A stretch of DNA of 64,000 nt from Nitratiruptor sp. YY09-18 (GCF_016593235.1 NZ_AP023065.1:868001-932000), one strand, 5' to 3'. Positions 1-64,000 are shown, counted from the stretch's first letter. Translations and numbers: made by a program. The notes: generated from the letters alone by a model not told the origin.

Positions 1-1266
1 GAAAAAAATGAGCTCTTGCACAAAATGCTCAAAAAAGAGAAGATCCCCCATGCAGTTCTCAATGCAAAGCACCATGAACAAGAAGCACAAATCATCGCAC
101 AAGCTGGTAAAAAAGGTGCTGTGACAGTTGCAACTAACATGGCTGGACGTGGAGTTGATATTAAAATAGATGATGAAGTAAGAGAGCTTGGAGGCCTCTA
201 TATTCTTGGGACTGAACGTCATGAGAGCAGACGGATTGATAATCAGCTAAGAGGTCGTGCAGGGCGTCAGGGAGATCCTGGTGTTAGCCAGTTTTATTTA
301 AGTCTCGAAGACAATCTGTTGCGGATTTTTGGCGGTGATCGCATCAAGAGTATTATGAATCGCCTCGGAATCGAAGAGGGCGAGCATATCGAATCCAAGA
401 TGGTCACCCGTGCAGTAGAAAAGGCACAGAAAAAGGTAGAAAACCTCCATTTTGAATCACGTAAACATATCTTAGAGTATGATGACGTGGCAAATGAGCA
501 GAGAAAAACTATCTACAACTTCAGACGCCAACTCCTCGATCCAAATTTCAATATAGATGAAAAAATAAAACAAAATAGAGAAGAGGTAGTCGAAGCAGTA
601 CTCCACGATGCACAAATTTTTGCAGAGATGCCAAAAGAGGATTTTGATGTTGAGAAACTTGCAAAAGTTCTCACTGAAGAGTTCCATACTCCGTTTAGTA
701 TAGATGAGCTCAAAGATAAAGAGTATGATGAGCTAAAAAGGTATATTATTGAAAAACTCGAAAAGAGTTACGAAGAGAAGATGAGTGCATTGGTACCAGA
801 GCAAAAAAGAGAGATAGAAAGAATTTTGTATCTGCAAGTTCTTGATAATGCTTGGAGAGAGCATCTTTATCAGATGGATATACTCAAAACTGGTATAGGC
901 CTTCGCGGCTACAATCAAAAAGATCCTTTGGTAGAGTATAAAAAAGAGTCATACAATCTCTTCTTAGAACTTATTGATCGTATAAAAAAAGAGGCTATAA
1001 AAACACTCCATCTTGTGCAGCTAAGAGATGAAGAGCAAGAGGAGGAGATCAGAAGACTAGAAGCTGAACTTGCCAAAATGGATGAGGAGATCAAACAGAG
1101 TGCGCAACTTTCTCATCCATCAGCAACAGAGGGTGAGAAAGTCAAACCACAAAAAAAACCAGCGCGCAATGAGCCATGTCCTTGTGGAAGTGGCAAAAAG
1201 TATAAACACTGCTGTGGCAAAAGTGGTCCAAAAAAAGGAGTCTTGGCTAATAGTGCCACTGCATGA
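1..1266 (+). CDS. secA: SecA preprotein translocase ATPase, C-terminal part (5' truncated by window edge)
   Basis: SecA is the cytosolic motor ATPase that pushes unfolded preproteins through SecYEG. The reading frame is open from base 1, so only the C-terminal half is present. Visible are the end of the second nucleotide-binding fold ([11 protein letters not shown], then [13 protein letters not shown], the helicase motif VI region), the helical scaffold/wing regions, and a C-terminal zinc-binding tail with the [15 protein letters not shown] pattern that binds SecB and lipid in this family. The stop TGA overlaps the start of the next gene as ATGA, so the two are probably translationally coupled. 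Identity is very secure; nothing can be said about the missing N-terminal half. Confidence 0.97.
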
Positions 1267-2465
1267 TGGATAGAAAATTTGTCAACTATATAGTTCGCCG
1301 CTACTTACGATTTGACAAAGAGCAGCCCTTTATTTTTCTTTCTGCTCTTTTAGCATTTTTAGGTATTTGCATAGGAGTTATGGTACTTATCATCGCTATG
1401 GCAATTATGAATGGCTTTGACAAAGAGTTTGAAAAGAAACTCTTTACAATGAATTATCCTCTCACCATCTATCCTCGCTACGCTCTCACACTCGATGCTT
1501 CTTTGCTTGATAAACTCGAACGCAAATTTCCTCAGCTAAAATTTAGTCCGTATATATCTAGCAATGTTATCTATAGAAAGGGTGAAAAGCTTGAAGGTGG
1601 TGTCGTATTTGGCGTTGATTTTACAAGAGAGCTACAGATCAATGAGGTACTACGCAAAAGCGTTGAAAAACCGGTCAAAAAATTTGAGATAGTTGTGGGC
1701 AAAGGGCTCTTTGATGAGTTCTACCTCGTTCCTGGTGAGAAGATTTTTTTGATTTTTACAAAAACCGAGCCGCTAGGACTGCAAATCTCACCGCTTTTTA
1801 AGAGATTTAAAGTAGCAGGCTCTTTCCGATCAGGCCTTATAGCATACGACAAAGCATACTCATACACGACACTAGCATCACTGCAAAAAGTACTCCAGCT
1901 TCCACCCCACAAACTTAGCGGTATACATGTCTATGCGAAAGATCCCCAAAAAGAGATACAAAATATTCAAAAAGAGCTCCCCAACAATGTAGCTATTATT
2001 GGATGGTGGCAACAAAATGGCAACTTCTTTGCAGCACTTGCTATGGAAAAGAGATCACTTTTTATAGTGCTTATGCTCATTATCCTCATTGCTTCACTTA
2101 ATATTGTAAGCTCACTCCTTATGACTGTAATGAATCGTCGTAAAGAGATAGCGCTTCTTATGAGTCTTGGAGCCACAGCTAAAGAGATAGAGCAAATCTT
2201 TTTTCGGCTTGGAGCTATTATAGGAGGAGTGGGGATAATTTTTGGGGTGATTCTAGGATTTTTAGGCATTTTTATTCTTAAAAATTTCGATATTATCAAT
2301 CTTCCTGCGGATGTCTACGGCACAACAAAACTTCCTGTAGATTTAAGCAGTGTCGATTTTGCATCGATTGTATTAGGTGCGATTGTTATTATCATATTCT
2401 CTTCCCTTTACCCAGCAAAAAAAGCTACGAAAACACAGATTATTAAAGTTTTACGGAACGAATAG
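1263..2465 (+). CDS. LolC/LolE-type ABC transporter permease (lipoprotein release)
   Basis: This 400-residue inner-membrane protein has the layout of the LolC/LolE family: an N-terminal transmembrane helix (about residues 23-45), a periplasmic MacB-like domain (about 46-265), then three C-terminal helices of an FtsX domain (about 268-292, 315-340, 367-390), with the conserved phrase [14 protein letters not shown] between the first two. The family extracts lipoproteins from the inner membrane for delivery to LolA, using a LolD ATPase. No LolD gene lies next to it here, so the ATPase must be elsewhere. The start overlaps the secA stop (ATGA). The stop codon abuts the convergent AsmA-like gene with no spacer. 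It could also be a general MacB/FtsX-like permease. Confidence 0.85.
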
Positions 2466-4982
2466 TTATTTGAAAATCTCTAGTGGCAAGGTCAATGTCC
2501 TCTTCATGATATTAAATGGAGCTTTGACAGTATCTTTGACAAGATTGGTTGTTACTTTTGGGTTGTTCAATGGCCCACTTAGTTCCACTTTTGTAGAGAT
2601 TGTTCCCTCTTTTCCAAGAAGAATGTATCCAGCAAGTGGAATTTTGTTGACTACGTTGCTAATTCCTTGCAAAGCTTGCAGATCTAAGAAGAGTTTGAGA
2701 TTATTTTGAGCAAAATTAATTACACCATATCCTTGCATGATGATAGATTTTCCTTCAACTCTCAGTGATTTAATTGAGAGAATTGAGCGAGGCATGTTAT
2801 AAAGAAATTTTACCTTTGCATTTTGCACATACATACCTTTTGTGGAGTAGCCTGGATCCGAAAAAGTAAGAAGCGCTGGAACAGTATTGAGAAAAGCAAA
2901 GAGGTTGTTGAGAGCTTTGAGATCTTTGATGTAAGAGTTTTGGAGAATAAGCTCTCCGTCTATAGCATTTTTTGGCCCTTTTGCTTCTATATTTGCTACT
3001 CCTTGTGTGAGATAATTTTTACCAAGAAGAGAATTGATGAAAAATCCGCTGAGATTTTTTGCCTTGAAAGAGACGTTGTCACGACGCTCTTTATAAGAGA
3101 CGAAATTTTTCATATAAGTAGATTGAAAATGGAGAAAATCTCTATTTTTTATAAGCTCCGCTTTTTGTGAAAGGAGTGTATGTGATGTGTGAAAAAAGTT
3201 GCAGTTTTCAAAAGTTACTTTTAATGGCATTTTAATTTCTGATTTTTCACTTCTATTTATATCGGTAATATTCAGATCTATATTCTTAAGTTGTGCTTCT
3301 ATCCTCTTTGCAATCATGATATGTGCAAAGTCATTGACATCTATTTGTAGCTGTTTGTTTTCGAGTACGCCTTTTAGAAAAAAACTATCAATATATTTGC
3401 TATGATGCACAATAATAGTATTTGGTGCGAAGAGTTTTCCACTAAAAGATATGTTTTTGTCCAAAATGATCCTCATTTGGCCATATTGGATATTAAACTT
3501 CTTTAAAGGCATGGAATATGAGCGCAGAAGTGCAAGATCATTAATGACAACGATTTTGCTCTTTTTATTGAACTTTATAAGCGTATCTAATTTTTTGAGA
3601 TAGAGTTGAGATTTACTTAGATCAAGAGTTACAATTTCATCGAGATCTTGTATATCCAAAAGAGAAAAGTTCTTCTCTTTTATATTAATAGAGCTTTTCT
3701 TAGCAAAAAACTTCCCTTTTTTCTTTTTAAAATCTATATAACCTTTGAGATTGGTCCTGATAATTGGTTCTATTACACTGTGAGCTTTGTCTATGAAAAA
3801 GATGTTATCTTGTAATTTCATATGCGCATCTTTGAGTACAATATCAATCCCATGCAGATTGATAATGGATAAGGAGGTATCAAAAACCCCATTTATATGT
3901 AATTTGAAATAGTGGAAATCTAACTTGAGCTCTACCTTTGCATCGATCTCTCCTTTTTTTTGATAAAGGGGCAAGTCAATTTTGTAAACATTGAGAAGTT
4001 TTTGGATCTTTGCATCGACAGGTGTCTTTGCTTTTATTGATATATCTATATAGCTACCTCGTTTTCCAAGAGCATAAATCCTCACTTTTGTTCCATCTAA
4101 TTTTTTATCAAGATAGCGAGGTTGTACGAAGCTAAAGTAGAGATTGTCATTTTTTAGCTCCATTATGATCTGTTTTGCTCTGGCTGGTGGTAATTTTTGG
4201 TGAAACCTAATAGCTGCATTGGTGGCAATCGCAACTGCCTGAAATTTATTGAGATCTAACTTTTTATTAAGATCGATACTCCCAGAAAAACTCTTGAGTC
4301 TATACTTTTTGGCAATAATTTTATATGCACTCCACTCTTTAATACGCCTATCAAGAGCTGTTTTTTCCAAGATTTTTCGTAAAGTATCATTTGAAAATGG
4401 TTTCGAGGAACCTTGAAGGTATATCTTGTTTTGAAAATATTTTATATACAAACTCCCTTTTGCTTGTGAGATTTTGTAAATAGTACTAATTTTCATAAAT
4501 CCGTTTTTCTCTATATATCCGACACCTTTAAGTAAAAAGTCATATTTTTTAATGAGCAATTTATTGATATACAATAGCGTTATGGTTGGCTTTTGTTTCA
4601 ATGATAGATCCATCGCAATATCATCACTGAATAAATAGAAGTGGTTATAGGAGTAGTGAAATTTGTAGTTGCTATTTCCAACTATAAGTGATTTTATTAC
4701 AAGTTTTTGAAAATAGTGCTGGATATAGAATGGGAATTGAAGAGAGCGTGTAAGTGAAAAAGGCTTTTTGTCTGATTGGGAAAGTATAAGCTTATCTACT
4801 GATACAATCAATTTTTTATCAAGTTTAAGATACAATCTCTCAATCTTAGTATTACCAAACGTAATGTTTTGTAAGTAAATGCCTTGTGTAAGAGCCCAGT
4901 AACCAAAAGCAAGAAGGATCACAATGGCCAAAAAGGCACTCAAAAAGATAATTTTAATTTTTGAAGCAATTTTAATTATCAT
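2466..4982 (-). CDS. AsmA-like / DUF3971-type membrane-anchored periplasmic protein
   Basis: A large protein (838 residues) with one N-terminal transmembrane anchor (about 10-32) followed by a long beta-rich, lysine-rich periplasmic region. Near the C-terminus is an AsmA_2-like segment, with phrases such as SIKSLRVEGKSIIMQGYGVI and LAGYILLGKEGTISTKVELSGPLNNPKV, typical of YhdP/TamB/AsmA relatives. These repeating-beta-groove proteins are thought to carry phospholipids between the inner and outer membranes; that role is inferred from family. The start at 4982 overlaps the divergent mltG start by 59 bp, and its ribosome binding site is weak. No other in-frame ATG would keep the anchor. The gene ends flush against the convergent LolC/E-type gene. 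Confidence 0.75.
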   Translation of the reverse strand: MIIKIASKIKIIFLSAFLAIVILLAFGYWALTQGIYLQNITFGNTKIERLYLKLDKKLIVSVDKLILSQSDKKPFSLTRSLQFPFYIQHYFQKLVIKSLIVGNSNYKFHYSYNHFYLFSDDIAMDLSLKQKPTITLLYINKLLIKKYDFLLKGVGYIEKNGFMKISTIYKISQAKGSLYIKYFQNKIYLQGSSKPFSNDTLRKILEKTALDRRIKEWSAYKIIAKKYRLKSFSGSIDLNKKLDLNKFQAVAIATNAAIRFHQKLPPARAKQIIMELKNDNLYFSFVQPRYLDKKLDGTKVRIYALGKRGSYIDISIKAKTPVDAKIQKLLNVYKIDLPLYQKKGEIDAKVELKLDFHYFKLHINGVFDTSLSIINLHGIDIVLKDAHMKLQDNIFFIDKAHSVIEPIIRTNLKGYIDFKKKKGKFFAKKSSINIKEKNFSLLDIQDLDEIVTLDLSKSQLYLKKLDTLIKFNKKSKIVVINDLALLRSYSMPLKKFNIQYGQMRIILDKNISFSGKLFAPNTIIVHHSKYIDSFFLKGVLENKQLQIDVNDFAHIMIAKRIEAQLKNIDLNITDINRSEKSEIKMPLKVTFENCNFFHTSHTLLSQKAELIKNRDFLHFQSTYMKNFVSYKERRDNVSFKAKNLSGFFINSLLGKNYLTQGVANIEAKGPKNAIDGELILQNSYIKDLKALNNLFAFLNTVPALLTFSDPGYSTKGMYVQNAKVKFLYNMPRSILSIKSLRVEGKSIIMQGYGVINFAQNNLKLFLDLQALQGISNVVNKIPLAGYILLGKEGTISTKVELSGPLNNPKVTTNLVKDTVKAPFNIMKRTLTLPLEIFK

Positions 4983-5877
4983 AACACTACTATGTATCTA
5001 TCTTTCCCAAACTATCAAAATTGAGGATCAAACACTCTATATCCCTCGAGGCTCTATTGCAAAGATTATAACACACCTTCAGACTCGCAAAGGATTGCCT
5101 CTTACAAAAATTGATAGATACATACTATCCTTTATTGGTAAACCGCAACACGGATGGATAACTGTTCAAAAAAAACGATTGACACACTATGATTTTCTTG
5201 TTGCACTCACAAGATCAAAAGCAGCTCTAGAATCTATCAAACTGATACCTGGTGAAACAACTTACAATATACTCCATTCATTAGCTAAAAAAAAGAAAAT
5301 CTCTTATAAAGTGTTACTTTTTGAATATAAAAAGTGGGCGCCGTATCCTGAAGGTGTCTTTTTCGCGAATACATATTTTGTGCCAGTTGGTATGGATGGT
5401 AGAAAATTGATACACTATTTAGTGCAAAAAGGTTTATTGCAACATAAATATATAGCAAAAAAATATCTTGGAAGTTACAACCAAAAAATCTGGTTCGAAA
5501 GAGTTGTGACAATTGCTTCAATTATTCAAAAAGAGGCCGCAAATAAAGAGGAGATGGCAATTATAGCTTCAGTGATATACAATCGACTACGCCGCAAAAT
5601 GCCTCTACAGATGGATGGTACACTCAATTATGGAAAATTTTCGCATGTTCGTGTAACTCCTCAAAGGATAAGGAAGGATTTAAGCAGATTTAATACATAT
5701 AAATATTCTGGATTACCGCCATTTCCCGTCTGTATAGTTTCACTCGATGCGATAAAAGCAGCAATCAAACCGGCCAAAACTGACTACCTCTATTTTGTCA
5801 AAAGCAAGGATGGCCTGCATATATTTAGCAAAACTTATAAAAAACATTTGATGCACATAAAAGATGTGCAAAAATGA
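4924..5877 (+). CDS. mltG: Endolytic murein transglycosylase MltG (YceG-like)
   Basis: MltG cleaves nascent peptidoglycan strands and terminates glycan elongation at the inner membrane. The 317-residue product has an N-terminal transmembrane helix (about 8-29), a LysM-like region (LYIPRGSIAKIITHLQ), and the YceG catalytic core with IIQKEAANKEEMAIIASVIYNR followed by PLQMDGTLNYG. The glutamate at about residue 204 corresponds to the family catalytic Glu. It ends with the usual LYFVKSKDGLHIFSKTYKKH motif. The start is supported by AGAAGGATC upstream. The first 59 bases are also antisense coding for the N-terminus of the AsmA-like gene, so both promoters must lie inside the partner gene. Confidence 0.93.
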   Translation: MAKKALKKIILIFEAILIIITLLCIYLSQTIKIEDQTLYIPRGSIAKIITHLQTRKGLPLTKIDRYILSFIGKPQHGWITVQKKRLTHYDFLVALTRSKAALESIKLIPGETTYNILHSLAKKKKISYKVLLFEYKKWAPYPEGVFFANTYFVPVGMDGRKLIHYLVQKGLLQHKYIAKKYLGSYNQKIWFERVVTIASIIQKEAANKEEMAIIASVIYNRLRRKMPLQMDGTLNYGKFSHVRVTPQRIRKDLSRFNTYKYSGLPPFPVCIVSLDAIKAAIKPAKTDYLYFVKSKDGLHIFSKTYKKHLMHIKDVQK

Positions 5878-5977
5878 AACAAATACCTGCATTAACACTC
5901 TTTTCACCATAGTTTGAGAAAAGATAAAACTATAAATTGTTACTATTTTTAATATAAAAACTACTATAGGAGTGAAA

Positions 5978-8194
5978 ATGAGAAAAGCAAAAGTTGTATG
6001 GACTAAAATTGATGAAGCACCAGCTCTGGCCACATATTCATTACTTCCAATTGTGAAGGCCTTCACAAAAGATGCAGGTATCGATATTGAACTGCGAGAT
6101 ATTTCACTAGCAGGAAGAGTGATTGCTGAATTTAGCGATAGACTTCCTGAAGATAAAAAGCAAGCAGATGAACTTGCATACCTTGGTGAGCTCGTGCTCA
6201 AACCAGAAGCAAATATTATTAAACTTCCAAATATTTCAGCTTCTATTCCTCAGCTTGTCGCAACTATTAAAGAGTTACAAGCTCAAGGATACGATATTCC
6301 TGATTTTCCTGAAGAGCCAAAAACTGCTGAAGAAGTAGAATTGAGAAAAAGATTTTCAAAACTATTAGGTTCTGCAGTCAACCCTGTGCTTCGACAAGGA
6401 AACTCTGATAGACGCCTTAGCAAGGCTGTAAAAGAGTATGCAAAAAAATTCCCGCATAAAATGAGAGATGTCAGTCCTGATAGTAAGAGTTATGTTGCAC
6501 ATATGGAGAAAAATGACTTCTATCAAAATGAGCAATCTTTCATTAGTGATAAAGATCAAACTGTCAAGCTTGTTTTTGAAGGAAAAGATGGCAAAACTGA
6601 AGTTTTGAAAGAGGTAGATGTAAAAAAAGGCGAAGTCTTCAGTGCATCTTCACTCAACAGAAGAACATTGAGAGACTTCTATGAAGCAGTAATCAATGAT
6701 GCAAAAGAGAAAGATATTCTCTTCTCTCTCCATGTAAAAGCGACAATGATGAAAATCTCAGACCCTGTGCTCTTTGGCGATGCTATTCGAGTATACTTCA
6801 AAGAGCTTTTTGATGAGTTTGGAAAAGAGCTTGAAGAGATCGGTTTTGATCCAAACAATGGGCTAGTTGATCTTGAAAATAAACTTTCTAAACTTCCTGA
6901 AGGTGTACAAAAAGATATCAAGGATAAAATTCAAGAGATTTTACAAAAAAATGCTCGTATGTACATGGTAGATAGCGATGCAGGTATTACAAACCTCCAT
7001 GCACCTAACGATGTAATCATCGATGCTTCTATTCCTGCAGTTATCAAAAATGGTCTGCAAGGATGGGGACCAGATGGCAATACAGCTGATACTGTAATCA
7101 CTGTTCCTGATAGAACTTATGCAAGAATGTATAAAGAGATTGTGTCTGATATTGTCAAAAATGGTCAGTTTGATCCAGCAAAAGTTGGAACTGTGCAAAA
7201 TGTTGGTTTGATGGCGAAAAAAGCAGAAGAGTATGGAAGTCACGATAAAACATTCTTCCCGCCAGAAGATGGATATATCAAAACAATCGATGAAGATGGT
7301 AATACTTTGATGTGTCATGAAGTAGAAGAGGGAGATATCTGGAGAGCATACAGCGCAAAAGATGAAGCTGTTGTCGACTGGGCAAAACTAGCCGTGAGAC
7401 GCGCAAAAGAGAGCGGATATCCAATCGTTTTCTGGCTTGATAGCAACAGAGCACACGATGCAAATATTATCAAAAAAGTTGTCGATGTTCTAAGAGATGA
7501 AGATCTCAGTGGTGTTGAGTATCACATCATGGCTCCAGAAAAAGCGATGCGCTATACTCTTAGAAGATTTAGAGCAGGTGAGGGTACAATCAGCGTAACT
7601 GGTAACGTTTTAAGAGACTACCTTACTGACCTTTTCCCAATTATCGAAGTTGGAACAAGCGCAAGAACACTCTCTATCGTTCCACTTCTTGCAGGTGGTG
7701 GTGTATTTGAAACAGGAGCTGGCGGTAGTGCTCCAAAACACGTTGAGCAGTTCTTGAAAGAGGGGCATCTTAGATGGGATAGTCTCGGTGAATTCATGGC
7801 ACTAGTTGAATCACTCAAACTTGCAGTAAAACAAGGTGCGAGTGAAAAAACTACAATTATTGCTGATGCATTAGATAGGGCCGTTGGAAAATATCTCAAC
7901 AACGATAAAACTCCAAAAAGAAAGGTTGGTGAGCTTGATAACAGAGGAAGCCACTACTATCTTGCTACTTACTGGGCCGAGGAACTTGCAAACTCTGGAG
8001 ATAGTGAACTTGAAGCTAAATTTGCTCCTGTTGCGAAAAAACTCCAAGAAAATGAAGAACAAATTCTTGCAGAAATAAGAGCCGTTGAAGGAAAACCGAC
8101 TGATATTGGCGGCTACTACCATCCAGATGACGCGAAAGCAGAAGCTGCTATGCGCCCAAGCAAAGTCTTCAACGAAATTATTGATAATATATAA
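5978..8194 (+). CDS. icd: Isocitrate dehydrogenase (NADP), monomeric type
   Basis: First gene of the rTCA operon. It interconverts isocitrate and 2-oxoglutarate; in the reductive cycle it carboxylates 2-oxoglutarate using NADPH. About 738 residues is the expected length for the monomeric IDH-II family and clearly unlike the 400-residue dimeric enzyme. Recognisable stretches include [12 protein letters not shown] near the N-terminus, [12 protein letters not shown] (substrate-binding region), [19 protein letters not shown] and [14 protein letters not shown] 5978 is chosen because AGGAG lies five bases upstream; an in-frame GTG at 5972 would fall inside that ribosome binding site. A 100-base leader precedes it. 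Downstream a compact stem-loop separates it from mdh. Confidence 0.96.
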
Positions 8195-8200
8195 AAATTC

Positions 8201-8218
8201 CAGAGGCTTTTGCCTCTG
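8201..8218 (+). other. Intercistronic stem-loop between icd and mdh
   Basis: CAGAGGC, a TTTT loop, then GCCTCTG form a perfect seven-base-pair hairpin in the short icd-mdh gap. No U-run follows, and the mdh ribosome binding site begins a few bases later. It is more likely an mRNA-processing or 3'-end-protecting element, or a weak attenuator, than a full terminator. That role is inference. Confidence 0.55.
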
Positions 8219-8233
8219 CTATAAGGAGAGCCA

Positions 8234-9190
8234 ATGGCACAAAGTTCAAAAGTATCAATTGTAGGTGCAGGTGGTAATGTCGGAAGTATCGTTGCATATT
8301 CTATCGCGATGCAAGGACTTGCCCACGAAGTAATACTTGTTGATAGAGACAAAGATAGAGCCGAAGGCAAAGCTCTTGATATGAATCAAGCTGCAGCTGC
8401 AGTACGTACTCACTCTATCGTCAAAGCAGCAAAAGACTATACCGATATAGAGGGAAGTAAAGTTGTAGTTATTACTGCAGGATTTCCTAGAAAACCAGGT
8501 ATGAGTCGAGACGACCTCCTCTTTGCTAATGCAGATATAGTAAGTGAGATTACAGAAAATATTGTCAAACACGCTCCAGATTCTATTATCATAGTTGTAA
8601 CTAACCCTCTCGATACTATGACATATGTAGCATTGAAAAAGAGTGGATTTCCTAAACATAGAGTTATTGGAATGGCTGGGATACTTGATGGTGCAAGAAT
8701 GACACATTTTATTTATGAAAAGCTTGGATTTGGTGCTGGACAGATTCGTGCCACTGTTATTGGTGGACATGGTGATTATATGGTTCCACTTCCAAGATAT
8801 TCTACTGTCGCAGGCATTCCAATAACTGATCTTTTGACTCCTATGGAGCTTGAAGAAGTTGTTGAAGCAACAAAAAAAGGTGGTGCTCAAATAGTCCAAC
8901 TTATGGGAACTAGTGCATATTTTGCACCTGGTAAAGCAACAGCAATTATGGTAGAAGCTATCTTAAAAGATTCTAAAAAAATCTATCCATGTTCTACACT
9001 TTTAGAGGGTGAATATGGTGTCCATGGTATTCCAAACGGTGTGCCTGTGACTCTTGGAGCAAATGGCGTAGAAGAGATTATTGAATTGCAGCTTACTCCA
9101 CGTGAAAGAAAAGAATTCCAACGAAGCGTTGATTCAGTCAAAGAGTTGATCGATATTCTTGAAGACCAAAACTATTTTGGAGATAAATAA
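8234..9190 (+). CDS. mdh: Malate dehydrogenase (NAD), LDH-like type
   Basis: It interconverts oxaloacetate and malate, the first reductive step after citrate cleavage in the rTCA cycle. The 318-residue protein has a Rossmann dinucleotide-binding start (VGAGGNVGS), the mobile-loop phrase GFPRKPGMSRDDLL whose arginines are typical of malate rather than lactate specificity, TNPLDTMTYVALKKSG, and the catalytic histidine region VIGGHGDYMVP. AAGGAG precedes the start. The stop overlaps the fumarase alpha start as TAATG, showing tight coupling. The length and loop fit the lactate-dehydrogenase-like MDH branch common in autotrophic bacteria. Confidence 0.96.
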   Translation: MAQSSKVSIVGAGGNVGSIVAYSIAMQGLAHEVILVDRDKDRAEGKALDMNQAAAAVRTHSIVKAAKDYTDIEGSKVVVITAGFPRKPGMSRDDLLFANADIVSEITENIVKHAPDSIIIVVTNPLDTMTYVALKKSGFPKHRVIGMAGILDGARMTHFIYEKLGFGAGQIRATVIGGHGDYMVPLPRYSTVAGIPITDLLTPMELEEVVEATKKGGAQIVQLMGTSAYFAPGKATAIMVEAILKDSKKIYPCSTLLEGEYGVHGIPNGVPVTLGANGVEEIIELQLTPRERKEFQRSVDSVKELIDILEDQNYFGDK

Positions 9191-10053
9191 TGCGAACTGT
9201 TGCATATGATGATATTGTCAAGGTAATTAGAGACACAATTATCTACTCTACAACCCATTTAAGCGAAGATATGCATAAGGCTTTGCGAGAAGCTCTTGAA
9301 AAAGAGGAGAGCCTTGTAAGCAAGGCTGTTTTAGAACAACTTCTCGAAAATGCTGAGATTGCTGCAAGTGAAAACAAACCTCTTTGCCAAGATACGGGCC
9401 TTGCAATATTTTTCGTAAAAATGGGCGAAGATGTAAAAGTTGAAGGCGGAAGCCTTAAAGATGCAATTTATGAAGGCACCAAAAGAGGGTATGAAGAGGG
9501 GTACCTCAGAGCGTCCACATGTGACTGCTTCACTCGTGCAAATCTTAAAGATACTATCGGTTATAATCTCCCGCCGGTTATCTACTTTGATATTGTACCG
9601 GGTGAAACAATTGAGATAGAGTTTGCCGCTAAAGGTGGCGGAAGTGAAAATGGTAGCCGTGCAAGAGTCCTTGCTCCTGCACAAGGAAAAGAGGGTATCA
9701 AAGAGTTTGTAAAACAGGTCGTGAGTGATGCTGGACCAAATGTGTGTCCTCCAATCGTTGTAGGTGTAGGGATTGGTGGAAGTTTTGACTATGCAGCTGT
9801 GATGAGCAAGCACGCACTTTTCCGTGATGTAGGCACTCCGAATCCAGACCCAGAACTTGATGCTTTTGAAAAAGAGATTTTGGAAGAGCTTAATAAGCTC
9901 GGTATCGGTGCAATGGGTATGGGTGGCACACAGACAGCACTTGCGGTTCATATTGAAACATATCAACCTGGAAGAATGTGTCATATTGCATCACTCCCAG
10001 TTGCAGTCAATATTCAGTGTCACAGCTCACGACATGCACACATTACCATCTAA
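9190..10053 (+). CDS. Class I fumarate hydratase, alpha subunit
   Basis: Together with the next gene it forms the two-subunit iron-sulfur fumarase that dehydrates malate to fumarate in the reductive cycle. The 287-residue sequence carries the conserved LCQDTGLAIFFVKMG segment (Cys cluster ligand), the STCDCFTRANLKDTIGYNLPP region, the GGGSENGSRARVLAPA loop and GMGGTQTALAVHIE. Class I fumarase and tartrate dehydratase subunits share this architecture, but the rTCA neighbours strongly favour fumarase. It starts within the mdh stop (TAATG), and the beta subunit follows nine bases after its stop. Confidence 0.94.
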   Translation: MRTVAYDDIVKVIRDTIIYSTTHLSEDMHKALREALEKEESLVSKAVLEQLLENAEIAASENKPLCQDTGLAIFFVKMGEDVKVEGGSLKDAIYEGTKRGYEEGYLRASTCDCFTRANLKDTIGYNLPPVIYFDIVPGETIEIEFAAKGGGSENGSRARVLAPAQGKEGIKEFVKQVVSDAGPNVCPPIVVGVGIGGSFDYAAVMSKHALFRDVGTPNPDPELDAFEKEILEELNKLGIGAMGMGGTQTALAVHIETYQPGRMCHIASLPVAVNIQCHSSRHAHITI

Positions 10054-10062
10054 GGATCAAAA

Positions 10063-10617
10063 ATGGCTGAATATAAACTTCAAACCCCTTTGAGTGATGC
10101 AGATGTAGAAAAGCTCAAAGCTGGAGATATTGTCTATCTTACAGGAACAATTTATACTGCACGAGATGCAGCGCATAAAAGACTTGTAGATCTCATTTTT
10201 GAAGGGAAAGAGCTCCCTTTTGATCTACATGGTGCAGTTATCTACTATGTAGGTCCAACACCTCCAAAGCCGGGAGAGGTTATAGGAAGTGCAGGACCAA
10301 CAACAAGCTACAGAATGGACAGCTATGCACCAATTCTCATTGAGCATGGCCTCAAAGGAATGATTGGAAAAGGTAAGAGAAACGATGCGGTCAAAGAAGC
10401 TTGCAAAAAATATAAAGCTGTCTATTTTGGTGCAGTTGGAGGTGCTGGAGCACTTTTGGCAAAAAGAATAAAAGATGCTGAAGTGATTGCATATCCAGAA
10501 CTCGGCCCTGAAGCAGTCCGAAGAATAGTAGTAGAAGATTTTCCAGTGGTTGTTGTAAATGACACCTATGGTAACGACCTTTATGAAGAGGGTCGAAAAC
10601 AGTGGGCAAAAGTATAA
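10063..10617 (+). CDS. Class I fumarate hydratase, beta subunit
   Basis: This 184-residue protein matches the C-terminal (beta) half of single-chain class I fumarases. Features include [23 protein letters not shown] near the N-terminus, [33 protein letters not shown] and the GGAGALLA motif. It completes the [4Fe-4S] hydro-lyase with the upstream alpha subunit. The final [13 protein letters not shown] is a typical beta-subunit ending. It sits nine bases after alpha and thirteen bases before sucC, so it is clearly in the same transcription unit. Confidence 0.94.
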
Positions 10618-10630
10618 GAAAGGAGAAGGA

Positions 10631-11803
10631 ATGAACATACATGAATATCAAGCTAAAGAGATCTTTCGAGCGTATGGCGTACCTGTTCCAAGAGGTGAGG
10701 TTGCCTTTACAGGTCCTGAAGCGAGAGAAGTTGCACAAAGACTTGGAGGAGACCTTTGGGTTGTAAAAGCACAGATCCATGCAGGCGGCCGTGGGAAAGC
10801 TGGCGGTGTGAAGCTTGCTAGAAGTCTTGATGAAGTAGAAAAAATTGCCGAAGAGATGCTTGGCATGACTCTTGTGACACACCAAACAGGCCCTGAAGGC
10901 AAAAAAGTAGAAAAAGTATATGTAGAAGAGGGTGCGGATATCCAAAAAGAGTACTATCTTGGAATGGTACTTGATAGAAGCAGTGAAATGCCTGTTATGA
11001 TGGCTTCTACTGAAGGCGGGATGGAGATTGAGGAGGTTGCTGCAAAGACTCCAGAAAAGATCATCAAAGTAGCGATCGATCCAACTATTGGATTTCAGGG
11101 TTTTCATGGAAGAAAGCTTGCATTTGGGCTAGGGTTAGCAAAAGAGGAGATTCGCCCATTTATTCAGTTTGCTGAAGCACTCTATAAAGTATATATGGAT
11201 AAAGATGCTAATTTAATAGAAATCAATCCTCTTATCAAAACAGGTGACGGAAAATTCTTAGCTCTTGATGCGAAGATGGGATTTGATGACAATGCTCTAT
11301 ACAAACATCCTGATATTCATGAGATGCGAGATTTGAGCGAAGAAGATCCTGTTGAAGTTGAAGCAGCAAAATATGGCCTTAGCTATGTGAACTTAGACGG
11401 GAATGTTGGTTGTATGGTAAATGGAGCTGGACTTGCGATGGCTACTATGGATATCATCAAGCATGAGGGTGGAGAGCCTGCAAACTTCCTCGATGTTGGA
11501 GGTGGCGCAAATCCTGATACGGTGGCAAAAGGGTTTGAACTTATTTTAAGCGATGAAAACGTTAAAAGCATATTTGTCAATATTTTTGGCGGAATCGTTC
11601 GCTGTGATCGAATCGCAAACGGTATCTTGCAAGCTACACAGCAAGTAGAGGTGAATGTCCCTGTTGTTGTGAGACTCGATGGGACAAATGCCGATGAAGC
11701 TGCCAAAATTTTAAAAAATGCTAACATCAAAAATATCATTCCTGCTACCGATTTGGCTGATGGTGCAAGAAAAGCTGTTGCAGCTGCGAAAGGAGAGCTA
11801 TAA
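10631..11803 (+). CDS. sucC: Succinyl-CoA synthetase (ADP-forming), beta subunit
   Basis: The beta subunit activates succinate to succinyl-CoA with the alpha subunit encoded next. The 390-residue product begins with the standard [12 protein letters not shown] and contains an ATP-grasp domain ([20 protein letters not shown]), the YYLGMVLDR stretch, LIEINPL, and the C-terminal CoA-ligase-like domain with FLDVGGGA and [16 protein letters not shown] 10631 is preceded by AAAGGAGAAGG. A longer frame reaching back into the fumarase gene has no matching family sequence. The stop overlaps sucD as TAATG. Confidence 0.97.
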
Positions 11804-12675
11804 TGAGTATTTTGGTCAATAAAGATACAAAAGTCATCGTTCAAGGTTTTACTGGAAAAGAGGGGACATTTCATAGTGAGCAGTGTATTGAGTATGGCAC
11901 ACAAATTGTAGGTGGTGTTACTCCTGGCAAAGGGGGACAAACACATCTTGATAGACCTGTATTTAATACTGTCAAAGAAGCAGTGGATGCGACTGGTGCA
12001 ACTGTGAGCATGATCTTTGTCCCTCCAGCTTTTACAGCTGATGCAGTTATGGAAGCAGCAGAAGCTGGAATCGAACTAGCAGTTATCATCACTGAAGGCG
12101 CACCAGTGAAGGACATGATGTATGCAAAAATGTATGCAACCAAAAAAGGTATGAAAACAATCGGACCAAACTGTCCAGGAATTATTACTGCCGAAGAGTG
12201 CAAAATAGGAATCATGCCTGGATTTATTTTCAAAAAAGGTCCTGTAGGGCTTATCAGTAAATCTGGAACACTCACATATGAAGCGAGTAACCAGGTAGTA
12301 AAAGAGGGTCTTGGTATCACAACAGCTGTTGGTATCGGAGGCGACCCTATAATTGGTCTTAGCTACAAGCAGCTTCTTCCTATGTTTGAGGCTGATCCAG
12401 AGACTGAAGCTATAGTTATGATAGGTGAGATAGGTGGTACTCTTGAGATCGAAGCTGCCGAGTATATTAAAGAAAATATCACTAAGCCTGTTGTAGCTTT
12501 TATCGCTGGACAGACTGCACCAAAAGGTAAACGAATGGGCCATGCTGGTGCGATTATCAGTGGAGGACAAGGAACTGCACAAGAGAAGATGGATGCCCTC
12601 GCTGCAGCTGGCGTACATGTAGTCAAATCACCAGCTGATATCGGTAAGACTGTCGCAAAAGCATTAGGAAAATAG
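11803..12675 (+). CDS. sucD: Succinyl-CoA synthetase, alpha subunit
   Basis: The alpha subunit binds CoA and carries the phosphorylated histidine. The 290 residues include the Rossmann-like CoA-binding start ([12 protein letters not shown]), [10 protein letters not shown], the TIGPNCPG and [15 protein letters not shown] segments, and [14 protein letters not shown], where the His of GHAG is the phospho-histidine in this family. The gene overlaps sucC by one base and is followed directly by the HMA-domain gene, whose ATG comes immediately after the stop. Identification is secure. Confidence 0.97.
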
Positions 12676-12969
12676 ATGAAAAAGAGCTTCCAAGTGCAAA
12701 ACATTCGCTGTGAAGGGTGCGCAAATAGTATCAAAAAAGCGCTCTCTGCACATTTTGGTTTTGTAGAGGTTGATCTTTCAAAAATGCCTAGAATTGTAAC
12801 AGTTGAATTGAAGTCAGAGGATGATAAGAAGAAATTAAAAAATATATTACTTAGCCTTGGTTATCCTATGATTGATGAAGATTTATCAAAAAGCCAAGAG
12901 CTAGGAGCAAAAGCGAAAAGTTTTGTGAGCTGCGCAATTGGCAAATTTACTTTAGACAAAGGAGATTGA
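12676..12969 (+). CDS. Heavy-metal-associated (HMA) domain protein
   Basis: A 97-residue protein. Residues 1-66 form an HMA (ferredoxin-like beta-alpha-beta) fold with the metal-binding pattern RCEGCANSIKKAL. That is CxxC as in CopZ/Atx1-type copper chaperones, although the usual Met before the first Cys is Ile-Arg here. A C-terminal extension of about 30 residues includes a third Cys (FVSCAIGKFTLD), not typical of simple chaperones. It begins one base after sucD and ends two bases before oorD, fully embedded in the rTCA operon. Metal trafficking for the iron-sulfur/TPP oxidoreductase downstream, or copper protection, is possible; neither is shown by the sequence. Confidence 0.85.
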   Translation: MKKSFQVQNIRCEGCANSIKKALSAHFGFVEVDLSKMPRIVTVELKSEDDKKKLKNILLSLGYPMIDEDLSKSQELGAKAKSFVSCAIGKFTLDKGD

Positions 12970-12970
12970 T

Positions 12971-13309
12971 ATGGGTCTACTAAAAGCCCCTGAAAATACG
13001 CCGGTTTGGGTCGAAGAGAATAACTGTAAAGCGTGCGACTTATGTGTTGCATATTGTCCCGCAGGCGTTTTGGTAATGGTTCCAGAACCAAAAACAATCC
13101 TTGGTGCAATGGTAAAAGTTGCTTATCCAGATAGCTGTATCGGGTGTAATGACTGTGAACTTGAATGTCCAGACTTTGCAATCATGGTAGCAGATAGAAA
13201 AGAGTATAAATTTGCGAAACTCACTGAAGAGGCAAAAGAGCGAGCAGAAGCTATCAAGAAAAATCACTATATGGCTCGCGAAGAAGATATCAAAGCACTT
13301 TGTGCGTAA
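12971..13309 (+). CDS. oorD: 2-oxoglutarate:ferredoxin oxidoreductase, delta (ferredoxin) subunit
   Basis: A 112-residue 2[4Fe-4S] ferredoxin-like subunit. The two cluster motifs are CKACDLCVAYCP (about residues 19-30) and CIGCNDCELECP (about 56-67). In the OorDABC complex of Campylobacter and Helicobacter this subunit passes electrons between the TPP centre and soluble ferredoxin or flavodoxin. In the reductive direction it feeds CO2 fixation onto succinyl-CoA. oorA follows with a GGAGAG ribosome binding site. The order D-A-B-C is the known epsilonproteobacterial order. Confidence 0.93.
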   Translation: MGLLKAPENTPVWVEENNCKACDLCVAYCPAGVLVMVPEPKTILGAMVKVAYPDSCIGCNDCELECPDFAIMVADRKEYKFAKLTEEAKERAEAIKKNHYMAREEDIKALCA

Positions 13310-13318
13310 GGAGAGAGA

Positions 13319-14467
13319 ATGGCAAGAGAAGTAATATCAAGTGGTAACGAATTAGCAGCACAGGCTGCAATCGATGCAGGGTGTAAATTTTTCGGAGGAT
13401 ATCCAATTACTCCGTCTAGTGAAGTAGCACATGCTATGAGTGTTTTACTTCCAAGAGTTGGTGGTAAATTTATCCAGATGGAAGATGAGATCGGTGGGAT
13501 TGCAGTTGCACTTGGTGCTAGCATGAGTGGCGTAAAATCTATGACGAACACTTCTGGTCCTGGTATCAGCCTCAAGGCAGAGCAAATTGGTCTTGGGTTT
13601 ATGACAGAGACTCCCCTTGTAATTACTAACGTCATGCGCGGTGGTCCGTCAACCGGTCTTCCTACACGTGTACAACAAGGTGATATCAATCAAGCAAAAT
13701 CTCCTACTCATGGTGATTATAAATCTATCACATTTTGTCCAGGAAGCTTGGAAGAGTGTTATACTGAAGTGGTACGCGCTTTCAATGTTGCAGAAGAGCT
13801 TATGACACCTGTATTTGTTCTTTTGGATGAGACTCTTGGACATATGCACGGGAAAGCAGTACTACCTGACCTAGAAGAGGTGCAAGCTTCAATCGTTGAT
13901 CGTGCAAAACCAGATCCATCTATTCCAAAGAAGGAGTTTAAGCCTTTTGATGTTCCTCAGGATAAGCCTGCAGTCATTCCTCCAATGTTCCAAGGATATA
14001 GATTCCATTTAACAGGACTCCATCACGGACCTACAGGGTTCCCAACTGAGGATGCCGAAATTTGTCAAAACTTAATTGAGAGACTACATAGGAAAATAGA
14101 TGTAAGAAGAAAAGATCTACTTGATAGCTATGAAGAGTATATGCTCGATGACGCTGAGTGGCTCATCGTTGCATATGGAAGTGTAAGTAGAAGTGCACGA
14201 GAAGCAATTAATCGTCTTAGAGAGCAAGGTGTAAAAATAGGTATGTTTAGACCAATCACACTTTGGCCAAGCCCTGAAGATAAAATGAGAGAGATCGGTG
14301 AGAGATTCCCTGCAGAAAAAATTCTCATGCCTGAACTTAACATGGGACAATATATAGACGAAGTAGAGAGAGTTATGAAGAAACGACCCGTAGCACTCAA
14401 TAAAGCAAATGGTAGACCAATCAGCCCAGCTGAAATCATAGAAAAACTCAAAGAGATGGGTATATAA
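13319..14467 (+). CDS. oorA: 2-oxoglutarate:ferredoxin oxidoreductase, alpha subunit
   Basis: The 382-residue alpha subunit carries the pyrimidine-binding and C-terminal domains of the 2-oxoacid:ferredoxin oxidoreductase family. Visible motifs are GCKFFGGYPITPSSEV near residue 22 (the YPITPS signature), QMEDEIGGIAVALGASMSG, the TSGPGISLKAEQIGLG loop, and PLVITNVMRGGPSTGLPT. The enzyme reductively carboxylates succinyl-CoA to 2-oxoglutarate in autotrophs, or runs oxidatively in heterotrophic relatives. Placement between oorD and oorB and next to sucCD, which provides succinyl-CoA, fits the reductive role. Confidence 0.96.
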   Translation: MAREVISSGNELAAQAAIDAGCKFFGGYPITPSSEVAHAMSVLLPRVGGKFIQMEDEIGGIAVALGASMSGVKSMTNTSGPGISLKAEQIGLGFMTETPLVITNVMRGGPSTGLPTRVQQGDINQAKSPTHGDYKSITFCPGSLEECYTEVVRAFNVAEELMTPVFVLLDETLGHMHGKAVLPDLEEVQASIVDRAKPDPSIPKKEFKPFDVPQDKPAVIPPMFQGYRFHLTGLHHGPTGFPTEDAEICQNLIERLHRKIDVRRKDLLDSYEEYMLDDAEWLIVAYGSVSRSAREAINRLREQGVKIGMFRPITLWPSPEDKMREIGERFPAEKILMPELNMGQYIDEVERVMKKRPVALNKANGRPISPAEIIEKLKEMGI

Positions 14468-14477
14468 GGGGGAGAAT

Positions 14478-15332
14478 ATGGCTTTTAATTATAATGAATA
14501 CCTAAGAACAGATAAGATGCCAACACTTTGGTGTTGGGGATGTGGTGATGGGATTATCCTAAAAGCAGTTATCAGAGCAATCGATAAGCTCGGCTGGAAT
14601 ATGGATGATGTATGTGTAGTATCAGGTATCGGATGTAGTGGACGTTTTAGTTCATATCTCAACTGTAATACTGTGCATACAACGCACGGTAGAACTGTGG
14701 CATATGCTACTGGTATCAAATTGGCTAATCCAGATAAACATGTAATTGTTGTAGCGGGTGATGGTGATGGACTCGCAATCGGAGGTAACCATACAATTCA
14801 CGGATGTAGACGAAACATTGATCTCAACTTCATCCTCATCAACAACTTTATCTATGGCCTTACAAACTCACAAGTTAGTCCAACTACACCAAAAGGAATG
14901 TGGGCAGTTACTACGCAATATGGCAACATCGACCCAACTTTTGATGCATGCGAATTAGCTAAGGGCGCAGGTGCAACATTTATCGCAAGAGAAACTGTAA
15001 CAGACCCGAAAAAACTTGAAAAGATGTTCATTAAAGGTTTCCAGCATAGAGGATTTAGCTTCTTTGACGTATTTAGTAACTGTCACGTTAACCTTGGGCG
15101 TAAAAACAAGATGGGTGAAGCTATTGAAAACCAAGAGTGGATTGATAGTATTACAATGCCAAAAAGTAAGTATGATAAACTCCCTGAAGAGGAAAAAATC
15201 AACTACTTCCCAACCGGAATCCTCCACCATGTAGAGGATCAGATGGAGTACTGTGATGCATATGATCTTGTAATCGAAGCAGCACAGAATAAGAAAAAAG
15301 TAGATATTCCTATTCAGGTTAAACCATTCTAA
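14478..15332 (+). CDS. oorB: 2-oxoglutarate:ferredoxin oxidoreductase, beta (TPP) subunit
   Basis: The 284-residue beta subunit binds thiamine pyrophosphate. It shows WCWGCGDGIILKA near the start (cluster or thiolate ligands and TPP region), SGIGCSGRFSSYLNC, THGRTVAYATGIKLAN and the TPP motif VVAGDGDGLAIGGNH. NNFIYGLTNSQVSPTTP completes the family signature. The length is normal. It is separated from oorC by 82 bases that hold a small GC-rich hairpin, the largest gap inside the rTCA operon. Confidence 0.96.
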   Translation: MAFNYNEYLRTDKMPTLWCWGCGDGIILKAVIRAIDKLGWNMDDVCVVSGIGCSGRFSSYLNCNTVHTTHGRTVAYATGIKLANPDKHVIVVAGDGDGLAIGGNHTIHGCRRNIDLNFILINNFIYGLTNSQVSPTTPKGMWAVTTQYGNIDPTFDACELAKGAGATFIARETVTDPKKLEKMFIKGFQHRGFSFFDVFSNCHVNLGRKNKMGEAIENQEWIDSITMPKSKYDKLPEEEKINYFPTGILHHVEDQMEYCDAYDLVIEAAQNKKKVDIPIQVKPF

Positions 15333-15335
15333 TTT

Positions 15336-15348
15336 GGGGCATTGCCCC
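15336..15348 (+). other. Small GC hairpin between oorB and oorC
   Basis: GGGGC-ATT-GCCCC forms a five-base-pair, all-GC stem three bases past the oorB stop. No U-tract follows, so full termination is unlikely. It may stabilise the 3' end of the upstream message or attenuate oorC. This is one of only two hairpins I noticed in gaps of the operon. Confidence 0.45.
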
Positions 15349-15414
15349 TCTGAATTGCTACACTCATAGTAGTTATTCACTAGAATACAAAAACAAACTC
15401 AAAGGAAGTTGACT

Positions 15415-16029
15415 ATGAGACATCAATTACGATTTACTGGAGTAGGCGGTCAAGGTGTTTTACTCGCAGGTGAAATTTTGGCTGCTGCAAAGATTAAAGC
15501 TGGCGGCTATGGTGTAAAAGCTGCAACATATACTTCGCAAGTGCGCGGTGGTCCTACAAAAGTTGATATTATTTTGGATGATGAAGAGATCTTGTATCCA
15601 TATGCAAACGAGGGCGAAATAGAATATATGCTCTCTACTGCACAAATTAGCTATGATCAGTTCAAAAGTGGTGTAAAAGATAGTGGGATTATCGTATTCG
15701 AACCAAACCTTGTTACACCAACTCAAGAAGACCTCGATAGATGGGAGATGTATGCAATTCCTATCATTTCTATCGCAAAAGAAGAGGTTGGAAACGTTGT
15801 TACGCAGTCTGTCGTAGCACTTGGTGTAACAATTGAGATGACAAAAGTTTTACCGGAAGATCTTGTATATGAAACAATGATTGCAAAAGTTCCACCAAAA
15901 TTTGTAGAACTGAATAAAACTGCATACAACCTTGGTGTAAAATATGCAAGAGAGGCAAAAGAGAAAGGCCCTATCAAAACTGTTGCAGAAGCTGAAGCCC
16001 TCAAAGCAAAAGATATCTGTCACGCTTAA
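15415..16029 (+). CDS. oorC: 2-oxoglutarate:ferredoxin oxidoreductase, gamma subunit
   Basis: The 204-residue gamma subunit has the family opening RFTGVGGQGVLLAGEILA, then ATYTSQVRGGPTKVDII, both diagnostic of the gamma domain of 2-oxoacid:acceptor oxidoreductases. Start ATG 15415 is chosen because AAGGAAG lies at 15402-15408; an in-frame TTG six bases earlier would overlap that site. This is the last gene of the rTCA operon. A strong inverted repeat spans its stop codon and ends the transcription unit. Confidence 0.95.
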   Translation: MRHQLRFTGVGGQGVLLAGEILAAAKIKAGGYGVKAATYTSQVRGGPTKVDIILDDEEILYPYANEGEIEYMLSTAQISYDQFKSGVKDSGIIVFEPNLVTPTQEDLDRWEMYAIPIISIAKEEVGNVVTQSVVALGVTIEMTKVLPEDLVYETMIAKVPPKFVELNKTAYNLGVKYAREAKEKGPIKTVAEAEALKAKDICHA

Positions 16030-16055
16030 TCGTTAGCCATTTGGCTAACGGTTAA
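16026..16055. terminator. Bidirectional intrinsic terminator after oorC
   Basis: TTAATCGTTAGCC and GGCTAACGGTTAA pair as a 13-bp stem with one G-U wobble around a four-base loop. The sequence after it reads ATTTTCTGTTTTT on the + strand, and the opposite side is A/T-rich too, so it can serve both the rTCA operon and the convergent membrane-protein gene. The stem includes the oorC stop codon and the last codon of the opposing gene. Confidence 0.75.
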
Positions 16056-16492
16056 ATTTTCTGTTTTTCTAATTTTACTAATTTATCTCCCACTCTCAAG
16101 AAACAAAAGCTATCTGGAAGCTCCTTTCCGAAGAATTTATAATTTTGGCAAAGCAAAATTGCTTTACCACTATATAAAAGTTTTTTGTATTCTTTCCAAT
16201 CTTTTTTTGCAAATATAAATCTTTTTCCACTCTTTTTATCAATCACTATATTTTGTGAAAACTCAATATTTTGGGAACTATATTTTTCATGATCAAAAGT
16301 TGCAATAACACCACCATACAGGAAGATTGAATATACCATAGCAAGAGCTAGGTTCCTATATCGTGTAATTATAAAAAACCCCATAGCAAGTAAAGAGAAA
16401 AATATGACCCACCCGATATTTATTTTGAATGTGAAAAATATCTGCAGAGCCAAAAAGATAATAGTATATAGAGCTATCATAATTTTTTTCAC
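16052..16492 (-). CDS. Small membrane protein of unknown function
   Basis: A 146-residue protein I do not recognise. Three hydrophobic helices fill the N-terminal half (about residues 3-20, 25-43 and 48-66). The C-terminal half is hydrophilic and lysine-rich, with two cysteines (LLCQNYKFFGKELPDSFCF). It is a single gene with its own upstream region shared with divergent rnpB, and it ends at the shared terminator after oorC. Length and reading frame look genuine. No domain family is evident. Confidence 0.6.
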   Translation of the reverse strand: MKKIMIALYTIIFLALQIFFTFKINIGWVIFFSLLAMGFFIITRYRNLALAMVYSIFLYGGVIATFDHEKYSSQNIEFSQNIVIDKKSGKRFIFAKKDWKEYKKLLYSGKAILLCQNYKFFGKELPDSFCFLRVGDKLVKLEKQKI

Positions 16493-16536
16493 GCTTATTC
16501 TCCTTTTTTAATTTACTTCCACTTTATTATATCTAC

Positions 16537-16565
16537 TTTACATTAAGCATATATTAAGGTATAAT
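16537..16565 (+). promoter_or_regulatory. Sigma-70 promoter of rnpB
   Basis: TTTACA (16537-16542) and TATAAT (16560-16565) are separated by 17 bases, close to the sigma-70 consensus. The predicted start falls at about 16571, matching the base of helix P1 of RNase P RNA. It is the most consensus-like promoter I found in this window. Confidence 0.75.
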
Positions 16566-16570
16566 AACAC

Positions 16571-16897
16571 TGGCGCAGCGGATAGCTACTTGGGCAACCA
16601 AGAGGAAAGTCCGAGCTGCAGTGAGGCAGGGTTCCACCTAACGGGTGGCCGGTGAAAGCCGAGGGAAAGTGCAACAGAAAGAAAACCGCCGATGGTCTTT
16701 ATGACACAGGTAAGGGTGAAAGGGTGAGGTAAGGGCTCACCGCTTCTGTGGTAACACAGAAGGCAGTGTAAACCCAACCCGCAGCAAGTCGCACCTGGTT
16801 GAAGCCTCACATTATGAGTGCGACGCTTGAGCTTTATGGTGACATAGAGCCTAGATAAATTGCTATCCAAGACAGAACTCGGCTTACAGCTGCGCCT
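16571..16897 (+). ncRNA. rnpB: RNase P RNA (bacterial type A)
   Basis: The catalytic RNA that matures tRNA 5' ends. The ends pair as helix P1 (GGCGCAGC at 16572 with GCTGCGCC at 16889-16896). The universally conserved core is visible: GAGGAAAGTCCGAGC at 16602-16616 (CR I), GTGCAACAGAAAG near 16670, and the 3' core AGAACTCGGCTTACAG ending at about 16889. Length of about 326 nt is right for the class. Its 3' end touches the stop codon of the convergent dUTPase gene (TAG at 16900-16898), leaving no space for a separate terminator. Confidence 0.96.
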
Positions 16898-17572
16898 CTA
16901 TAAATTCTTATATTTTTTAGCAAGCTCCTCTTTGAGTTTCTCGTAATTAATATCTGGATTTGCAGCCAAAATCTCTTGCATAACTACATTATCCTCTTTT
17001 CCATTCCACATTTTTTTGTATGTTCCCTCTTTGTAGCCATGTTCTTGGCGGAAATGATTGAGTGCATTTTTGCCAATATAGAGGCTATAAAGTTCAGCAA
17101 ATGAGAGATTCACACTATCACACGCTTTAAAAAAAGTCTCCAAAAGAGATTCTTGCAGTGCTTCACTATCATTTCTCACTAAAGCTAGTGCCAGGAGCTC
17201 TTCAAAAATATCAAGATACTCATCCACCTTTTTATTATCCCACTCTTTGATCTTTATATCACTTGCACTCTCTTTGAAGTTATTGATAAGCTTTGCAGCC
17301 TGGGATAAATCATTGTATTGCAAGAGATAGCTCATAATAAAATGCCAAATATCAACAAGCTCTATTTTGATATTTGCAAAATCGGGCTGGGCATCAATAC
17401 TTTTCCAATGTTTCCATGGAAATGAATCAATAAGCTCTGCACTCTCCATATAGATACAGCGTTTCCAATTTATTACTTTTCCATTTTTTGTTATGCCTTT
17501 ACGCCACTGTAGGCCATTTGTATCATTATTGAGTTCATTTTGCAGTTGTAACATCTCATAAATTTTTTCCAT
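16898..17572 (-). CDS. dut: Dimeric (all-alpha) dUTPase
   Basis: It hydrolyses dUTP to dUMP and pyrophosphate, keeping uracil out of DNA. The 224-residue sequence belongs to the all-alpha NTP-pyrophosphohydrolase superfamily, as in the Campylobacter jejuni enzyme, not the common trimeric beta dUTPase. Metal-binding helices are seen in YMESAELIDSFPWKHWK (ExxE/D type) and ANIKIELVDIWHFIMSY (ExxD). A GGAG ribosome binding site precedes the start. It is the last gene of a valS-sulP-dut set on the - strand, nine bases after sulP. Confidence 0.9.
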   Translation of the reverse strand: MEKIYEMLQLQNELNNDTNGLQWRKGITKNGKVINWKRCIYMESAELIDSFPWKHWKSIDAQPDFANIKIELVDIWHFIMSYLLQYNDLSQAAKLINNFKESASDIKIKEWDNKKVDEYLDIFEELLALALVRNDSEALQESLLETFFKACDSVNLSFAELYSLYIGKNALNHFRQEHGYKEGTYKKMWNGKEDNVVMQEILAANPDINYEKLKEELAKKYKNL

Positions 17573-17581
17573 TGTTTCTCC

Positions 17582-19060
17582 TTAATAATCTATTGCTACA
17601 CGGTAATTTGGATCATCCTCTTCCCAAGTACAGTATGGACCAGCCTCAGTAAGAAGTTGCTTACATTCAGGACTTAAATGACGAAGTACAATACTTTTGC
17701 CAGCTTCTTTATACTTTTTTGTAATTTTATCAATTGCTTCAACACCGCTTTGATCCATCACGCGAGCATTTTTAAAATCTATTACAACTTCAAAAGGGTC
17801 ATTTTGAGGATCAAACTTTTCTAAAAATGAGTATACGGAGCCAAAAAAGAGTGGTCCTTCCAGTTCATAGATTTTTCGCTCACCTTCCATGTGAGTTCTT
17901 GCATAGATCTTAGCATGCTTCCATGCAAAGACAAGTGCAGAGATAACAACTCCAGCTATAACTGCAATTGCCAAATCTGCAAAAATTGTAATAATTGTCA
18001 CACTTATCATAACAAAAAGATCCTCTTTGGGCATCCTTTTGAAATGTCCTAAACTGCTCCAGCTAAAAGTAGCAATTGCAACAACAAACATAATACCAAC
18101 AAGCGCTGCTAGAGGTATAAGAGCGATATACTTATTCAATACCACAACAAAGAGAATAAGCAATATAGCAGCAGTCAAAGCCGAGAGCCTTCCTTTGCCG
18201 CCACTGGTGAAGTTGATCATCGATTGTCCAATCATTGCACATCCTGGCATTGCCCCAAAAAGACCACAAGTCATATTGCCTACACCTTGTGCTATACACT
18301 CTTGATTGCCACTTCCTCGCTCACCACTCATCTCATCAAGCACTGAGAGCGTCAAGAGTGACTCAATCAAACCTACCAAAGCAATAATGATGGAGTAGGG
18401 GAGAATAATTTTGAGTGTTTCAAAATTTAGAGGTGCAGCTGGTAAATGAAAAGTTGGAAATGAACCGCTAATATCTGCAAGATCTTTAATTTGCTTTGTA
18501 TCAATATTAAATGTAAGTACAAGAGCAGTTATTGCAATAAGTGCGCCAAGACTTGCAGGAAGTGCTTTGGTAAAACGTGGCAAAATGTAGATAATTGCCA
18601 TAGTAAGTAGCACTAAAAAGATAGTCATGAGGTTACTATCTTTAATGAGTGGGATTTGGCTTGTAGCAATCACGATAGCAAGACCATTGACAAAGCCGTA
18701 AATTGCAGGCTGTGGAACAAGCCGTATAAATTTTCCAAGACGAAAAAGGCCTATAAGGATCTGAATGATTCCAGCAAGAACCGCTGCCCAAAACATATAC
18801 TCGATGCCATGTTTTAAAACAAGATCTACCAAGACTACTGCCACTGCTCCCGTAGCACCACTAATCATTCCAGGCTTGCCACCAATAAGTGCAGTGATAA
18901 GCCCTAAAATAAATGCAGTATAGAGTCCTATTTGTGGACTGAGACCCGCTATGAGAGCAAAAGCAATAGCTTCAGGTATGAGAGCTACCGCTACGACAGT
19001 TCCGCTTAATATGTCATTTTTTGGATTTGTTGTGAAATTGTACCGTTTTTGTAAAGACAA
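17582..19060 (-). CDS. SulP family anion transporter with STAS domain
   Basis: A 492-residue SLC26/SulP permease. The N-terminal part contains about a dozen hydrophobic segments with family phrases DILSGTVVAVALIPEAIAFA, GLSPQIGLYTAFILG and GGKPGMISGATGA. A C-terminal STAS domain (about 395-492, VIDFKNARVMDQSGVEAIDK) follows. Members carry sulfate, bicarbonate or other anions; bicarbonate uptake would suit an autotroph, but the substrate cannot be read from sequence. The start is TTG with AAAGG seven bases upstream. It lies between valS and dut with short gaps, so it is probably cotranscribed. Confidence 0.9.
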   Translation of the reverse strand: MSLQKRYNFTTNPKNDILSGTVVAVALIPEAIAFALIAGLSPQIGLYTAFILGLITALIGGKPGMISGATGAVAVVLVDLVLKHGIEYMFWAAVLAGIIQILIGLFRLGKFIRLVPQPAIYGFVNGLAIVIATSQIPLIKDSNLMTIFLVLLTMAIIYILPRFTKALPASLGALIAITALVLTFNIDTKQIKDLADISGSFPTFHLPAAPLNFETLKIILPYSIIIALVGLIESLLTLSVLDEMSGERGSGNQECIAQGVGNMTCGLFGAMPGCAMIGQSMINFTSGGKGRLSALTAAILLILFVVVLNKYIALIPLAALVGIMFVVAIATFSWSSLGHFKRMPKEDLFVMISVTIITIFADLAIAVIAGVVISALVFAWKHAKIYARTHMEGERKIYELEGPLFFGSVYSFLEKFDPQNDPFEVVIDFKNARVMDQSGVEAIDKITKKYKEAGKSIVLRHLSPECKQLLTEAGPYCTWEEDDPNYRVAIDY

Positions 19061-19097
19061 ATATGAACCTTTGAAAAATTTTTTGAAGCAGAAGAGA

Positions 19098-21710
19098 TTA
19101 GGAGAGGCGTCCTAACTCTTCCTCTATTTTTGCAAGTTTTTCTTGAGCTTCTTGGAGAGCTTTTTGGTTTTGCTCAACTACTTGGGCTGGTGCATTTTTG
19201 ACGAAATTTTCATTGCTAAGCATTTTAGAGAGTTTTTCAATCTCTTTTTGCACTTTCTCTTTCTGTTTAGTCAGACGCTTTATTATTGGTGAAAGATCAA
19301 TACCTTCAAGAGGAATAAAAACTTCTACCTCATCACCAATATCTGCTACTGCATTTGCTATTGCTTCTTGTGTGAAAAGAACTTCTTCAACTTTTGCAAG
19401 CTTTTGGATATATTTTTTAGCCTCATCGCCCATTTGGCCTTTGATATAGGCTTTTGGAATAGTTTTGCTTGCCATATCGATAAGCGCTTTTGCGCGGCGA
19501 ATTGTCACAATCGCATCGATAATCTTTGCAAACTCAGCTTCTATTGCTTCATCACGCTCCCCAGCTACAGGGTACTCCATAATCATAATCGATTCATTTG
19601 ATTCAAGATCTGTTCCACTGAGCATCTGGTAGAGGGATTCAGTAATAAAAGGCATAAATGGATGGAGAAGCTTCATAGACTCTTTGAAAATCGCACCAAG
19701 TTCAGGAATACTGCTCTTATCAGCTTTGCTGAGCTCAATTCCCCAGTCACAAAATTCGCCCCACAAAAATCGATAGAGCGTAGTAGCCGCATCATTGAAG
19801 CGGTAGCTATCGAGATTTTCTCTTACCTCTTTGACAGCATTATTGAATCTGCTTAAAATATAGCGTCCTAGCTCGGTTTTTATTTCAATATCTCGCAAAT
19901 CATCAAACTTCTCTTGATTCATCTGCAAAAATCTAGCTGCATTGTAGAGTTTGTTGGTGAAGTTGCGATAGAGCTCGAGGCGATCTTTGCTCAGACGTAT
20001 ATCGCGTCCTTGCACAGCAAGGATTGCAAGAGTAAAGCGCATCGCATCGGCACTGTATTCTTTGATTGTATCGATTGGATCGATAACATTTCCTTTGGAT
20101 TTGCTCATCTTTTGACCGTGTTCATCACGCACAAGTGCATGGAGATAGACATCTTTAAAAGGAAGTTTATGCAAGAAGTGCTCGCCCATCATCATCATAC
20201 GAGCAACCCAGAAAAAGAGAATATCAAATCCTGTAATTAAGAGATCATTTGGATAAAACTCCTCAAGATCTGTCTCATTCCATTTTATACCTTTTCCCCA
20301 ATCACCATTACCCCATCCTAGGGTAGAGAAAGGCCAAAGAGCAGAACTAAACCAAGTATCTAGCACATCTGGATCTTGATAGATATTAGTCGATCCACAT
20401 TTTGGGCATTTTTCTTCTTGCTCTTTTTTACTTGCCCATTCATGACCGCAATCTTTGCAGTACCATACAGGGATTCTATGCCCCCACCAAAGTTGACGAC
20501 TTATACACCAGTCTCTAAGCTCTCGCATCCAGGCATTGAAGTTGTTGAGCCACTGAGGAGGATAAAATTTTGTCTCTCCTTCATTTGCTTTTCGCACCGC
20601 ATCTTTGGCAATTTCAGCTTTCACAAACCACTGAGGAGAAATATAAGGCTCCACTACATTACCGCAGCGATAGCAGTGACCTACCTGATGGCGATGTGGC
20701 TCAATTTTTTCGATAAATCCCTCTTCTTGAAGTTTTTGTACTATCTTTTCTCTTGCTTCGAGACGCTCAAGCCCTGCAAACTCGCCTGCATGTTCGTTGA
20801 GAATACCTTTTTCATCAAAGATGGTGATGAATTCTAGATTGTGGCGTTTACCTACCTCATAGTCGTTTGGATCGTGTGCTGGTGTAACTTTTACTACTCC
20901 TGTTCCAAACTCCATATCTACATGCTCATCTGCAATGATTGGGATTTCACGATTAATAAGAGGCAAACGTACATGCTTGCCAATTAAATGTTTGTAGCGC
21001 TCATCATTGGGATTTACCATCACTGCTGTATCACCAAAGAATGTCTCAGGTCTTGTAGTAGCTACCACTACATACCCCTCCTCTTCAACTAGAGGATAGC
21101 GAATATGATAGAGTGCTCCCTCTTTCTCTTCATACTCCACCTCAATATCGCTCAAAGCACCATCGTGTGTACACCAGTTGACAAGGTAGTTGCCTTTAAC
21201 GATGAGCCCTTCGTCATAGAGCCTTACAAAAGCCTCACGCACAGCATTTTTGAGTCCCTCATCCATAGTAAAGCGCTCTCTACTCCATGCTGGACTCACC
21301 CCTAGAAGTCTAAGTTGTGTGACAATAGCATTGCCAGACTCCTCTTTCCACTTCCACACATATTCCAAAAACTTCTCTCTACCAATCTCCTCTTTTTTTA
21401 TTCTCTTTGCTAAAAGTTGCTTCTCTACGACATTTTGGGTAGCGATTCCTGCATGATCTGTTCCTGGCTGCCATAATGTTTTGTATCCGTCCATGCGCTT
21501 ATAGCGTACCATAATATCTTGGAGCGTAAATGTGAGAGCATGACCGATATGGAGTCTTCCAGTAACATTAGGAGGTGGCATCATAATACAAAAATTTTTG
21601 CCTTTTTGAATCTTTTTATTTCCATCTATCTCAAAATATCCACGTTCTTCCCAAATTTGATAGAATTTCTTCTCTATTTGAGATGGATTATACTTTTTGT
21701 CACCACTCAT
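19098..21710 (-). CDS. valS: Valyl-tRNA synthetase
   Basis: Charges tRNA-Val. The 870-residue class I synthetase has the HIGH motif in PNVTGRLHIGHAL (about residues 48-60), the editing domain with TTRPETFFGDTAVMVNP, a zinc-ribbon-like insertion (WYCKDCGHEW and EKCPKCGST), and the KMSKS motif GQKMSKSKGNVIDP near residue 533. It ends in the typical C-terminal coiled coil rich in Lys and Glu. Its start is 62 bases from the divergent helicase gene. Size and motifs are fully normal. Confidence 0.98.
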   Translation of the reverse strand: MSGDKKYNPSQIEKKFYQIWEERGYFEIDGNKKIQKGKNFCIMMPPPNVTGRLHIGHALTFTLQDIMVRYKRMDGYKTLWQPGTDHAGIATQNVVEKQLLAKRIKKEEIGREKFLEYVWKWKEESGNAIVTQLRLLGVSPAWSRERFTMDEGLKNAVREAFVRLYDEGLIVKGNYLVNWCTHDGALSDIEVEYEEKEGALYHIRYPLVEEEGYVVVATTRPETFFGDTAVMVNPNDERYKHLIGKHVRLPLINREIPIIADEHVDMEFGTGVVKVTPAHDPNDYEVGKRHNLEFITIFDEKGILNEHAGEFAGLERLEAREKIVQKLQEEGFIEKIEPHRHQVGHCYRCGNVVEPYISPQWFVKAEIAKDAVRKANEGETKFYPPQWLNNFNAWMRELRDWCISRQLWWGHRIPVWYCKDCGHEWASKKEQEEKCPKCGSTNIYQDPDVLDTWFSSALWPFSTLGWGNGDWGKGIKWNETDLEEFYPNDLLITGFDILFFWVARMMMMGEHFLHKLPFKDVYLHALVRDEHGQKMSKSKGNVIDPIDTIKEYSADAMRFTLAILAVQGRDIRLSKDRLELYRNFTNKLYNAARFLQMNQEKFDDLRDIEIKTELGRYILSRFNNAVKEVRENLDSYRFNDAATTLYRFLWGEFCDWGIELSKADKSSIPELGAIFKESMKLLHPFMPFITESLYQMLSGTDLESNESIMIMEYPVAGERDEAIEAEFAKIIDAIVTIRRAKALIDMASKTIPKAYIKGQMGDEAKKYIQKLAKVEEVLFTQEAIANAVADIGDEVEVFIPLEGIDLSPIIKRLTKQKEKVQKEIEKLSKMLSNENFVKNAPAQVVEQNQKALQEAQEKLAKIEEELGRLS

Positions 21711-21772
21711 TTAAGTAACCTTTAAGCTTAAAATTTTGCCTTATTTTATCCAAAAATTACTTAAGGAAACGT

Positions 21773-23761
21773 ATGCTCAATGTCGAACAGATGGCAGCAG
21801 TAAATGCTCCTTTGGGGTACAATCTCGTCATTGCAAGTGCTGGGACAGGGAAAACCTCTACTATTGTAGCAAGGATTGAGAGACTTCTTGATCAAGGTAT
21901 TGCCCCTGAAGATATACTACTCCTCACCTTTACCAACAAAGCTGCTGCTGAGATGGTTGTAAGGGTAGAGCGAAAATTTGGCAAGATTGCTAGAAAAATC
22001 GAAGCTGGAACTTTTCATGCAGTCAGCTACCGCTGGCTTAAAGAGCTCGATCCAAAAGTGGTGCTCAAGCAGCCTAAAGAGCTCAAAATACTTTTCAAGA
22101 GTATTTACGAAAAGCGCAATTTCTCTTTGATAAATGACACAAAACCTTATGCAGCAAGCTCACTCTTTGACTACTACTCCTTTTATCAAAATAGTGAGTT
22201 TTCACTCACATTTGGTAAGTGGATAGCAAAAAGAAACAGTGAACAAGAGGTGTTTGCTGAAGCTTATAACGATATAGTCTTAGAGTATGAAGAGCTAAAG
22301 AGATCATACGGGTTTTTGAGCTTCAATGATCTTTTGCTCCAAGTAATTGACAACAAAGATAAGATAAAAAATTTTCAAGAGATTTTGGTCGATGAGTATC
22401 AAGATACAAACAACTTGCAAGGAAAATTTATCGATGCTCTAAAATTTCAATCACTTTTTTGTGTAGGAGACTATGATCAAAGCATCTACGCATTTAATGG
22501 TGCAAATATTGATATCATTGCAACTTTTAAAGAGCGCTATCCACAAGCACGCATCTTTACTCTTAGTAAAAACTACCGTTCAACTGAGCAAATATTAGAG
22601 CTTGCAAATCGTGTCATCAGCTACAACGAGCGGATCTATCCCAAGAAGCTTGAAGTTGTCAATACAAAACAGTCGGTACCACCAAAACTTTTGGTATTTG
22701 ATGATCTGTATATGCAATATGAAGGTATAGCAAAACGTATCAAAACTTCACTCACTCCCCGCGATGAGATTGCTGTAATTTTTCGCAATAATGCAAGTGC
22801 TGATGGAATTGAAGCGGCTCTAAGAGAGCAGGGAATTAGCTGCAAAAGAAAAGGAAGCAGAAGTCTTTTTGAACTCAAAGAGATAAAAGCTCTCTTTGAT
22901 CTTCTCTCCATTCTTATCAATCCCAAAGATCTCCTCGCTTTTATACACATTTTTGAATATGCTAAAGGAGTAGGGGCAAATATAGCCAAAGAGCTCTTTG
23001 AGGGTTTGGCAATCTGTGGTGAAGGGGATATCAAAAGAGGCCTTTTAAATCCAATTAATATCAAAAATCCATTTCAGACAAAGTCAAGAAATTATCAACT
23101 AGGACTTTTTGATGATTGCGTGCAGCTTGGAAGTAAGACTCGCTTTAGTGATATCTCCATCATAGAGCATCCGATTTTTACACACCCAAAACTTTCACAA
23201 GAAGGTGCAGAGTATCTACAAAATCTTCATGACCTATTTCAGCATAATGTCAAAAAGCCTCATAGTTTTCTAAAACTTATTAAAAACTCCTTCATATTTA
23301 TTAATATTATTGATGTATTAGCAAAACAAAGAGCAAAACTTAAAGATGGCTCGATAGATCCAAAACTTTACGATGAAGCTATAGAAAAGATTCAGCGTCG
23401 TATTGCATTAATCGAACATATAAGTAAAACCTATGAAGATGTATATAGATTTTACAATGCAATGGTTCTTGGCGGCAATGAAATAGCCCAAGGCGAAGGA
23501 GTAAATCTTTTGACTATACATGCAAGTAAAGGCTTGGAATTCCATGAAGTATATGTTGTCGATCTTATGGAAGGAAGATTTCCCAATCTCAAACTTGCTA
23601 GTAAAGGTGGCTCAATAGAAGAGGAACGACGACTCTTTTATGTAGCAGTTACAAGAGCAAAAGAGGTTTTATATCTTAGCTATGCACGCTATGATAGAGT
23701 CAAAAAGCAAGAGTTTCTTCCCTCTCGCTTTTTAAAAGAAGCCGGATTGGTGCAGCAGTGA
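21773..23761 (+). CDS. UvrD/Rep/PcrA-type superfamily 1 DNA helicase
   Basis: A 662-residue 3'-5' helicase-like protein. It begins with a Q-motif (LNVEQMAAVNAPLG) and Walker A ASAGTGKTSTIVARI near residue 22. It continues with LLLTFTNKAAAEMVVRVE (motif Ia), VDEYQDTN (motif II), GDYDQSIYAFNGA (motif III), LSKNYRST (motif IV), LLTIHASKGLEFHEVYVVDL (motif V) and EEERRLFYVAVTRAKE (motif VI). All motifs are intact, so it should be active. Whether it works in UvrD-like repair or Rep-like fork restart is open. Its stop abuts the stop of the convergent gene with zero spacer. Confidence 0.93.
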   Translation: MLNVEQMAAVNAPLGYNLVIASAGTGKTSTIVARIERLLDQGIAPEDILLLTFTNKAAAEMVVRVERKFGKIARKIEAGTFHAVSYRWLKELDPKVVLKQPKELKILFKSIYEKRNFSLINDTKPYAASSLFDYYSFYQNSEFSLTFGKWIAKRNSEQEVFAEAYNDIVLEYEELKRSYGFLSFNDLLLQVIDNKDKIKNFQEILVDEYQDTNNLQGKFIDALKFQSLFCVGDYDQSIYAFNGANIDIIATFKERYPQARIFTLSKNYRSTEQILELANRVISYNERIYPKKLEVVNTKQSVPPKLLVFDDLYMQYEGIAKRIKTSLTPRDEIAVIFRNNASADGIEAALREQGISCKRKGSRSLFELKEIKALFDLLSILINPKDLLAFIHIFEYAKGVGANIAKELFEGLAICGEGDIKRGLLNPINIKNPFQTKSRNYQLGLFDDCVQLGSKTRFSDISIIEHPIFTHPKLSQEGAEYLQNLHDLFQHNVKKPHSFLKLIKNSFIFINIIDVLAKQRAKLKDGSIDPKLYDEAIEKIQRRIALIEHISKTYEDVYRFYNAMVLGGNEIAQGEGVNLLTIHASKGLEFHEVYVVDLMEGRFPNLKLASKGGSIEEERRLFYVAVTRAKEVLYLSYARYDRVKKQEFLPSRFLKEAGLVQQ

Positions 23762-25003
23762 TTAGTGCTGTCCTACAACTTTTGCCATATCCCACATTGG
23801 TAAGAATATACCAAGAGCCAAGAGTAAGACCATAGCTGCAATAATTGCGAGCATAATAGGCTCGATATAACTTGAGAGATTATCGAGAATATAATTAAAC
23901 TTCATACCATAATACTCAGTAATTTTTGCTAGCATAGCATCAAGTTGTCCGCTTGCTTCTCCAGCTGTTATCATCTGAATGATCATATTTTCAAAAAGAC
24001 CGGTCTCTTTGAATGCATCAGCAATGGAAGAACCTTTTTCAACCATATTTTTCACAATTTCTAGCTTCTGTTTAATATAGCTATTGTCTACCATCTGCAC
24101 AGAATTATCTAATGCATCAACGACAGGGATACCGGCTTTGACCAGTTCAGAAAAAATGAGCATGAATCTATTAAGTTGCGAGTAGTAGATGATCTTTTTA
24201 AGGAGATAAATCTTTAAGAAAAACTTATCCATTGTGTATTTAAAATCTTCGTTGGTCTTATAGACAAAGGAGATAGTAAATATTCCCACAACAAGACCCA
24301 AAAGAATATAGGGACCGTAGGTATTAAAAGCGTGTTCAAGCCAGAGGAGTATTTTTGTTGGTAGTGGTAATTCTGCATGAAATTTTTCAAATATCGATTT
24401 AAATTTTGGAACAACATAGGTGATGAGAATTGTAAATGCAATTGCCATTGCAGTAAGGGTAATAAGAGGATAGCGGATGGCTTTTTTGAATTTGCGAACA
24501 TTCTCATCAATCTGTTCTAAAATATTTGCAAGAGTAAAAAGGGCAGAGGCCATGTCACCAGTCTGCTCACCCAATCTCACCATAGTCAAAGTCAAATTAC
24601 CCAACTGATCTTTGTAGCGCTCCATCGCTTGAGAGAGACTTATACCAGCATTGATATTTTCACCAATGTCTAAAAGAATTTGCTTGAGCTTGTCACTAGC
24701 AGTAGAGTTTGCAATCTCTACAATTGCATCATGGATAGGAATTCCAGCATTTGTCATAACAGCAAGCTGCCTAATGGTAGCAATGAGATGCTGTCGTTTG
24801 ATTTTACCTTTTTTAAATGAGAGAAGCTCACTTTTTAAAGCTTTGAGCTTCTCTTCTACTGGCATTGTAGTCTCTTCGACACGCAAAACGATACCATTTT
24901 GCTTGAGTTTAGCCTTCTCAATAGCCTCTTTTTTATCATTAGACTGAATTATAACTTGGTGTTTTTTCCCTTTTGCTAAGACCAAAACATTGTAGTAGCG
25001 CAT
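23762..25003 (-). CDS. ctsF: GspF/PilC-type inner-membrane platform protein (CtsF-like)
   Basis: The 413-residue protein has the T2SS F architecture: a cytoplasmic N-terminus, then two repeats of the F domain (LIATIRQLAVMTNAGIPIHDAI and YSQLNRFMLIFSELVKAGIPVVDAL) with membrane segments at about 172-192, 220-240 and 380-402. Such proteins couple the assembly ATPase to pilin polymerisation. In Campylobacter jejuni ctsF is needed for natural transformation and ends the ctsR-D-P-X-E-F cluster, the same order as here. The gene begins one base after the upstream ATPase stop. The name ctsF rests on this synteny. Confidence 0.85.
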   Translation of the reverse strand: MRYYNVLVLAKGKKHQVIIQSNDKKEAIEKAKLKQNGIVLRVEETTMPVEEKLKALKSELLSFKKGKIKRQHLIATIRQLAVMTNAGIPIHDAIVEIANSTASDKLKQILLDIGENINAGISLSQAMERYKDQLGNLTLTMVRLGEQTGDMASALFTLANILEQIDENVRKFKKAIRYPLITLTAMAIAFTILITYVVPKFKSIFEKFHAELPLPTKILLWLEHAFNTYGPYILLGLVVGIFTISFVYKTNEDFKYTMDKFFLKIYLLKKIIYYSQLNRFMLIFSELVKAGIPVVDALDNSVQMVDNSYIKQKLEIVKNMVEKGSSIADAFKETGLFENMIIQMITAGEASGQLDAMLAKITEYYGMKFNYILDNLSSYIEPIMLAIIAAMVLLLALGIFLPMWDMAKVVGQH

Positions 25004-25004
25004 A

Positions 25005-26750
25005 TTACAACCTTGTTACCCGTAAAACTTCTTCAATTGTAGTAGAACCTTCTATTGCTTTATTGATACCATCAACAAGCATAGATTTAAACCCTTTTTG
25101 CAAAGCTGCTTCTTGGATCTTCTCTTTGCTCTCCTCTTTGGCAATCATCCTTGCAATATCTTCATCTACTTTGAAGACTTCACTGATCATTTCTCGTCCA
25201 CTATATCCACTAAAATCGCAATGTTTGCACCCTTTGCCTTTAAAAAACTTATAGTTTTGTGGGAGATACTCCTTGATCTCATTATAGATCGAAGGTTCTA
25301 GCTCTGTCTCTATTTTGCAATAGGGACAGATTTTTCGCACAAGTCTTTGTGCTTCGATAGCAATTATTGCACCACTTACCAAGTAGGGCTCAATTCCCAT
25401 ATCAATCATCCTATTAATTGCACTAATAGCATCATTTGTATGGAGAGTTGAGAGCACAAGGTGTCCAGTAAGTGCTGCTTGAACTGCAATGCGCAAAGTC
25501 TCTTGATCCCTGATCTCACCAATCATAACGATATCAGGGTCTTGCCGTAAAATAGAGCGCAAGGCTGAAGCAAATGTGAAGCCAATTTTTGGATTTACTT
25601 GGCACTGTTGTACAAGGTTGATCTGATATTCCACAGGGTCTTCCACAGTAATGATCTTCTTTTCCACGCTACGCAACATGTTCAAAGCACCATAGAGGGT
25701 AGTTGACTTACCACTACCTGTAGGACCTGTAACCAAAATAATTCCATATGGCGTTTTGAGAGATTTTGTAAATATCTCATAGTTATATTTACTCATCCCT
25801 GCATCTTCTAATGGAATCATCGCCTTAGTCTTATCAAGTATCCTCATTACAATCGATTCGCCATAGACTATTGGAAGAGTAGAGATCCTAAAGTCATACT
25901 CTTTTCCCAAAACTGTGTGAGAAAAGCGGCCATCTTGCGGCTTTCTCCTCTCAGCAATATCGAGATTTGACATGAGTTTGAGGCGAGAAGAGAGGGGAGG
26001 GTATATATCTTTATCAAAGAGAAATTTTTCAGTGAGAAGTCCATCGATTCTTGCACGAACTATACAGTTATTCGCTGTTGGTTCAATATGTATATCACTA
26101 GCTCGTGAGAGAATACAAGTTTTGAGTATTGCATCTATGAGTTTTAAGATTGCGCTTGACTCTTCTAATCCATCAGTAGCGCCTGCACCTTCTTGAAGAT
26201 CTTTTCTAATCTCTTGAATATACTCTTTGATATTTTCACTCAGTTCCAACTTATTGAGATAGTTATCGATATGCTGCTTTTGTGCTAATACAAATTTGAC
26301 TGGTTTTTTTGGGAAAAGTCGCTGCGCTGCTTCTTGTGCTTCTATATCAATTGGATCACCTACAGCAATAAGGATTTGAATATCGCTCTCTTTGAGAGGC
26401 AGTATATGGTACCTTTTGAGTTGTATAAGGGGAACTTTGGAGGCGAGTCGCAAGTCGATATCATACGAATCAAGGTCAGCATATTCCATCCGTACAAGTT
26501 TTGCATACTCTTTAAGAATTTTTTCAAAATAATCTTTTGGTACACTCTCTTCAATATCATCCAAAGAGATTTTACCTTCTCGTAATTTTTGCAGAATGAA
26601 CTCCATTAATTCTTTAGAAGAGAGATATCCCTTATTGACAAGTGCTGCGAGAAAGTTTTTTGACGATGTGAGATTTTTTTGCAGCTCTAGCGTATCTTTG
26701 CCCTCACTTTGAAGCTTTTGCAGCAAAAGTTCAATGAGTCTATTTTGCAA
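25005..26750 (-). CDS. ctsE: GspE/PulE-type secretion ATPase (CtsE-like)
   Basis: A 581-residue type II secretion/type IV pilus assembly ATPase. After an N-terminal GspE/MshE-like domain (about 1-160) come RPQDGRFS-like RKPQDGRFSHTV, Walker A TGPTGSGKSTTLYGAL, the Asp box ITVEDPVEYQI, Walker B PDIVMIGEIRDQET and the His box LSTLHTNDA. A four-cysteine zinc module CPYC...CKHC near 490-535 is typical of PulE-type rather than PilT-type ATPases. The start appears to be TTG with AGAGAAG adjacent. It likely powers the pseudopilus of the adjacent cts system. Confidence 0.88.
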   Translation of the reverse strand: MQNRLIELLLQKLQSEGKDTLELQKNLTSSKNFLAALVNKGYLSSKELMEFILQKLREGKISLDDIEESVPKDYFEKILKEYAKLVRMEYADLDSYDIDLRLASKVPLIQLKRYHILPLKESDIQILIAVGDPIDIEAQEAAQRLFPKKPVKFVLAQKQHIDNYLNKLELSENIKEYIQEIRKDLQEGAGATDGLEESSAILKLIDAILKTCILSRASDIHIEPTANNCIVRARIDGLLTEKFLFDKDIYPPLSSRLKLMSNLDIAERRKPQDGRFSHTVLGKEYDFRISTLPIVYGESIVMRILDKTKAMIPLEDAGMSKYNYEIFTKSLKTPYGIILVTGPTGSGKSTTLYGALNMLRSVEKKIITVEDPVEYQINLVQQCQVNPKIGFTFASALRSILRQDPDIVMIGEIRDQETLRIAVQAALTGHLVLSTLHTNDAISAINRMIDMGIEPYLVSGAIIAIEAQRLVRKICPYCKIETELEPSIYNEIKEYLPQNYKFFKGKGCKHCDFSGYSGREMISEVFKVDEDIARMIAKEESKEKIQEAALQKGFKSMLVDGINKAIEGSTTIEEVLRVTRL

Positions 26751-26755
26751 CTTCT

Positions 26756-27280
26756 CTACCTTATTTTATGGATTTTGCGAGTTTTCTCATGGATCTCATC
26801 AATAGTAAGATGGCATTTTTGATCCGCATGTAATATGTATGTAATATTTTTATCCTTAAATATATATCTGTTATCGTCATATTTGTATTTTTTTTGATAG
26901 TAGAGATTAAAGATTGTAGAAAGATAGTAATCAGTCGTAGGAACATGTAAATTCTCAAAAGTTACCCCATCACAAATGGAGGAAGCTAAGAGGTTTTTTT
27001 GCATAAGTATCAAAGAGAAATATGCACGATTTTTTCGTGCATATTTTGAGTTTTTTAAAATGAGTATTGGCACGGCAAGATGATCTATGTAATCACTCTT
27101 AAGACATGCAAATGCATACATACTTACAAGATTTTCATCTTTTTTGATTTTGTTAAAAAGTTTATACCCATTTGTACAAACATATTTATAATTCTTGTTC
27201 TTGTAATTTTTCACAAGATCTTGGATAGTTAAAGCAAACAACTGTGACACCAATAATGTAAAAATCAAAAAAGTTCTCAT
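26756..27280 (-). CDS. Small periplasmic protein of the cts-like operon, unknown function
   Basis: A 174-residue product with a clear signal peptide (MRTFLIFTLLVSQLFA) followed by a lysine- and tyrosine-rich mature domain with three cysteines (CTNGY, FACLK, ICDG) and a fourth near the end. I do not recognise a family. It overlaps the preceding CtsX-like gene by four bases (ATGA) and sits five bases upstream of the ATPase gene. As I recall the Campylobacter jejuni cluster, ctsX is followed directly by ctsE, so this would be an insertion relative to that order. A periplasmic accessory role in the secretion/uptake machine is inference from position only. Confidence 0.65.
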   Translation of the reverse strand: MRTFLIFTLLVSQLFALTIQDLVKNYKNKNYKYVCTNGYKLFNKIKKDENLVSMYAFACLKSDYIDHLAVPILILKNSKYARKNRAYFSLILMQKNLLASSICDGVTFENLHVPTTDYYLSTIFNLYYQKKYKYDDNRYIFKDKNITYILHADQKCHLTIDEIHEKTRKIHKIR

Positions 27281-27981
27281 TGAAAAGTTCCTTGTACCAT
27301 CTGTTTTAGCAATGCATATGCTCTTTTTGAGTGAGATTTTTTGTAGTAGATTTTTAATGCATTTACTGCACTCTCTTTTTTTCCAAGTTTATAGCTACTT
27401 TTTGCAAATAAAATCCAGCTCTCTTCGCTATTTTTATCTAAATTATTTGCAATGAGACTCCATTTTGCAGCATTTTTGTACTCTTTTTGCTCATAGTATC
27501 TTTTGGCAATAAGAAGAGCCAAACCGATATCATTACTTTTATTGAACTCTTTTACAAGACTCACTAGCGATTTTGGTTGCGAGGTATGGAGTGAAATTGA
27601 ACCTCTTTTTACTAGAGGATAGTTCGAAGCGTCTTGAGGCCTCTTGTTATTTTGAACTTCTGTTATCCTTTTTCTCTTTTCATATCTTTTTGCTTTATAT
27701 AGACTATAAGAGAGTCTCTTTTCAAATTCAAATGATGGTTTTAAAAGAGGCGTCTCTTGACTCTTATTAAATTCTTGATTTTTTTTCTCTTTTTTTGCAA
27801 CAAAAGGTTTTTGTACATCTTTGTTTTCGATTGTTTTTTGCTGCAGTGGCTTCAATGGAAATAGAAATTTTATGACAACAAAAGCTACAAGAGCAAATAC
27901 AACGATAATGAAAAATTGGTAAAGCCTTCTTTTATTATTGAATTTTTTCCATTTCAACTCAAGCTGTTCATACTCATGCAT
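27277..27981 (-). CDS. Single-span membrane protein with TPR-like C-terminus (CtsX position)
   Basis: A 234-residue bitopic protein: a short basic cytoplasmic N-terminus, one transmembrane helix (about 19-42), a Lys/Glu-rich linker, and a C-terminal helical part (about 140-230) with TPR-like repeats such as YYEQKEYKNAAKWSLIANNLD and SYKLGKKESAVNALKIYYKK. Position between the CtsP ATPase and the CtsE ATPase matches CtsX, a single-TM inner-membrane protein of Campylobacter that interacts with CtsP. TPR content also resembles MshN-type proteins of MSHA pilus loci. Exact homology was not tested. It overlaps ctsP by eight bases. Confidence 0.65.
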   Translation of the reverse strand: MHEYEQLELKWKKFNNKRRLYQFFIIVVFALVAFVVIKFLFPLKPLQQKTIENKDVQKPFVAKKEKKNQEFNKSQETPLLKPSFEFEKRLSYSLYKAKRYEKRKRITEVQNNKRPQDASNYPLVKRGSISLHTSQPKSLVSLVKEFNKSNDIGLALLIAKRYYEQKEYKNAAKWSLIANNLDKNSEESWILFAKSSYKLGKKESAVNALKIYYKKSHSKRAYALLKQMVQGTFQ

Positions 27982-28756
27982 CTACATATCCTAAATAGAT
28001 AGCGCTCATCTCAATATATTTTTTGTCTATTTTTGACAAATCTAAGTTTTTATTTTCATAAAAATAACTCAAAATATCAAAGAGAGTATAGAGAAATTTA
28101 TCAGATTGGCGCAGATTCCCTTGTGTATATTTATACACTAAAGAAGTATCTTTTAGTGTCATCAATTTTGCTACATCTATTAAGTTATTTCTAAAGAGTT
28201 TTTTTTGAATATATTGATGGAAAGTCACTTTTGATGGTGGTTGCATATGTATTGATTTATAAATTCTCGTTGCAAAGTGCTTTTTTGCTAGAAGGTGTTC
28301 TCCTGCGCTATCATGCATTGCAAGGATAAATTGGATCTTTTTTGTATCAGCTAATATTCTTATGGCTTCAAGCATTTTCTCGTCATAAATTTGTGCTTCA
28401 TCCAAAATTACTATATTTATTTGTGACGATTTATTTTCGAGATTATATATGAGATGGTTACTATTTGCAAAAAGATCTTGATTGAACTTTTGGTACATAA
28501 GTTTTTCATTTGCAAAAGGTCTTTCATAAAAGTAAATATTTTTTTTATTTACCTCTTCCATAAACTTTTTTAAAAGCATAGTTTTGCCTACACCAGGTTC
28601 ACCATGGATAAGAATAAATTTAAAGTCTTTATTTATTACTCCAAAAAGTTCCTGGAGATAAAGAGCATGGGTTTCGATCTGGACAAACTCTTTAGCAGAG
28701 TTTGCCTCTTTGAAGCAATCCTTAGCTTGTAGAAAGAGGTTGCTATTTTTTTTCAT
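27974..28756 (-). CDS. ctsP: ExeA/GspA-like P-loop ATPase (CtsP-like)
   Basis: A 260-residue AAA-type NTPase with Walker A HGEPGVGKTMLLKK near residue 50, Walker B NIVILDEAQIY near residue 115, and a sensor-like LAMHDSAGEH. It resembles the cytoplasmic domain of ExeA/GspA and MshM, lacking the membrane and peptidoglycan-binding part. In Campylobacter jejuni CtsP is a cytoplasmic nucleotide-binding protein required for DNA uptake and is encoded right after the secretin, as here. Overlaps with both neighbours show tight coupling. Confidence 0.82.
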   Translation of the reverse strand: MKKNSNLFLQAKDCFKEANSAKEFVQIETHALYLQELFGVINKDFKFILIHGEPGVGKTMLLKKFMEEVNKKNIYFYERPFANEKLMYQKFNQDLFANSNHLIYNLENKSSQINIVILDEAQIYDEKMLEAIRILADTKKIQFILAMHDSAGEHLLAKKHFATRIYKSIHMQPPSKVTFHQYIQKKLFRNNLIDVAKLMTLKDTSLVYKYTQGNLRQSDKFLYTLFDILSYFYENKNLDLSKIDKKYIEMSAIYLGYVDA

Positions 28757-30194
28757 ATGTTAATTTTTCAAATCCCAGATCTTTAAGACCAAGATTTTCT
28801 TCTGCGTCATGAAGAATTTTTGTACGAAGAATAAAAACAAGCTCGAAACGTTGATTATCTTTTGTATTGCTTTTAAATAGGTTTCCAAATATGGGAACAT
28901 CTTTTAGAACAGGGACACCATTGATGCGAAAATTTTTCGTATTTGAGATAAGGCCACCTAGAATAAGAGTTGATCCATTTTTAACTTTCACAACTGAAGA
29001 GATCTTTTTCTCTTTCGTATCAGGTGCGATTTGCCTAAAACCTTCTGGCCCTATATTGCTAAGTTCATCTGGATTGCGAAGTTCAGAGATAGATGGATTA
29101 ATACGCAAAATCACATCACCATTTTCCGTAATCTCCGGAGTGATATTGAGCAAAATACCAACAAATATAGATGAAGGAGTATAAGATTTTTCACCAAGTC
29201 CATTACTGTTTGCAGAGATTGTAATAGATGTAGGAATATTGAAATTATATGTATCACCAATAGAGATGATAGCTGGCTGGTTGTTGAGAGTCAAAATTTT
29301 AGGATTTGAGAGAGTTACGACTTTTCCCTCTTTTTTTAAAAAGTCCAAAATTCCTGTCATGTTGAGGGCGGTATTAATCAATGTAGAGGCACTCGAGGTT
29401 ACCTGAATATTCCCAAAATTATCACCAACACCAACGCGTTCAAGCCCTGCATTGCCATTGACACTTAAGTTAAATTTACTCCAATCAATTCCTGTTGTAA
29501 TGTTGTCATTGAGAAAAACTGCTAATATTGAAACATCAATCATAACCTCTTGATGGAGCCTGCGCTCTATCTTTTTGATATAGTTTTCTACTCGCTCCAT
29601 CTGCTTTGGAGTAGCTGTGATTGTGACAAGACCAGCTTGCTTATTGACTATTGGCATAGGAGCTTTATACTCATCACCTGGACGATTGACTATAGCGTAG
29701 AGCTCTTTTTGCACAGTTTCCCAAAAATCAAAACTATCCTCTGCACTAATTGTATTTATATCACCATTGCTTCCTGATCCTTGTGTCTGTCCATCAGTAC
29801 TTTGCACACCTGTATCAACAGAAGCATCGATTACTGCCTTTCCTATGCGCTTTGAATTTATATAATCAAGGTGAAAAGTCTTCGTCTGAAGATAGGAAAT
29901 TTTTAAAATATTGTTTTCAATAGAGTAGTCAAGATTGCTATTTTTAAGAGTGAGATCTAAAAGTTTATAGAAAGAAACATTTTTAAGATTGAGTCGGCCA
30001 AGTCTTGTAAAACGATATTTTCTCTTTGTAAGCTTATCACCTAAAATAACTGTAAGACCACACTCTTCGCTCAAATTACTCACTATCTCTGCTACACTAA
30101 CTCCTGGTGCAGTTTGCAATGTAAAAAGTCTTGTCTCACAATTATTAGCAAAGAGTCCAACACTCATTACAACAGATAATAGTAATTTTTTCAT
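28743..30194 (-). CDS. ctsD: Secretin, type II secretion / type IV pilus family (CtsD-like)
   Basis: Outer-membrane channel of the cts-like system. The product (about 483 residues) starts with a signal peptide MKKLLLSVVMSVGLFA, has an STN/N0-like domain (VAEIVSNLSEECGLTVILGDK), an N1-like region, and a C-terminal secretin domain ending in SSVVKVKNGSTLILGGLI and PVLKDVPIFGNLF, the classic secretin signature. ATG 30194 is preferred because GGAG lies six bases upstream. An in-frame ATG at 30206 overlaps the previous stop but has no ribosome binding site. The overall form is MshL/PulD-like. Confidence 0.88.
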   Translation of the reverse strand: MKKLLLSVVMSVGLFANNCETRLFTLQTAPGVSVAEIVSNLSEECGLTVILGDKLTKRKYRFTRLGRLNLKNVSFYKLLDLTLKNSNLDYSIENNILKISYLQTKTFHLDYINSKRIGKAVIDASVDTGVQSTDGQTQGSGSNGDINTISAEDSFDFWETVQKELYAIVNRPGDEYKAPMPIVNKQAGLVTITATPKQMERVENYIKKIERRLHQEVMIDVSILAVFLNDNITTGIDWSKFNLSVNGNAGLERVGVGDNFGNIQVTSSASTLINTALNMTGILDFLKKEGKVVTLSNPKILTLNNQPAIISIGDTYNFNIPTSITISANSNGLGEKSYTPSSIFVGILLNITPEITENGDVILRINPSISELRNPDELSNIGPEGFRQIAPDTKEKKISSVVKVKNGSTLILGGLISNTKNFRINGVPVLKDVPIFGNLFKSNTKDNQRFELVFILRTKILHDAEENLGLKDLGFEKLTYEKK

Positions 30195-30205
30195 ACATAT
30201 CTCCA

Positions 30206-30628
30206 TTAATTTATTCTAAATAGTTTTATTTTTTTAGATTTTCTATGTAAAAATAGCGTTAGTGACCTATTTTTATTTTTAAGCACCACAAATCCTTTGA
30301 TTGAATCAATAAATGCCAATCTATATCTACCAACTTTTGCACCTACACGATACCACCTTCCATTGATTTTTGCACGATTATCAAAAATGGAAGATAATCT
30401 ATAAACAATACGCTGTTTTTTACGAGCTTTTTTGATTTTTTGAATCTTTATGACTTTTTTGAGTTTTTTCTCGTCGATAAAGGGATTTTTGAGTATTGCA
30501 ATCTGTGTAGGACTCAAACCAACCCTTTGGACTTTTACTTTTTCTATAAGAGCATCTATATCTGAGTATTTACTGTTTGCACAAGCAAAAAAACCCATCA
30601 ATAAAATGATTAAAAATTTATTCCCCAT
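30206..30628 (-). CDS. Small exported protein at the CtsR position (PilP/MshK/GspC-HR-like)
   Basis: A 140-residue protein with an N-terminal hydrophobic export signal (KFLIILLMGFFACANS, possibly a lipoprotein or signal peptidase I site). A very basic middle follows, then a short beta-rich domain, AKINGRWYRVGAKVGRYRLAF followed by GFVVLKN, resembling the homology region of GspC/PilP/MshK that docks onto the secretin. It lies immediately upstream of the secretin, as ctsR does in Campylobacter jejuni. It overlaps the PilO-like gene by 19 bases. Function as a secretin partner is inferred from fold and context. Confidence 0.65.
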   Translation of the reverse strand: MGNKFLIILLMGFFACANSKYSDIDALIEKVKVQRVGLSPTQIAILKNPFIDEKKLKKVIKIQKIKKARKKQRIVYRLSSIFDNRAKINGRWYRVGAKVGRYRLAFIDSIKGFVVLKNKNRSLTLFLHRKSKKIKLFRIN

Positions 30629-31242
30629 ACGGATACCTTCAAAATTGTTTTAATTGGTTCTCCACCATCCATATCGATCTCATATACATCGACAACAAGA
30701 TCACTCTGTTCTATAGAATTAATATAAGAGATAAGATTTTTATAATCACCGTTACACCCAATTTCTACTTCTAGCACATGTCCGAAGTTTTTCGTAACAT
30801 CGAGGAAATTATTGAGAATATAATCTATTTGTACGCCGTTTTTTGCTGCTTTTTGGGTGAGAGAATTGAGAAACTCAGCCCACTTTTTTTCATTGTAAAG
30901 AAGATATGAAAGCTCCTTGATTTTTTGGTTTAAATAATCTTTTTTATCAATAATTTCAGTCAGTCTCCCTTTGAGCTTTCCAATTTGGAGAGAAAACTGT
31001 TTTATATAAAACAGCTCATCACCATTGACTGTTATTCCTCTCAAATAGGCTTTGTCCATATTTATTTTTGCTTCTATACTATTTTTTTGCGCAAGAGCTG
31101 TCTTCATCATCTTCTCTGTCATTGGAAAAAGATATTGATAAGATAGCAGCACTATACCTATAAAAATCGTTGCATAGATGAGATATTTTTCCGAAGATTT
31201 GCGCTGGGAGAAAAACTCATCAATCTTACGTAAAAGCTTCAT
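30610..31242 (-). CDS. PilO/MshJ-like inner-membrane assembly protein
   Basis: A 210-residue bitopic protein with a short cytoplasmic N-terminus, a transmembrane helix (about 21-40), a long coiled-coil-like stretch (about 45-120), and a compact C-terminal ferredoxin-like domain (NFGHVLEVEIGCNGDYKNLISYINSIEQS) typical of PilO/GspM/MshJ. These proteins pair with PilN-like partners to form the periplasmic ring that links the ATPase platform to the secretin. The gene order PilM/N then PilO then PilP-like supports the assignment. The start overlaps the previous stop by four bases. Confidence 0.72.
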   Translation of the reverse strand: MKLLRKIDEFFSQRKSSEKYLIYATIFIGIVLLSYQYLFPMTEKMMKTALAQKNSIEAKINMDKAYLRGITVNGDELFYIKQFSLQIGKLKGRLTEIIDKKDYLNQKIKELSYLLYNEKKWAEFLNSLTQKAAKNGVQIDYILNNFLDVTKNFGHVLEVEIGCNGDYKNLISYINSIEQSDLVVDVYEIDMDGGEPIKTILKVSVWGINF

Positions 31243-32759
31243 CTTACTTCAACCTTTAACTTACTTGTATATACACTACTATTTTCATCTGTCTTATTAA
31301 TCTCTTTGGTAGTAATCTTGTATCTATCAGACTTGTTATCAGAGATATATTTGATAAAGCGTGTTATCTGTTTATCATCTACCGCAGTGACATTAAGATC
31401 AAATATTGATTGGTTATTATCGATGTTGAGTGTCTTTATCTTAAATTTAACAATATCTTGTGTTAGATCAGCTAGAGTTTGGGCTTTCATGATATAGTTG
31501 ACCTTCTTATCATAGATCTGTTGCAAAAGCACCATACGGTTTTCTAGCTCTTTTTCTTTATTTGCAACTCTGTCCTTTAGTTCTTGCATCTGTTTTTTAA
31601 GGGAATCGATTTTTGTTTGAAGCATCACTTTTTTTGCATGAATTTGCTGATACTCTTTTTGCAAAACTGCAGTATCAAATCTATACTTGTAACTCATAAC
31701 TATATTATAGAGAGGGTATATGCCTGCCAATAAAATACTAACAGCCAAAATGACCAAAACTTCACCACTTGGACGCTTCAATAGTGGTGGAAGTCGTTTA
31801 AATATTGTAAGGTTTGGATATGCAATCTCTTTTTCATTGAAATCGATTGCAGCAAGAATCATGAGACAGTGAATATCTTCTACAAAAGGCTCATTTGTCT
31901 CTATACCATAATCGAATAAAAATCCTGTCGCTTCTTGTGCCAGATATGTCTGCGCATACTCTTCTATTCCTTTAATATATCCCACAGAGGAAGAGATAAA
32001 AATTCTATCAATATTTTCTATATCGTTGGCTCTTTTCGCATAGATAAGAACATCATTAATATGCATAAAGATTTCACTAAATACTTGCATATAAAATTGC
32101 AACTCATCAAGATCAGAAATCTTCAGTCCCTCTTGTGCAAGTGTTTGCATCACATCTTCGACACTTACATTACTCATTTTCAGTTCGCTCAGACGCTCAG
32201 CAATATCTTCAAAAGAGTACTTCAAAGACTTTGCATAGACAAGGTTTCCATCTTTATAAAGAACCAAAAAAGCATCATTTTTTTGGAAGTATACAAAGAG
32301 ATCTACATTATCTCTTTCTAAAATCTCATTTTCATATAAAGTTTTTAAAAGTATTGGAGCAGGAGCAATAAAATCGATGTAATCAATTTTATTTACTACT
32401 GCATCAAATACTTCATGTAAAATTGATGGTTCAGTAATAAAGAGCTGGAATTTACGCTCTTTGGCATCTGGGGTTGTGTAGATCTCTTGAAACTCGATTT
32501 TGTACTCGATTGCGGGATCTAAATCTAGCTCTTCATAAGCTTTTATCTCAATTACATCTTTGAGATCTTCATCAGGAATATTTTTGCTTATATTTACAGT
32601 TGAGATGATAAGATCTTTTGTCTGCAAAAAGGAGACATGAAAGTTATCTTTTCTCTTTTTAAGAGAAGGAAGCTTTTTGAGGCTATTTTTGTCATAAAGA
32701 TAGAAAGTGCTATTGTAAGGATTTATAGATAAATAAGTTACTTTAGACTCTTTTCTCAT
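31239..32759 (-). CDS. PilM-PilN-like fusion protein (GspL/MshI type)
   Basis: A 506-residue protein. The N-terminal half (about 1-300) looks like a PilM/GspL-type degenerate actin fold with segments such as TYLSINPYNSTFYLYD, EIKAYEELDLDP and RIFISSSVGYI. A transmembrane helix (about 333-355) follows, then a long coiled coil (about 360-430) and a small PilN-like C-terminal domain. Fusion of the PilM and PilN roles in one chain recalls GspL and MshI. It is the first gene of the - strand operon, behind an extended -10 promoter. In an assembled machine it would recruit the ATPase to the PilO-like partner; this is inferred. Confidence 0.7.
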   Translation of the reverse strand: MRKESKVTYLSINPYNSTFYLYDKNSLKKLPSLKKRKDNFHVSFLQTKDLIISTVNISKNIPDEDLKDVIEIKAYEELDLDPAIEYKIEFQEIYTTPDAKERKFQLFITEPSILHEVFDAVVNKIDYIDFIAPAPILLKTLYENEILERDNVDLFVYFQKNDAFLVLYKDGNLVYAKSLKYSFEDIAERLSELKMSNVSVEDVMQTLAQEGLKISDLDELQFYMQVFSEIFMHINDVLIYAKRANDIENIDRIFISSSVGYIKGIEEYAQTYLAQEATGFLFDYGIETNEPFVEDIHCLMILAAIDFNEKEIAYPNLTIFKRLPPLLKRPSGEVLVILAVSILLAGIYPLYNIVMSYKYRFDTAVLQKEYQQIHAKKVMLQTKIDSLKKQMQELKDRVANKEKELENRMVLLQQIYDKKVNYIMKAQTLADLTQDIVKFKIKTLNIDNNQSIFDLNVTAVDDKQITRFIKYISDNKSDRYKITTKEINKTDENSSVYTSKLKVEVR

Positions 32760-32779
32760 GTTAAATCCGTTTTTTAAGA

Positions 32780-32788
32780 ATTATAACA
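32780..32788 (-). promoter_or_regulatory. Extended -10 promoter of the cts-like operon
   Basis: On the - strand TGTTATAAT gives a perfect TATAAT (32785 down to 32780) with an upstream TG, in the 62-base gap before the PilM/N-like start. No good -35 box is visible, which is normal for epsilonproteobacterial sigma-70 promoters. A transcript would start around 32773 with a short leader. Confidence 0.5.
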
Positions 32789-32821
32789 ACCAAAACTTAA
32801 ATGAGTATGAAAATTTGCTAA

Positions 32822-33700
32822 TTAGAAGATATAACCTATCTGTTCAAGCTCTTTTTTATTCTTTGTCCACCCTTTTTTCACTACAACAAAGAGTTCAAGA
32901 TATATTTTCTTGCCACTAAACTGCTCTAATAGTCTTCTCGCATCCCTTCCTATGCGTTTGATAGTCTCGCCATTTTTGCCTATTATAATCCCTTTTTGTG
33001 ATGGTTTTTCAACTATAATCATTGCATAGACTTTATCTAAATTCTCAGACTCTTCAATTTTTTCAATAATTACATCACTCTCATAGGGTATCTCATCACT
33101 CACATTCTCAAAAATAGCCTCACGAATGAGCTCTTTGTATATATCACGAATATTTTCTGTTGTGAGCAATTCTGGATCGTAGTAGTATGGATGCTCGGGA
33201 AGATATTTTGTGATGGTATCAAGCAGATCCTCTTTACCGATATTTTTCTTTACTGAAACAGGGATGAGATCTAAAAACTTCTCTTGATATTTTTGATATT
33301 CACCTATTTTTGCCAAGAGTTTCGCATTATCAACAAGATCAATTTTAGTCAGTACTACAAGATGGGGTCTTCCTTGAGAGAGTTCTAAAAACTTTTCATA
33401 GTATTTAATATCATCAGTTACCGGGGCCAAAAAGAGAATAAGATCACAATCTCCGATCGCTTTGAGAGCTTCTTCGAGCATAAATCTATTTAAAAGTCTC
33501 TCTTTTTCATGCAGTCCTGGTGTATCTATGAAGATAATCTGTGTATTTTTATGCATAACTATTGCATAGAGACGCTTGCGTGTTGCTTGCACTTTGTGAC
33601 TCACCATCGCAATCTTTTCACCAAGAAGCCAGTTAAGCAGGGTACTTTTTCCTGCATTTGGCCGTCCAATTAGCGCTACGAATCCCGCTTTTGTCTCCAT
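32822..33700 (-). CDS. era: GTPase Era
   Basis: Era is an essential GTPase that assists 30S ribosome assembly by binding 16S rRNA. The 292-residue protein has the G1 loop GRPNAGKSTLLN, the AMVSHKVQATRKRL effector region, the G3 motif DTPGLHEKE, the G4 motif LTKIDLVD and a C-terminal KH domain with IIGKNGETIKRIGRDARRLLE. The order rplI-hslV-hslU-era on one strand suggests one transcription unit. A GGA ribosome binding site is present. Nothing unusual is seen. Confidence 0.97.
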   Translation of the reverse strand: METKAGFVALIGRPNAGKSTLLNWLLGEKIAMVSHKVQATRKRLYAIVMHKNTQIIFIDTPGLHEKERLLNRFMLEEALKAIGDCDLILFLAPVTDDIKYYEKFLELSQGRPHLVVLTKIDLVDNAKLLAKIGEYQKYQEKFLDLIPVSVKKNIGKEDLLDTITKYLPEHPYYYDPELLTTENIRDIYKELIREAIFENVSDEIPYESDVIIEKIEESENLDKVYAMIIVEKPSQKGIIIGKNGETIKRIGRDARRLLEQFSGKKIYLELFVVVKKGWTKNKKELEQIGYIF

Positions 33701-33709
33701 GCTTGTTCC

Positions 33710-35041
33710 TTATAAAATATATTTAGCTAAATCTTCGTTCTCCACAATTTCACCAAGCTTACTATCCACATACGCTTTGTCTATGACTATCTTTTCACCT
33801 CTGTGTTCATCTGCTTCAAAGCTTATATCTTCTAGGATTGTCTCAATCACTGTATGGAGACGTCTTGCACCAATATCTTCAAGCTTTTGATTTGCACTAT
33901 GGGCATACTTAGCAATTGCACGCAAAGCCTCATCCTCAAACTCTAACTCTACCTCCTCAACACTCAAGAGAGCTTGATACTGCTTAATGAGGGAGTTTTT
34001 GGTCATTTTCAATATCTTATAGAGTGCCTCTTCATCAAGTGAATCGAGTTCTACGCGCAATGGAAATCGTCCCTGAAGTTCTGGGATAAGATCACTTGGT
34101 TTACTCAGGTGAAAGGCACCTGCAGCAATGAAGAGGATATGATCGGTTTTAACTGGACCCCATTTTGTACTCACAGTGCTTCCCTCTACAATTGGCAAAA
34201 GATCTCTTTGTACTCCCTCTTTAGAAGGATCCTGGTGTCCTTGAGAGCTGCTGGAGACTGCGACTTTATCTATCTCATCTATAAAGATAATACCTTCCTC
34301 TTGCGCTTTTTGCAAAGCTTCTTGTTTGATCTGCTCCATATCCAAAAGCTTCTCACTCGCTTCATTTTTAAGCAATTCTCTCGCCTCTTTGACAGTTACC
34401 TCTTTTTTGATCTGCTCTTTATTTACCCCCAAAGTAAAAATCTTTGCGATAGACTCTTGCGCACGAGCAAGCTCTGGCGGGAGATTTGTATCTTCTAATG
34501 AGAGTGAGCTTTTGGGAATCTCTATCTCAATCTTTAAATTATCCAATTCACCTGCTAAGAGCTTTGCTTTCATCTTTTCAAAACTCTTTTGATATTCTGC
34601 TTTTTTCCCTTCACTTGCCATTTTAGGTAGAGGAGGGAGGAGTTTTTCCAAAATTTTCTTTGTTATATACTCTTCAATCGCTTGACTATTTTTCTCTTTG
34701 TGTATCTCTTTGACGAGCACAATAGCATTTGCTACAAGGTCACGCACCATTGACTCTACATCGCGCCCAACAAAACCCACTTCAGTATATTTACTCGCTT
34801 CAACTTTGACAAATGGAAGATCGAGGCTTTTTGCAAGTCTTCGTGCAATTTCAGTTTTACCAACACCTGTACTCCCAATCATCAAGATATTTTTGGGTGT
34901 AATTTCGTCTTGTAGCTCTTTTGGGAGTTTCATACGGCGATAGCGGTTACGCAATGCAATAGCTATTACTTTTTTCGCATCTTTTTGCCCAATGATATAT
35001 TCATCGAGATATTTCACTATCTCTTTTGGTGTAAGATCCAT
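33710..35041 (-). CDS. hslU: HslU ATPase (ClpY) of the HslUV protease
   Basis: HslU unfolds substrates and feeds them to the HslV peptidase. The 443-residue AAA+ protein has the N-terminal LTPKEIVKYLDEYIIGQKDAK, Walker A GSTGVGKTEIARRLA, the GYVG-like pore loop GFVGRDVESMVRDL, Walker B GIIFIDEIDKVA and the C-terminal tail ENEDLAKYIL that docks onto HslV. ATG at 35041 is chosen because GGAGG lies four bases upstream; a TTG directly before it is a poorer choice. It overlaps the hslV stop. Confidence 0.97.
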   Translation of the reverse strand: MDLTPKEIVKYLDEYIIGQKDAKKVIAIALRNRYRRMKLPKELQDEITPKNILMIGSTGVGKTEIARRLAKSLDLPFVKVEASKYTEVGFVGRDVESMVRDLVANAIVLVKEIHKEKNSQAIEEYITKKILEKLLPPLPKMASEGKKAEYQKSFEKMKAKLLAGELDNLKIEIEIPKSSLSLEDTNLPPELARAQESIAKIFTLGVNKEQIKKEVTVKEARELLKNEASEKLLDMEQIKQEALQKAQEEGIIFIDEIDKVAVSSSSQGHQDPSKEGVQRDLLPIVEGSTVSTKWGPVKTDHILFIAAGAFHLSKPSDLIPELQGRFPLRVELDSLDEEALYKILKMTKNSLIKQYQALLSVEEVELEFEDEALRAIAKYAHSANQKLEDIGARRLHTVIETILEDISFEADEHRGEKIVIDKAYVDSKLGEIVENEDLAKYIL

Positions 35042-35580
35042 CAATCCTCCAAAGTTAAAATTTTGATATTTGTATTGGTATATATACAGAGCTCTCCTGC
35101 GATTTTTAAAGACTCTTCCACAAGCGTTTTCGCATCAAGATTGGCATGCTTATCAAGAGCACGTGCAGCAGAAAGGGCAAAGTTCCCACCACTTCCGATA
35201 GCAGCTATTTTTCCATCCTCAGGCTCTACCACATCTCCTGTTCCACTAAGAATAAATATATTTTTGGTATTGAGTACTATCATCATCGCTTCAAGGCGGC
35301 GCAAATAGCGATCTTTCCGCCACTCTTTACTAAACTCGATAACACTTTTTACAAGATCACCCTTTTTGTTTTCTAAAATCTTTTCGAACATATCAAAGAG
35401 ATTAAATGCATCTGCTGTGCTTCCTGCAAACCCAGCCAAAATCTTGCCGTTATAGAGAGTGCGGATTTTTGTAGCATTGCCTTTGAGGACAGTATTGCCA
35501 AAAGTGACTTGGCCATCACCCCCAATAACAGCTACTCCATCTCCCTTATAGCCAAGTATCGTCGTAGCTTCAAACATCAT
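35041..35580 (-). CDS. hslV: HslV peptidase (ClpQ) of the HslUV protease
   Basis: Threonine protease forming the dodecameric core of HslUV. The 179-residue sequence begins [15 protein letters not shown]. As in Campylobacter and Helicobacter relatives, the catalytic Thr follows a short FEA propeptide that must be removed, unlike the M-T start of Escherichia coli. [21 protein letters not shown] and [18 protein letters not shown] are standard. Two tandem ATGs (35580 and 35577) are both possible; GAGG lies four or seven bases upstream. The start overlaps the rplI stop. Confidence 0.96.
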
Positions 35581-36020
35581 TCTGCCTCTACAATAAGCTT
35601 CAACGTAGCATGCAGTCCGTGTCCGAGTTTGATATCCACATCATACTCTCCAGTCTGCTTGATAGGGGGATGAATATCGACATGCTTTTTATCTATATCG
35701 ATCCCCTTTTCATGGAGAGCTTCAGCCACCTCTTTGTTAGTAATCGCACCAAACAGTGATCCATTTGCCCCCGCTTTGTGGCGTATTGTCAGAGTTGTAT
35801 TTTCGATTTTCTCTTTGATAGCTTTGAGTTTTTCGATCTCTTTTGCTTCCTCTTGGGCTTTTTTTTCTTGCTCTTTTTCCCACGCTTCAATTACATCAGG
35901 AGTTGCAAGTTTTGCAAAACCGCGAGCGATCAAAAAGTTTTTGCCATAACCATCTTTTACCTCTTTAACTTCTCCAGCTTTTCCTAAATTTGGTACATCT
36001 TTTATAAGTAGTACTTTCAT
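35577..36020 (-). CDS. rplI: 50S ribosomal protein L9
   Basis: L9 binds 23S rRNA near the L1 stalk base. The 147-residue protein starts [31 protein letters not shown], the conserved N-domain, followed by the long alpha helix rich in Lys/Glu and the C-terminal RNA-binding domain ([16 protein letters not shown]). ATG 36020 is selected because AAAGGAG precedes it and it matches the family start; the longer upstream frame is not L9-like. It heads the rplI-hslV-hslU-era unit. Confidence 0.97.
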
Positions 36021-36042
36021 ATTTTTCTCCTTTTTATTTATT

Positions 36043-36048
36043 ATTATA
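36043..36048 (-). promoter_or_regulatory. Probable -10 element upstream of rplI
   Basis: A perfect TATAAT on the - strand lies about 23 bases upstream of the L9 start codon, placing the transcript start a few bases ahead of the ribosome binding site. No -35 consensus is evident. It would drive rplI-hslV-hslU-era. Confidence 0.45.
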
Positions 36049-36111
36049 CCCAATGGAGGGCAACGAACAGGAAGTGTATATTTTATGAAGCAATAAGGGA
36101 GTAATGCATGC

Positions 36112-36132
36112 AAAGAGCATGGAATGCTCTTT
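36112..36132 (-). terminator. Stem-loop after argG
   Basis: AAAGAGCAT and ATGCTCTTT form a nine-base-pair perfect stem with a three-base loop, three bases beyond the argG stop. On the - strand it is followed only by a short T-rich start (CTCTTTGCATG), so it is a weak intrinsic terminator or a 3'-end-stabilising hairpin separating argG from rplI. Confidence 0.55.
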
Positions 36133-36135
36133 GAA

Positions 36136-37353
36136 CTATTTGTGTTTTCTTACATGTCCTTCAATAATAAATCGCAAAGCGTTAAGTTTGATAAAACCTT
36201 CTGCATCTTTTTGATTATAGACACTATCCTCTTCGAATGTACTAAACTCTGGTGCGAAGAGTGAGTTTGGAGATTTGCGACCTACTACAAAGATGTTTCC
36301 TTTGAGAAGCTTGAGGCGAACAGTTCCGTTTACATTCTCTTGCGTCTTATCGATTGCAGCTTGCATCATTTCGCGCTCTGGACTAAACCAAAAACCATTA
36401 TAAATAAGTTCGGCATATTTTGGCATTAGCTTATCTTTTTCATGCGCTTCTTCGCGATCAAGTGTAATACTCTCAATAGCTCTATGGGCTTTTAGTAAAA
36501 TTGTCCCGCCTGGTGTTTCATAGCATCCTCTGCTTTTCATTCCCACGAATCGGTTTTCTACAATGTCGATTCTGCCGATCCCATGCTTTTTCCCGTATTC
36601 GTTCAGTGCTTCTAAAAGTTTTGCCGGACTCAAAGGTTCGCCATTGATTGCAACTGGGTCGCCTTTTTCAAAATCGATGGTGATATATTCTGGTTCATTT
36701 GGAGCATTTTCGATGGAATTTGTCCATCGCCACATATCCTCTTCAGGTTCTGCCCACGGATCTTCCAAAATCCCGCCTTCGTATGAGATATGAAGCAGAT
36801 TTGCATCCATAGAGTAGGGGCTTTTTTTACCATGTTTTTCTATAGGTATTCCGTGATTTTCAGCAAATTTGAGCAGCTTTTCACGAGAATTGAGATCCCA
36901 TTCCCGCCAAGGAGCGATAACAGTAATATCGGGATTGAGAGCAAGATAAGCGATCTCAAATCTAACTTGATCGTTTCCTTTGCCAGTGGCCCCATGCGCA
37001 ACTGCGTCTGCACCTACTTGCTTAGCAATCTCTATCTGCCTTTTGGCAATAAGAGGCCTAGCAATTGAAGTACCTAAAAGATACTCACCTTCATAGATTG
37101 TATTTGCCCTAAACATAGGAAAGACATAATCACGTACAAACTCCTCTTTGAGGTCTTCGATAAAGATATTTTCGGGCTTGATTCCAAGCTGTAGTGCTTT
37201 TTGGCGAGCAGGCTCTACCTCTTCACCTTGACCAATATCAGCTGTAAATGTCACAACTTCGCAGTTATATGTCTCTTGAAGCCACTTGAGGATTACAGAG
37301 GTATCAAGACCGCCACTGTAAGCGAGAACTACCTTGTTTACCTTCTTTGCCAT
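36136..37353 (-). CDS. argG: Argininosuccinate synthase
   Basis: Joins citrulline and aspartate with ATP in arginine biosynthesis. The 405-residue protein opens with [18 protein letters not shown] (PP-loop ATP pyrophosphatase motif) and contains [20 protein letters not shown], the second conserved ASS signature, plus [21 protein letters not shown]-like sequence. Length is typical. It lies divergently from rsmD with 74 bases between the preferred starts. The hairpin downstream ends the unit. Confidence 0.98.
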
Positions 37354-37427
37354 TTATATCCTTTAAGAAAATTTTTTATAATTCTAGCCAAAATTTGTTT
37401 ATGTTAAAATTTGGCAAAAGGAGTGCC

Positions 37428-38009
37428 ATGAAAAAAGAGCTAAGCACCCGTATCATAGCTGGAAAATACAAAGGAAAAAAAATCAAACTCCCTAGCAAAG
37501 AGGTGACCCGTAGCTCCAAAAACATGCTGCGAGAATCGCTTTTTAATATTTTACAGTTTGATATAATCGATAAAAACTTTGTAGAAGTATTTGGTGGTAG
37601 TGGAAGCGTTGGACTTGAGGCTCTCAGTCGTGATGCAAAAAATGTCTACTTTATAGAAAAAAACAAAGACTCCTACGAGGTTCTTAAAAGTAACATAAAA
37701 AGTCTTGATGAAAAGCCTTGCATTGTCCGCTTTGGCGATGCTTTTGAGGCGATTTGGGATGTGATTGAAGAATTGAAGGCAAAAAAAGAGAAAGCCTATT
37801 TCTATTTTGATCCTCCATTTTCGATTAGAGAAGGGTATGAGGATATATATGAAAAGGTAACTGATCTCATTAAAAAAATCCCAAAGGAGGTAGTTGAGTC
37901 AATCATAATAGAGCATATGAGCAATTACGATTTTCCTCAAACTATTGGCAGTTATGAGCTTTACAAAAAGCGCAAATTTGGAAAGAGCACTCTGAGTTTT
38001 TATAGATGA
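37428..38009 (+). CDS. rsmD: 16S rRNA (guanine966-N2)-methyltransferase RsmD-like
   Basis: A 193-residue class I SAM methyltransferase. It starts with the RsmD-typical TRIIAGKYKGKKIKLP, has SKNMLRESLFNIL, the SAM motif VEVFGGSGSVGLEALSRDA and the catalytic FDPPFS (D/NPPY-type). These enzymes methylate G966 of 16S rRNA. ATG 37428 is chosen for the AAAAGGAG seven bases upstream; longer upstream frames are not family-like. The stop overlaps the next start (ATGA). Confidence 0.92.
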   Translation: MKKELSTRIIAGKYKGKKIKLPSKEVTRSSKNMLRESLFNILQFDIIDKNFVEVFGGSGSVGLEALSRDAKNVYFIEKNKDSYEVLKSNIKSLDEKPCIVRFGDAFEAIWDVIEELKAKKEKAYFYFDPPFSIREGYEDIYEKVTDLIKKIPKEVVESIIIEHMSNYDFPQTIGSYELYKKRKFGKSTLSFYR

Positions 38010-38809
38010 AAAAGCCTGTTATTAGTATAGTAATACTATTTTTTATATTTATGCTCACATTTTTTGGTGGGTATTTCTACAAAGTCTCTGCTTATGATCC
38101 AAATGTCCATCAAATACTCCTCCCACCAAGCATAGAGCACCCTTTCGGTACTGATAGACTTGGGCGTGACCTCCTCGCTAGAATCATTGAGGGTGGAAAA
38201 AATTCGCTTATTATTGGAGTAGGGAGTGCGATTATCTCCTCCTTTATCGCACTCATTGCAGGGGTAAGTGCAGGATATTTTCGAGGATGGGTAGATAGAG
38301 GATTTGTAGTAGTGGTTGATCTTTTTTTGACCTTTCCTACCTTTTTCCTCCTCTTGGCTCTTGTAAGCTATATCCAGGCTTCTGCACTGGTACTCATCAT
38401 AGTTATCTCCATCACTGGATGGATGGGCAACGCAAGAATGATGAGGAGTGAGAGCTATGCTATTGCAAAAAAGCCATTTGTCAAGATTTTAAAAATCGCT
38501 CATGCACATTCATATAAAATAATATTAAAATATTTCCTCCCGCTTTTAGCACCTCTTTTTTTCATAGGGTTTACTTTTGGAGTAGGTGGAGCAATTTTGG
38601 CTGAATCTGGGTTAAGTTTTTTAGGTCTTGGGGTGCTTCCTCCACAGATGAGCTGGGGATCGATTTTGAGTGAAGGAAAAGAGGTGATTGATATTGCATG
38701 GTGGGTAAGTTTCTTCCCAGGCCTCATGATTTTTCTCGTTACCTTTAGCCTTATAAATATCAGTGACTATTTACAAAATGTCACAAACAAAAAAGAGAAG
38801 ATGCTATGA
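38006..38809 (+). CDS. DppC/OppC-type ABC transporter permease (orphan)
   Basis: A 267-residue inner-membrane permease with about six helices. It has the DppC-family features HPFGTDRLGRDLLARIIEGGKNSL near residue 46, a BPD_transp_1 domain, the EAA-like loop (ARMMRSESYAIAKKPFVKIL) and AESGLSFLGLGVLPPQMSWGSIL. Peptide or nickel import is usual for the family, but no substrate-binding protein, DppB partner or ATPase gene is adjacent, so partners must be elsewhere. Overlaps with rsmD and the following small gene show cotranscription. Confidence 0.85.
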   Translation: MKKPVISIVILFFIFMLTFFGGYFYKVSAYDPNVHQILLPPSIEHPFGTDRLGRDLLARIIEGGKNSLIIGVGSAIISSFIALIAGVSAGYFRGWVDRGFVVVVDLFLTFPTFFLLLALVSYIQASALVLIIVISITGWMGNARMMRSESYAIAKKPFVKILKIAHAHSYKIILKYFLPLLAPLFFIGFTFGVGGAILAESGLSFLGLGVLPPQMSWGSILSEGKEVIDIAWWVSFFPGLMIFLVTFSLINISDYLQNVTNKKEKML

Positions 38810-39048
38810 AATTTTTAGAACGATTCAATATCTCAAAAAAACTGCGTCAAAAAATAAAAGAGGCAATTGAGAAGAGAGTGGAGCTGCGTGTACAAGCAAG
38901 ACTAGCTCAGCACCATCTCAAAAAAGATGATTTTACTCCTGAGGAACTTGCTATTATATATGAAGATGAGCGCCTCAAACTCTATGATGATCTCAAATCC
39001 AAAGGACTCATAGCACTTTTGGCAGCATTAGGAATTAGTCTTTTTTAG
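38806..39048 (+). CDS. Small conserved-looking protein, unknown function
   Basis: An 80-residue protein, highly charged and helical over residues 1-62 (LRQKIKEAIEKRVELRVQAR), ending in a short hydrophobic stretch (GLIALLAALGISLF) that could insert in the membrane. I do not recognise a family. It overlaps the permease stop (ATGA) and is eight bases from the next gene, so it is expressed with them. Coding status is supported by these overlaps and by the normal codon pattern. Confidence 0.6.
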   Translation: MKFLERFNISKKLRQKIKEAIEKRVELRVQARLAQHHLKKDDFTPEELAIIYEDERLKLYDDLKSKGLIALLAALGISLF

Positions 39049-39056
39049 GATGAAGT

Positions 39057-39422
39057 ATGTTTAAACAGATCAAATCAGCAATTATCTGGACATATATCTA
39101 TCGATTTCGTTCTCTTTTGATCAGATTGATTATATCTTTGTTACTCATAGGTTTTATTGAATTTATATATCGTGATATCATAGAGTATCTTCAGCTATCA
39201 AAAAAGCTGGAATATCTTTTTTATGTAATAGTAATCAAATGGACTTTGATTATATTAATTATAGTCTATTTTTTATATAAACTAAAAAACTTTGTAAAAA
39301 ATATATCAAAAAAAAACGATAATAAAGAAATAAAAAAATTACAATTTATACACAAAAAAATGTCAAAAAAAGAGATACGTACTATGGCACAAAAAATCAT
39401 TGAACAAAAAGTAAGAAAATGA
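39057..39422 (+). CDS. Two-helix membrane protein with lysine-rich tail
   Basis: A 121-residue product with two transmembrane helices (about 22-42 and 58-82) and a cytoplasmic, very lysine-rich C-terminus (about 85-121). No family is recognised. AGGATGAAGT precedes the ATG. The stop overlaps the start of the outer-membrane receptor-like gene (ATGA), which links it to the TonB-like/YfiR-like/GGDEF-EAL cassette. The base composition becomes clearly more A/T-rich from here to about 43.7 kb. A membrane accessory of that cassette is possible. Confidence 0.55.
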   Translation: MFKQIKSAIIWTYIYRFRSLLIRLIISLLLIGFIEFIYRDIIEYLQLSKKLEYLFYVIVIKWTLIILIIVYFLYKLKNFVKNISKKNDNKEIKKLQFIHKKMSKKEIRTMAQKIIEQKVRK

Positions 39423-41323
39423 AAAAGAAAATCATAGCAGGAGTCTTATGCTTACTCTGTGTATATGCTGATCAAACAAATCTTGATATGCTTTTGGGAA
39501 GTCTTCAACAAGCTGAGGATCTTTCCAAAAAAACTATACAAGAGAGTGCGGGATATGTCATAACTTATACTAGAGAAGATCTAGATAGAATGCATATCAA
39601 ATCTCTTAAAGAGATTTTAGAGAGACTTCCATTTATAAGATACAACGAAGATGCCAATGGTTTGACAGATCTATTTTATGAACCTTTCCAGCCTACTAAA
39701 TATGGTCAGATTAAACTTTATATTGATGATAAAGAGACCTCGGATGCAATCTTTGGTAACAGTCTGCAAGCTTTTTCTGAAATGGATATCTCCTTTATAG
39801 ACCATATTGAAATATATTTAGGTGCTGTCTCTTTTACACTCGGAACAGAACCTTCTATAACTATTATCAAACTTTATACGAAAGATCCAGCTAGAGAAAA
39901 TAGTGCAATGATAGATATCGGTGGAGGCTCTCGCGGAAAAAAAGATTTCATATATTTAAATGGAAGAGATTTAGGAGATATGAAATATCTTTTTTATGTT
40001 AATCATCGCGATAATCGAAGGAAAAAAATCAAATTCCATAGTACAGAACTTTCTCGTGATAAGAAATTTAATTCAATGTATTTTCTTTTGTATAAAGATA
40101 AATTGCGCTATGAACTTTTTGTCTCTCGCATTGATATCAAACCTTTTACAGCTGGTGCAATTAATCTAGAACCAAAATTGGCCCATATATCAACAAGAAA
40201 TTTCTTTACAGGATTACGCTATGATGATCCAGAAAATGGATGGCATAATTATCTCTATTTTACATATAGCAACAACTGGGCATACGAGAGGGGAAATGGT
40301 ATTTTGGGTGTTCTACCCCAAAATAGGTTTCTCTACCTAAAACCATACAAGTCCCATGATTTTAAAGCTACGAGTACTGTAACAGAAGTTGATATCAAAA
40401 AAAAGTTCCAAATAACAAAAAATTGGAGTCTCTTAACTGGTATTACAGGTAAAGCAAAACATTTTGAATTTTTAAAAAATAGATTCGATAATATTGACTT
40501 TTCCCATCTACCTTATAATCAAGAAAACCTTGTAGCAGGCTATATAGAAAGTTCTTATCTCTTAAATAATAACAATGTGGTTATTTTAGATTTAAAAAAA
40601 GATAAATATTTCGAAAACGGTCCGGTTGATGATTATGATCAAATATTTTTTAGAACCGGTTATATTTATAATTCTCCTACAATTGTTACTAAATTTTTTC
40701 TAGGAAAAACAGATTTAAAACCTTCACCAAAACAGCTTCTTGAATCATTAAATAGTAACAAGCTAAAAAAACAAACATATACTGCATTTGCTTGGGAACT
40801 ACAAAAAAAAGATAAAAAGCAAAAATTTTCTATACTTTATACTTGGATGCAAATTGAAAATCTTATTATTCGAGATATTGATACCTTTAAACTTATCAAT
40901 GATACTAATAATTTAATATATAATACTCTAGACATTCGTTATTGTTACAAATTTGATTTAGACAATAAAATGGAAATAGAAGGATTTATTGTTAAACCAA
41001 ATCGACAGACTAATCCATCATCAAGAAATCTTTATGGTGCTCATATTATGTCGTATAACAAATGGAAAAATTTTAATTTTTTTAACTCTTTAGTATATAG
41101 GAGATGGACAAAAGATCAAGGGTCTGGGTTTGATTACAGCTTTACTGTCAATTACCGACTAAGCGATAAACTGTCGTTTTATTTCAAAGGACTAAATATA
41201 TTTGGTTCTGCGATAAAAACTAACTATTATGGATACGATATGGTCAAATCACAAATTATCAAACTTTCTGATGTAGATGTAATAGACAGAGAGTTTTTGG
41301 TAGGAATGGAGTATCAATTTTGA
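39419..41323 (+). CDS. TonB-dependent-receptor-like outer-membrane protein
   Basis: A 634-residue protein with signal peptide MKKKIIAGVLCLLCVYA, a plug-like domain (about 45-160) with YVITYTREDLDRMHIKSLKEIL and IDHIEIYLGAVSFTLG, then a long beta-strand-rich barrel region with alternating aromatic residues and a terminal phenylalanine (GMEYQF), as expected for outer-membrane barrels. The plug lacks the usual glycine-rich RGFS-type signature, so this is a divergent member. It is followed at once by a YfiR-like protein and a GGDEF-EAL protein, so sensing at the cell surface rather than simple uptake is plausible (inference). Confidence 0.72.
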   Translation: MKKKIIAGVLCLLCVYADQTNLDMLLGSLQQAEDLSKKTIQESAGYVITYTREDLDRMHIKSLKEILERLPFIRYNEDANGLTDLFYEPFQPTKYGQIKLYIDDKETSDAIFGNSLQAFSEMDISFIDHIEIYLGAVSFTLGTEPSITIIKLYTKDPARENSAMIDIGGGSRGKKDFIYLNGRDLGDMKYLFYVNHRDNRRKKIKFHSTELSRDKKFNSMYFLLYKDKLRYELFVSRIDIKPFTAGAINLEPKLAHISTRNFFTGLRYDDPENGWHNYLYFTYSNNWAYERGNGILGVLPQNRFLYLKPYKSHDFKATSTVTEVDIKKKFQITKNWSLLTGITGKAKHFEFLKNRFDNIDFSHLPYNQENLVAGYIESSYLLNNNNVVILDLKKDKYFENGPVDDYDQIFFRTGYIYNSPTIVTKFFLGKTDLKPSPKQLLESLNSNKLKKQTYTAFAWELQKKDKKQKFSILYTWMQIENLIIRDIDTFKLINDTNNLIYNTLDIRYCYKFDLDNKMEIEGFIVKPNRQTNPSSRNLYGAHIMSYNKWKNFNFFNSLVYRRWTKDQGSGFDYSFTVNYRLSDKLSFYFKGLNIFGSAIKTNYYGYDMVKSQIIKLSDVDVIDREFLVGMEYQF

Positions 41324-41748
41324 AAAAGATAACTCTATTTTTCATTTCTGTTATTTTCGTTGTAGCAGCAAGCAATGCAGATCTTATCAAAGCGAGTCTT
41401 TTTTCCTTAATAGTAGAACTTTTGAATCGAGACAACCCTTATGTACAGATCTATATCAATTCAAAAGAGTATCAAAATATTCCAAAATATATCAAAAAAT
41501 TTAAATTTACTAATAATTGTGTAAATGCTGATATTATTTTTGTCGATTCATTGTCACTATTACAAAAAGAGTGTATCTACGATCATAAAATTTTCGTGAC
41601 AAGTTATTACGATTTTGTTCACAACAAGGATAAAGTCATAGGTGCATTTTTTTGGCAAAAAGGTAGACCAACTATTATTTTCAACAAAAAAATGCTCGAA
41701 TATTTTGGTGTAAAATTGCCACCAAAGTATAATAAATATATTGATTAA
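41320..41748 (+). CDS. YfiR-like (DUF4154-like) periplasmic protein
   Basis: A 142-residue protein with signal peptide MKKITLFFISVIFVVAASNA and a mature domain containing NNCVNADIIFVDS, KIFVTSYYDF and GRPTIIFNKKMLEYFG. The arrangement (small exported protein, C..ADIIF, late IIF.N..) recalls YfiR/DUF4154, a periplasmic regulator of diguanylate cyclases. The start is TTG inside the receptor stop (TTGA), with GGAG eight bases upstream. Two cysteines (NNC and KEC) could form a disulfide as in YfiR. The family call is tentative. Confidence 0.55.
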   Translation: MKKITLFFISVIFVVAASNADLIKASLFSLIVELLNRDNPYVQIYINSKEYQNIPKYIKKFKFTNNCVNADIIFVDSLSLLQKECIYDHKIFVTSYYDFVHNKDKVIGAFFWQKGRPTIIFNKKMLEYFGVKLPPKYNKYID

Positions 41749-41750
41749 AC

Positions 41751-43682
41751 ATGCGATTTATAGGGATAAAAAAATATATTTACTTTCTCTTTTTGATCCT
41801 TATAATGTTTTTGCTAACTGTCTTTATTTATATTAAATTTGATAATGTGATAAAAATCACATCTAGTGAATTCAAAACTCTAAAAATTCATGAAACAAAA
41901 CACAATGCACTTTCTATATCACACCTTCTTCGCACCTATATCGATCCAACAAAAAACATTTTACAAATTTTAAAAAATAATGAGAGTCTGCAAAAAAAAC
42001 TCAATAATATTCTCGCCAGTTTTATCAATGATGAGAATAGATACGTCTATATTATATATCAAGATAATTATCATAATTATCGATATCTTGCTGATGGTTC
42101 ACTTAATCCTGAAGATAGAGGTTTTTTTGGACAGAAATTTTTTCCTCTCCAAGAAGAAAAATGGCATCGAGCATTCAAATCCAATAAACCTACCATTTTT
42201 ACCCAAAATAAAATTAACAACCTATGGATAACAATGCTATATCCTTTAAATATTTTCAAAGGAGTTAAAAGTTTTTTAGTAATCGATCTTTCTACAAGCG
42301 CATATAAAAATATAAAGAACGTACTTTATCAATTGAGAAATTTCCTCAAATATCTTCTTTATTTCTTTATTGGAATCTTTATATTATTAATTTTACTTTA
42401 TGCTTTTTTATACACAGAGTATCGCCGAACGTTTGTTGATGCTTTAACTGGGGTATATAATCGAAACTATCTCAAACACATAGAAAAAATTATAGATCTC
42501 TCACAGTACACCTTGGCAATGATTGATCTGGATAATTTCAAGGCTATTAACGATAATTATGGTCATACAATAGGTGATGAAGCAATAAAAAAAGTAGCCA
42601 AAAATATAGCAGCAAATATTCGTCAAGACGATATTTTGATTAGATATGGTGGAGATGAGTTTTTGTTGTTTGCTAAAAAGGGAAGAGATATGAAAAATTT
42701 CTACAACAGAATCTATGATATCATCAATAATACCATCATCACTATTCCAGATGCTACACAGTTAAAGACAGGATGTTCTATGGGGGTTAATCTCTTGCCA
42801 GATAGGGATAATACTATCATAGAGGCTATAAAAAAAGCTGATATTAAGCTTTATCACGCAAAAAAATTAGGAAAAAATAGAGTAGAATACAGAGATCAAG
42901 CAGATAAAAATAAAAAAATTTTGGAATTTGACAAGATTAATCATTTAATCCATCAAAGGAATGTGATACTATACTTTCAACCAATCATTAATATGAAAAC
43001 AAAAAAAATAGAAAAATATGAAGCTCTTGCAAGACTTTATGATGGAAAGCATATATATTATCCTAATCAATTTCTTGGTACAATTTTTCAAACCAATACA
43101 TATCGTGAATTTTCAAAAATCATAATCCAGCAAGCATTTGAAATTATTAAAAATTATCAAATATCTATTAGTGTCAATTTTAATAAATCTGATTTTATCG
43201 ATGACGCATACTATGATTCAATTAAAGAGATTATTGAAGAAAATCAAAAATATAGAGAGTTGTTTATATTAGAACTCTTAGAAAACGAGGAGCTTAAAGT
43301 TGATGATGAGAAGATATTAAAAAGAATAAAATATTTTCAAAATTTGGGATGTAAAATTGCTTTAGATGATTTTGGAAGTGGATATTCAAATTTTAACTAT
43401 CTATTGATACTAGAACCTGACATAGTAAAAATAGATGGCTCTCTTATATCTCAGATACAACAAAGTCCAAATGCCAAAAAAATAGTCCAAAGTATCATAT
43501 ATTTCACTAAATATATGGGAATTGAAACAATCGCTGAATTTATTGAAAATGAAGATATATTCAATATAGTAAAAAATTTAGGGATAGATTATGGACAAGG
43601 CTATTTTATAGGAAAACCCTGTCAAAAACTACAAAGAGAGCCTTTTAAGATCTTCGAGTGTATCGACACCAATGCTGCGTGA
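41751..43682 (+). CDS. Membrane GGDEF-EAL c-di-GMP signalling protein
   Basis: A 643-residue protein with TM1 (about 8-29), a periplasmic sensor domain (about 30-195), TM2 (about 200-223), a GGDEF domain (about 228-390) and an EAL domain (about 400-635). The active site RYGGDEF (about 299-305) is intact and preceded by the RxxD inhibitory site (RQDD five residues before GGDEF). The EAL domain keeps YEALARL (near 424), NFNKSDF, LELLENEE, DDFGSGYSNF, the VKIDGSLI lysine and AEFIENE, so both synthase and hydrolase activities are possible. Its last 54 bases overlap the convergent kdsB. No clear ribosome binding site is seen; coupling to the upstream gene two bases away is likely. Confidence 0.9.
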   Translation: MRFIGIKKYIYFLFLILIMFLLTVFIYIKFDNVIKITSSEFKTLKIHETKHNALSISHLLRTYIDPTKNILQILKNNESLQKKLNNILASFINDENRYVYIIYQDNYHNYRYLADGSLNPEDRGFFGQKFFPLQEEKWHRAFKSNKPTIFTQNKINNLWITMLYPLNIFKGVKSFLVIDLSTSAYKNIKNVLYQLRNFLKYLLYFFIGIFILLILLYAFLYTEYRRTFVDALTGVYNRNYLKHIEKIIDLSQYTLAMIDLDNFKAINDNYGHTIGDEAIKKVAKNIAANIRQDDILIRYGGDEFLLFAKKGRDMKNFYNRIYDIINNTIITIPDATQLKTGCSMGVNLLPDRDNTIIEAIKKADIKLYHAKKLGKNRVEYRDQADKNKKILEFDKINHLIHQRNVILYFQPIINMKTKKIEKYEALARLYDGKHIYYPNQFLGTIFQTNTYREFSKIIIQQAFEIIKNYQISISVNFNKSDFIDDAYYDSIKEIIEENQKYRELFILELLENEELKVDDEKILKRIKYFQNLGCKIALDDFGSGYSNFNYLLILEPDIVKIDGSLISQIQQSPNAKKIVQSIIYFTKYMGIETIAEFIENEDIFNIVKNLGIDYGQGYFIGKPCQKLQREPFKIFECIDTNAA

Positions 43683-44333
43683 TTTGACTTTTGCCATCGC
43701 TATTTTATACCCATGATAGAGAACTCGTAGCTGCTCTAACTTCTCTATATTTTCAAGTGGTGCTTCTTTTAAAGAACAAAAACGCTCAAGCATTTTTCGC
43801 GTATATCCATAAATACCTATATGTTGATAGTATATTTTTAACTCCTCTCTTGGATAAGGGATTTTACTGCGTGAAAAGTAGAGCGCAAAATTTGTGCTAT
43901 CAAGAACTACCTTGACTCTGTTAGGATCATCAGCCTTTTGTGCATCAATCTCTTTATAAACGCTATGCAGCATAATCTCATCACTATCTCTATGTTTTTG
44001 CACAAGATCTTTAACACTCTCGATTACTTCTGGCTCGATAAAAGGCTCATCAGCTTGCACATTTATAATGATATGATCTGGTTCAAGGCCCAAAATAGTA
44101 GCTGCTTCATTGACACGGTCAGTCCCACTTGCATGGTGCTCCCTTGTCAACACAGCTCTAAACCCATACTCATTGGCCACTTCAACTACCTCTTTGCTAT
44201 CTGTTGCTATAACCACTTCATCAACTTTGCTTGCCTGCCTTGCTGTACATATCACCATTGGAACACCATTTATAGGGTAGAGGACTTTGCGCGGAAATCT
44301 TGTAGATGCAATACGAGCTGGAATGATTATCAT
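43629..44333 (-). CDS. kdsB: 3-deoxy-manno-octulosonate cytidylyltransferase
   Basis: Activates KDO as CMP-KDO for lipopolysaccharide inner core synthesis. The 234-residue protein shows MIIIPARIASTRFPRKVL (nucleotide-binding start), EHHASGTDRVNEAA, INVQADEPFIEPEVI and YQHIGIYGYTRKML, all diagnostic. ATG 44333 is preferred, with AAGG six bases upstream, over a TTG one codon earlier. Its 3' end runs 54 bases into the end of the convergent GGDEF-EAL gene. Confidence 0.96.
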   Translation of the reverse strand: MIIIPARIASTRFPRKVLYPINGVPMVICTARQASKVDEVVIATDSKEVVEVANEYGFRAVLTREHHASGTDRVNEAATILGLEPDHIIINVQADEPFIEPEVIESVKDLVQKHRDSDEIMLHSVYKEIDAQKADDPNRVKVVLDSTNFALYFSRSKIPYPREELKIYYQHIGIYGYTRKMLERFCSLKEAPLENIEKLEQLRVLYHGYKIAMAKVKSRSIGVDTLEDLKRLSL

Positions 44334-44377
44334 CAAAGGCCTTTTTGGATAAAATTATAGCAAATAAAGGGGGAGAG

Positions 44378-45070
44378 ATGATTATATATCAGCCTCAAGA
44401 AGGATATTGCTACAACAGCGATACGATTTTTTTATATAATTTTATCTTACAATTTAGACTTTTTGGAGATGTTCTTGATGTAGGGACAGGCTCAGGTATA
44501 TTGGCTTTGCTTATTAAGCGCGATTTTCACGCAAATGTCTATGCTATTGAAAAACAAGAAAAGTTCGTAGAGTATGCAAAAATCAATACCAAAGCAAACA
44601 AATTACCTATCCATCTCTATCTTGGGGATTTTTTGCATATGAATTTTTCGCATAAATTTGACTTTATAATCTCCAATCCTCCCTTTTATCACAAAGATGT
44701 GATCCGCAGTAAAAACAAAATGATCGATACAGCAAGATACTCTGGTCATATGCCGCTAGAAAAGTTTTTGCAAAAAGCAAATACAATATTAAAACCAAAA
44801 GGCTCTCTCATATTTTGCTATGATGCGAAGCAGATTCAAGATATAATTACGAAGTTAACTTACTATAAGTTTAACCTAGAAGTGATGCAGCTTGTCCATC
44901 CTCATAAAGACAAAGATGCAACACTTGTGATGATAAAAGCAAAGAAAAGCTCAAAGAGTTTAACAAAAATTTTGGCTCCACTCATAGTCTTTGAAAATGG
45001 GGAGTACAGGCCAAGCACACATGCAATATTTAAAAGAGTAGGGGTGCACAGTATAAAATGCAAAGTCTGA
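44378..45070 (+). CDS. TrmN6-like tRNA (adenine-N6) methyltransferase
   Basis: A 230-residue SAM methyltransferase. MIIYQPQEGYCYNSDTIFL at the start resembles the QxxxGYRxxxDS/TxLL opening of TrmN6/YfiC, followed by the SAM motif VLDVGTGSGILALLIKR and the catalytic ISNPPFYHKD. This family modifies A37 of tRNA1-Val. ATG 44378 is chosen for the GGGGGAG just upstream; a longer start at 44345 lacks a ribosome binding site. The stop overlaps the next gene by 13 bases. Confidence 0.82.
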   Translation: MIIYQPQEGYCYNSDTIFLYNFILQFRLFGDVLDVGTGSGILALLIKRDFHANVYAIEKQEKFVEYAKINTKANKLPIHLYLGDFLHMNFSHKFDFIISNPPFYHKDVIRSKNKMIDTARYSGHMPLEKFLQKANTILKPKGSLIFCYDAKQIQDIITKLTYYKFNLEVMQLVHPHKDKDATLVMIKAKKSSKSLTKILAPLIVFENGEYRPSTHAIFKRVGVHSIKCKV

Positions 45071-45438
45071 TAAAAAAAGAGGGGTTTACTTTCGCATTTG
45101 ACCAAAATGCATGCGCTAGTTGTAATGGTGCATGTTGCAGAGGCGAGAGCGGCTATATCTGGGTGAGTAAAGAGGAAATAGAGAAGATTGCAGATTTTCT
45201 TGAAATTTCATCAGATGAATTTATCACAAATTATCTCAAAAAAGAAGGGTATCGCTACTCGATCAAAGAGATAAAAGTGCAGCAAGAGTATATATGTATT
45301 TTCTTTGATGAAAAAAGTGGCTGCACTATCTATCCCGTTCGCCCAAAACAGTGTAGAGATTTTCCTTTTTGGGACCGTTATAAAAATGGAAAAAATTTAA
45401 AAGAGGTTTGTAAAGAATGTATAGGTATTGTTTTATAG
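45058..45438 (+). CDS. YkgJ-family cysteine-cluster protein
   Basis: A 126-residue protein with the UPF0153/YkgJ cysteine pattern: CASCNGACCRGESGYIW near the start, CTIYPVRPKQCRDFPFWD near residue 90, and a final CKECIGI. The conserved cysteines probably bind zinc or an iron-sulfur cluster; the role of the family is not firmly known. It overlaps the upstream methyltransferase and the downstream TPR lipoprotein gene, so the three form one unit. Confidence 0.85.
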   Translation: MQSLIKKEGFTFAFDQNACASCNGACCRGESGYIWVSKEEIEKIADFLEISSDEFITNYLKKEGYRYSIKEIKVQQEYICIFFDEKSGCTIYPVRPKQCRDFPFWDRYKNGKNLKEVCKECIGIVL

Positions 45439-46679
45439 TTTTTTTACTCATTTTTCTTGGAGGATGTGCGCACAAGCAGCTACAGACTCCTCCAACAAAA
45501 ACGCAATATATCATAGACGCAATATTAGTCAAAGCTGCACTTTTAGAGTCACAAGGGTTTTATGAATTAGCTGCAAAAGAGTATGCTAAAGCATACAGTT
45601 ATACGCAGGATGAAAAACTGCTTTATAAAGAGCTTGAAAATCTTTTATATGCAAAAAAGTACAACGAAGCGCTGCCAATTGTAAAACTGGCAATCGAAAA
45701 AGATCCAAAAAACTATAGACTCTATGAGATCTTGGCATCTTTATACTACCAGCAAAATGACTTCCAAAAAGCAATAGAAACGATTAAGAAGGCAATAATG
45801 CTCCATCGTAGTGCAAAAAATTTGGAGTTTTTGGCAAATATCTATATGCAACAAAAAAGATACGATTTGGCACTTAAGTACTATAAGAGTGCTTATACAC
45901 AAGAGCCAAAAGCCTCTACAATCAACTCTATAGCATATATTATGTATTTCTATCTTGATAAAAAACGTGATGCTATTGCATATTTAGAAACACATATCAG
46001 ACTCTATGGATGTCAAAAATCGGTCTGCACAACCCTCGCATCGCTTTATGGTCTGCGTAACGATATCCCTGGACTTATCTCCATATATGAAAGACTCTAT
46101 AATAAATACAAAGATCAGCTCTATGCAAAAAAGGTAATGGAGTTTTATATCTATCAGCACGATTACCAAAATGCAATAGTCTGGGCAAAAAGAGCAAAAG
46201 AACTGCCAACACTGCTCAATCTCTATCGTATTACAAAAAACTATAAAGCTGCATATAATTTGGCAATGAAACTCTTTAAAGAGTCTAAAGACCACTCATA
46301 TCTTGCGCAAGCTGCTATGTTTGAGTATGAGATGGCCAAAAAGAAGACTCCAAAACTTCTCAAAGATGTTGTAGCAAAATTTGAAAAGGCTATACAGCAT
46401 ACAAAAGACCCAGTCTATCTTAACTACTATGGCTATCTGCTTATTGAGCATGATTTGGATATAAAAAAAGGCATCAAACTTGTCAAAGAAGCCCTGAAGC
46501 AAGAGCCTGATTCTGGATACTATCTTGACTCTTTGGCATGGGGATACTATAAAATTGGCAAATGCTATGAAGCTTTGAATATTATAAAAAGAGTATATTT
46601 TGATATGGGTTTAAAAGATCCTGAGGTAGAATTGCACCTAAAGAAGATCCAAGAGTGCGCTAAAAAGGAGAGAGATTGA
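45417..46679 (+). CDS. TPR-repeat lipoprotein
   Basis: A 420-residue protein with a lipoprotein signal ([13 protein letters not shown], lipobox LGGC at about residue 16) and then tandem TPR-like repeats throughout, for example [43 protein letters not shown] and [21 protein letters not shown]. It should be anchored to a membrane and serve as a protein-protein scaffold in the periplasm; partners are unknown. It overlaps YkgJ upstream and the TTG start of trpC downstream (TTGA). Confidence 0.85.
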
Positions 46680-47464
46680 TACTTGATGAGATAATTAAAA
46701 AAACAAAAGAGGATGTAGAAAAGCGAAAAAAAGAGTTTCCGCTAGAGTGGTTAGGAAGGAGCCTCGCTTACAATCCTTTTGTACCACGACCTGTAGAAGA
46801 AGCTTTGCGCAGCACCCCCGAAGATCCTTACAAAATCATAGCCGAAGTGAAAAAGGCGAGTCCTAGTAAAGGAGTCATCAAAGAAGACTTCGATCCTCTT
46901 GCAATTGCCAAAGCATATCAAGAGGGTGGGGCGAATGCAGTCTCAGTCCTCACTGAACCACACTACTTCCAAGGCAATATCGAATATCTCACGCAAATAC
47001 GCCGCTACGTTCCTATGCCGCTTCTTCGTAAAGATTTCATTATAGATAAGTATCAGCTCGTAGAAGCTCTCGTCTATGGAGCAGATTTTGTGCTTCTCAT
47101 TGCAAAAGCACTCAGTCGCAAAGAGCTCAAAGAACTCTTGGAGTATACCTGGCATTTGGGAATGGAGGCTCTAGTAGAGATCCATGACAAAAAAGATCTC
47201 ATCAAAGCTGTTTTTTGTGGTGCAAATATCATCGGTATCAATCATAGAAATCTAGAGACTTTTGAAGTCGATACTACGCTGAGTGAAAGATTGGTCCCCC
47301 TCATTCCAAAAGGCAAAATTATTGTAGCTGAGAGTGGAATACACTCACATGAGCAAGTCAAACATCTTTACGATATAGGAGTAGATGCATTTTTGATAGG
47401 GGAGCATTTCATGCGTCAAGATGATATTGCAACTGCAGTGAAAAAGATCAAAGGGAGGGCTTAA
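46676..47464 (+). CDS. trpC: Indole-3-glycerol-phosphate synthase
   Basis: Closes the indole ring in tryptophan biosynthesis. The 262-residue TIM barrel shows [52 protein letters not shown] and VAESGIHS, the standard active-site strands. The start is TTG, supported by AAGGAGAGA seven bases upstream and overlap with the preceding stop. It stands apart from other trp genes, as in many epsilonproteobacteria. The stop overlaps the convergent yqeY stop by four bases. Confidence 0.96.
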
Positions 47465-47907
47465 GAGCCCAGAAGCTTCTTGACTACTTGATTGATACGC
47501 TTCCCATCAGCAACACCAGCAAGCTGTTTGGTAGCCACTCCCATCACTTTGCCAATATCTTTCATTGAAGTTGCACCAACTTCAGTTATGATGTTTTTAA
47601 GTTTTTCTTCTAACTCTTCGTCACCAAGTTGCTTTGGAAGGTAGCTTTTTAAGATTTGTGCCTCTTTCATCTCCTTTTCATAGAGGTCTTCACGGCCACC
47701 CTCTTTATACTGACTCGCTGCCTCTTCACGCTGCTTTACGCTCTTTTGAATGATTTTGATAATGTCTGCATCACTCAACTCTTTTCTTGTATCTACTTCA
47801 ACCTGTTTAATAGCACTCATCAAAAAGCGAATAGTGTCGCGCTTGAAAGTATCTTTTGCTTTCATTGCCTCTTTGAGATCATTTTGCAGTTGCTCTTTGA
47901 GACTCAT
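47461..47907 (-). CDS. GatB/YqeY domain protein
   Basis: A 148-residue protein of the YqeY family. It shows [32 protein letters not shown] at the start and the C-terminal [34 protein letters not shown]. This resembles the tail domain of GatB that grips tRNA in the amidotransferase, but the stand-alone protein has no settled function. A GGAG ribosome binding site precedes the start. It is a single-gene unit between trpC and the dksA-like gene. Confidence 0.92.
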
Positions 47908-48008
47908 ATCTTCTCCTTTTTTTCCGCAATTATATCTAAAAGATCCAAATTAATCTTCAAAAAAGTTTCGTATGTTAAAATTGCGCAAAATTTAATAGGG
48001 GATTAGAT

Positions 48009-48362
48009 ATGGATTTAAAGTATTTTGAAAAACTACTACTAGAGAGAAAAGAACAAATTCTCAAAAACATATCCTCTGCTGATAGCGAAATAGAAAATCT
48101 CAAAGATAGCGAAATCAATGATGAAATCGATTTTGCCAACATCTGCACAGATAATATGATTGAATTTGCTATCAAATCACAACAGATTCAAGAACTTAAA
48201 GAGATAGAAGAAGCTCTACAAAAGATTAAAAATGGTGACTATGGGATCTGTGAGATGTGCGGAGAGCCAATTAAGCCACTTCGCCTCAAAATTAAGCCCT
48301 ATGCAAAGTACTGTATAATTTGTCGAGAGGTTATCGAAAAAGATAAGAATGTCGAAATATAA
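48009..48362 (+). CDS. dksA: DksA/TraR-type zinc-finger protein
   Basis: A 117-residue protein with a coiled-coil N-terminal part (KYFEKLLLERKEQILKNI) and a C4 zinc finger ICEMCGEPIKPLRLKIKP...YCIICRE near residues 80-107, typical of DksA-like regulators that enter the RNA polymerase secondary channel and work with ppGpp. The acidic coiled-coil tip here (SEINDEIDFANI) differs from the classical DxxDxA, so functional equivalence to Escherichia coli DksA is not certain. It overlaps the following small gene by 14 bases. Confidence 0.82.
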   Translation: MDLKYFEKLLLERKEQILKNISSADSEIENLKDSEINDEIDFANICTDNMIEFAIKSQQIQELKEIEEALQKIKNGDYGICEMCGEPIKPLRLKIKPYAKYCIICREVIEKDKNVEI

Positions 48363-48597
48363 AGATATAGATCTCTCAAATATAATCAATATCTATCCAT
48401 CTATCTATATCGATCACGAGGGGGAGAGGACGACAATATCGCTCGAGTGGTATGAAGAGAATAAAGAGAGTGTCTCCTTTGTCTCTTTTGCCCTCATACT
48501 TCTTTTTCAAGATGGAAGTAAAAAAGAGCTCTTCTTTGATACGCACCAAGAACTTCTCCAAGCAATGCATGATATTGCCAATATTCTTAAAAAATAG
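48349..48597 (+). CDS. Small protein of unknown function
   Basis: An 82-residue cytoplasmic-looking protein. It has a mix of short strands and helices (YPSIYIDHEGERTTISLEWYEE) and a C-terminal helix (HQELLQAMHDIANILKK). No family is recognised. It overlaps the 3' end of the dksA-like gene in another frame, indicating coupled translation, and precedes the motA promoter region. Its frame is well maintained, so it is probably real. Confidence 0.6.
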   Translation: MSKYKDIDLSNIINIYPSIYIDHEGERTTISLEWYEENKESVSFVSFALILLFQDGSKKELFFDTHQELLQAMHDIANILKK

Positions 48598-48613
48598 CAC
48601 CTTTGTCCGATAA
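48588..48613 (+). promoter_or_regulatory. Possible sigma-28 (FliA) promoter for motA
   Basis: TCCGATAA at 48606-48613 differs by one base from the GCCGATAA -10 box of flagellar sigma-28 promoters. TAAAAAAT at 48588-48595 lies ten bases upstream as a weak -35 match to TAAAGTTT. It sits 30 bases ahead of motA, a classic sigma-28 target in other bacteria. Confidence 0.35.
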
Positions 48614-48642
48614 TCAGTAGAAATTAAATCAATAGGACTACC

Positions 48643-49401
48643 ATGGATTTAGGGACTCTGATCGGTTTAGGTGGTGCATGGTTACTCATAATTATCTCTA
48701 TCATTATTGGTGGAAGCCCTGGTGCTTTTATCAATGCTCCTTCACTTCTCATCGTCGTTGGTGGTGGTTTTGCGGCTTCTTTGGCTGCTTTTCCTCTCAA
48801 AGATTTCTTACGCGGTGTCAAAGCCATCGGAAAAGTATTCAAACCTAAACTCCCTGATCCTATCGAACTAATCGAATTTCTCGTCTCAATCACTAAAAAA
48901 GCTAGAAAAGAGGGAATTTTAGCCCTTGAAGGCGATATCGATAAGTTTTATGAAAAAGATAAGATTCTTGGCAACATGATGCGTATGCTCATCGATGGAC
49001 AAAGTGTAGAAGAGATAGAATCAAACTTTGAAAATGCAATTGCACAAGAAGATCAGCAGCTCGATACTGAGATCAAAGTGTGGGATTCACTAGGCGAACT
49101 CTTTCCAGCTCTAGGGATGATAGGTACTCTTATCGGACTTATCCAGATGCTCCAAAACCTCTCAGACCCTGCTGCTCTTGGTCCTGGTATGGCAGTAGCT
49201 ATGATTACGACACTCTATGGTGCAATACTTGCAAACATTTTATGTATTCCCGTCTCCAAAAAGCTCAAATACTACAAAGACCTTCTACTACTTTATAAAG
49301 AATCGTATATTATTACAGTCAAGAGCATAGAAAAAGGTGTCAATCCAAACTCTTTGCAGCAACAACTCTCAGCGCTCTTTGGAGTGGAAGTAGCAGGATA
49401 G
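48643..49401 (+). CDS. motA: Flagellar motor stator protein MotA/PomA
   Basis: The 252-residue stator subunit has four transmembrane helices (about 2-22, 30-50, 148-170 and 180-202) with the cytoplasmic loop between helices 2 and 3 carrying the charged rotor contacts. FPALGMIGTLIGLIQML and GPGMAVAMITTLYGAILANI are the conserved MotA/PomA core with its proline residues. It pairs with MotB to conduct ions and drive the flagellum. The motB gene follows four bases later. The sequence looks more like PomA (short N-terminus), so sodium coupling is possible but not proven. Confidence 0.94.
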   Translation: MDLGTLIGLGGAWLLIIISIIIGGSPGAFINAPSLLIVVGGGFAASLAAFPLKDFLRGVKAIGKVFKPKLPDPIELIEFLVSITKKARKEGILALEGDIDKFYEKDKILGNMMRMLIDGQSVEEIESNFENAIAQEDQQLDTEIKVWDSLGELFPALGMIGTLIGLIQMLQNLSDPAALGPGMAVAMITTLYGAILANILCIPVSKKLKYYKDLLLLYKESYIITVKSIEKGVNPNSLQQQLSALFGVEVAG

Positions 49402-49405
49402 GATC

Positions 49406-50113
49406 ATGGCACGAAAAAAGAAGCAAGAGTGTGCCAGCATCCCTGGCTGGCTAGTCAGCTTTGGGGATTTGATGTCTTTGCTTTTAACTTTTTTCATACT
49501 CCTTTACTCTATGAGTACCGTTTCAGTAGAAAAATTTTATCAATCGATTAGAGGTCTCACCGAAGCTTTTGGTGGTCGCAAAATGTTACAAGAATCTAGA
49601 ACGTTAGTCAAGAACAAAGTAGAACTCAACTTCGATAAGATGTATCCCCGTATAAAAAAGAAAAAGAGACTCCTTGCAACCCTCAATGAACTCAATCAAA
49701 TGCTCAATAGATCAGGTATTGAAGCGGAAGTGATTGATCATGGAACCAAGGTAATTTTGCGTATGGCAAGCGATAAAATCTTCCAACCAGGAAGTGCAAT
49801 GCCAACAAAAGAGGCAATGGCATACTTCCTCACACTCTGTGAACGACTCAAAGAGAGCGGATTTCACTTAAATATAATCGGCTATACAGACAACACACCA
49901 ATCCATTCGTCACAATTTAAGAACAACTGGGAGCTTTCTATATATAGGGCTCTCAATGTCTTAAGACTCTTCGTAAAGTGCGGATACGACAAACGTCTCA
50001 TAAGTGCAGCTGGAAGAGGGGAGTATGATCCAATCGCTCCCAATGATACACCGCAAAATAGGGCAAAAAACAGGCGTGTCGAGATCGTAATCGATGTAGC
50101 AGGAATAGGGTAG
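49406..50113 (+). CDS. motB: Flagellar motor stator protein MotB (first paralogue)
   Basis: A 235-residue stator subunit with one transmembrane helix (about 17-37) carrying the ion-binding aspartate (SFGDLMSLL, Asp21). A periplasmic plug/linker follows, then an OmpA-like peptidoglycan-binding domain (about 125-232) with NIIGYTDNTP and the RAKNRRVEIVID ending. It follows motA by four bases and is followed three bases later by a second MotB-like gene with nearly the same N-terminus. All expected functional residues are present. Confidence 0.93.
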   Translation: MARKKKQECASIPGWLVSFGDLMSLLLTFFILLYSMSTVSVEKFYQSIRGLTEAFGGRKMLQESRTLVKNKVELNFDKMYPRIKKKKRLLATLNELNQMLNRSGIEAEVIDHGTKVILRMASDKIFQPGSAMPTKEAMAYFLTLCERLKESGFHLNIIGYTDNTPIHSSQFKNNWELSIYRALNVLRLFVKCGYDKRLISAAGRGEYDPIAPNDTPQNRAKNRRVEIVIDVAGIG

Positions 50114-50116
50114 AAG

Positions 50117-50803
50117 ATGGCTAGAAAGAAAGAGCAAGAGTGTCCTAGTATTCCTGGGTGGCTAGTTAGTTTTGGTGACTTGATGTCGCTACTGTTGACA
50201 TTTTTTATTTTGCTTTACGCTATGAGTACTGTTGATGTCACAAAAGCATTGAAATTTCTCTCATATTTTCAAGGCGAACCAAACTTTAAACAACTCAAAA
50301 TCAATGTCGTTCCACCAATTGTGCCGTTTTCGACTGATGTAGTTACAAAGATTAAAAAACGCATCAAAAAGATTCTCCCTTCTCATGCCTTTCAGATGAG
50401 CGTAACAAGCAAATATGCACTTGTAAGACTCTTTAATGATATAATGTTTGAGGATGATGGCTACACTCTCACACCAAAAGCCAAAGAGGCACTCAATCAG
50501 ATTGCACAAGTTTTAAAAAACATACAAAATAAGCAAAAATTTCATATTAAGGTAGTAGGGCATGCTTTTATAGAAGATCCTGAGAACCTTCCACCAGATG
50601 TGCAAGATGCTTGGGATCTTTCTATTAAAAGAGCAGAAGCTGTAGCTATGTATCTCATGCAAAAAGGGGTAGACCCTGCAAAATTTTATCTAACCGGATA
50701 TGGGGATACAAAACCTCTCTATACTTGGAACAATCCAATGCTCAAACGTAGAAATAATAGAGTAGAAATTTATATAGAAGTAGAGAAAAAGGTAGCGCCT
50801 TAA
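50117..50803 (+). CDS. MotB-like stator protein (second paralogue)
   Basis: A 228-residue second MotB. Residues 1-37 are almost the same as in the first copy (ECPSIPGWLVSFGDLMSLLL, ion-binding Asp21 conserved), but the linker and OmpA-like domain are strongly diverged (FHIKVVGHAFIEDP, RNNRVEIYIEV). DNA identity in the shared part is reduced by many synonymous changes, so the duplication is old and both N-termini remain under selection. It may form mixed or alternative stators with MotA. It overlaps the convergent chorismate mutase gene by four bases. Confidence 0.88.
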   Translation: MARKKEQECPSIPGWLVSFGDLMSLLLTFFILLYAMSTVDVTKALKFLSYFQGEPNFKQLKINVVPPIVPFSTDVVTKIKKRIKKILPSHAFQMSVTSKYALVRLFNDIMFEDDGYTLTPKAKEALNQIAQVLKNIQNKQKFHIKVVGHAFIEDPENLPPDVQDAWDLSIKRAEAVAMYLMQKGVDPAKFYLTGYGDTKPLYTWNNPMLKRRNNRVEIYIEVEKKVAP

Positions 50804-51099
50804 TAAGCACCACCGTTTTTAAACTCTTCTATCTCCATCTCCACCATTTTATCAATAAGAATCTTGAAAATATCAGCTACAAGGTTTGGTGAAATCCCAA
50901 GAGTTGCTGCAAGATGGCGCACATGTGAAAGAACATCGTTGATACGTTCTTCACTCTTTATATCTTCGATGCTCTCTTTAAACTTAGCAGCCTGTTTAAC
51001 ATACTTGCTTCGTTTTGCAATGAGTCTGACTATCTCCTCATCAATCTTATCAATCTCTTTTCTTACTTCATCTAGACTTTGACACTCTTTGACATCCAT
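50800..51099 (-). CDS. Chorismate mutase (AroQ class)
   Basis: A 99-residue stand-alone AroQ-type chorismate mutase that makes prephenate for Phe and Tyr. Visible are LDEVRKEIDKIDEEIVRLIAKRSKYVKQAAKFK (active-site Arg and Lys on helix 1) and ERINDVLSHVRHLAATLGISP. No prephenate dehydratase domain is attached, so the protein is only the N-terminal unit of a P-protein. It lies ten bases after the xerH stop's upstream neighbour region and is probably cotranscribed as the first gene with xerH next on the same strand in reverse order (xerH upstream, this gene downstream). Confidence 0.88.
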   Translation of the reverse strand: MDVKECQSLDEVRKEIDKIDEEIVRLIAKRSKYVKQAAKFKESIEDIKSEERINDVLSHVRHLAATLGISPNLVADIFKILIDKMVEMEIEEFKNGGAY

Positions 51100-51108
51100 A
51101 ATTTCTCC

Positions 51109-52161
51109 TTAATCTATTTTATCCATAATGCTTGCTGCTTTGTAGAGACGCTCTTTATCAAAGTGGGTATAGATCCTTGATGTATCAAGGCTTGCGTGTC
51201 CCAAAGCCTCTTGTACCAAGACCAAATCTTTGCTTTTATTATACAGCAAAGTTGCAAAAGTATGGCGCAGCATATGAGCACCATTTTTCTCTTTGCGAAT
51301 ACCGCAACTAAGTAAAATCTTCTCTACAATCCTACTGATATAGGCCTGGGTGAGGGGAGTACCCTTTTTGTTACAAAAGAGCAAACCCTCTTCACACTGT
51401 CTCATAGCAAGCCACTCTTGCAAATCGTGGTCGATTTTTTCTTTTTTTATCATTACAACTCGTGCTTTATTCCCTTTGCCTGTAATTTTTATCAAGTAGA
51501 CATCCTCTTGGGGCAAAAGATCTTTGAGTTTGAGATGTGTAGCTTCTGAGACACGAATACCTGTATAGATGATGAGTTTAATGAGAGCTCTGTTGCGCGC
51601 GGCAACATCTGTGCGGAAAGGGTAGCTATCGATTGCATCCAAAAATCTCTTTATCTCTTCTTCGCTCAAATACGCAGGGAGCTTTTGTCCAGCTTTTCCC
51701 CTGAGTCCTCCCCAGTTTTTGAGCTCAATCCCATAGATATGCTTATCATCGTTATTTTTATCAATATAGGCAAAGAAGTTGATCATTGCTATACGATAGT
51801 TTTTTTTCGTTGCATCACTGAGGCCACTTGTGGATGAACTCAAAAAGTCTACTATAAGCTCCTCATCGATCTCTTTCATACTCGCAAGACCTAGATTATC
51901 TAAAAATCTGTAGAGCTTTTCAAGAGGTTTATAATATGTATTGACCCCAATAAGTCCTATATTTCTTGCACTGCGAACCAATTTACTAAGTTCATCAATA
52001 TTTTTGGTTCCTATAGTTAAAGATTTTAAAATGGCAGCTAGTTGCTCTTCATCTTTTACCTGACGGTTAGAAAGAGAAGTAAGCTTAAATCGTATATAGC
52101 GCTCAATCCAAAAGCGCATTGTATCTTCAAAAGTAGATTGAAAATCGAGAGGATATTTCAT
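51109..52161 (-). CDS. xerH: XerH-type tyrosine recombinase
   Basis: A 350-residue tyrosine recombinase that resolves chromosome dimers at dif in single-recombinase epsilonproteobacteria. The catalytic set is complete: Arg203 in TGIRVSEATH, a Lys in KITGKGNKARV, His296 and Arg299 in HMLRHTFA, His322 in LGHASLDTSRIYTH and the nucleophile Tyr331. The N-terminal SAM-like DNA-binding domain spans about 60-150. GAGGAAAAACA precedes the start. A dif-like inverted repeat lies about 55 bases upstream. Chorismate mutase follows downstream. Confidence 0.9.
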   Translation of the reverse strand: MKYPLDFQSTFEDTMRFWIERYIRFKLTSLSNRQVKDEEQLAAILKSLTIGTKNIDELSKLVRSARNIGLIGVNTYYKPLEKLYRFLDNLGLASMKEIDEELIVDFLSSSTSGLSDATKKNYRIAMINFFAYIDKNNDDKHIYGIELKNWGGLRGKAGQKLPAYLSEEEIKRFLDAIDSYPFRTDVAARNRALIKLIIYTGIRVSEATHLKLKDLLPQEDVYLIKITGKGNKARVVMIKKEKIDHDLQEWLAMRQCEEGLLFCNKKGTPLTQAYISRIVEKILLSCGIRKEKNGAHMLRHTFATLLYNKSKDLVLVQEALGHASLDTSRIYTHFDKERLYKAASIMDKID

Positions 52162-52213
52162 TGTTTTTCCTCAAAGTATTTTTTTAGAAGTATAGCAAAC
52201 CGTACCTGAAAGT

Positions 52214-52241
52214 TAGTTTGAAAATTATAGTTTTCAATACT
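52214..52241. other. Candidate difH site upstream of xerH
   Basis: Two 11-base arms, TAGTTTGAAAA and TTTTCAATACT, flank a six-base centre TTATAG. The inner seven bases of each arm (TTGAAAA/TTTTCAA) are a perfect inverted repeat. Arm length, six-base spacer and TGAAAA/TTTTCA inner sequence match what is known of XerH sites in Helicobacter and Campylobacter, and the xerH gene begins 53 bases away. A/T-rich repeats occur by chance, so this is a candidate only. Confidence 0.5.
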
Positions 52242-52313
52242 TTTATTGATATTATCCAATATTTGCTTGTCAATGAGATCAAATGTAGATAAAAAGCCTC
52301 TGTTTCATTTAAG

Positions 52314-52391
52314 TGAACTTTTGTTAACATAGAATGAACAAATGTTAATGATTATATTATCAAGCGTTCACGTAGTATGAACATCTGTTAA
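52314..52391. promoter_or_regulatory. Operator array upstream of the TetR gene (three TGAAC-N4-GTTAA copies)
   Basis: The same near-palindrome occurs three times: 52314-52327, 52335-52348 and 52378-52391. The first to second distance is 21 bp and the second to third 43 bp, about two and four helical turns, so all sites face the same side of the DNA. A degenerate fourth copy with a good right half GTTCA (52366-52370) fills the gap at the same period. The last copy ends 20 bases before the TetR start codon. Autoregulation by the TetR protein is the natural reading. Confidence 0.7.
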
Positions 52392-52411
52392 TATTTATGC
52401 TAGGAGATACC

Positions 52412-53038
52412 ATGACAGCGGATGTTGAAAAAATATCAAAGCCAAACACTACTAAAGATAAGATATTAACAGCTGCTATTGAACTTATGGCTGAAGGTGG
52501 GTATAGTGGTGCATCAATGCGCAAAATTGCGCGTAAAGTCGGCATACGTGAAAGTGCAATTTATAACCATTTTAAAAACAAAGATGAGATCTTTCAAACC
52601 ATCATGCAGCAGCTCTTTTCCAACCCTTTTGAAGATTTTTTCCAAAAAAAACCGATTGAAGAGTATGCTCCAAAAGGAAAGAGGTATCTCTATGAATATG
52701 CAGCAACAATCAAGCTATTAACATTTGATCCAAAGAATGAGAAACTCTTTCGCATTATCCTAGCAGAACTCTTACACAATAAAGATGTAAGAAAACTCTT
52801 TTTGAAGTATTTTTATGATGAGAATATCAAGCAGCTCTCAAAAGCCTTCTTTATTATGATGCAAAATGGCCTTATTCGCTCAGCAGATCCTATGCTTATG
52901 GCACAAGAGTTTTTTGCACCATTTTTATACTGGAGAATCGATATTACCCTCTTACGCATCGATGAAGAATCAACGCAGCATCTCTCTACGATTTTTGAAA
53001 AACATGTAGATTTTTTTTGGGAAAATGTAGCTTTATAG
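52412..53038 (+). CDS. TetR/AcrR family transcriptional regulator
   Basis: A 208-residue repressor. The N-terminal HTH (about residues 11-60) shows TKDKILTAAIELMAEGGYSGASMRKIA followed by VGIRESAIYNHFKNKDEIF, the TetR signature. The C-terminal helical ligand domain is family-typical but without an obvious ligand. ATG 52412 is chosen because AGGAG lies five bases upstream; an earlier ATG at 52397 precedes this site. No efflux pump or enzyme gene is adjacent, so apart from itself its targets are elsewhere. The stop abuts the convergent hypA stop with no spacer. Confidence 0.9.
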   Translation: MTADVEKISKPNTTKDKILTAAIELMAEGGYSGASMRKIARKVGIRESAIYNHFKNKDEIFQTIMQQLFSNPFEDFFQKKPIEEYAPKGKRYLYEYAATIKLLTFDPKNEKLFRIILAELLHNKDVRKLFLKYFYDENIKQLSKAFFIMMQNGLIRSADPMLMAQEFFAPFLYWRIDITLLRIDEESTQHLSTIFEKHVDFFWENVAL

Positions 53039-53386
53039 TTACTTCATATCAAGTCGCATGAGAATCATATCTTCTCCATCGACAATATCTAAATCTACAT
53101 CTCCACAATGTTTGCATTCATAAAATATCTCATTTTTTTCAAACCGGCTCTTTTTTTTGCATATACGGCATTTTGCAATAATTGGCTGAATGATCATCTC
53201 AAGCTCTGCATCGCTGCAAAGTGTACCCTCTTTGAATGTATCAAATGCAATCTTTAAAAGATGTGCTTCTACGCCACTCATGACACCAATTTTCACAACG
53301 ACTCTTTCTACTTTCGTGGCGTTATGTTTTTTCGCATTCTCTTCAATTAGATCCAGCATGCTTTGCACTATGGAATACTCATGCAT
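53039..53386 (-). CDS. hypA: Hydrogenase nickel-incorporation protein HypA
   Basis: HypA delivers nickel to the NiFe-hydrogenase large subunit with HypB. The 115-residue protein starts with the invariant MHEYSIV (His2 nickel ligand region; Glu3 also conserved) and has the zinc motif [10 protein letters not shown]...YECKHCG in its second half. In Helicobacter HypA also serves urease; no urease genes are in this window. It is the last gene of the hyp operon and overlaps hypX by eight bases. Confidence 0.97.
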
Positions 53387-55058
53387 TTACTCTCCTATGT
53401 TTTGCAATTCTTAGAGGCGTTTGTGTAGGGCATATTTTATAGACAAAATTGTGGCGCAGTTTGTGAAAATCACTTTTTGGATCCCAAAACTGAGGATACA
53501 TTTTCTCAAGTTCATTTTCTACGCACTCTTGAATATACTCTTTATCCTGCTCTAGCCGGTCTCTCTTTTGATCAAGTAGTTCATAAAATCGCTCTTCATC
53601 TTGTGCCAGTTGCAATGCATATGATTCAACCTCTTGAAAATTTTTGAAAACTTCATCAATAAGACCAATACTTTTGGCTTCTTGTGCATTGAGAGGCAAG
53701 GCTTCATCCAAAAGCTTCTGTGCTATCTCTTTCCCAACTCTTCGTGGTAGTGTATAAGTATGATATTCACTGCCGCTAAGTCCTATCGTTCTGTAGTGCG
53801 GGTTTAGTACGATGCTGCTTTTAGCAAAAACAAAGTCTCCTGCAATCCCCAAAAATACGCCCCCTGCTCCTGCATTTGCCCTAAATGCAGTGATTGTTAA
53901 AATATCATCGCTAAAAAGAATCGTCTTAATGAGATTATTCATAGCGTTGATATTGCTCCAACCATCCTCACCTTGTTTTTTGCTATCTTCCAAAATCGTC
54001 AAGTGAATCCCATTGCTAAAAAACTGCTCGCCACCCATTAAAACAAGAACATCCACTTCATCCCTTAATGTTTCTATCGCATATTTCAGACGAATACACT
54101 GCTCACTACTCATAGCGCCATTATAGAAATCAAATGCCAAAAAGCCTACATTTTGTTTTTTATAAAAGGTAATCTCTTTAAATGTCGGCAAATCTGGATC
54201 CACATACAAAGAAATGCGCTCTTCTTTGATCCCTTTAAGACGATCTTTTAGGACATAGGTTGAGGGGAGTTTGATTTGTCGAATACCATTTTTAATCTCT
54301 GTCATTTTCTGGATCCAAACGGCACCATCGATCGTTTTAACCAACACTGCACCATCTCGTTTTGCCAAAATCTCTTTCGGTTTTGCTTCTTTTTTCTCAA
54401 GCCCAGTCTGCTCTTTTACTGCTCCAAAAAGATAAACTTCACAATCGAAAAATCGATCTTTGATACCTGGATAGTTATCGGATGCATTGAGTTTTTGTAT
54501 GATCGTTTCGCTAGAGTCTTTGTTCCATTCAATTGCTCTTATGCTTTGTGTCACTTTTGGATGCAAAGGTTTTTTCGGATTTGTTAAAGGTTTTTTATTA
54601 GATTTTAGTTTCTCAATCAGCTCATCAACTAGCTCGATAGCCAAATCGCTCACTACTGTTCGATACAGATACCCTTTCGTTGCATGTTCGGGCAAAGAGA
54701 AGTTTCTGTGTCCCCATACGGCTCCTGCATCAAACTCCTCATCAGCTTCCAAAATAGATACGCCCCATTCTTTCATATTATTTAATATGGCATTATCGAG
54801 TGCATAGGCACCTCTATCTCCGAAGGGACCAGGATGGATAATAAAGGTTGGGTATTTGGTAAAAACTTCTTTTGGGATCTTTTTTGTAAGATAGGTGGCT
54901 AAAATGAGATCTGGAGCAAAAAGATCTGCACCTTCAATCATCGTCTCTTCATTGATAGCATACTCGACACTCACGTCAATCCCAAGCTCTTTAAGGTGAC
55001 AAAATATTTTCTGCGTCAAGCTGTTAAATGTGTTACATAATAGAAGCACTTTTAGCAT
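53379..55058 (-). CDS. hypX: HypX/HoxX hydrogenase maturation protein (formyl-transferase + crotonase fusion)
   Basis: A 559-residue two-domain protein. The N-terminal part (about 1-270) resembles formyltetrahydrofolate-dependent transferases, with [20 protein letters not shown] as the signature. The C-terminal part (about 300-559) is an enoyl-CoA hydratase/isomerase (crotonase) fold with [17 protein letters not shown]. HypX makes the CO ligand of the NiFe site from formyl groups, and in other bacteria is linked to hydrogenase assembly under oxygen. It lies between hypE and hypA with overlaps at both ends, so it is part of the core operon. Confidence 0.92.
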
Positions 55059-56044
55059 ATTCTAGGAAGTATCTCCCCTGTTGGCATATCCAAAAAGCGT
55101 TTTGTTCCCCACTCACTTTGTAAAGTTACACGACCAGGATAGGAATCACTCACCTCTCCGACGATCGCAGCATGAGGATTATGTTTTTGTAAAATCTCTT
55201 GAGCCCTCTTTGCATCATTTTGATCAACCACTACCATAAAAGTCCCCTCATTTGCCAAGACAAATGGTTCAAATCCAAGTATCTCACATATCCCTTGTAC
55301 CCCTTCATCAACCATAAATCTGCCCTCTTCTATCTCCATCGTTGTATTGGTTGCCATTGCCCACTCGTTTAAAACAGCGGCAACTCCTCCTCGTGTTGCA
55401 TCACGCATAGCTTTAATCTCAATGTCTGCTTCAATAAGTTCTTCTACAATTGGCCACAACGATTTACAGTCACTTTCAATACTGTTCGCAAGCTCAATTC
55501 CTTCACGACCTGCAAAAATGGCAGCTCCATGTCTTGCAATGTCACCGCTTACTAAAAGTTTGTCTCCTATTGTAATATTTTCTTGTGAAGAGTTGATAAT
55601 TCTCTCTCCAATGGCAGAGACATTTATATAGACTCCATCGCAACTGCCTTTTGGAACCACCTTTGTATCACCTGTGACAATTGCAGCACCGTTGATGGAA
55701 AGCTCTTTTTTCATACTTCGTACAATTTTTTCAAGATCGCGCAGCAAAAATCCCTCCTCTATAATAAAAGAAAGGCTTAGAAATTTTGGTTTTGCTCCCA
55801 TCATAGCCAAATCGTTACAAGATCCAGCAATGGCTAATTTTCCGATATCTCCACCAGGGAAAAAGATCGGAGAAATGGTAAAGGAATCTGTTGTAAAAGC
55901 AGGATTTGTCAAAGATGGTAAAGCAGTGGCATCTTCAGCCTTTTGGAGATGTTCATTTTGCAAATGGCGTTGGATCGTTTTTTGGATCAGCTCCATATTC
56001 TCTATCCCGCCATTGCCCATAGCAAGGGTAACAACCTTTTTCAT
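55052..56044 (-). CDS. hypE: Hydrogenase expression/formation protein HypE
   Basis: HypE dehydrates the carbamoyl group to cyanide on its C-terminal cysteine. The 330-residue product (start ATG 56044 with GGAGGTACA upstream) shows LAMGNGGIENMELI, the ATP-binding AGSCNDLAMMGAKP and GDTKVVPKGSCDG segments, RDATRGGVAAVLNE, and ends in the required PRIC with terminal Cys. A longer upstream start is possible but lies inside hypD and has no ribosome binding site. The start overlaps the hypD stop (ATGA). Confidence 0.97.
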   Translation of the reverse strand: MKKVVTLAMGNGGIENMELIQKTIQRHLQNEHLQKAEDATALPSLTNPAFTTDSFTISPIFFPGGDIGKLAIAGSCNDLAMMGAKPKFLSLSFIIEEGFLLRDLEKIVRSMKKELSINGAAIVTGDTKVVPKGSCDGVYINVSAIGERIINSSQENITIGDKLLVSGDIARHGAAIFAGREGIELANSIESDCKSLWPIVEELIEADIEIKAMRDATRGGVAAVLNEWAMATNTTMEIEEGRFMVDEGVQGICEILGFEPFVLANEGTFMVVVDQNDAKRAQEILQKHNPHAAIVGEVSDSYPGRVTLQSEWGTKRFLDMPTGEILPRIC

Positions 56045-57183
56045 TGTACCTCCTGCAAAAGATTGCCATACTTGTAGTATGCCGCGCAAGCACCTTCACT
56101 GCTTACCATGCAGCTACCCAATGGCTTTTGTGGTGTACAGGCAGTTCCAAAGACCTGACACTCAGTCGGTTTTGCCATGCCACGCAAAATATCGCCACAG
56201 ATACAGAGTTTGTGATCCTCAATCTCCTCTTTGGGAAGTTCATAAAGCTTTTCAGCATCCAAATGTTCATACTCATCTTTTAATCTCCATGCACTTTTTG
56301 GGATATTTCCAAGTCCCCGCCATTTGAAAAGTTCTCTTTTTTCAAAATATTTTTCAATCAATTTTTGGGCATTAATATTTCCATTACGGTTCACACTTCT
56401 TTTATACTGAATCTCAACTTCACATCGATTCTCTAAAAATTGATAAATAATCATCAAAACACCTTCCATTACATCCACTGGCTCAAACCCAGCAACAACC
56501 ACAGGACGTTTATATTTCGTTGGAAACTCTTCATAGATTTTGCTACCAGTAATGACGCTTACATGGCTTGGTCCCAAAAACGCGTCGATTTGGTTGTTGT
56601 AGCTGTCGATATGCTCATCACGGCTATCAATCAGCTCTCTCATCACTTCTGGTACCGTAACGTGATTGATGTGATAGAGAATATTACTTATCTTTTGTTT
56701 CATGGCATTCTCGATGAGTGCCACCGTCATCGGTGTGGTAGTCTCAAAACCGATAGCAAAAAAGATCACTTTTTTCGTAGGATTCTCTTTAGCAATTTTC
56801 ATCACATCCAATGGACTATATACAACTCGTACATCAGCCCCTTTGCTTCTTGCATCTTGCAAGCTCCCCCTGCTTCCTGGCACTTTAATCATATCTCCAA
56901 GAGTACATAAAATTACATCCTCTTGCATAGCCAAAATATAGGCATGATCGATCCGCTCCTTTGGCATGATACAGACCGGACATCCTGGTCCATGGATGAA
57001 GCGAATATTTTTAGGCAAAAGCTGCAAAAGACCATACTTCATAATCGTGTGTGTATGTCCTCCACATACTTCCATGATATTGATAGGATGATCAAGTTTT
57101 TGTGCTTCTTGATTGATTGCTTTTGATAAAGCTTTGATGGTTTTGGGATCACGGAATTTTTCATAAAAATCTTTAAGTTCCAC
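56041..57183 (-). CDS. hypD: Hydrogenase formation protein HypD
   Basis: HypD is an iron-sulfur protein that, with HypC, assembles Fe(CN)2CO. The sequence has the expected cysteine motifs MEVCGGHTHTIMKYG, GPGCPVCI and the cluster set CICGDILRGMAKPTECQVFG...CTPQKPLGSCMVSSEGACAAYY near the C-terminus. I prefer the GTG at 57183 because GGAG lies six bases upstream. An ATG two codons earlier (57189) directly abuts that GGAG. Either way the start lies within the end of hypC, and length (about 380) is normal. Confidence 0.95.
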   Translation of the reverse strand: MELKDFYEKFRDPKTIKALSKAINQEAQKLDHPINIMEVCGGHTHTIMKYGLLQLLPKNIRFIHGPGCPVCIMPKERIDHAYILAMQEDVILCTLGDMIKVPGSRGSLQDARSKGADVRVVYSPLDVMKIAKENPTKKVIFFAIGFETTTPMTVALIENAMKQKISNILYHINHVTVPEVMRELIDSRDEHIDSYNNQIDAFLGPSHVSVITGSKIYEEFPTKYKRPVVVAGFEPVDVMEGVLMIIYQFLENRCEVEIQYKRSVNRNGNINAQKLIEKYFEKRELFKWRGLGNIPKSAWRLKDEYEHLDAEKLYELPKEEIEDHKLCICGDILRGMAKPTECQVFGTACTPQKPLGSCMVSSEGACAAYYKYGNLLQEVQ

Positions 57184-57466
57184 TGCCATCTCCTGGACAG
57201 TTGTCACTCTCATTGATAAGCTGTTTCTTTTCAGCCTCTTCCATCTTCTCAATAATCTCTTGATACAAAGCTATGGACTCTTTTGCATACTCCTCATCGA
57301 TGATATTCATAGCATAACCGATATGGATAAGTACGAAATCACCCACTTTGACTTCATCGGCGATAAAATCGATTCCCACTTCTCTTTGCACACCCAATGT
57401 ATCAACAATCGCCGTACACTTTTCTTGATCGATGCTTACAACTTTGCTTGGAATGGATAGACACAT
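57173..57466 (-). CDS. hypC: Hydrogenase chaperone HypC
   Basis: The 97-residue HypC/HupF family chaperone begins with the invariant MCLSIPSKV, where Cys2 carries the Fe(CN)2CO precursor together with HypD. VGDFVLIHIGYAMNIIDEEYA completes the family pattern. The C-terminal tail (residues 75-97) is longer than usual and ends in a Gly/Asp-rich sequence that encodes the hypD start region in another frame. The start overlaps hypB by one base (TGATG). Confidence 0.96.
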   Translation of the reverse strand: MCLSIPSKVVSIDQEKCTAIVDTLGVQREVGIDFIADEVKVGDFVLIHIGYAMNIIDEEYAKESIALYQEIIEKMEEAEKKQLINESDNCPGDGSGT

Positions 57467-58203
57467 CAGCGCATCTCCTTTTTAAACATAATCCACTGAG
57501 CCACTCTTTTGATAGACTCTTCATCTTTTGTAGAGACTTCTAAAATATCAACATTTGGTTTGAGTCTCCTTGCTGTCTCTTTGGCTTTCTGCACGTCAAA
57601 ATCAAAGTATGGCAAAAGATCTGTTTTTGTAATGAGTACAAGATCTGCTTGTCGAAACATCACCGGATACTTTTCTATCTTGTCATCTCCTTCGGGAACA
57701 CTGACTAAAACGATATTGAGATGTGCCCCTACATCATAGCTTGCAGGACAAACCAAATTGCCAACATTTTCGATAAAGCAGACATCAATATCACTTAAAT
57801 CTATATGATGTAATCCATCATGCACCATGAAAGCATCCAGATGACATGCACTTCCCGTAGTGATTTGGTAAGCCTGAATTCCTTTTGCTCTGATGCGATC
57901 TGCATCCCTGTTTGTTTCCAAATCTCCTTCAATCACTGCAAATTTAAATCTATCTATTTCAGCCAACTTCTCTAGAAGAGAAGTCTTGCCGCTTCCTGGA
58001 CTGCTCATGAGATTGATTGCCAAAACATCGGCTCTATCAAAATGAGCCCTGTTGTGTGCAGCTTCATGATCATTTTTATCCAAGATTTTTGTAATTACTT
58101 CAATCGTTTTTGTGTCATTTAGCTGGGGATTTGCATGAAGCTCATGTTTGTGATCATGATGGTGATGGTGTTCAGTTATACTACATCCGCAATCTTTGCA
58201 CAT
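57466..58203 (-). CDS. hypB: Hydrogenase nickel-incorporation GTPase HypB
   Basis: A 245-residue GTPase that powers nickel insertion. The N-terminus has the high-affinity metal motif MCKDCGCS followed by a short His-rich stretch (HHHHHDHKHELH) that can store nickel. The G domain follows: NLMSSPGSGKTSLLEKL (P-loop), VIEGDLETNRDADRIRAKG, GSACHLDA (metal site at the dimer interface), ENVGNLVCPA and ITKTDLLP. It begins nine bases after the nickel permease gene. Confidence 0.97.
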   Translation of the reverse strand: MCKDCGCSITEHHHHHDHKHELHANPQLNDTKTIEVITKILDKNDHEAAHNRAHFDRADVLAINLMSSPGSGKTSLLEKLAEIDRFKFAVIEGDLETNRDADRIRAKGIQAYQITTGSACHLDAFMVHDGLHHIDLSDIDVCFIENVGNLVCPASYDVGAHLNIVLVSVPEGDDKIEKYPVMFRQADLVLITKTDLLPYFDFDVQKAKETARRLKPNVDILEVSTKDEESIKRVAQWIMFKKEMR

Positions 58204-58212
58204 TTTGACTCC

Positions 58213-58854
58213 TTAGATAAACATATTTGTTCCAACTATCAACGAGATTACTCCCGCTGTAGCAAACGCTACCCGTATATTTTTTTGTGTTTTAAGTAGA
58301 TTCTCATTGATTAAAGATATAAAATACCCAAACATTAAAAAGACCAGCATTACGCCAATCGTAAAACTAGCAACCATCATCAAGTTTACTTCATGATGAG
58401 CGATAGCACTGAGCGTAATCAGCATACCTCGCACACCACCTATACCCATGAGAGTACCAACTGTCAAAGCAGATGTTACTTGCTTTTTTTCACCATGCTC
58501 ATGCTTTTTGCCATACCATATATGAATATGCTTTTTTCCATTATGTTCGTGCCATCCAACATTGATACGACCGCTCAATGCCATAAAAAGCAAAAAAAGT
58601 CCAATTGCAATAATTACGCTTGAGCTGGCGTAATCACCCCATGCAAGAAGAGTTTCGCTGATATCGATATGCTGTAAAATTTTTGCAAAGATAAAAAGAG
58701 ATACTCCATGTCCTAAGGCAAAAGCGAGTGTGATTAGCATCGTTTTCTTTTTGCTTTTACCAATACTAAAATCGGTAATGGCTGTAAGATGATCTGGACC
58801 GAAAGCGTGTAATATCCCATACCAAAAGATTAATAGAAGAGGCAAAGAATCCAT
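58213..58854 (-). CDS. Nickel/cobalt permease-like membrane protein (NicO/UreH type)
   Basis: A 213-residue protein with about six transmembrane helices. It carries HAFGPDHLTAITDFSIG in the first helix region, the H-x4-DH metal motif of nickel/cobalt transporters and UreH-like proteins, plus a His-rich loop (HEHNGKKHIHIWYGKKHEHGEK) between helices. ATG 58854 is preferred because AAGGA lies seven bases upstream; an in-frame GTG at 58887 would sit within the operator palindrome. As first gene of the hyp operon it most likely supplies nickel to HypA/HypB. Confidence 0.8.
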   Translation of the reverse strand: MDSLPLLLIFWYGILHAFGPDHLTAITDFSIGKSKKKTMLITLAFALGHGVSLFIFAKILQHIDISETLLAWGDYASSSVIIAIGLFLLFMALSGRINVGWHEHNGKKHIHIWYGKKHEHGEKKQVTSALTVGTLMGIGGVRGMLITLSAIAHHEVNLMMVASFTIGVMLVFLMFGYFISLINENLLKTQKNIRVAFATAGVISLIVGTNMFI

Positions 58855-58870
58855 CACTTCATCCTTTGTG

Positions 58871-58888
58871 AGTGAATGATTATTCACT
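58871..58888. promoter_or_regulatory. 18-bp palindrome (AGTGAAT-N4-ATTCACT) in the divergent hyp promoter region
   Basis: AGTGAATGATTATTCACT is a perfect seven-base inverted repeat about a four-base centre. It lies right after the - strand -10 box of the nickel permease-hyp operon, so a bound protein would block the transcription start. It is 65 bases upstream of the divergent zinc-ribbon/HTH gene. The symmetry suggests a dimeric repressor; the A/T-rich core recalls Fur-family sites, but identity is not established. Confidence 0.65.
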
Positions 58889-58894
58889 ATTATA
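58889..58894 (-). promoter_or_regulatory. -10 element of the nickel permease-hyp operon
   Basis: A perfect TATAAT on the - strand, directly adjacent to the palindrome at 58871-58888. The predicted start of transcription (about 58882) lies inside the palindrome. No strong -35 box is present. Confidence 0.55.
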
Positions 58895-58952
58895 GACTAG
58901 TTTGGTAAAATAAAAATAAAAATGGTAATATCTTCTATAAAAATGGGACCAC

Positions 58953-59588
58953 ATGCGATGTATCTATTGTAATGCACCCACTTATCTTCTCGGTAACGGC
59001 AATAGAAAATGCAAAAGATGTAAAAGAAAGTTCAGTCCAGAAAAAATTGCGAGAAAAGAAAAAATTGTTAAATGTTTTTGCGAAAATCTCTCTGTCAATG
59101 AATGTATGAGACGAAGCGGCTATAACTATGTTACCATTAAAAATTATTATGAAATGTTTAGAAAAAAAATTGCAACTTTTATGGAAGAGGAGTACTTGAA
59201 CCGTCAAGAGACAATAGCATATGAAGAGTATATCTACTTGGAACGCTCAAAGGATCCAAAAAAAAATATTTTTGATGGATACAATTTTTTAACATTTGAC
59301 TATGGAGGAAAAATCTATAATCTTTTGATGCCCGATCTTTCAAGATTTAAACCCTATTTTAGTGAAGACGGACTCAATGAAGTTTATTACAAAGAGTTTA
59401 AAAATTTTTTACGGGTCTCGAAGCTACAAAAAAATAGTCAAAACGGGCTTATTTACGATTTTTGGAGCTATTTGGAAGATTTATTACCAAAATATAGAGG
59501 GATTAAAAGGGAAAACTTTTTCTATTACCTCAAAGAGGCTGAGTTTAAGTTCAATTTTGATTGCAAAAAATTAAAGGAAATAGTATGA
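58953..59588 (+). CDS. Zinc-ribbon / helix-turn-helix protein, transposase-like N-terminus
   Basis: A 211-residue protein. The N-terminus has a zinc ribbon (CIYCNAPTYLLGNGNRKCKRC, residues 3-23) like those at the start of IS1595/InsA-type transposases, then an HTH-like segment (NECMRRSGYNYVTIKNYYEMF). The rest (about 80-211) is a charged, aromatic-rich domain; I see no DDE catalytic motif and no flanking repeats, so it is not an active transposase. It is cotranscribed with the flavoprotein that follows (ATGA overlap) and is divergent from the hyp operon across the palindrome. A regulator of hydrogenase genes is possible. Confidence 0.65.
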   Translation: MRCIYCNAPTYLLGNGNRKCKRCKRKFSPEKIARKEKIVKCFCENLSVNECMRRSGYNYVTIKNYYEMFRKKIATFMEEEYLNRQETIAYEEYIYLERSKDPKKNIFDGYNFLTFDYGGKIYNLLMPDLSRFKPYFSEDGLNEVYYKEFKNFLRVSKLQKNSQNGLIYDFWSYLEDLLPKYRGIKRENFFYYLKEAEFKFNFDCKKLKEIV

Positions 59589-60784
59589 AAAAAGTGGTTG
59601 TCATAGGCGGTGGATATGGAGGGATAAAGGCTTTGGAGGAGTTTGCAAGAAATGATCAAAATATTGAAGTAACACTTATTGATCAACATACCTATCACTA
59701 TCTTCAAACGGAGAGTTACGATCTCGTTGCTTCGAAAATCCCAATTCAAGAGAGTTTTATCTATTTGCCAACACTGATTGCTAGTTTTGGCGAAAATTTT
59801 CATTTTATCCATGATGAAGCGATTGTTATCAAGGAAAATCAAGTTGTATGCAAAGAGGGAACCTATCCTTTTGATTATTGCGTTATTGCAACTGGTAGCG
59901 TGACAAAATTTTTACAAGGATTTGAGAAAAAAGGAAAACACTCTTTGGGTGTCAAAAGTCTGCGTGCGGCTCTTCATATAAAACAGTATTTTGAAGAGGA
60001 GCTCTTTGCAAGACTTGAACCAAAAAGAGCGCAAAGAAGTTTTCGAGTCATTGTCATTGGTGGGGGTTTGAGTGGAGTAGAGATAGCAGCCGAAATGCGA
60101 TGCTATTTCAACCAATATGTAAAAGAAAATGCCCTAAGTTGTGGAAATATCGAAATCCAACTTCTATCAAAACATATTTTAAAAGGACTTGATCAGAAAA
60201 CACGCGATAAGGCTGTAAAAAGGTTGCGTCAATTAGATGTTTCTTTAGTGCCTCAATATGTCAATGAAATTACAGAACAAAAGGCGATACTCAGTAGTGG
60301 AGAAACGATAGATTTTGATTTTGCCATATTTGCCGGGGGAATTGAGCCCTCACCTTTTATTCGAAATCTTGAATATACAAAAGATGCGAGAGGATTTTTG
60401 GTCGTTGATGAGTATTTGCGAGTAGAAAAAAATATCTTTGCTGTAGGTGATGTAGCAGTTTTAAAAGATAAAGAAGGAAATATTATTCCTCCCACAGCAC
60501 AAAGTGCTGAGCAAAGTGGAGTAATTGCCGCTAAAAATATCCTTCAGGCCATTTCCAACCAACCTTTGCAAAGAGCAGATATCAGACTGCGGGGACTAGC
60601 CATTGCTCTAGGTGGTACATATGCCATAATCGTAACTCCTTTTGGTTTTCAAATCAGGGGGATTCTGGGTTGGATTGGCAAAAAAGCGATAGAAAAATGG
60701 TATAAATGGCCTCTCAAATTTAAAGCAAAGCAAGGATTCCAAAAATTAACGGCATGTAAGGAGAAAATAAAAAAACTGCGCTGA
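59585..60784 (+). CDS. NDH-2-like FAD-dependent pyridine nucleotide oxidoreductase
   Basis: A 399-residue flavoprotein with FAD-binding VVVIGGGYGGIKALEEF at the start, the NAD(P)-binding VIVIGGGLSGVEIAAEM near 155, an ATG-like CVIATGSVTKFL and the second FAD motif IFAVGDVAVLKD near 285 followed by PPTAQSAEQSG. This is the type II NADH:quinone dehydrogenase / sulfide:quinone reductase fold; the lack of the redox Cys pair and the YHYLQ-type N-terminal motif favour NDH-2. It could oxidise NADH or another donor at the membrane; its link to hydrogenase genes is only positional. ATG 59585 has AAAGGAAA upstream. Confidence 0.8.
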   Translation: MKKVVVIGGGYGGIKALEEFARNDQNIEVTLIDQHTYHYLQTESYDLVASKIPIQESFIYLPTLIASFGENFHFIHDEAIVIKENQVVCKEGTYPFDYCVIATGSVTKFLQGFEKKGKHSLGVKSLRAALHIKQYFEEELFARLEPKRAQRSFRVIVIGGGLSGVEIAAEMRCYFNQYVKENALSCGNIEIQLLSKHILKGLDQKTRDKAVKRLRQLDVSLVPQYVNEITEQKAILSSGETIDFDFAIFAGGIEPSPFIRNLEYTKDARGFLVVDEYLRVEKNIFAVGDVAVLKDKEGNIIPPTAQSAEQSGVIAAKNILQAISNQPLQRADIRLRGLAIALGGTYAIIVTPFGFQIRGILGWIGKKAIEKWYKWPLKFKAKQGFQKLTACKEKIKKLR

Positions 60785-60914
60785 ATCGCAGAAAATCGGA
60801 TTGATAACTTTTAAAAAATTAAGAGGTTTTAATTTTGAAAGATTGCAGCTCAAAGAGATTATCAGCAAAAAAAGTGGAGAGGTATGTTGGAGATAAAGGA
60901 GCATTGATAGTTCA

Positions 60915-63023
60915 TTAATAGTTTTCGAGTGCATACCAGAGTTGTCCCAGACTGATTCCACCATCATTTATAGGGGTATGTGTTGGAAAGAAGTATGGGA
61001 TGCTGTTTTGTTGCAGTTTATTGATAGTAATTTCTAGTAAAGTTTTGTTTTGAAAGACGCCTCCGCTCAAAACAACCGGGAGTTTCTCTCTTTTTGCGAT
61101 TTCGACAATAATAGCAGTGAGAGTATTTAAAAATTTCGTAGGAATATCCGCTTTTTTATCCTTGATGAGGGATAGAAAATCTATTGTAATGATTCCATCG
61201 TGAATATAAAACTCATATTGATCCTCTCTGGCTTGATATGCTTTTTCTACTAAAAGACCGGTATAGCCCTCATACTCTTGTTTTTTACAAAGGCCTGCAA
61301 GAAAAGCAACCGCATCAAAGAGTCTTCCAACGGAGCTCGTTTCAAAGCAGTTGATATTTTTATCATAGGTAAGATTAAAGAGCCTATCTTCTACTTCAAA
61401 ACCATACTTCTTTAAAAGACTCCAAGCAATAAGCCTGATATCTTTAATAGCTTTTTCTCCTCCTGCAATTTTAAAATACTCAAAATGGTATTTTCTTTCA
61501 TCACCTACAAACACCTCCCCACCCCACACTTTTGTATCATCACCATATCCTGTTCCATCCCAACTAAATCCCAAAAAGAGCTCTTGTGACAGAGGATAGT
61601 TTGTAAGCTCCATCTCTGCCTTCGCAGCATAGGTATGAGCCAAATGGTGTTGCACTACAATAGTTTTAATATTCAAAGATTTTGCATATTGCGTTGTCTC
61701 ATATCCCGGATGTTTGTCGCATACGACAACTTCCGGTGAAAAGTCATATATTTTTTGAAAATCTTCAATCACTTTGACAAAATACTCATAACTTTGGATG
61801 TTTTTGATGTCACCGATGTGAGGACTAAGAATAACATTGTTTGCAAAACTGAAAGCAATGGTATTTTTTTGGCGTGCACCAACAGCTAAGATAGAAGGAA
61901 GTTCTTTATCAACAAAAAAGCTTTTCGGAGCATATCCACGAGAGAGTCTGTAAAAAAGAGTCTTTTTATCTACGCTCACTACCACACTATCATCACAACT
62001 GCGAATGATTTCTCGATTGTAATATAAAACTTTTTGCGTAAATTTTTTAATATTCTCTTCATCTTTAACAATTGGCTCATCCGAGATATTGGCGCTTGTA
62101 ACTACCAAAGGAGAATCTATTAAAGAAAAAAGAAGATAATAAATTGGCGAATAGGGTAAAAAAACGCCAAGTCTATCGATATCAGGCGCTACATCTGCAA
62201 AATACTCTTTTGCTTTGATGATGACAATAGGACGCTCTTTGGATAGAATGAGTCTTTTTTCATTTTCATCAATATCACAAATCTCTTTTATTTTATCTAT
62301 GGAAGGAAACATAAGAGCAAAGGGCTTTTTGGGTCTTTTTTTGATTTGTCTGAGTTTGTGAGCTGATTTTGGAAGGCAGACAAGATGGTATCCCCCTACT
62401 CCTTTTATTGCAACAATTTCACCATTTTGAATATCGTTTGCAGCTTTTTGTATCGCTTCATATCCTTGAAAAGAGCTATAAAAAAGTTTTGGTCCACAAC
62501 TGTCACAACCAATCGGCTGTGCATGAAAAAAGCGGCTGTTTGGATCGTTATACTCTTTTTGGCACTCCTGACACATAGGAAATTTTGCCATGGAGGTGTT
62601 TTTACGATCATAAGGAAGATCTTTGATGATGGTAAATCTTGGACCGCAGTTTGTGCAGTTGATAAGAGGATAATACAATCGCCTGCTATTTGGGTTAAAA
62701 AGATCTTCTAAGCACGCATCACAAATAGAGATATCTGGAGATAGAAATGTTTCTTTTTGCCCCTCTTGGCTTTTGATAATTGTAAAACTTTGAAAATTTT
62801 GTTTTGGAGTATTTTGGATTTGCAGTGAAAAGATTTTGGCCAAAGGCGGAAGTTTTGATTGAAGATGCTCTAAAAAAAGCTCCTTATTCTTACCCTCTAT
62901 AACAATCTCTACACCATCACTGCAGTTTCTGATAAATCCCTTGAGTCCAAGTTCATTGGCCAGTTTATAGACAAAGGGACGAAAACCCACTCCTTGGACG
63001 ATCCCTTTGACAAATATTCTCAT
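60915..63023 (-). CDS. hypF: Carbamoyltransferase HypF
   Basis: HypF makes thiocarbamate on HypE from carbamoyl phosphate, the source of cyanide ligands. The 702 residues contain an acylphosphatase domain (KGIVQGVGFRPFVYKLA), the four CxxC zinc pairs (CDAC, CTNC, CQEC, CDSC), a YrdC-like domain (IVAIKGVGGYHLVC) and the Kae1-like carbamoyltransferase domain (VVQHHLAHTYAA, GFSWDGTGYGDDTKVWGGE, VVLSGGVFQNKTLLE). Length is slightly short of the usual 740-770. It overlaps the upstream ASKHA gene by four bases. Confidence 0.96.
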   Translation of the reverse strand: MRIFVKGIVQGVGFRPFVYKLANELGLKGFIRNCSDGVEIVIEGKNKELFLEHLQSKLPPLAKIFSLQIQNTPKQNFQSFTIIKSQEGQKETFLSPDISICDACLEDLFNPNSRRLYYPLINCTNCGPRFTIIKDLPYDRKNTSMAKFPMCQECQKEYNDPNSRFFHAQPIGCDSCGPKLFYSSFQGYEAIQKAANDIQNGEIVAIKGVGGYHLVCLPKSAHKLRQIKKRPKKPFALMFPSIDKIKEICDIDENEKRLILSKERPIVIIKAKEYFADVAPDIDRLGVFLPYSPIYYLLFSLIDSPLVVTSANISDEPIVKDEENIKKFTQKVLYYNREIIRSCDDSVVVSVDKKTLFYRLSRGYAPKSFFVDKELPSILAVGARQKNTIAFSFANNVILSPHIGDIKNIQSYEYFVKVIEDFQKIYDFSPEVVVCDKHPGYETTQYAKSLNIKTIVVQHHLAHTYAAKAEMELTNYPLSQELFLGFSWDGTGYGDDTKVWGGEVFVGDERKYHFEYFKIAGGEKAIKDIRLIAWSLLKKYGFEVEDRLFNLTYDKNINCFETSSVGRLFDAVAFLAGLCKKQEYEGYTGLLVEKAYQAREDQYEFYIHDGIITIDFLSLIKDKKADIPTKFLNTLTAIIVEIAKREKLPVVLSGGVFQNKTLLEITINKLQQNSIPYFFPTHTPINDGGISLGQLWYALENY

Positions 63024-64000
63024 TGCACTCCCAAAAGAGCACTCTCGTTATCAATCGGATACTCGATATTTACCTTGGTCATAGGGGCATTTCTAGTAAA
63101 CCTGCTAAAAAATGCACTGTTTGCAATATAGGCTCCACATAGAACAATATGGCTGGCTTTTGTTTCTCTATAGATTGAGACAGCTTGATTGCCTAAAAAA
63201 TCCCCCAAAGATTCAAAAATGGAGTAGGCTATGAGCTTAGCATCAGCATCAGCCAAAACGAAACTCATGATAGATGCATAAAAACTTGAGTAATCAAAAC
63301 TACTCTCCCCTACCCTGCAGTCAATACTTACTCCGCCTTTGCCACCAAATGAGAGGCTAAGTTTATTAAATGAGTCAAAATCACTATCAAATCCTATGAG
63401 TTTTGCAGCCTTTAAGATAAAATTACCCTCTTTCAAAAAAGCTTCATAGCGTTTAGGAAATCTCTTTTGAAACTGCTCAACTACTTTTCGCTTAGGCTCA
63501 AAATGAATATTACCAAAATCAAAAACCTCTTTCGTTACTTGCTTTTTATAAAAAAACTTGACTTGATCTGAAAAATAGACACCGATTGTAGGCTCATCAA
63601 TTGCATGCTCTTTCAAAACACTTTCAAAAGCTGCTCTAGCAATATCTTGTAAGCGAATATGAGAATGCTCGATAGGCTCATCTTGAAAAACTACTATTGC
63701 TTCAGTTGCAATCTGCTCAAAATGCTCTACTTTGTCAATAACTCCTTCATAGAGTAAAAAATTGTTATACAAAACTGTTTTTTTGTTCTCACAATATTTT
63801 GGAAAAAGTGAATCGCTACCGGGACGAAAAAGAGCAAAATGTTTATTGATAAAATATTTTGGTGCTTCGTAAAATGTTACTGGAAGATCAAAATCAATAA
63901 AAAGATCCGCATCCTCTTTCTCATCAAAATAGCAATAGTCCGCATTCAGTGATGCCATAAGAAGGATTGTAAAACCGTCCCATACGCCCACGGCCTCTAC
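63020..64000 (-). CDS. HypF/Kae1-like ASKHA protein, N-terminus cut by window edge
   Basis: The frame is open to base 64000, so the start is not seen (in-frame GTG 63991 and ATG 63958 exist without clear ribosome binding sites). The visible part ends with IVLCGAYIANSAFFSRF, similar to the C-terminal SGGVFQN loop of HypF/Kae1, and has a glycine-rich LSFGGKGGVSID segment; the fold is probably ASKHA. The family is not recognised with certainty. Epsilonproteobacterial hydrogenase operons carry an accessory gene hydE of unclear function that this might represent; I could not check this. It overlaps hypF (ATGA), so a role in hydrogenase biogenesis is likely. Confidence 0.6.
   Translation of the reverse strand, partial: VEAVGVWDGFTILLMASLNADYCYFDEKEDADLFIDFDLPVTFYEAPKYFINKHFALFRPGSDSLFPKYCENKKTVLYNNFLLYEGVIDKVEHFEQIATEAIVVFQDEPIEHSHIRLQDIARAAFESVLKEHAIDEPTIGVYFSDQVKFFYKKQVTKEVFDFGNIHFEPKRKVVEQFQKRFPKRYEAFLKEGNFILKAAKLIGFDSDFDSFNKLSLSFGGKGGVSIDCRVGESSFDYSSFYASIMSFVLADADAKLIAYSIFESLGDFLGNQAVSIYRETKASHIVLCGAYIANSAFFSRFTRNAPMTKVNIEYPIDNESALLGVQ

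Follow-up and report, generated by a model that had tools for sequence, protein, structure and literature searches.

The window analysed is a stretch of 64,000 nucleotides of Nitratiruptor sp. YY09-18 (868001-932000 on contig 1 of a 1.76-Mb genome), and at positions 39057-43682 it contains four tightly coupled genes on the + strand, with junctions of -4, -4 and +2 bp. The first gene, MEM (39057-39422), encodes a 121-aa protein with two predicted transmembrane helices that matches no curated family. It is followed by TBR (39419-41323), encoding a 634-aa TonB-receptor-like outer-membrane protein with plug and barrel; YRL (41320-41748), which has a TTG start and encodes a 142-aa protein predicted to be periplasmic and to have a YfiR fold; and GE (41751-43682), encoding a 643-aa predicted inner-membrane c-di-GMP enzyme. 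A preliminary description of the locus took these genes for a four-gene relay from the cell surface to c-di-GMP, and the ORFs, couplings and enzyme motifs that it outlined were all confirmed. Scans for promoters and terminators gave nothing above the chance level. The preliminary description also stated that no ABC importer was linked to the block; this holds for the conserved part of it, with which no importer is conserved, but an OppC/NikC-like ABC permease gene (38006-38809), a local flank outside the conserved unit, lies two genes upstream.

The proteins encoded at the locus

The description of TBR as an outer-membrane receptor-like barrel with a divergent plug was borne out, since its Plug domain scores above the Pfam cut-off (28.7 bits) and positions 45-603 of its family profile, which take in both plug and barrel, align to BtuB. 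The Plug model matched 32 of 37 members of the TBR family and the barrel model matched 4, and TBR is, judging from these alignments, a divergent relative of the TonB receptors. Among 58 TBR relatives, visual inspection of the aligned N-termini revealed no TonB box, TonB boxes being short and degenerate, and a conserved DLSxxTKxExAG segment that may serve for periplasmic docking is found in its place; a TonB box was visible by inspection in three other receptors of the same genome. Because TonB and ExbD are encoded elsewhere in the genome, in three copies each, TonB-driven transport is possible in principle. An N-terminal motif common to all YfiR-associated receptors was also considered and set aside as anecdotal, the pattern matching only 32 of the 63 members of the TBR family itself. 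When a plasmid collection was searched, TBR retrieved one Massilia receptor only, and three YRL queries retrieved no homologue.

YRL, which carries a signal peptide as judged by inspection, had been regarded as a small YfiR-like protein, and the fold stood up to scrutiny while the family assignment did not. The AF2 model of YRL, made from 61 sequences, has a mean pLDDT of 94, and YfiR is its best match among solved structures, occupying the top eight places after structural re-alignment (Z 9.5-10.5; Foldseek probability 0.98-1.0), with 4xjy_D as the best row (3.4 Å over 125 residues). Two type I binding proteins, 3LFT and 3LKV, come next (Z 9.5 and 9.3; rmsd 6.4 and 5.5), which are also structural neighbours reported for YfiR itself (PMC4655355); ranking by Foldseek E-value alone places a small Rhodothermus substrate-binding protein first, with the YfiR entries close behind. 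The DUF4154 HMM (PF13689, cut-off 24.9 bits), with which the 142-residue protein was to be checked, found no match in YRL, in its own genome or in the 61 YRL members. The alignment of the YRL and DUF4154 profiles with hhalign was weak (probability 30-33%; score 27.7 versus 18.1 for the best of 60 shuffles), but in register and clearly above the column-shuffled and reversed controls, and searches with the YRL profile against PDB and Pfam sequences returned nothing credible, nor did YRL match any curated family. Because the HMM misses it and the profile comparison is weak, YRL is named here, on the strength of its predicted model, a YfiR-fold protein and not a DUF4154 member.

The most conserved part of YRL extends from a GAFFWQKGRPxIxF hairpin through the C-terminal helices. 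By the order of its elements, this part matches the strand-7/alpha3-alpha4 face of YfiR that has been proposed as the YfiN-binding surface (PMC4655355). YRL has a single lobe only, and two of its cysteines covary among the 61 members (both present in 37, neither in 22, and one alone in 2), as expected for a periplasmic disulfide.

GE is a two-part protein. Its N-terminal 215 residues, which form a domain family of their own with 128 matches in 299 genomes, comprise two transmembrane helices flanking one periplasmic domain (41751-42410). The model of this sensor has a pLDDT of 95 (AF2) and matches the WalK sensor with a Z of 12.6 (2.8 Å over 141 residues), so that the periplasmic sensor is predicted to be a single PDC/Cache-type domain. 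The output half (42411-43682) contains GGDEF and EAL domains scoring 115 and 191 bits, respectively. The GGDEF motif, the RxxD I-site, EALAR and the DDFGSG loop are intact, in keeping with the earlier account of this protein, and the remaining metal- and substrate-binding residues of the EAL domain also look present when read directly from the protein. GE is thus predicted to make and break c-di-GMP.

Conservation of the unit and exchange of its outputs

Relatives of YRL were found in 102 of 299 genomes of the order, belonging to 26 of 81 genera, by a single-sequence search, and in 86 of 397 genomes of the phylum by a profile search; a scan of genome contigs for close relatives gave one locus. 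The gene neighbourhoods of 60 retrieved loci were read, and the neighbourhood counts are given over 61 loci. In 60 of the 61 loci read, TBR immediately precedes YRL, and the two genes usually overlap slightly; the exception, L032, has YRL without TBR and counts against the signalling chain proposed below. Within the same 299 genomes, 115 of 125 YRL genes have a sensor-domain gene directly downstream and, conversely, 115 of 128 GE-type sensors are immediately preceded by YRL on the same strand, the ends of the two matches being 14-262 bp apart. Among the cases left unpaired, several are only weakly matched (E above 1e-11) or are situated close to the end of a contig. At one locus (L068) the sensor gene is found upstream of TBR instead, and three orphan TBR-YRL pairs without an adjoining sensor gene (L037, L043 and L049), which likewise speak against the chain, occur in genomes that have a full copy elsewhere. 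The recurrent co-occurrence expected of a functional unit in the preliminary description was, therefore, found to be very strong.

The conserved unit consists of three genes and not of four, since relatives of MEM were found only in L032, L033, L035 and L042, which are loci of the same genus in the same setting (5 of 61 loci including the window), and MEM is best seen as a local accessory. In other members of the genus (e.g. L070, L071 and L072) the unit has a different chromosomal setting. Because the flanking genes vary among lineages, TBR, YRL and the sensor gene behave as a cassette. The parts are inherited together: a mirror-tree analysis gave high distance correlations for all pairs (0.82-0.89) and did not single out the YRL-sensor pair. 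The A/T richness pointed out for the block was also confirmed, its GC content being 28-29% compared with 35-40% in the surroundings; since in 52 of 56 loci the unit likewise has a lower GC content than the DNA beside it (mean difference -3.8 points, about -9 in the window), recent horizontal transfer is disfavoured as the only cause of this composition.

The outputs located behind the conserved sensor are GGDEF-EAL in most loci. There are also GGDEF-only sensor proteins of 380-390 aa, proteins that keep an intact EAL domain but lack a standard GGDEF motif (L051, L069 and L087), and histidine kinases (L057, L066, L067, L074, L083, L086 and L088), several of the latter followed by a response-regulator/PAS/EAL protein. 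In one further locus (L135), TBR and YRL accompany a histidine kinase of another kind, with a periplasmic region weakly similar to LapD_MoxY_N. Because one conserved input carries exchanged outputs, the unit shows the pattern that a sensing module should look like.

The YfiR-like protein is also exchanged. In two genomes (L133 in G293 and L134 in G269), a genuine DUF4154 protein (126.7 bits) replaces YRL beside a sensor of the GE family, in operons that also hold a canonical TonB receptor, and the sensor of L134 is fused to PAS and histidine kinase domains. DUF4154 proteins occur in 17 of 249 genomes of the phylum, and 24 of 25 DUF4154 loci have a TonB receptor within 1.5 kb and/or an adjoining or fused GGDEF/EAL or histidine-kinase protein. 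The genome under study contains a second operon of this kind at 736.9-741.5 kb of contig 1 (G000:C1, locus L139), about 170 kb from the unit in the window and adjoined by a convergent TonB gene. It encodes a receptor, a 182-aa protein that matches a divergent DUF4154 group (58.8 bits) and a HAMP-GGDEF-EAL protein, which correspond to the same three roles of receptor, YfiR-like protein and GGDEF-EAL enzyme.

A proposed signalling chain and its alternatives

Because about one third of the searched genomes carry the three genes as a group, it is very probable that TBR, YRL and GE form one trans-envelope chain that signals from outside to inside and controls c-di-GMP. The envelope-spanning relay put forward in the preliminary description thus gains support from the gene coupling, the predicted YfiR-type fold, the PDC sensor, the swapped outputs and the exchange of YRL for a DUF4154 protein. 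According to this model, TBR would detect, or admit, an extracellular cue at the outer membrane, and YRL would relay the state of TBR across the periplasm, either because the periplasmic face of TBR holds and releases YRL, as YfiB holds YfiR, or because YRL takes up a small ligand admitted by TBR, as proposed for VpvABC. YRL would then dock on the single PDC/Cache domain of GE, the balance between the GGDEF and EAL activities would shift, and the c-di-GMP level would change. We lean slightly toward docking and release over a ligand-carrier role, because the conserved face of YRL corresponds to the proposed YfiN-binding face of YfiR and because YRL has one lobe only. The contacts between the three proteins, the ligand, the sign of the regulation and the change in cyclase or phosphodiesterase activity are elements of the model that we infer, as are 'surface' sensing and the direction of control.

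A wider reading is that YfiR-fold proteins are general periplasmic adapters linking receptors of the plug-barrel type with signalling proteins of the inner membrane (cyclases, phosphodiesterases and histidine kinases), that YfiBNR is a specialised offshoot, and that the receptor signals through a docking segment that replaces the TonB box. We put this forward tentatively, as somewhat short of an even chance.

A different view of the same genes would be that TBR is a TonB-driven importer, YRL the binding protein of its substrate and GE a monitor of YRL loading, so that sensing is a by-product. TonB and ExbD do exist in the genome, the fold of YRL is also near the lobes of type I binding proteins, published work describes VpvB as a periplasmic binding protein and credits VpvA with the import of a signal (PMC12456836), and on a Massilia plasmid the gene for a TonB receptor precedes genes for a 313-aa protein, which resembles a binding protein by eye, and for a histidine kinase. 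However, by eye a TonB box is visible in three other receptors of the genome and not in TBR, no importer is conserved with the unit, and YRL has a single lobe, and we regard this view as unlikely. As for the plain siderophore transporter that had been named as an alternative from the outset, it is made less likely by the constant association with a signalling sensor, with its swapped outputs, and by the lack of a recognisable TonB box.

The covariation of the YRL cysteines, together with the solved structures of YfiR, which include an oxidised and a non-oxidised form (PDB titles 4YNA and 4YN7), would fit a unit that reports the envelope or redox state, in which YRL would repress GE in response to redox conditions or stress and would be anchored at the outer membrane by TBR. 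Nevertheless, a third of the YRL family lacks both cysteines, so redox sensing cannot be general, and a plug-barrel protein of 630 residues would be a costly anchor, which makes this explanation improbable. Finally, the high distance correlations could result from the joint inheritance of any linked block, as would be the case if three functions that have nothing to do with each other were clustered by chance or history; this is very improbable, given that the coupling holds over 26 genera with differing flanks and that the output domains, and even the YfiR-like protein, are exchanged. The signalling chain from TBR through YRL to GE is, therefore, the reading that we prefer.

Comparison with known systems

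Few cases are known in which outside cues cross two membranes of a Gram-negative cell to reach c-di-GMP enzymes, and most GGDEF/EAL proteins have no known input. In about one in three of the order's searched genomes, the unit defines such an input, in which receptor, adapter and sensor domain stay the same while the output can be swapped, and it predicts partners for a periplasmic protein family that lacks any Pfam entry. In the literature covered, which included few subscription journals and no preprints, no description was found of the Campylobacterota unit, nor of a system combining TonB receptor, YfiR and cyclase beyond VpvABC. Taken together, these results indicate that TBR-YRL-GE is very probably a trans-envelope c-di-GMP module of the YfiBNR/VpvABC kind and a variant of it not described in that literature.

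Like BtuB, Cir and the FecA-type transducers, TBR has a Plug and a barrel and is a receptor probably used for signalling. FecA signals with FecR, whereas TBR is partnered by a YfiR-fold protein and a c-di-GMP enzyme; TBR lacks a recognisable TonB box, and the unit contains no anti-sigma factor.

The YfiBNR (TpbB) system of Pseudomonas aeruginosa shares with the unit the YfiR-type fold, an outer-membrane partner and an inner-membrane enzyme that combines GGDEF with a single PAS/PDC-type domain in the periplasm (PMC4655355). The likeness to YfiBNR that had been suggested for the locus, with a receptor-type barrel in place of YfiB, covers the predicted fold of YRL and the general logic, but not the gene order, which is different. 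In addition, YfiB is an OmpA-like lipoprotein whereas TBR is a plug-barrel protein in which no OmpA domain was found, YfiN has HAMP and no EAL domain whereas GE has EAL, and YRL falls outside DUF4154 by HMM.

The closest published gene order, as far as can be compared by description, is that of VpvABC of Vibrio cholerae, which consists of the porin VpvA, the periplasmic binding protein VpvB and the membrane diguanylate cyclase VpvC, and whose vpvAB genes are widely conserved without vpvC and have been proposed as a sensing unit (PMC12456836). The order and the roles are the same in both systems, i.e. an outer-membrane protein, a small periplasmic protein and a membrane GGDEF enzyme. VpvC, unlike GE with its GGDEF and EAL domains, is described as a diguanylate cyclase, VpvA is called a porin, and Vibrio belongs to a different phylum. 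The unit described here offers a structural hypothesis for the little-understood VpvABC system, which is described in the literature only as a porin, a binding protein and a cyclase.

Variation in gene content around the receptor and YfiR-fold genes

Departures from the order TBR-YRL-GE (TonB-receptor-like outer-membrane protein, small periplasmic YfiR-fold protein and membrane GGDEF-EAL protein with a PDC/Cache-type sensor) were observed at several loci. At L032:5565-8407 (genome G127) YRL and GE are intact, but no TBR lies between YRL and MEM, the 121-aa two-TM accessory protein; the gene has either been deleted naturally or falls in a gap of the assembly. At L041:2139-5878, two TBR genes in tandem precede one YRL and one sensor enzyme. 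Loci L037, L043 and L049 each carry a TBR-YRL pair without an adjoining sensor gene, and each of these genomes has a complete copy elsewhere; such pairs might provide a second input into one enzyme.

A lone permease gene in the window

A lone OppC/NikC-like ABC permease gene is located at 38006-38809, flanked on one side by a gene for an rsmD-like methyltransferase and on the other by an ORF of 80 aa, and no further importer subunits were seen beside it.

Related operons encoding DUF4154 or other periplasmic proteins

Outside the window, the same genome contains a second operon (L139:6412-10993; G000:C1:736911-741492) encoding a TonB receptor, a divergent DUF4154-like protein of 182 aa (DUF4154 being the Pfam family of YfiR) and a HAMP-GGDEF-EAL protein, and adjoined by a convergent TonB gene. 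Across L093-L117, DUF4154 proteins of the phylum nearly always have as a neighbour a TonB receptor, a GGDEF/EAL or histidine-kinase protein, or both; in L101, L102 and L115 the domain lies within long, fusion-like open frames. L133 and L134 (genomes G293 and G269) each combine in one operon a genuine DUF4154 protein, a canonical TonB receptor and a sensor of the GE-type family, which in L134 is fused to PAS and histidine kinase domains. On a Massilia sp. H6 plasmid (L092:5872-10558), consecutive genes encode a TonB receptor, a 313-aa protein with the appearance of a full-length binding protein and a histidine kinase, possibly representing a third variant of the receptor/periplasmic-protein/signalling-protein theme.
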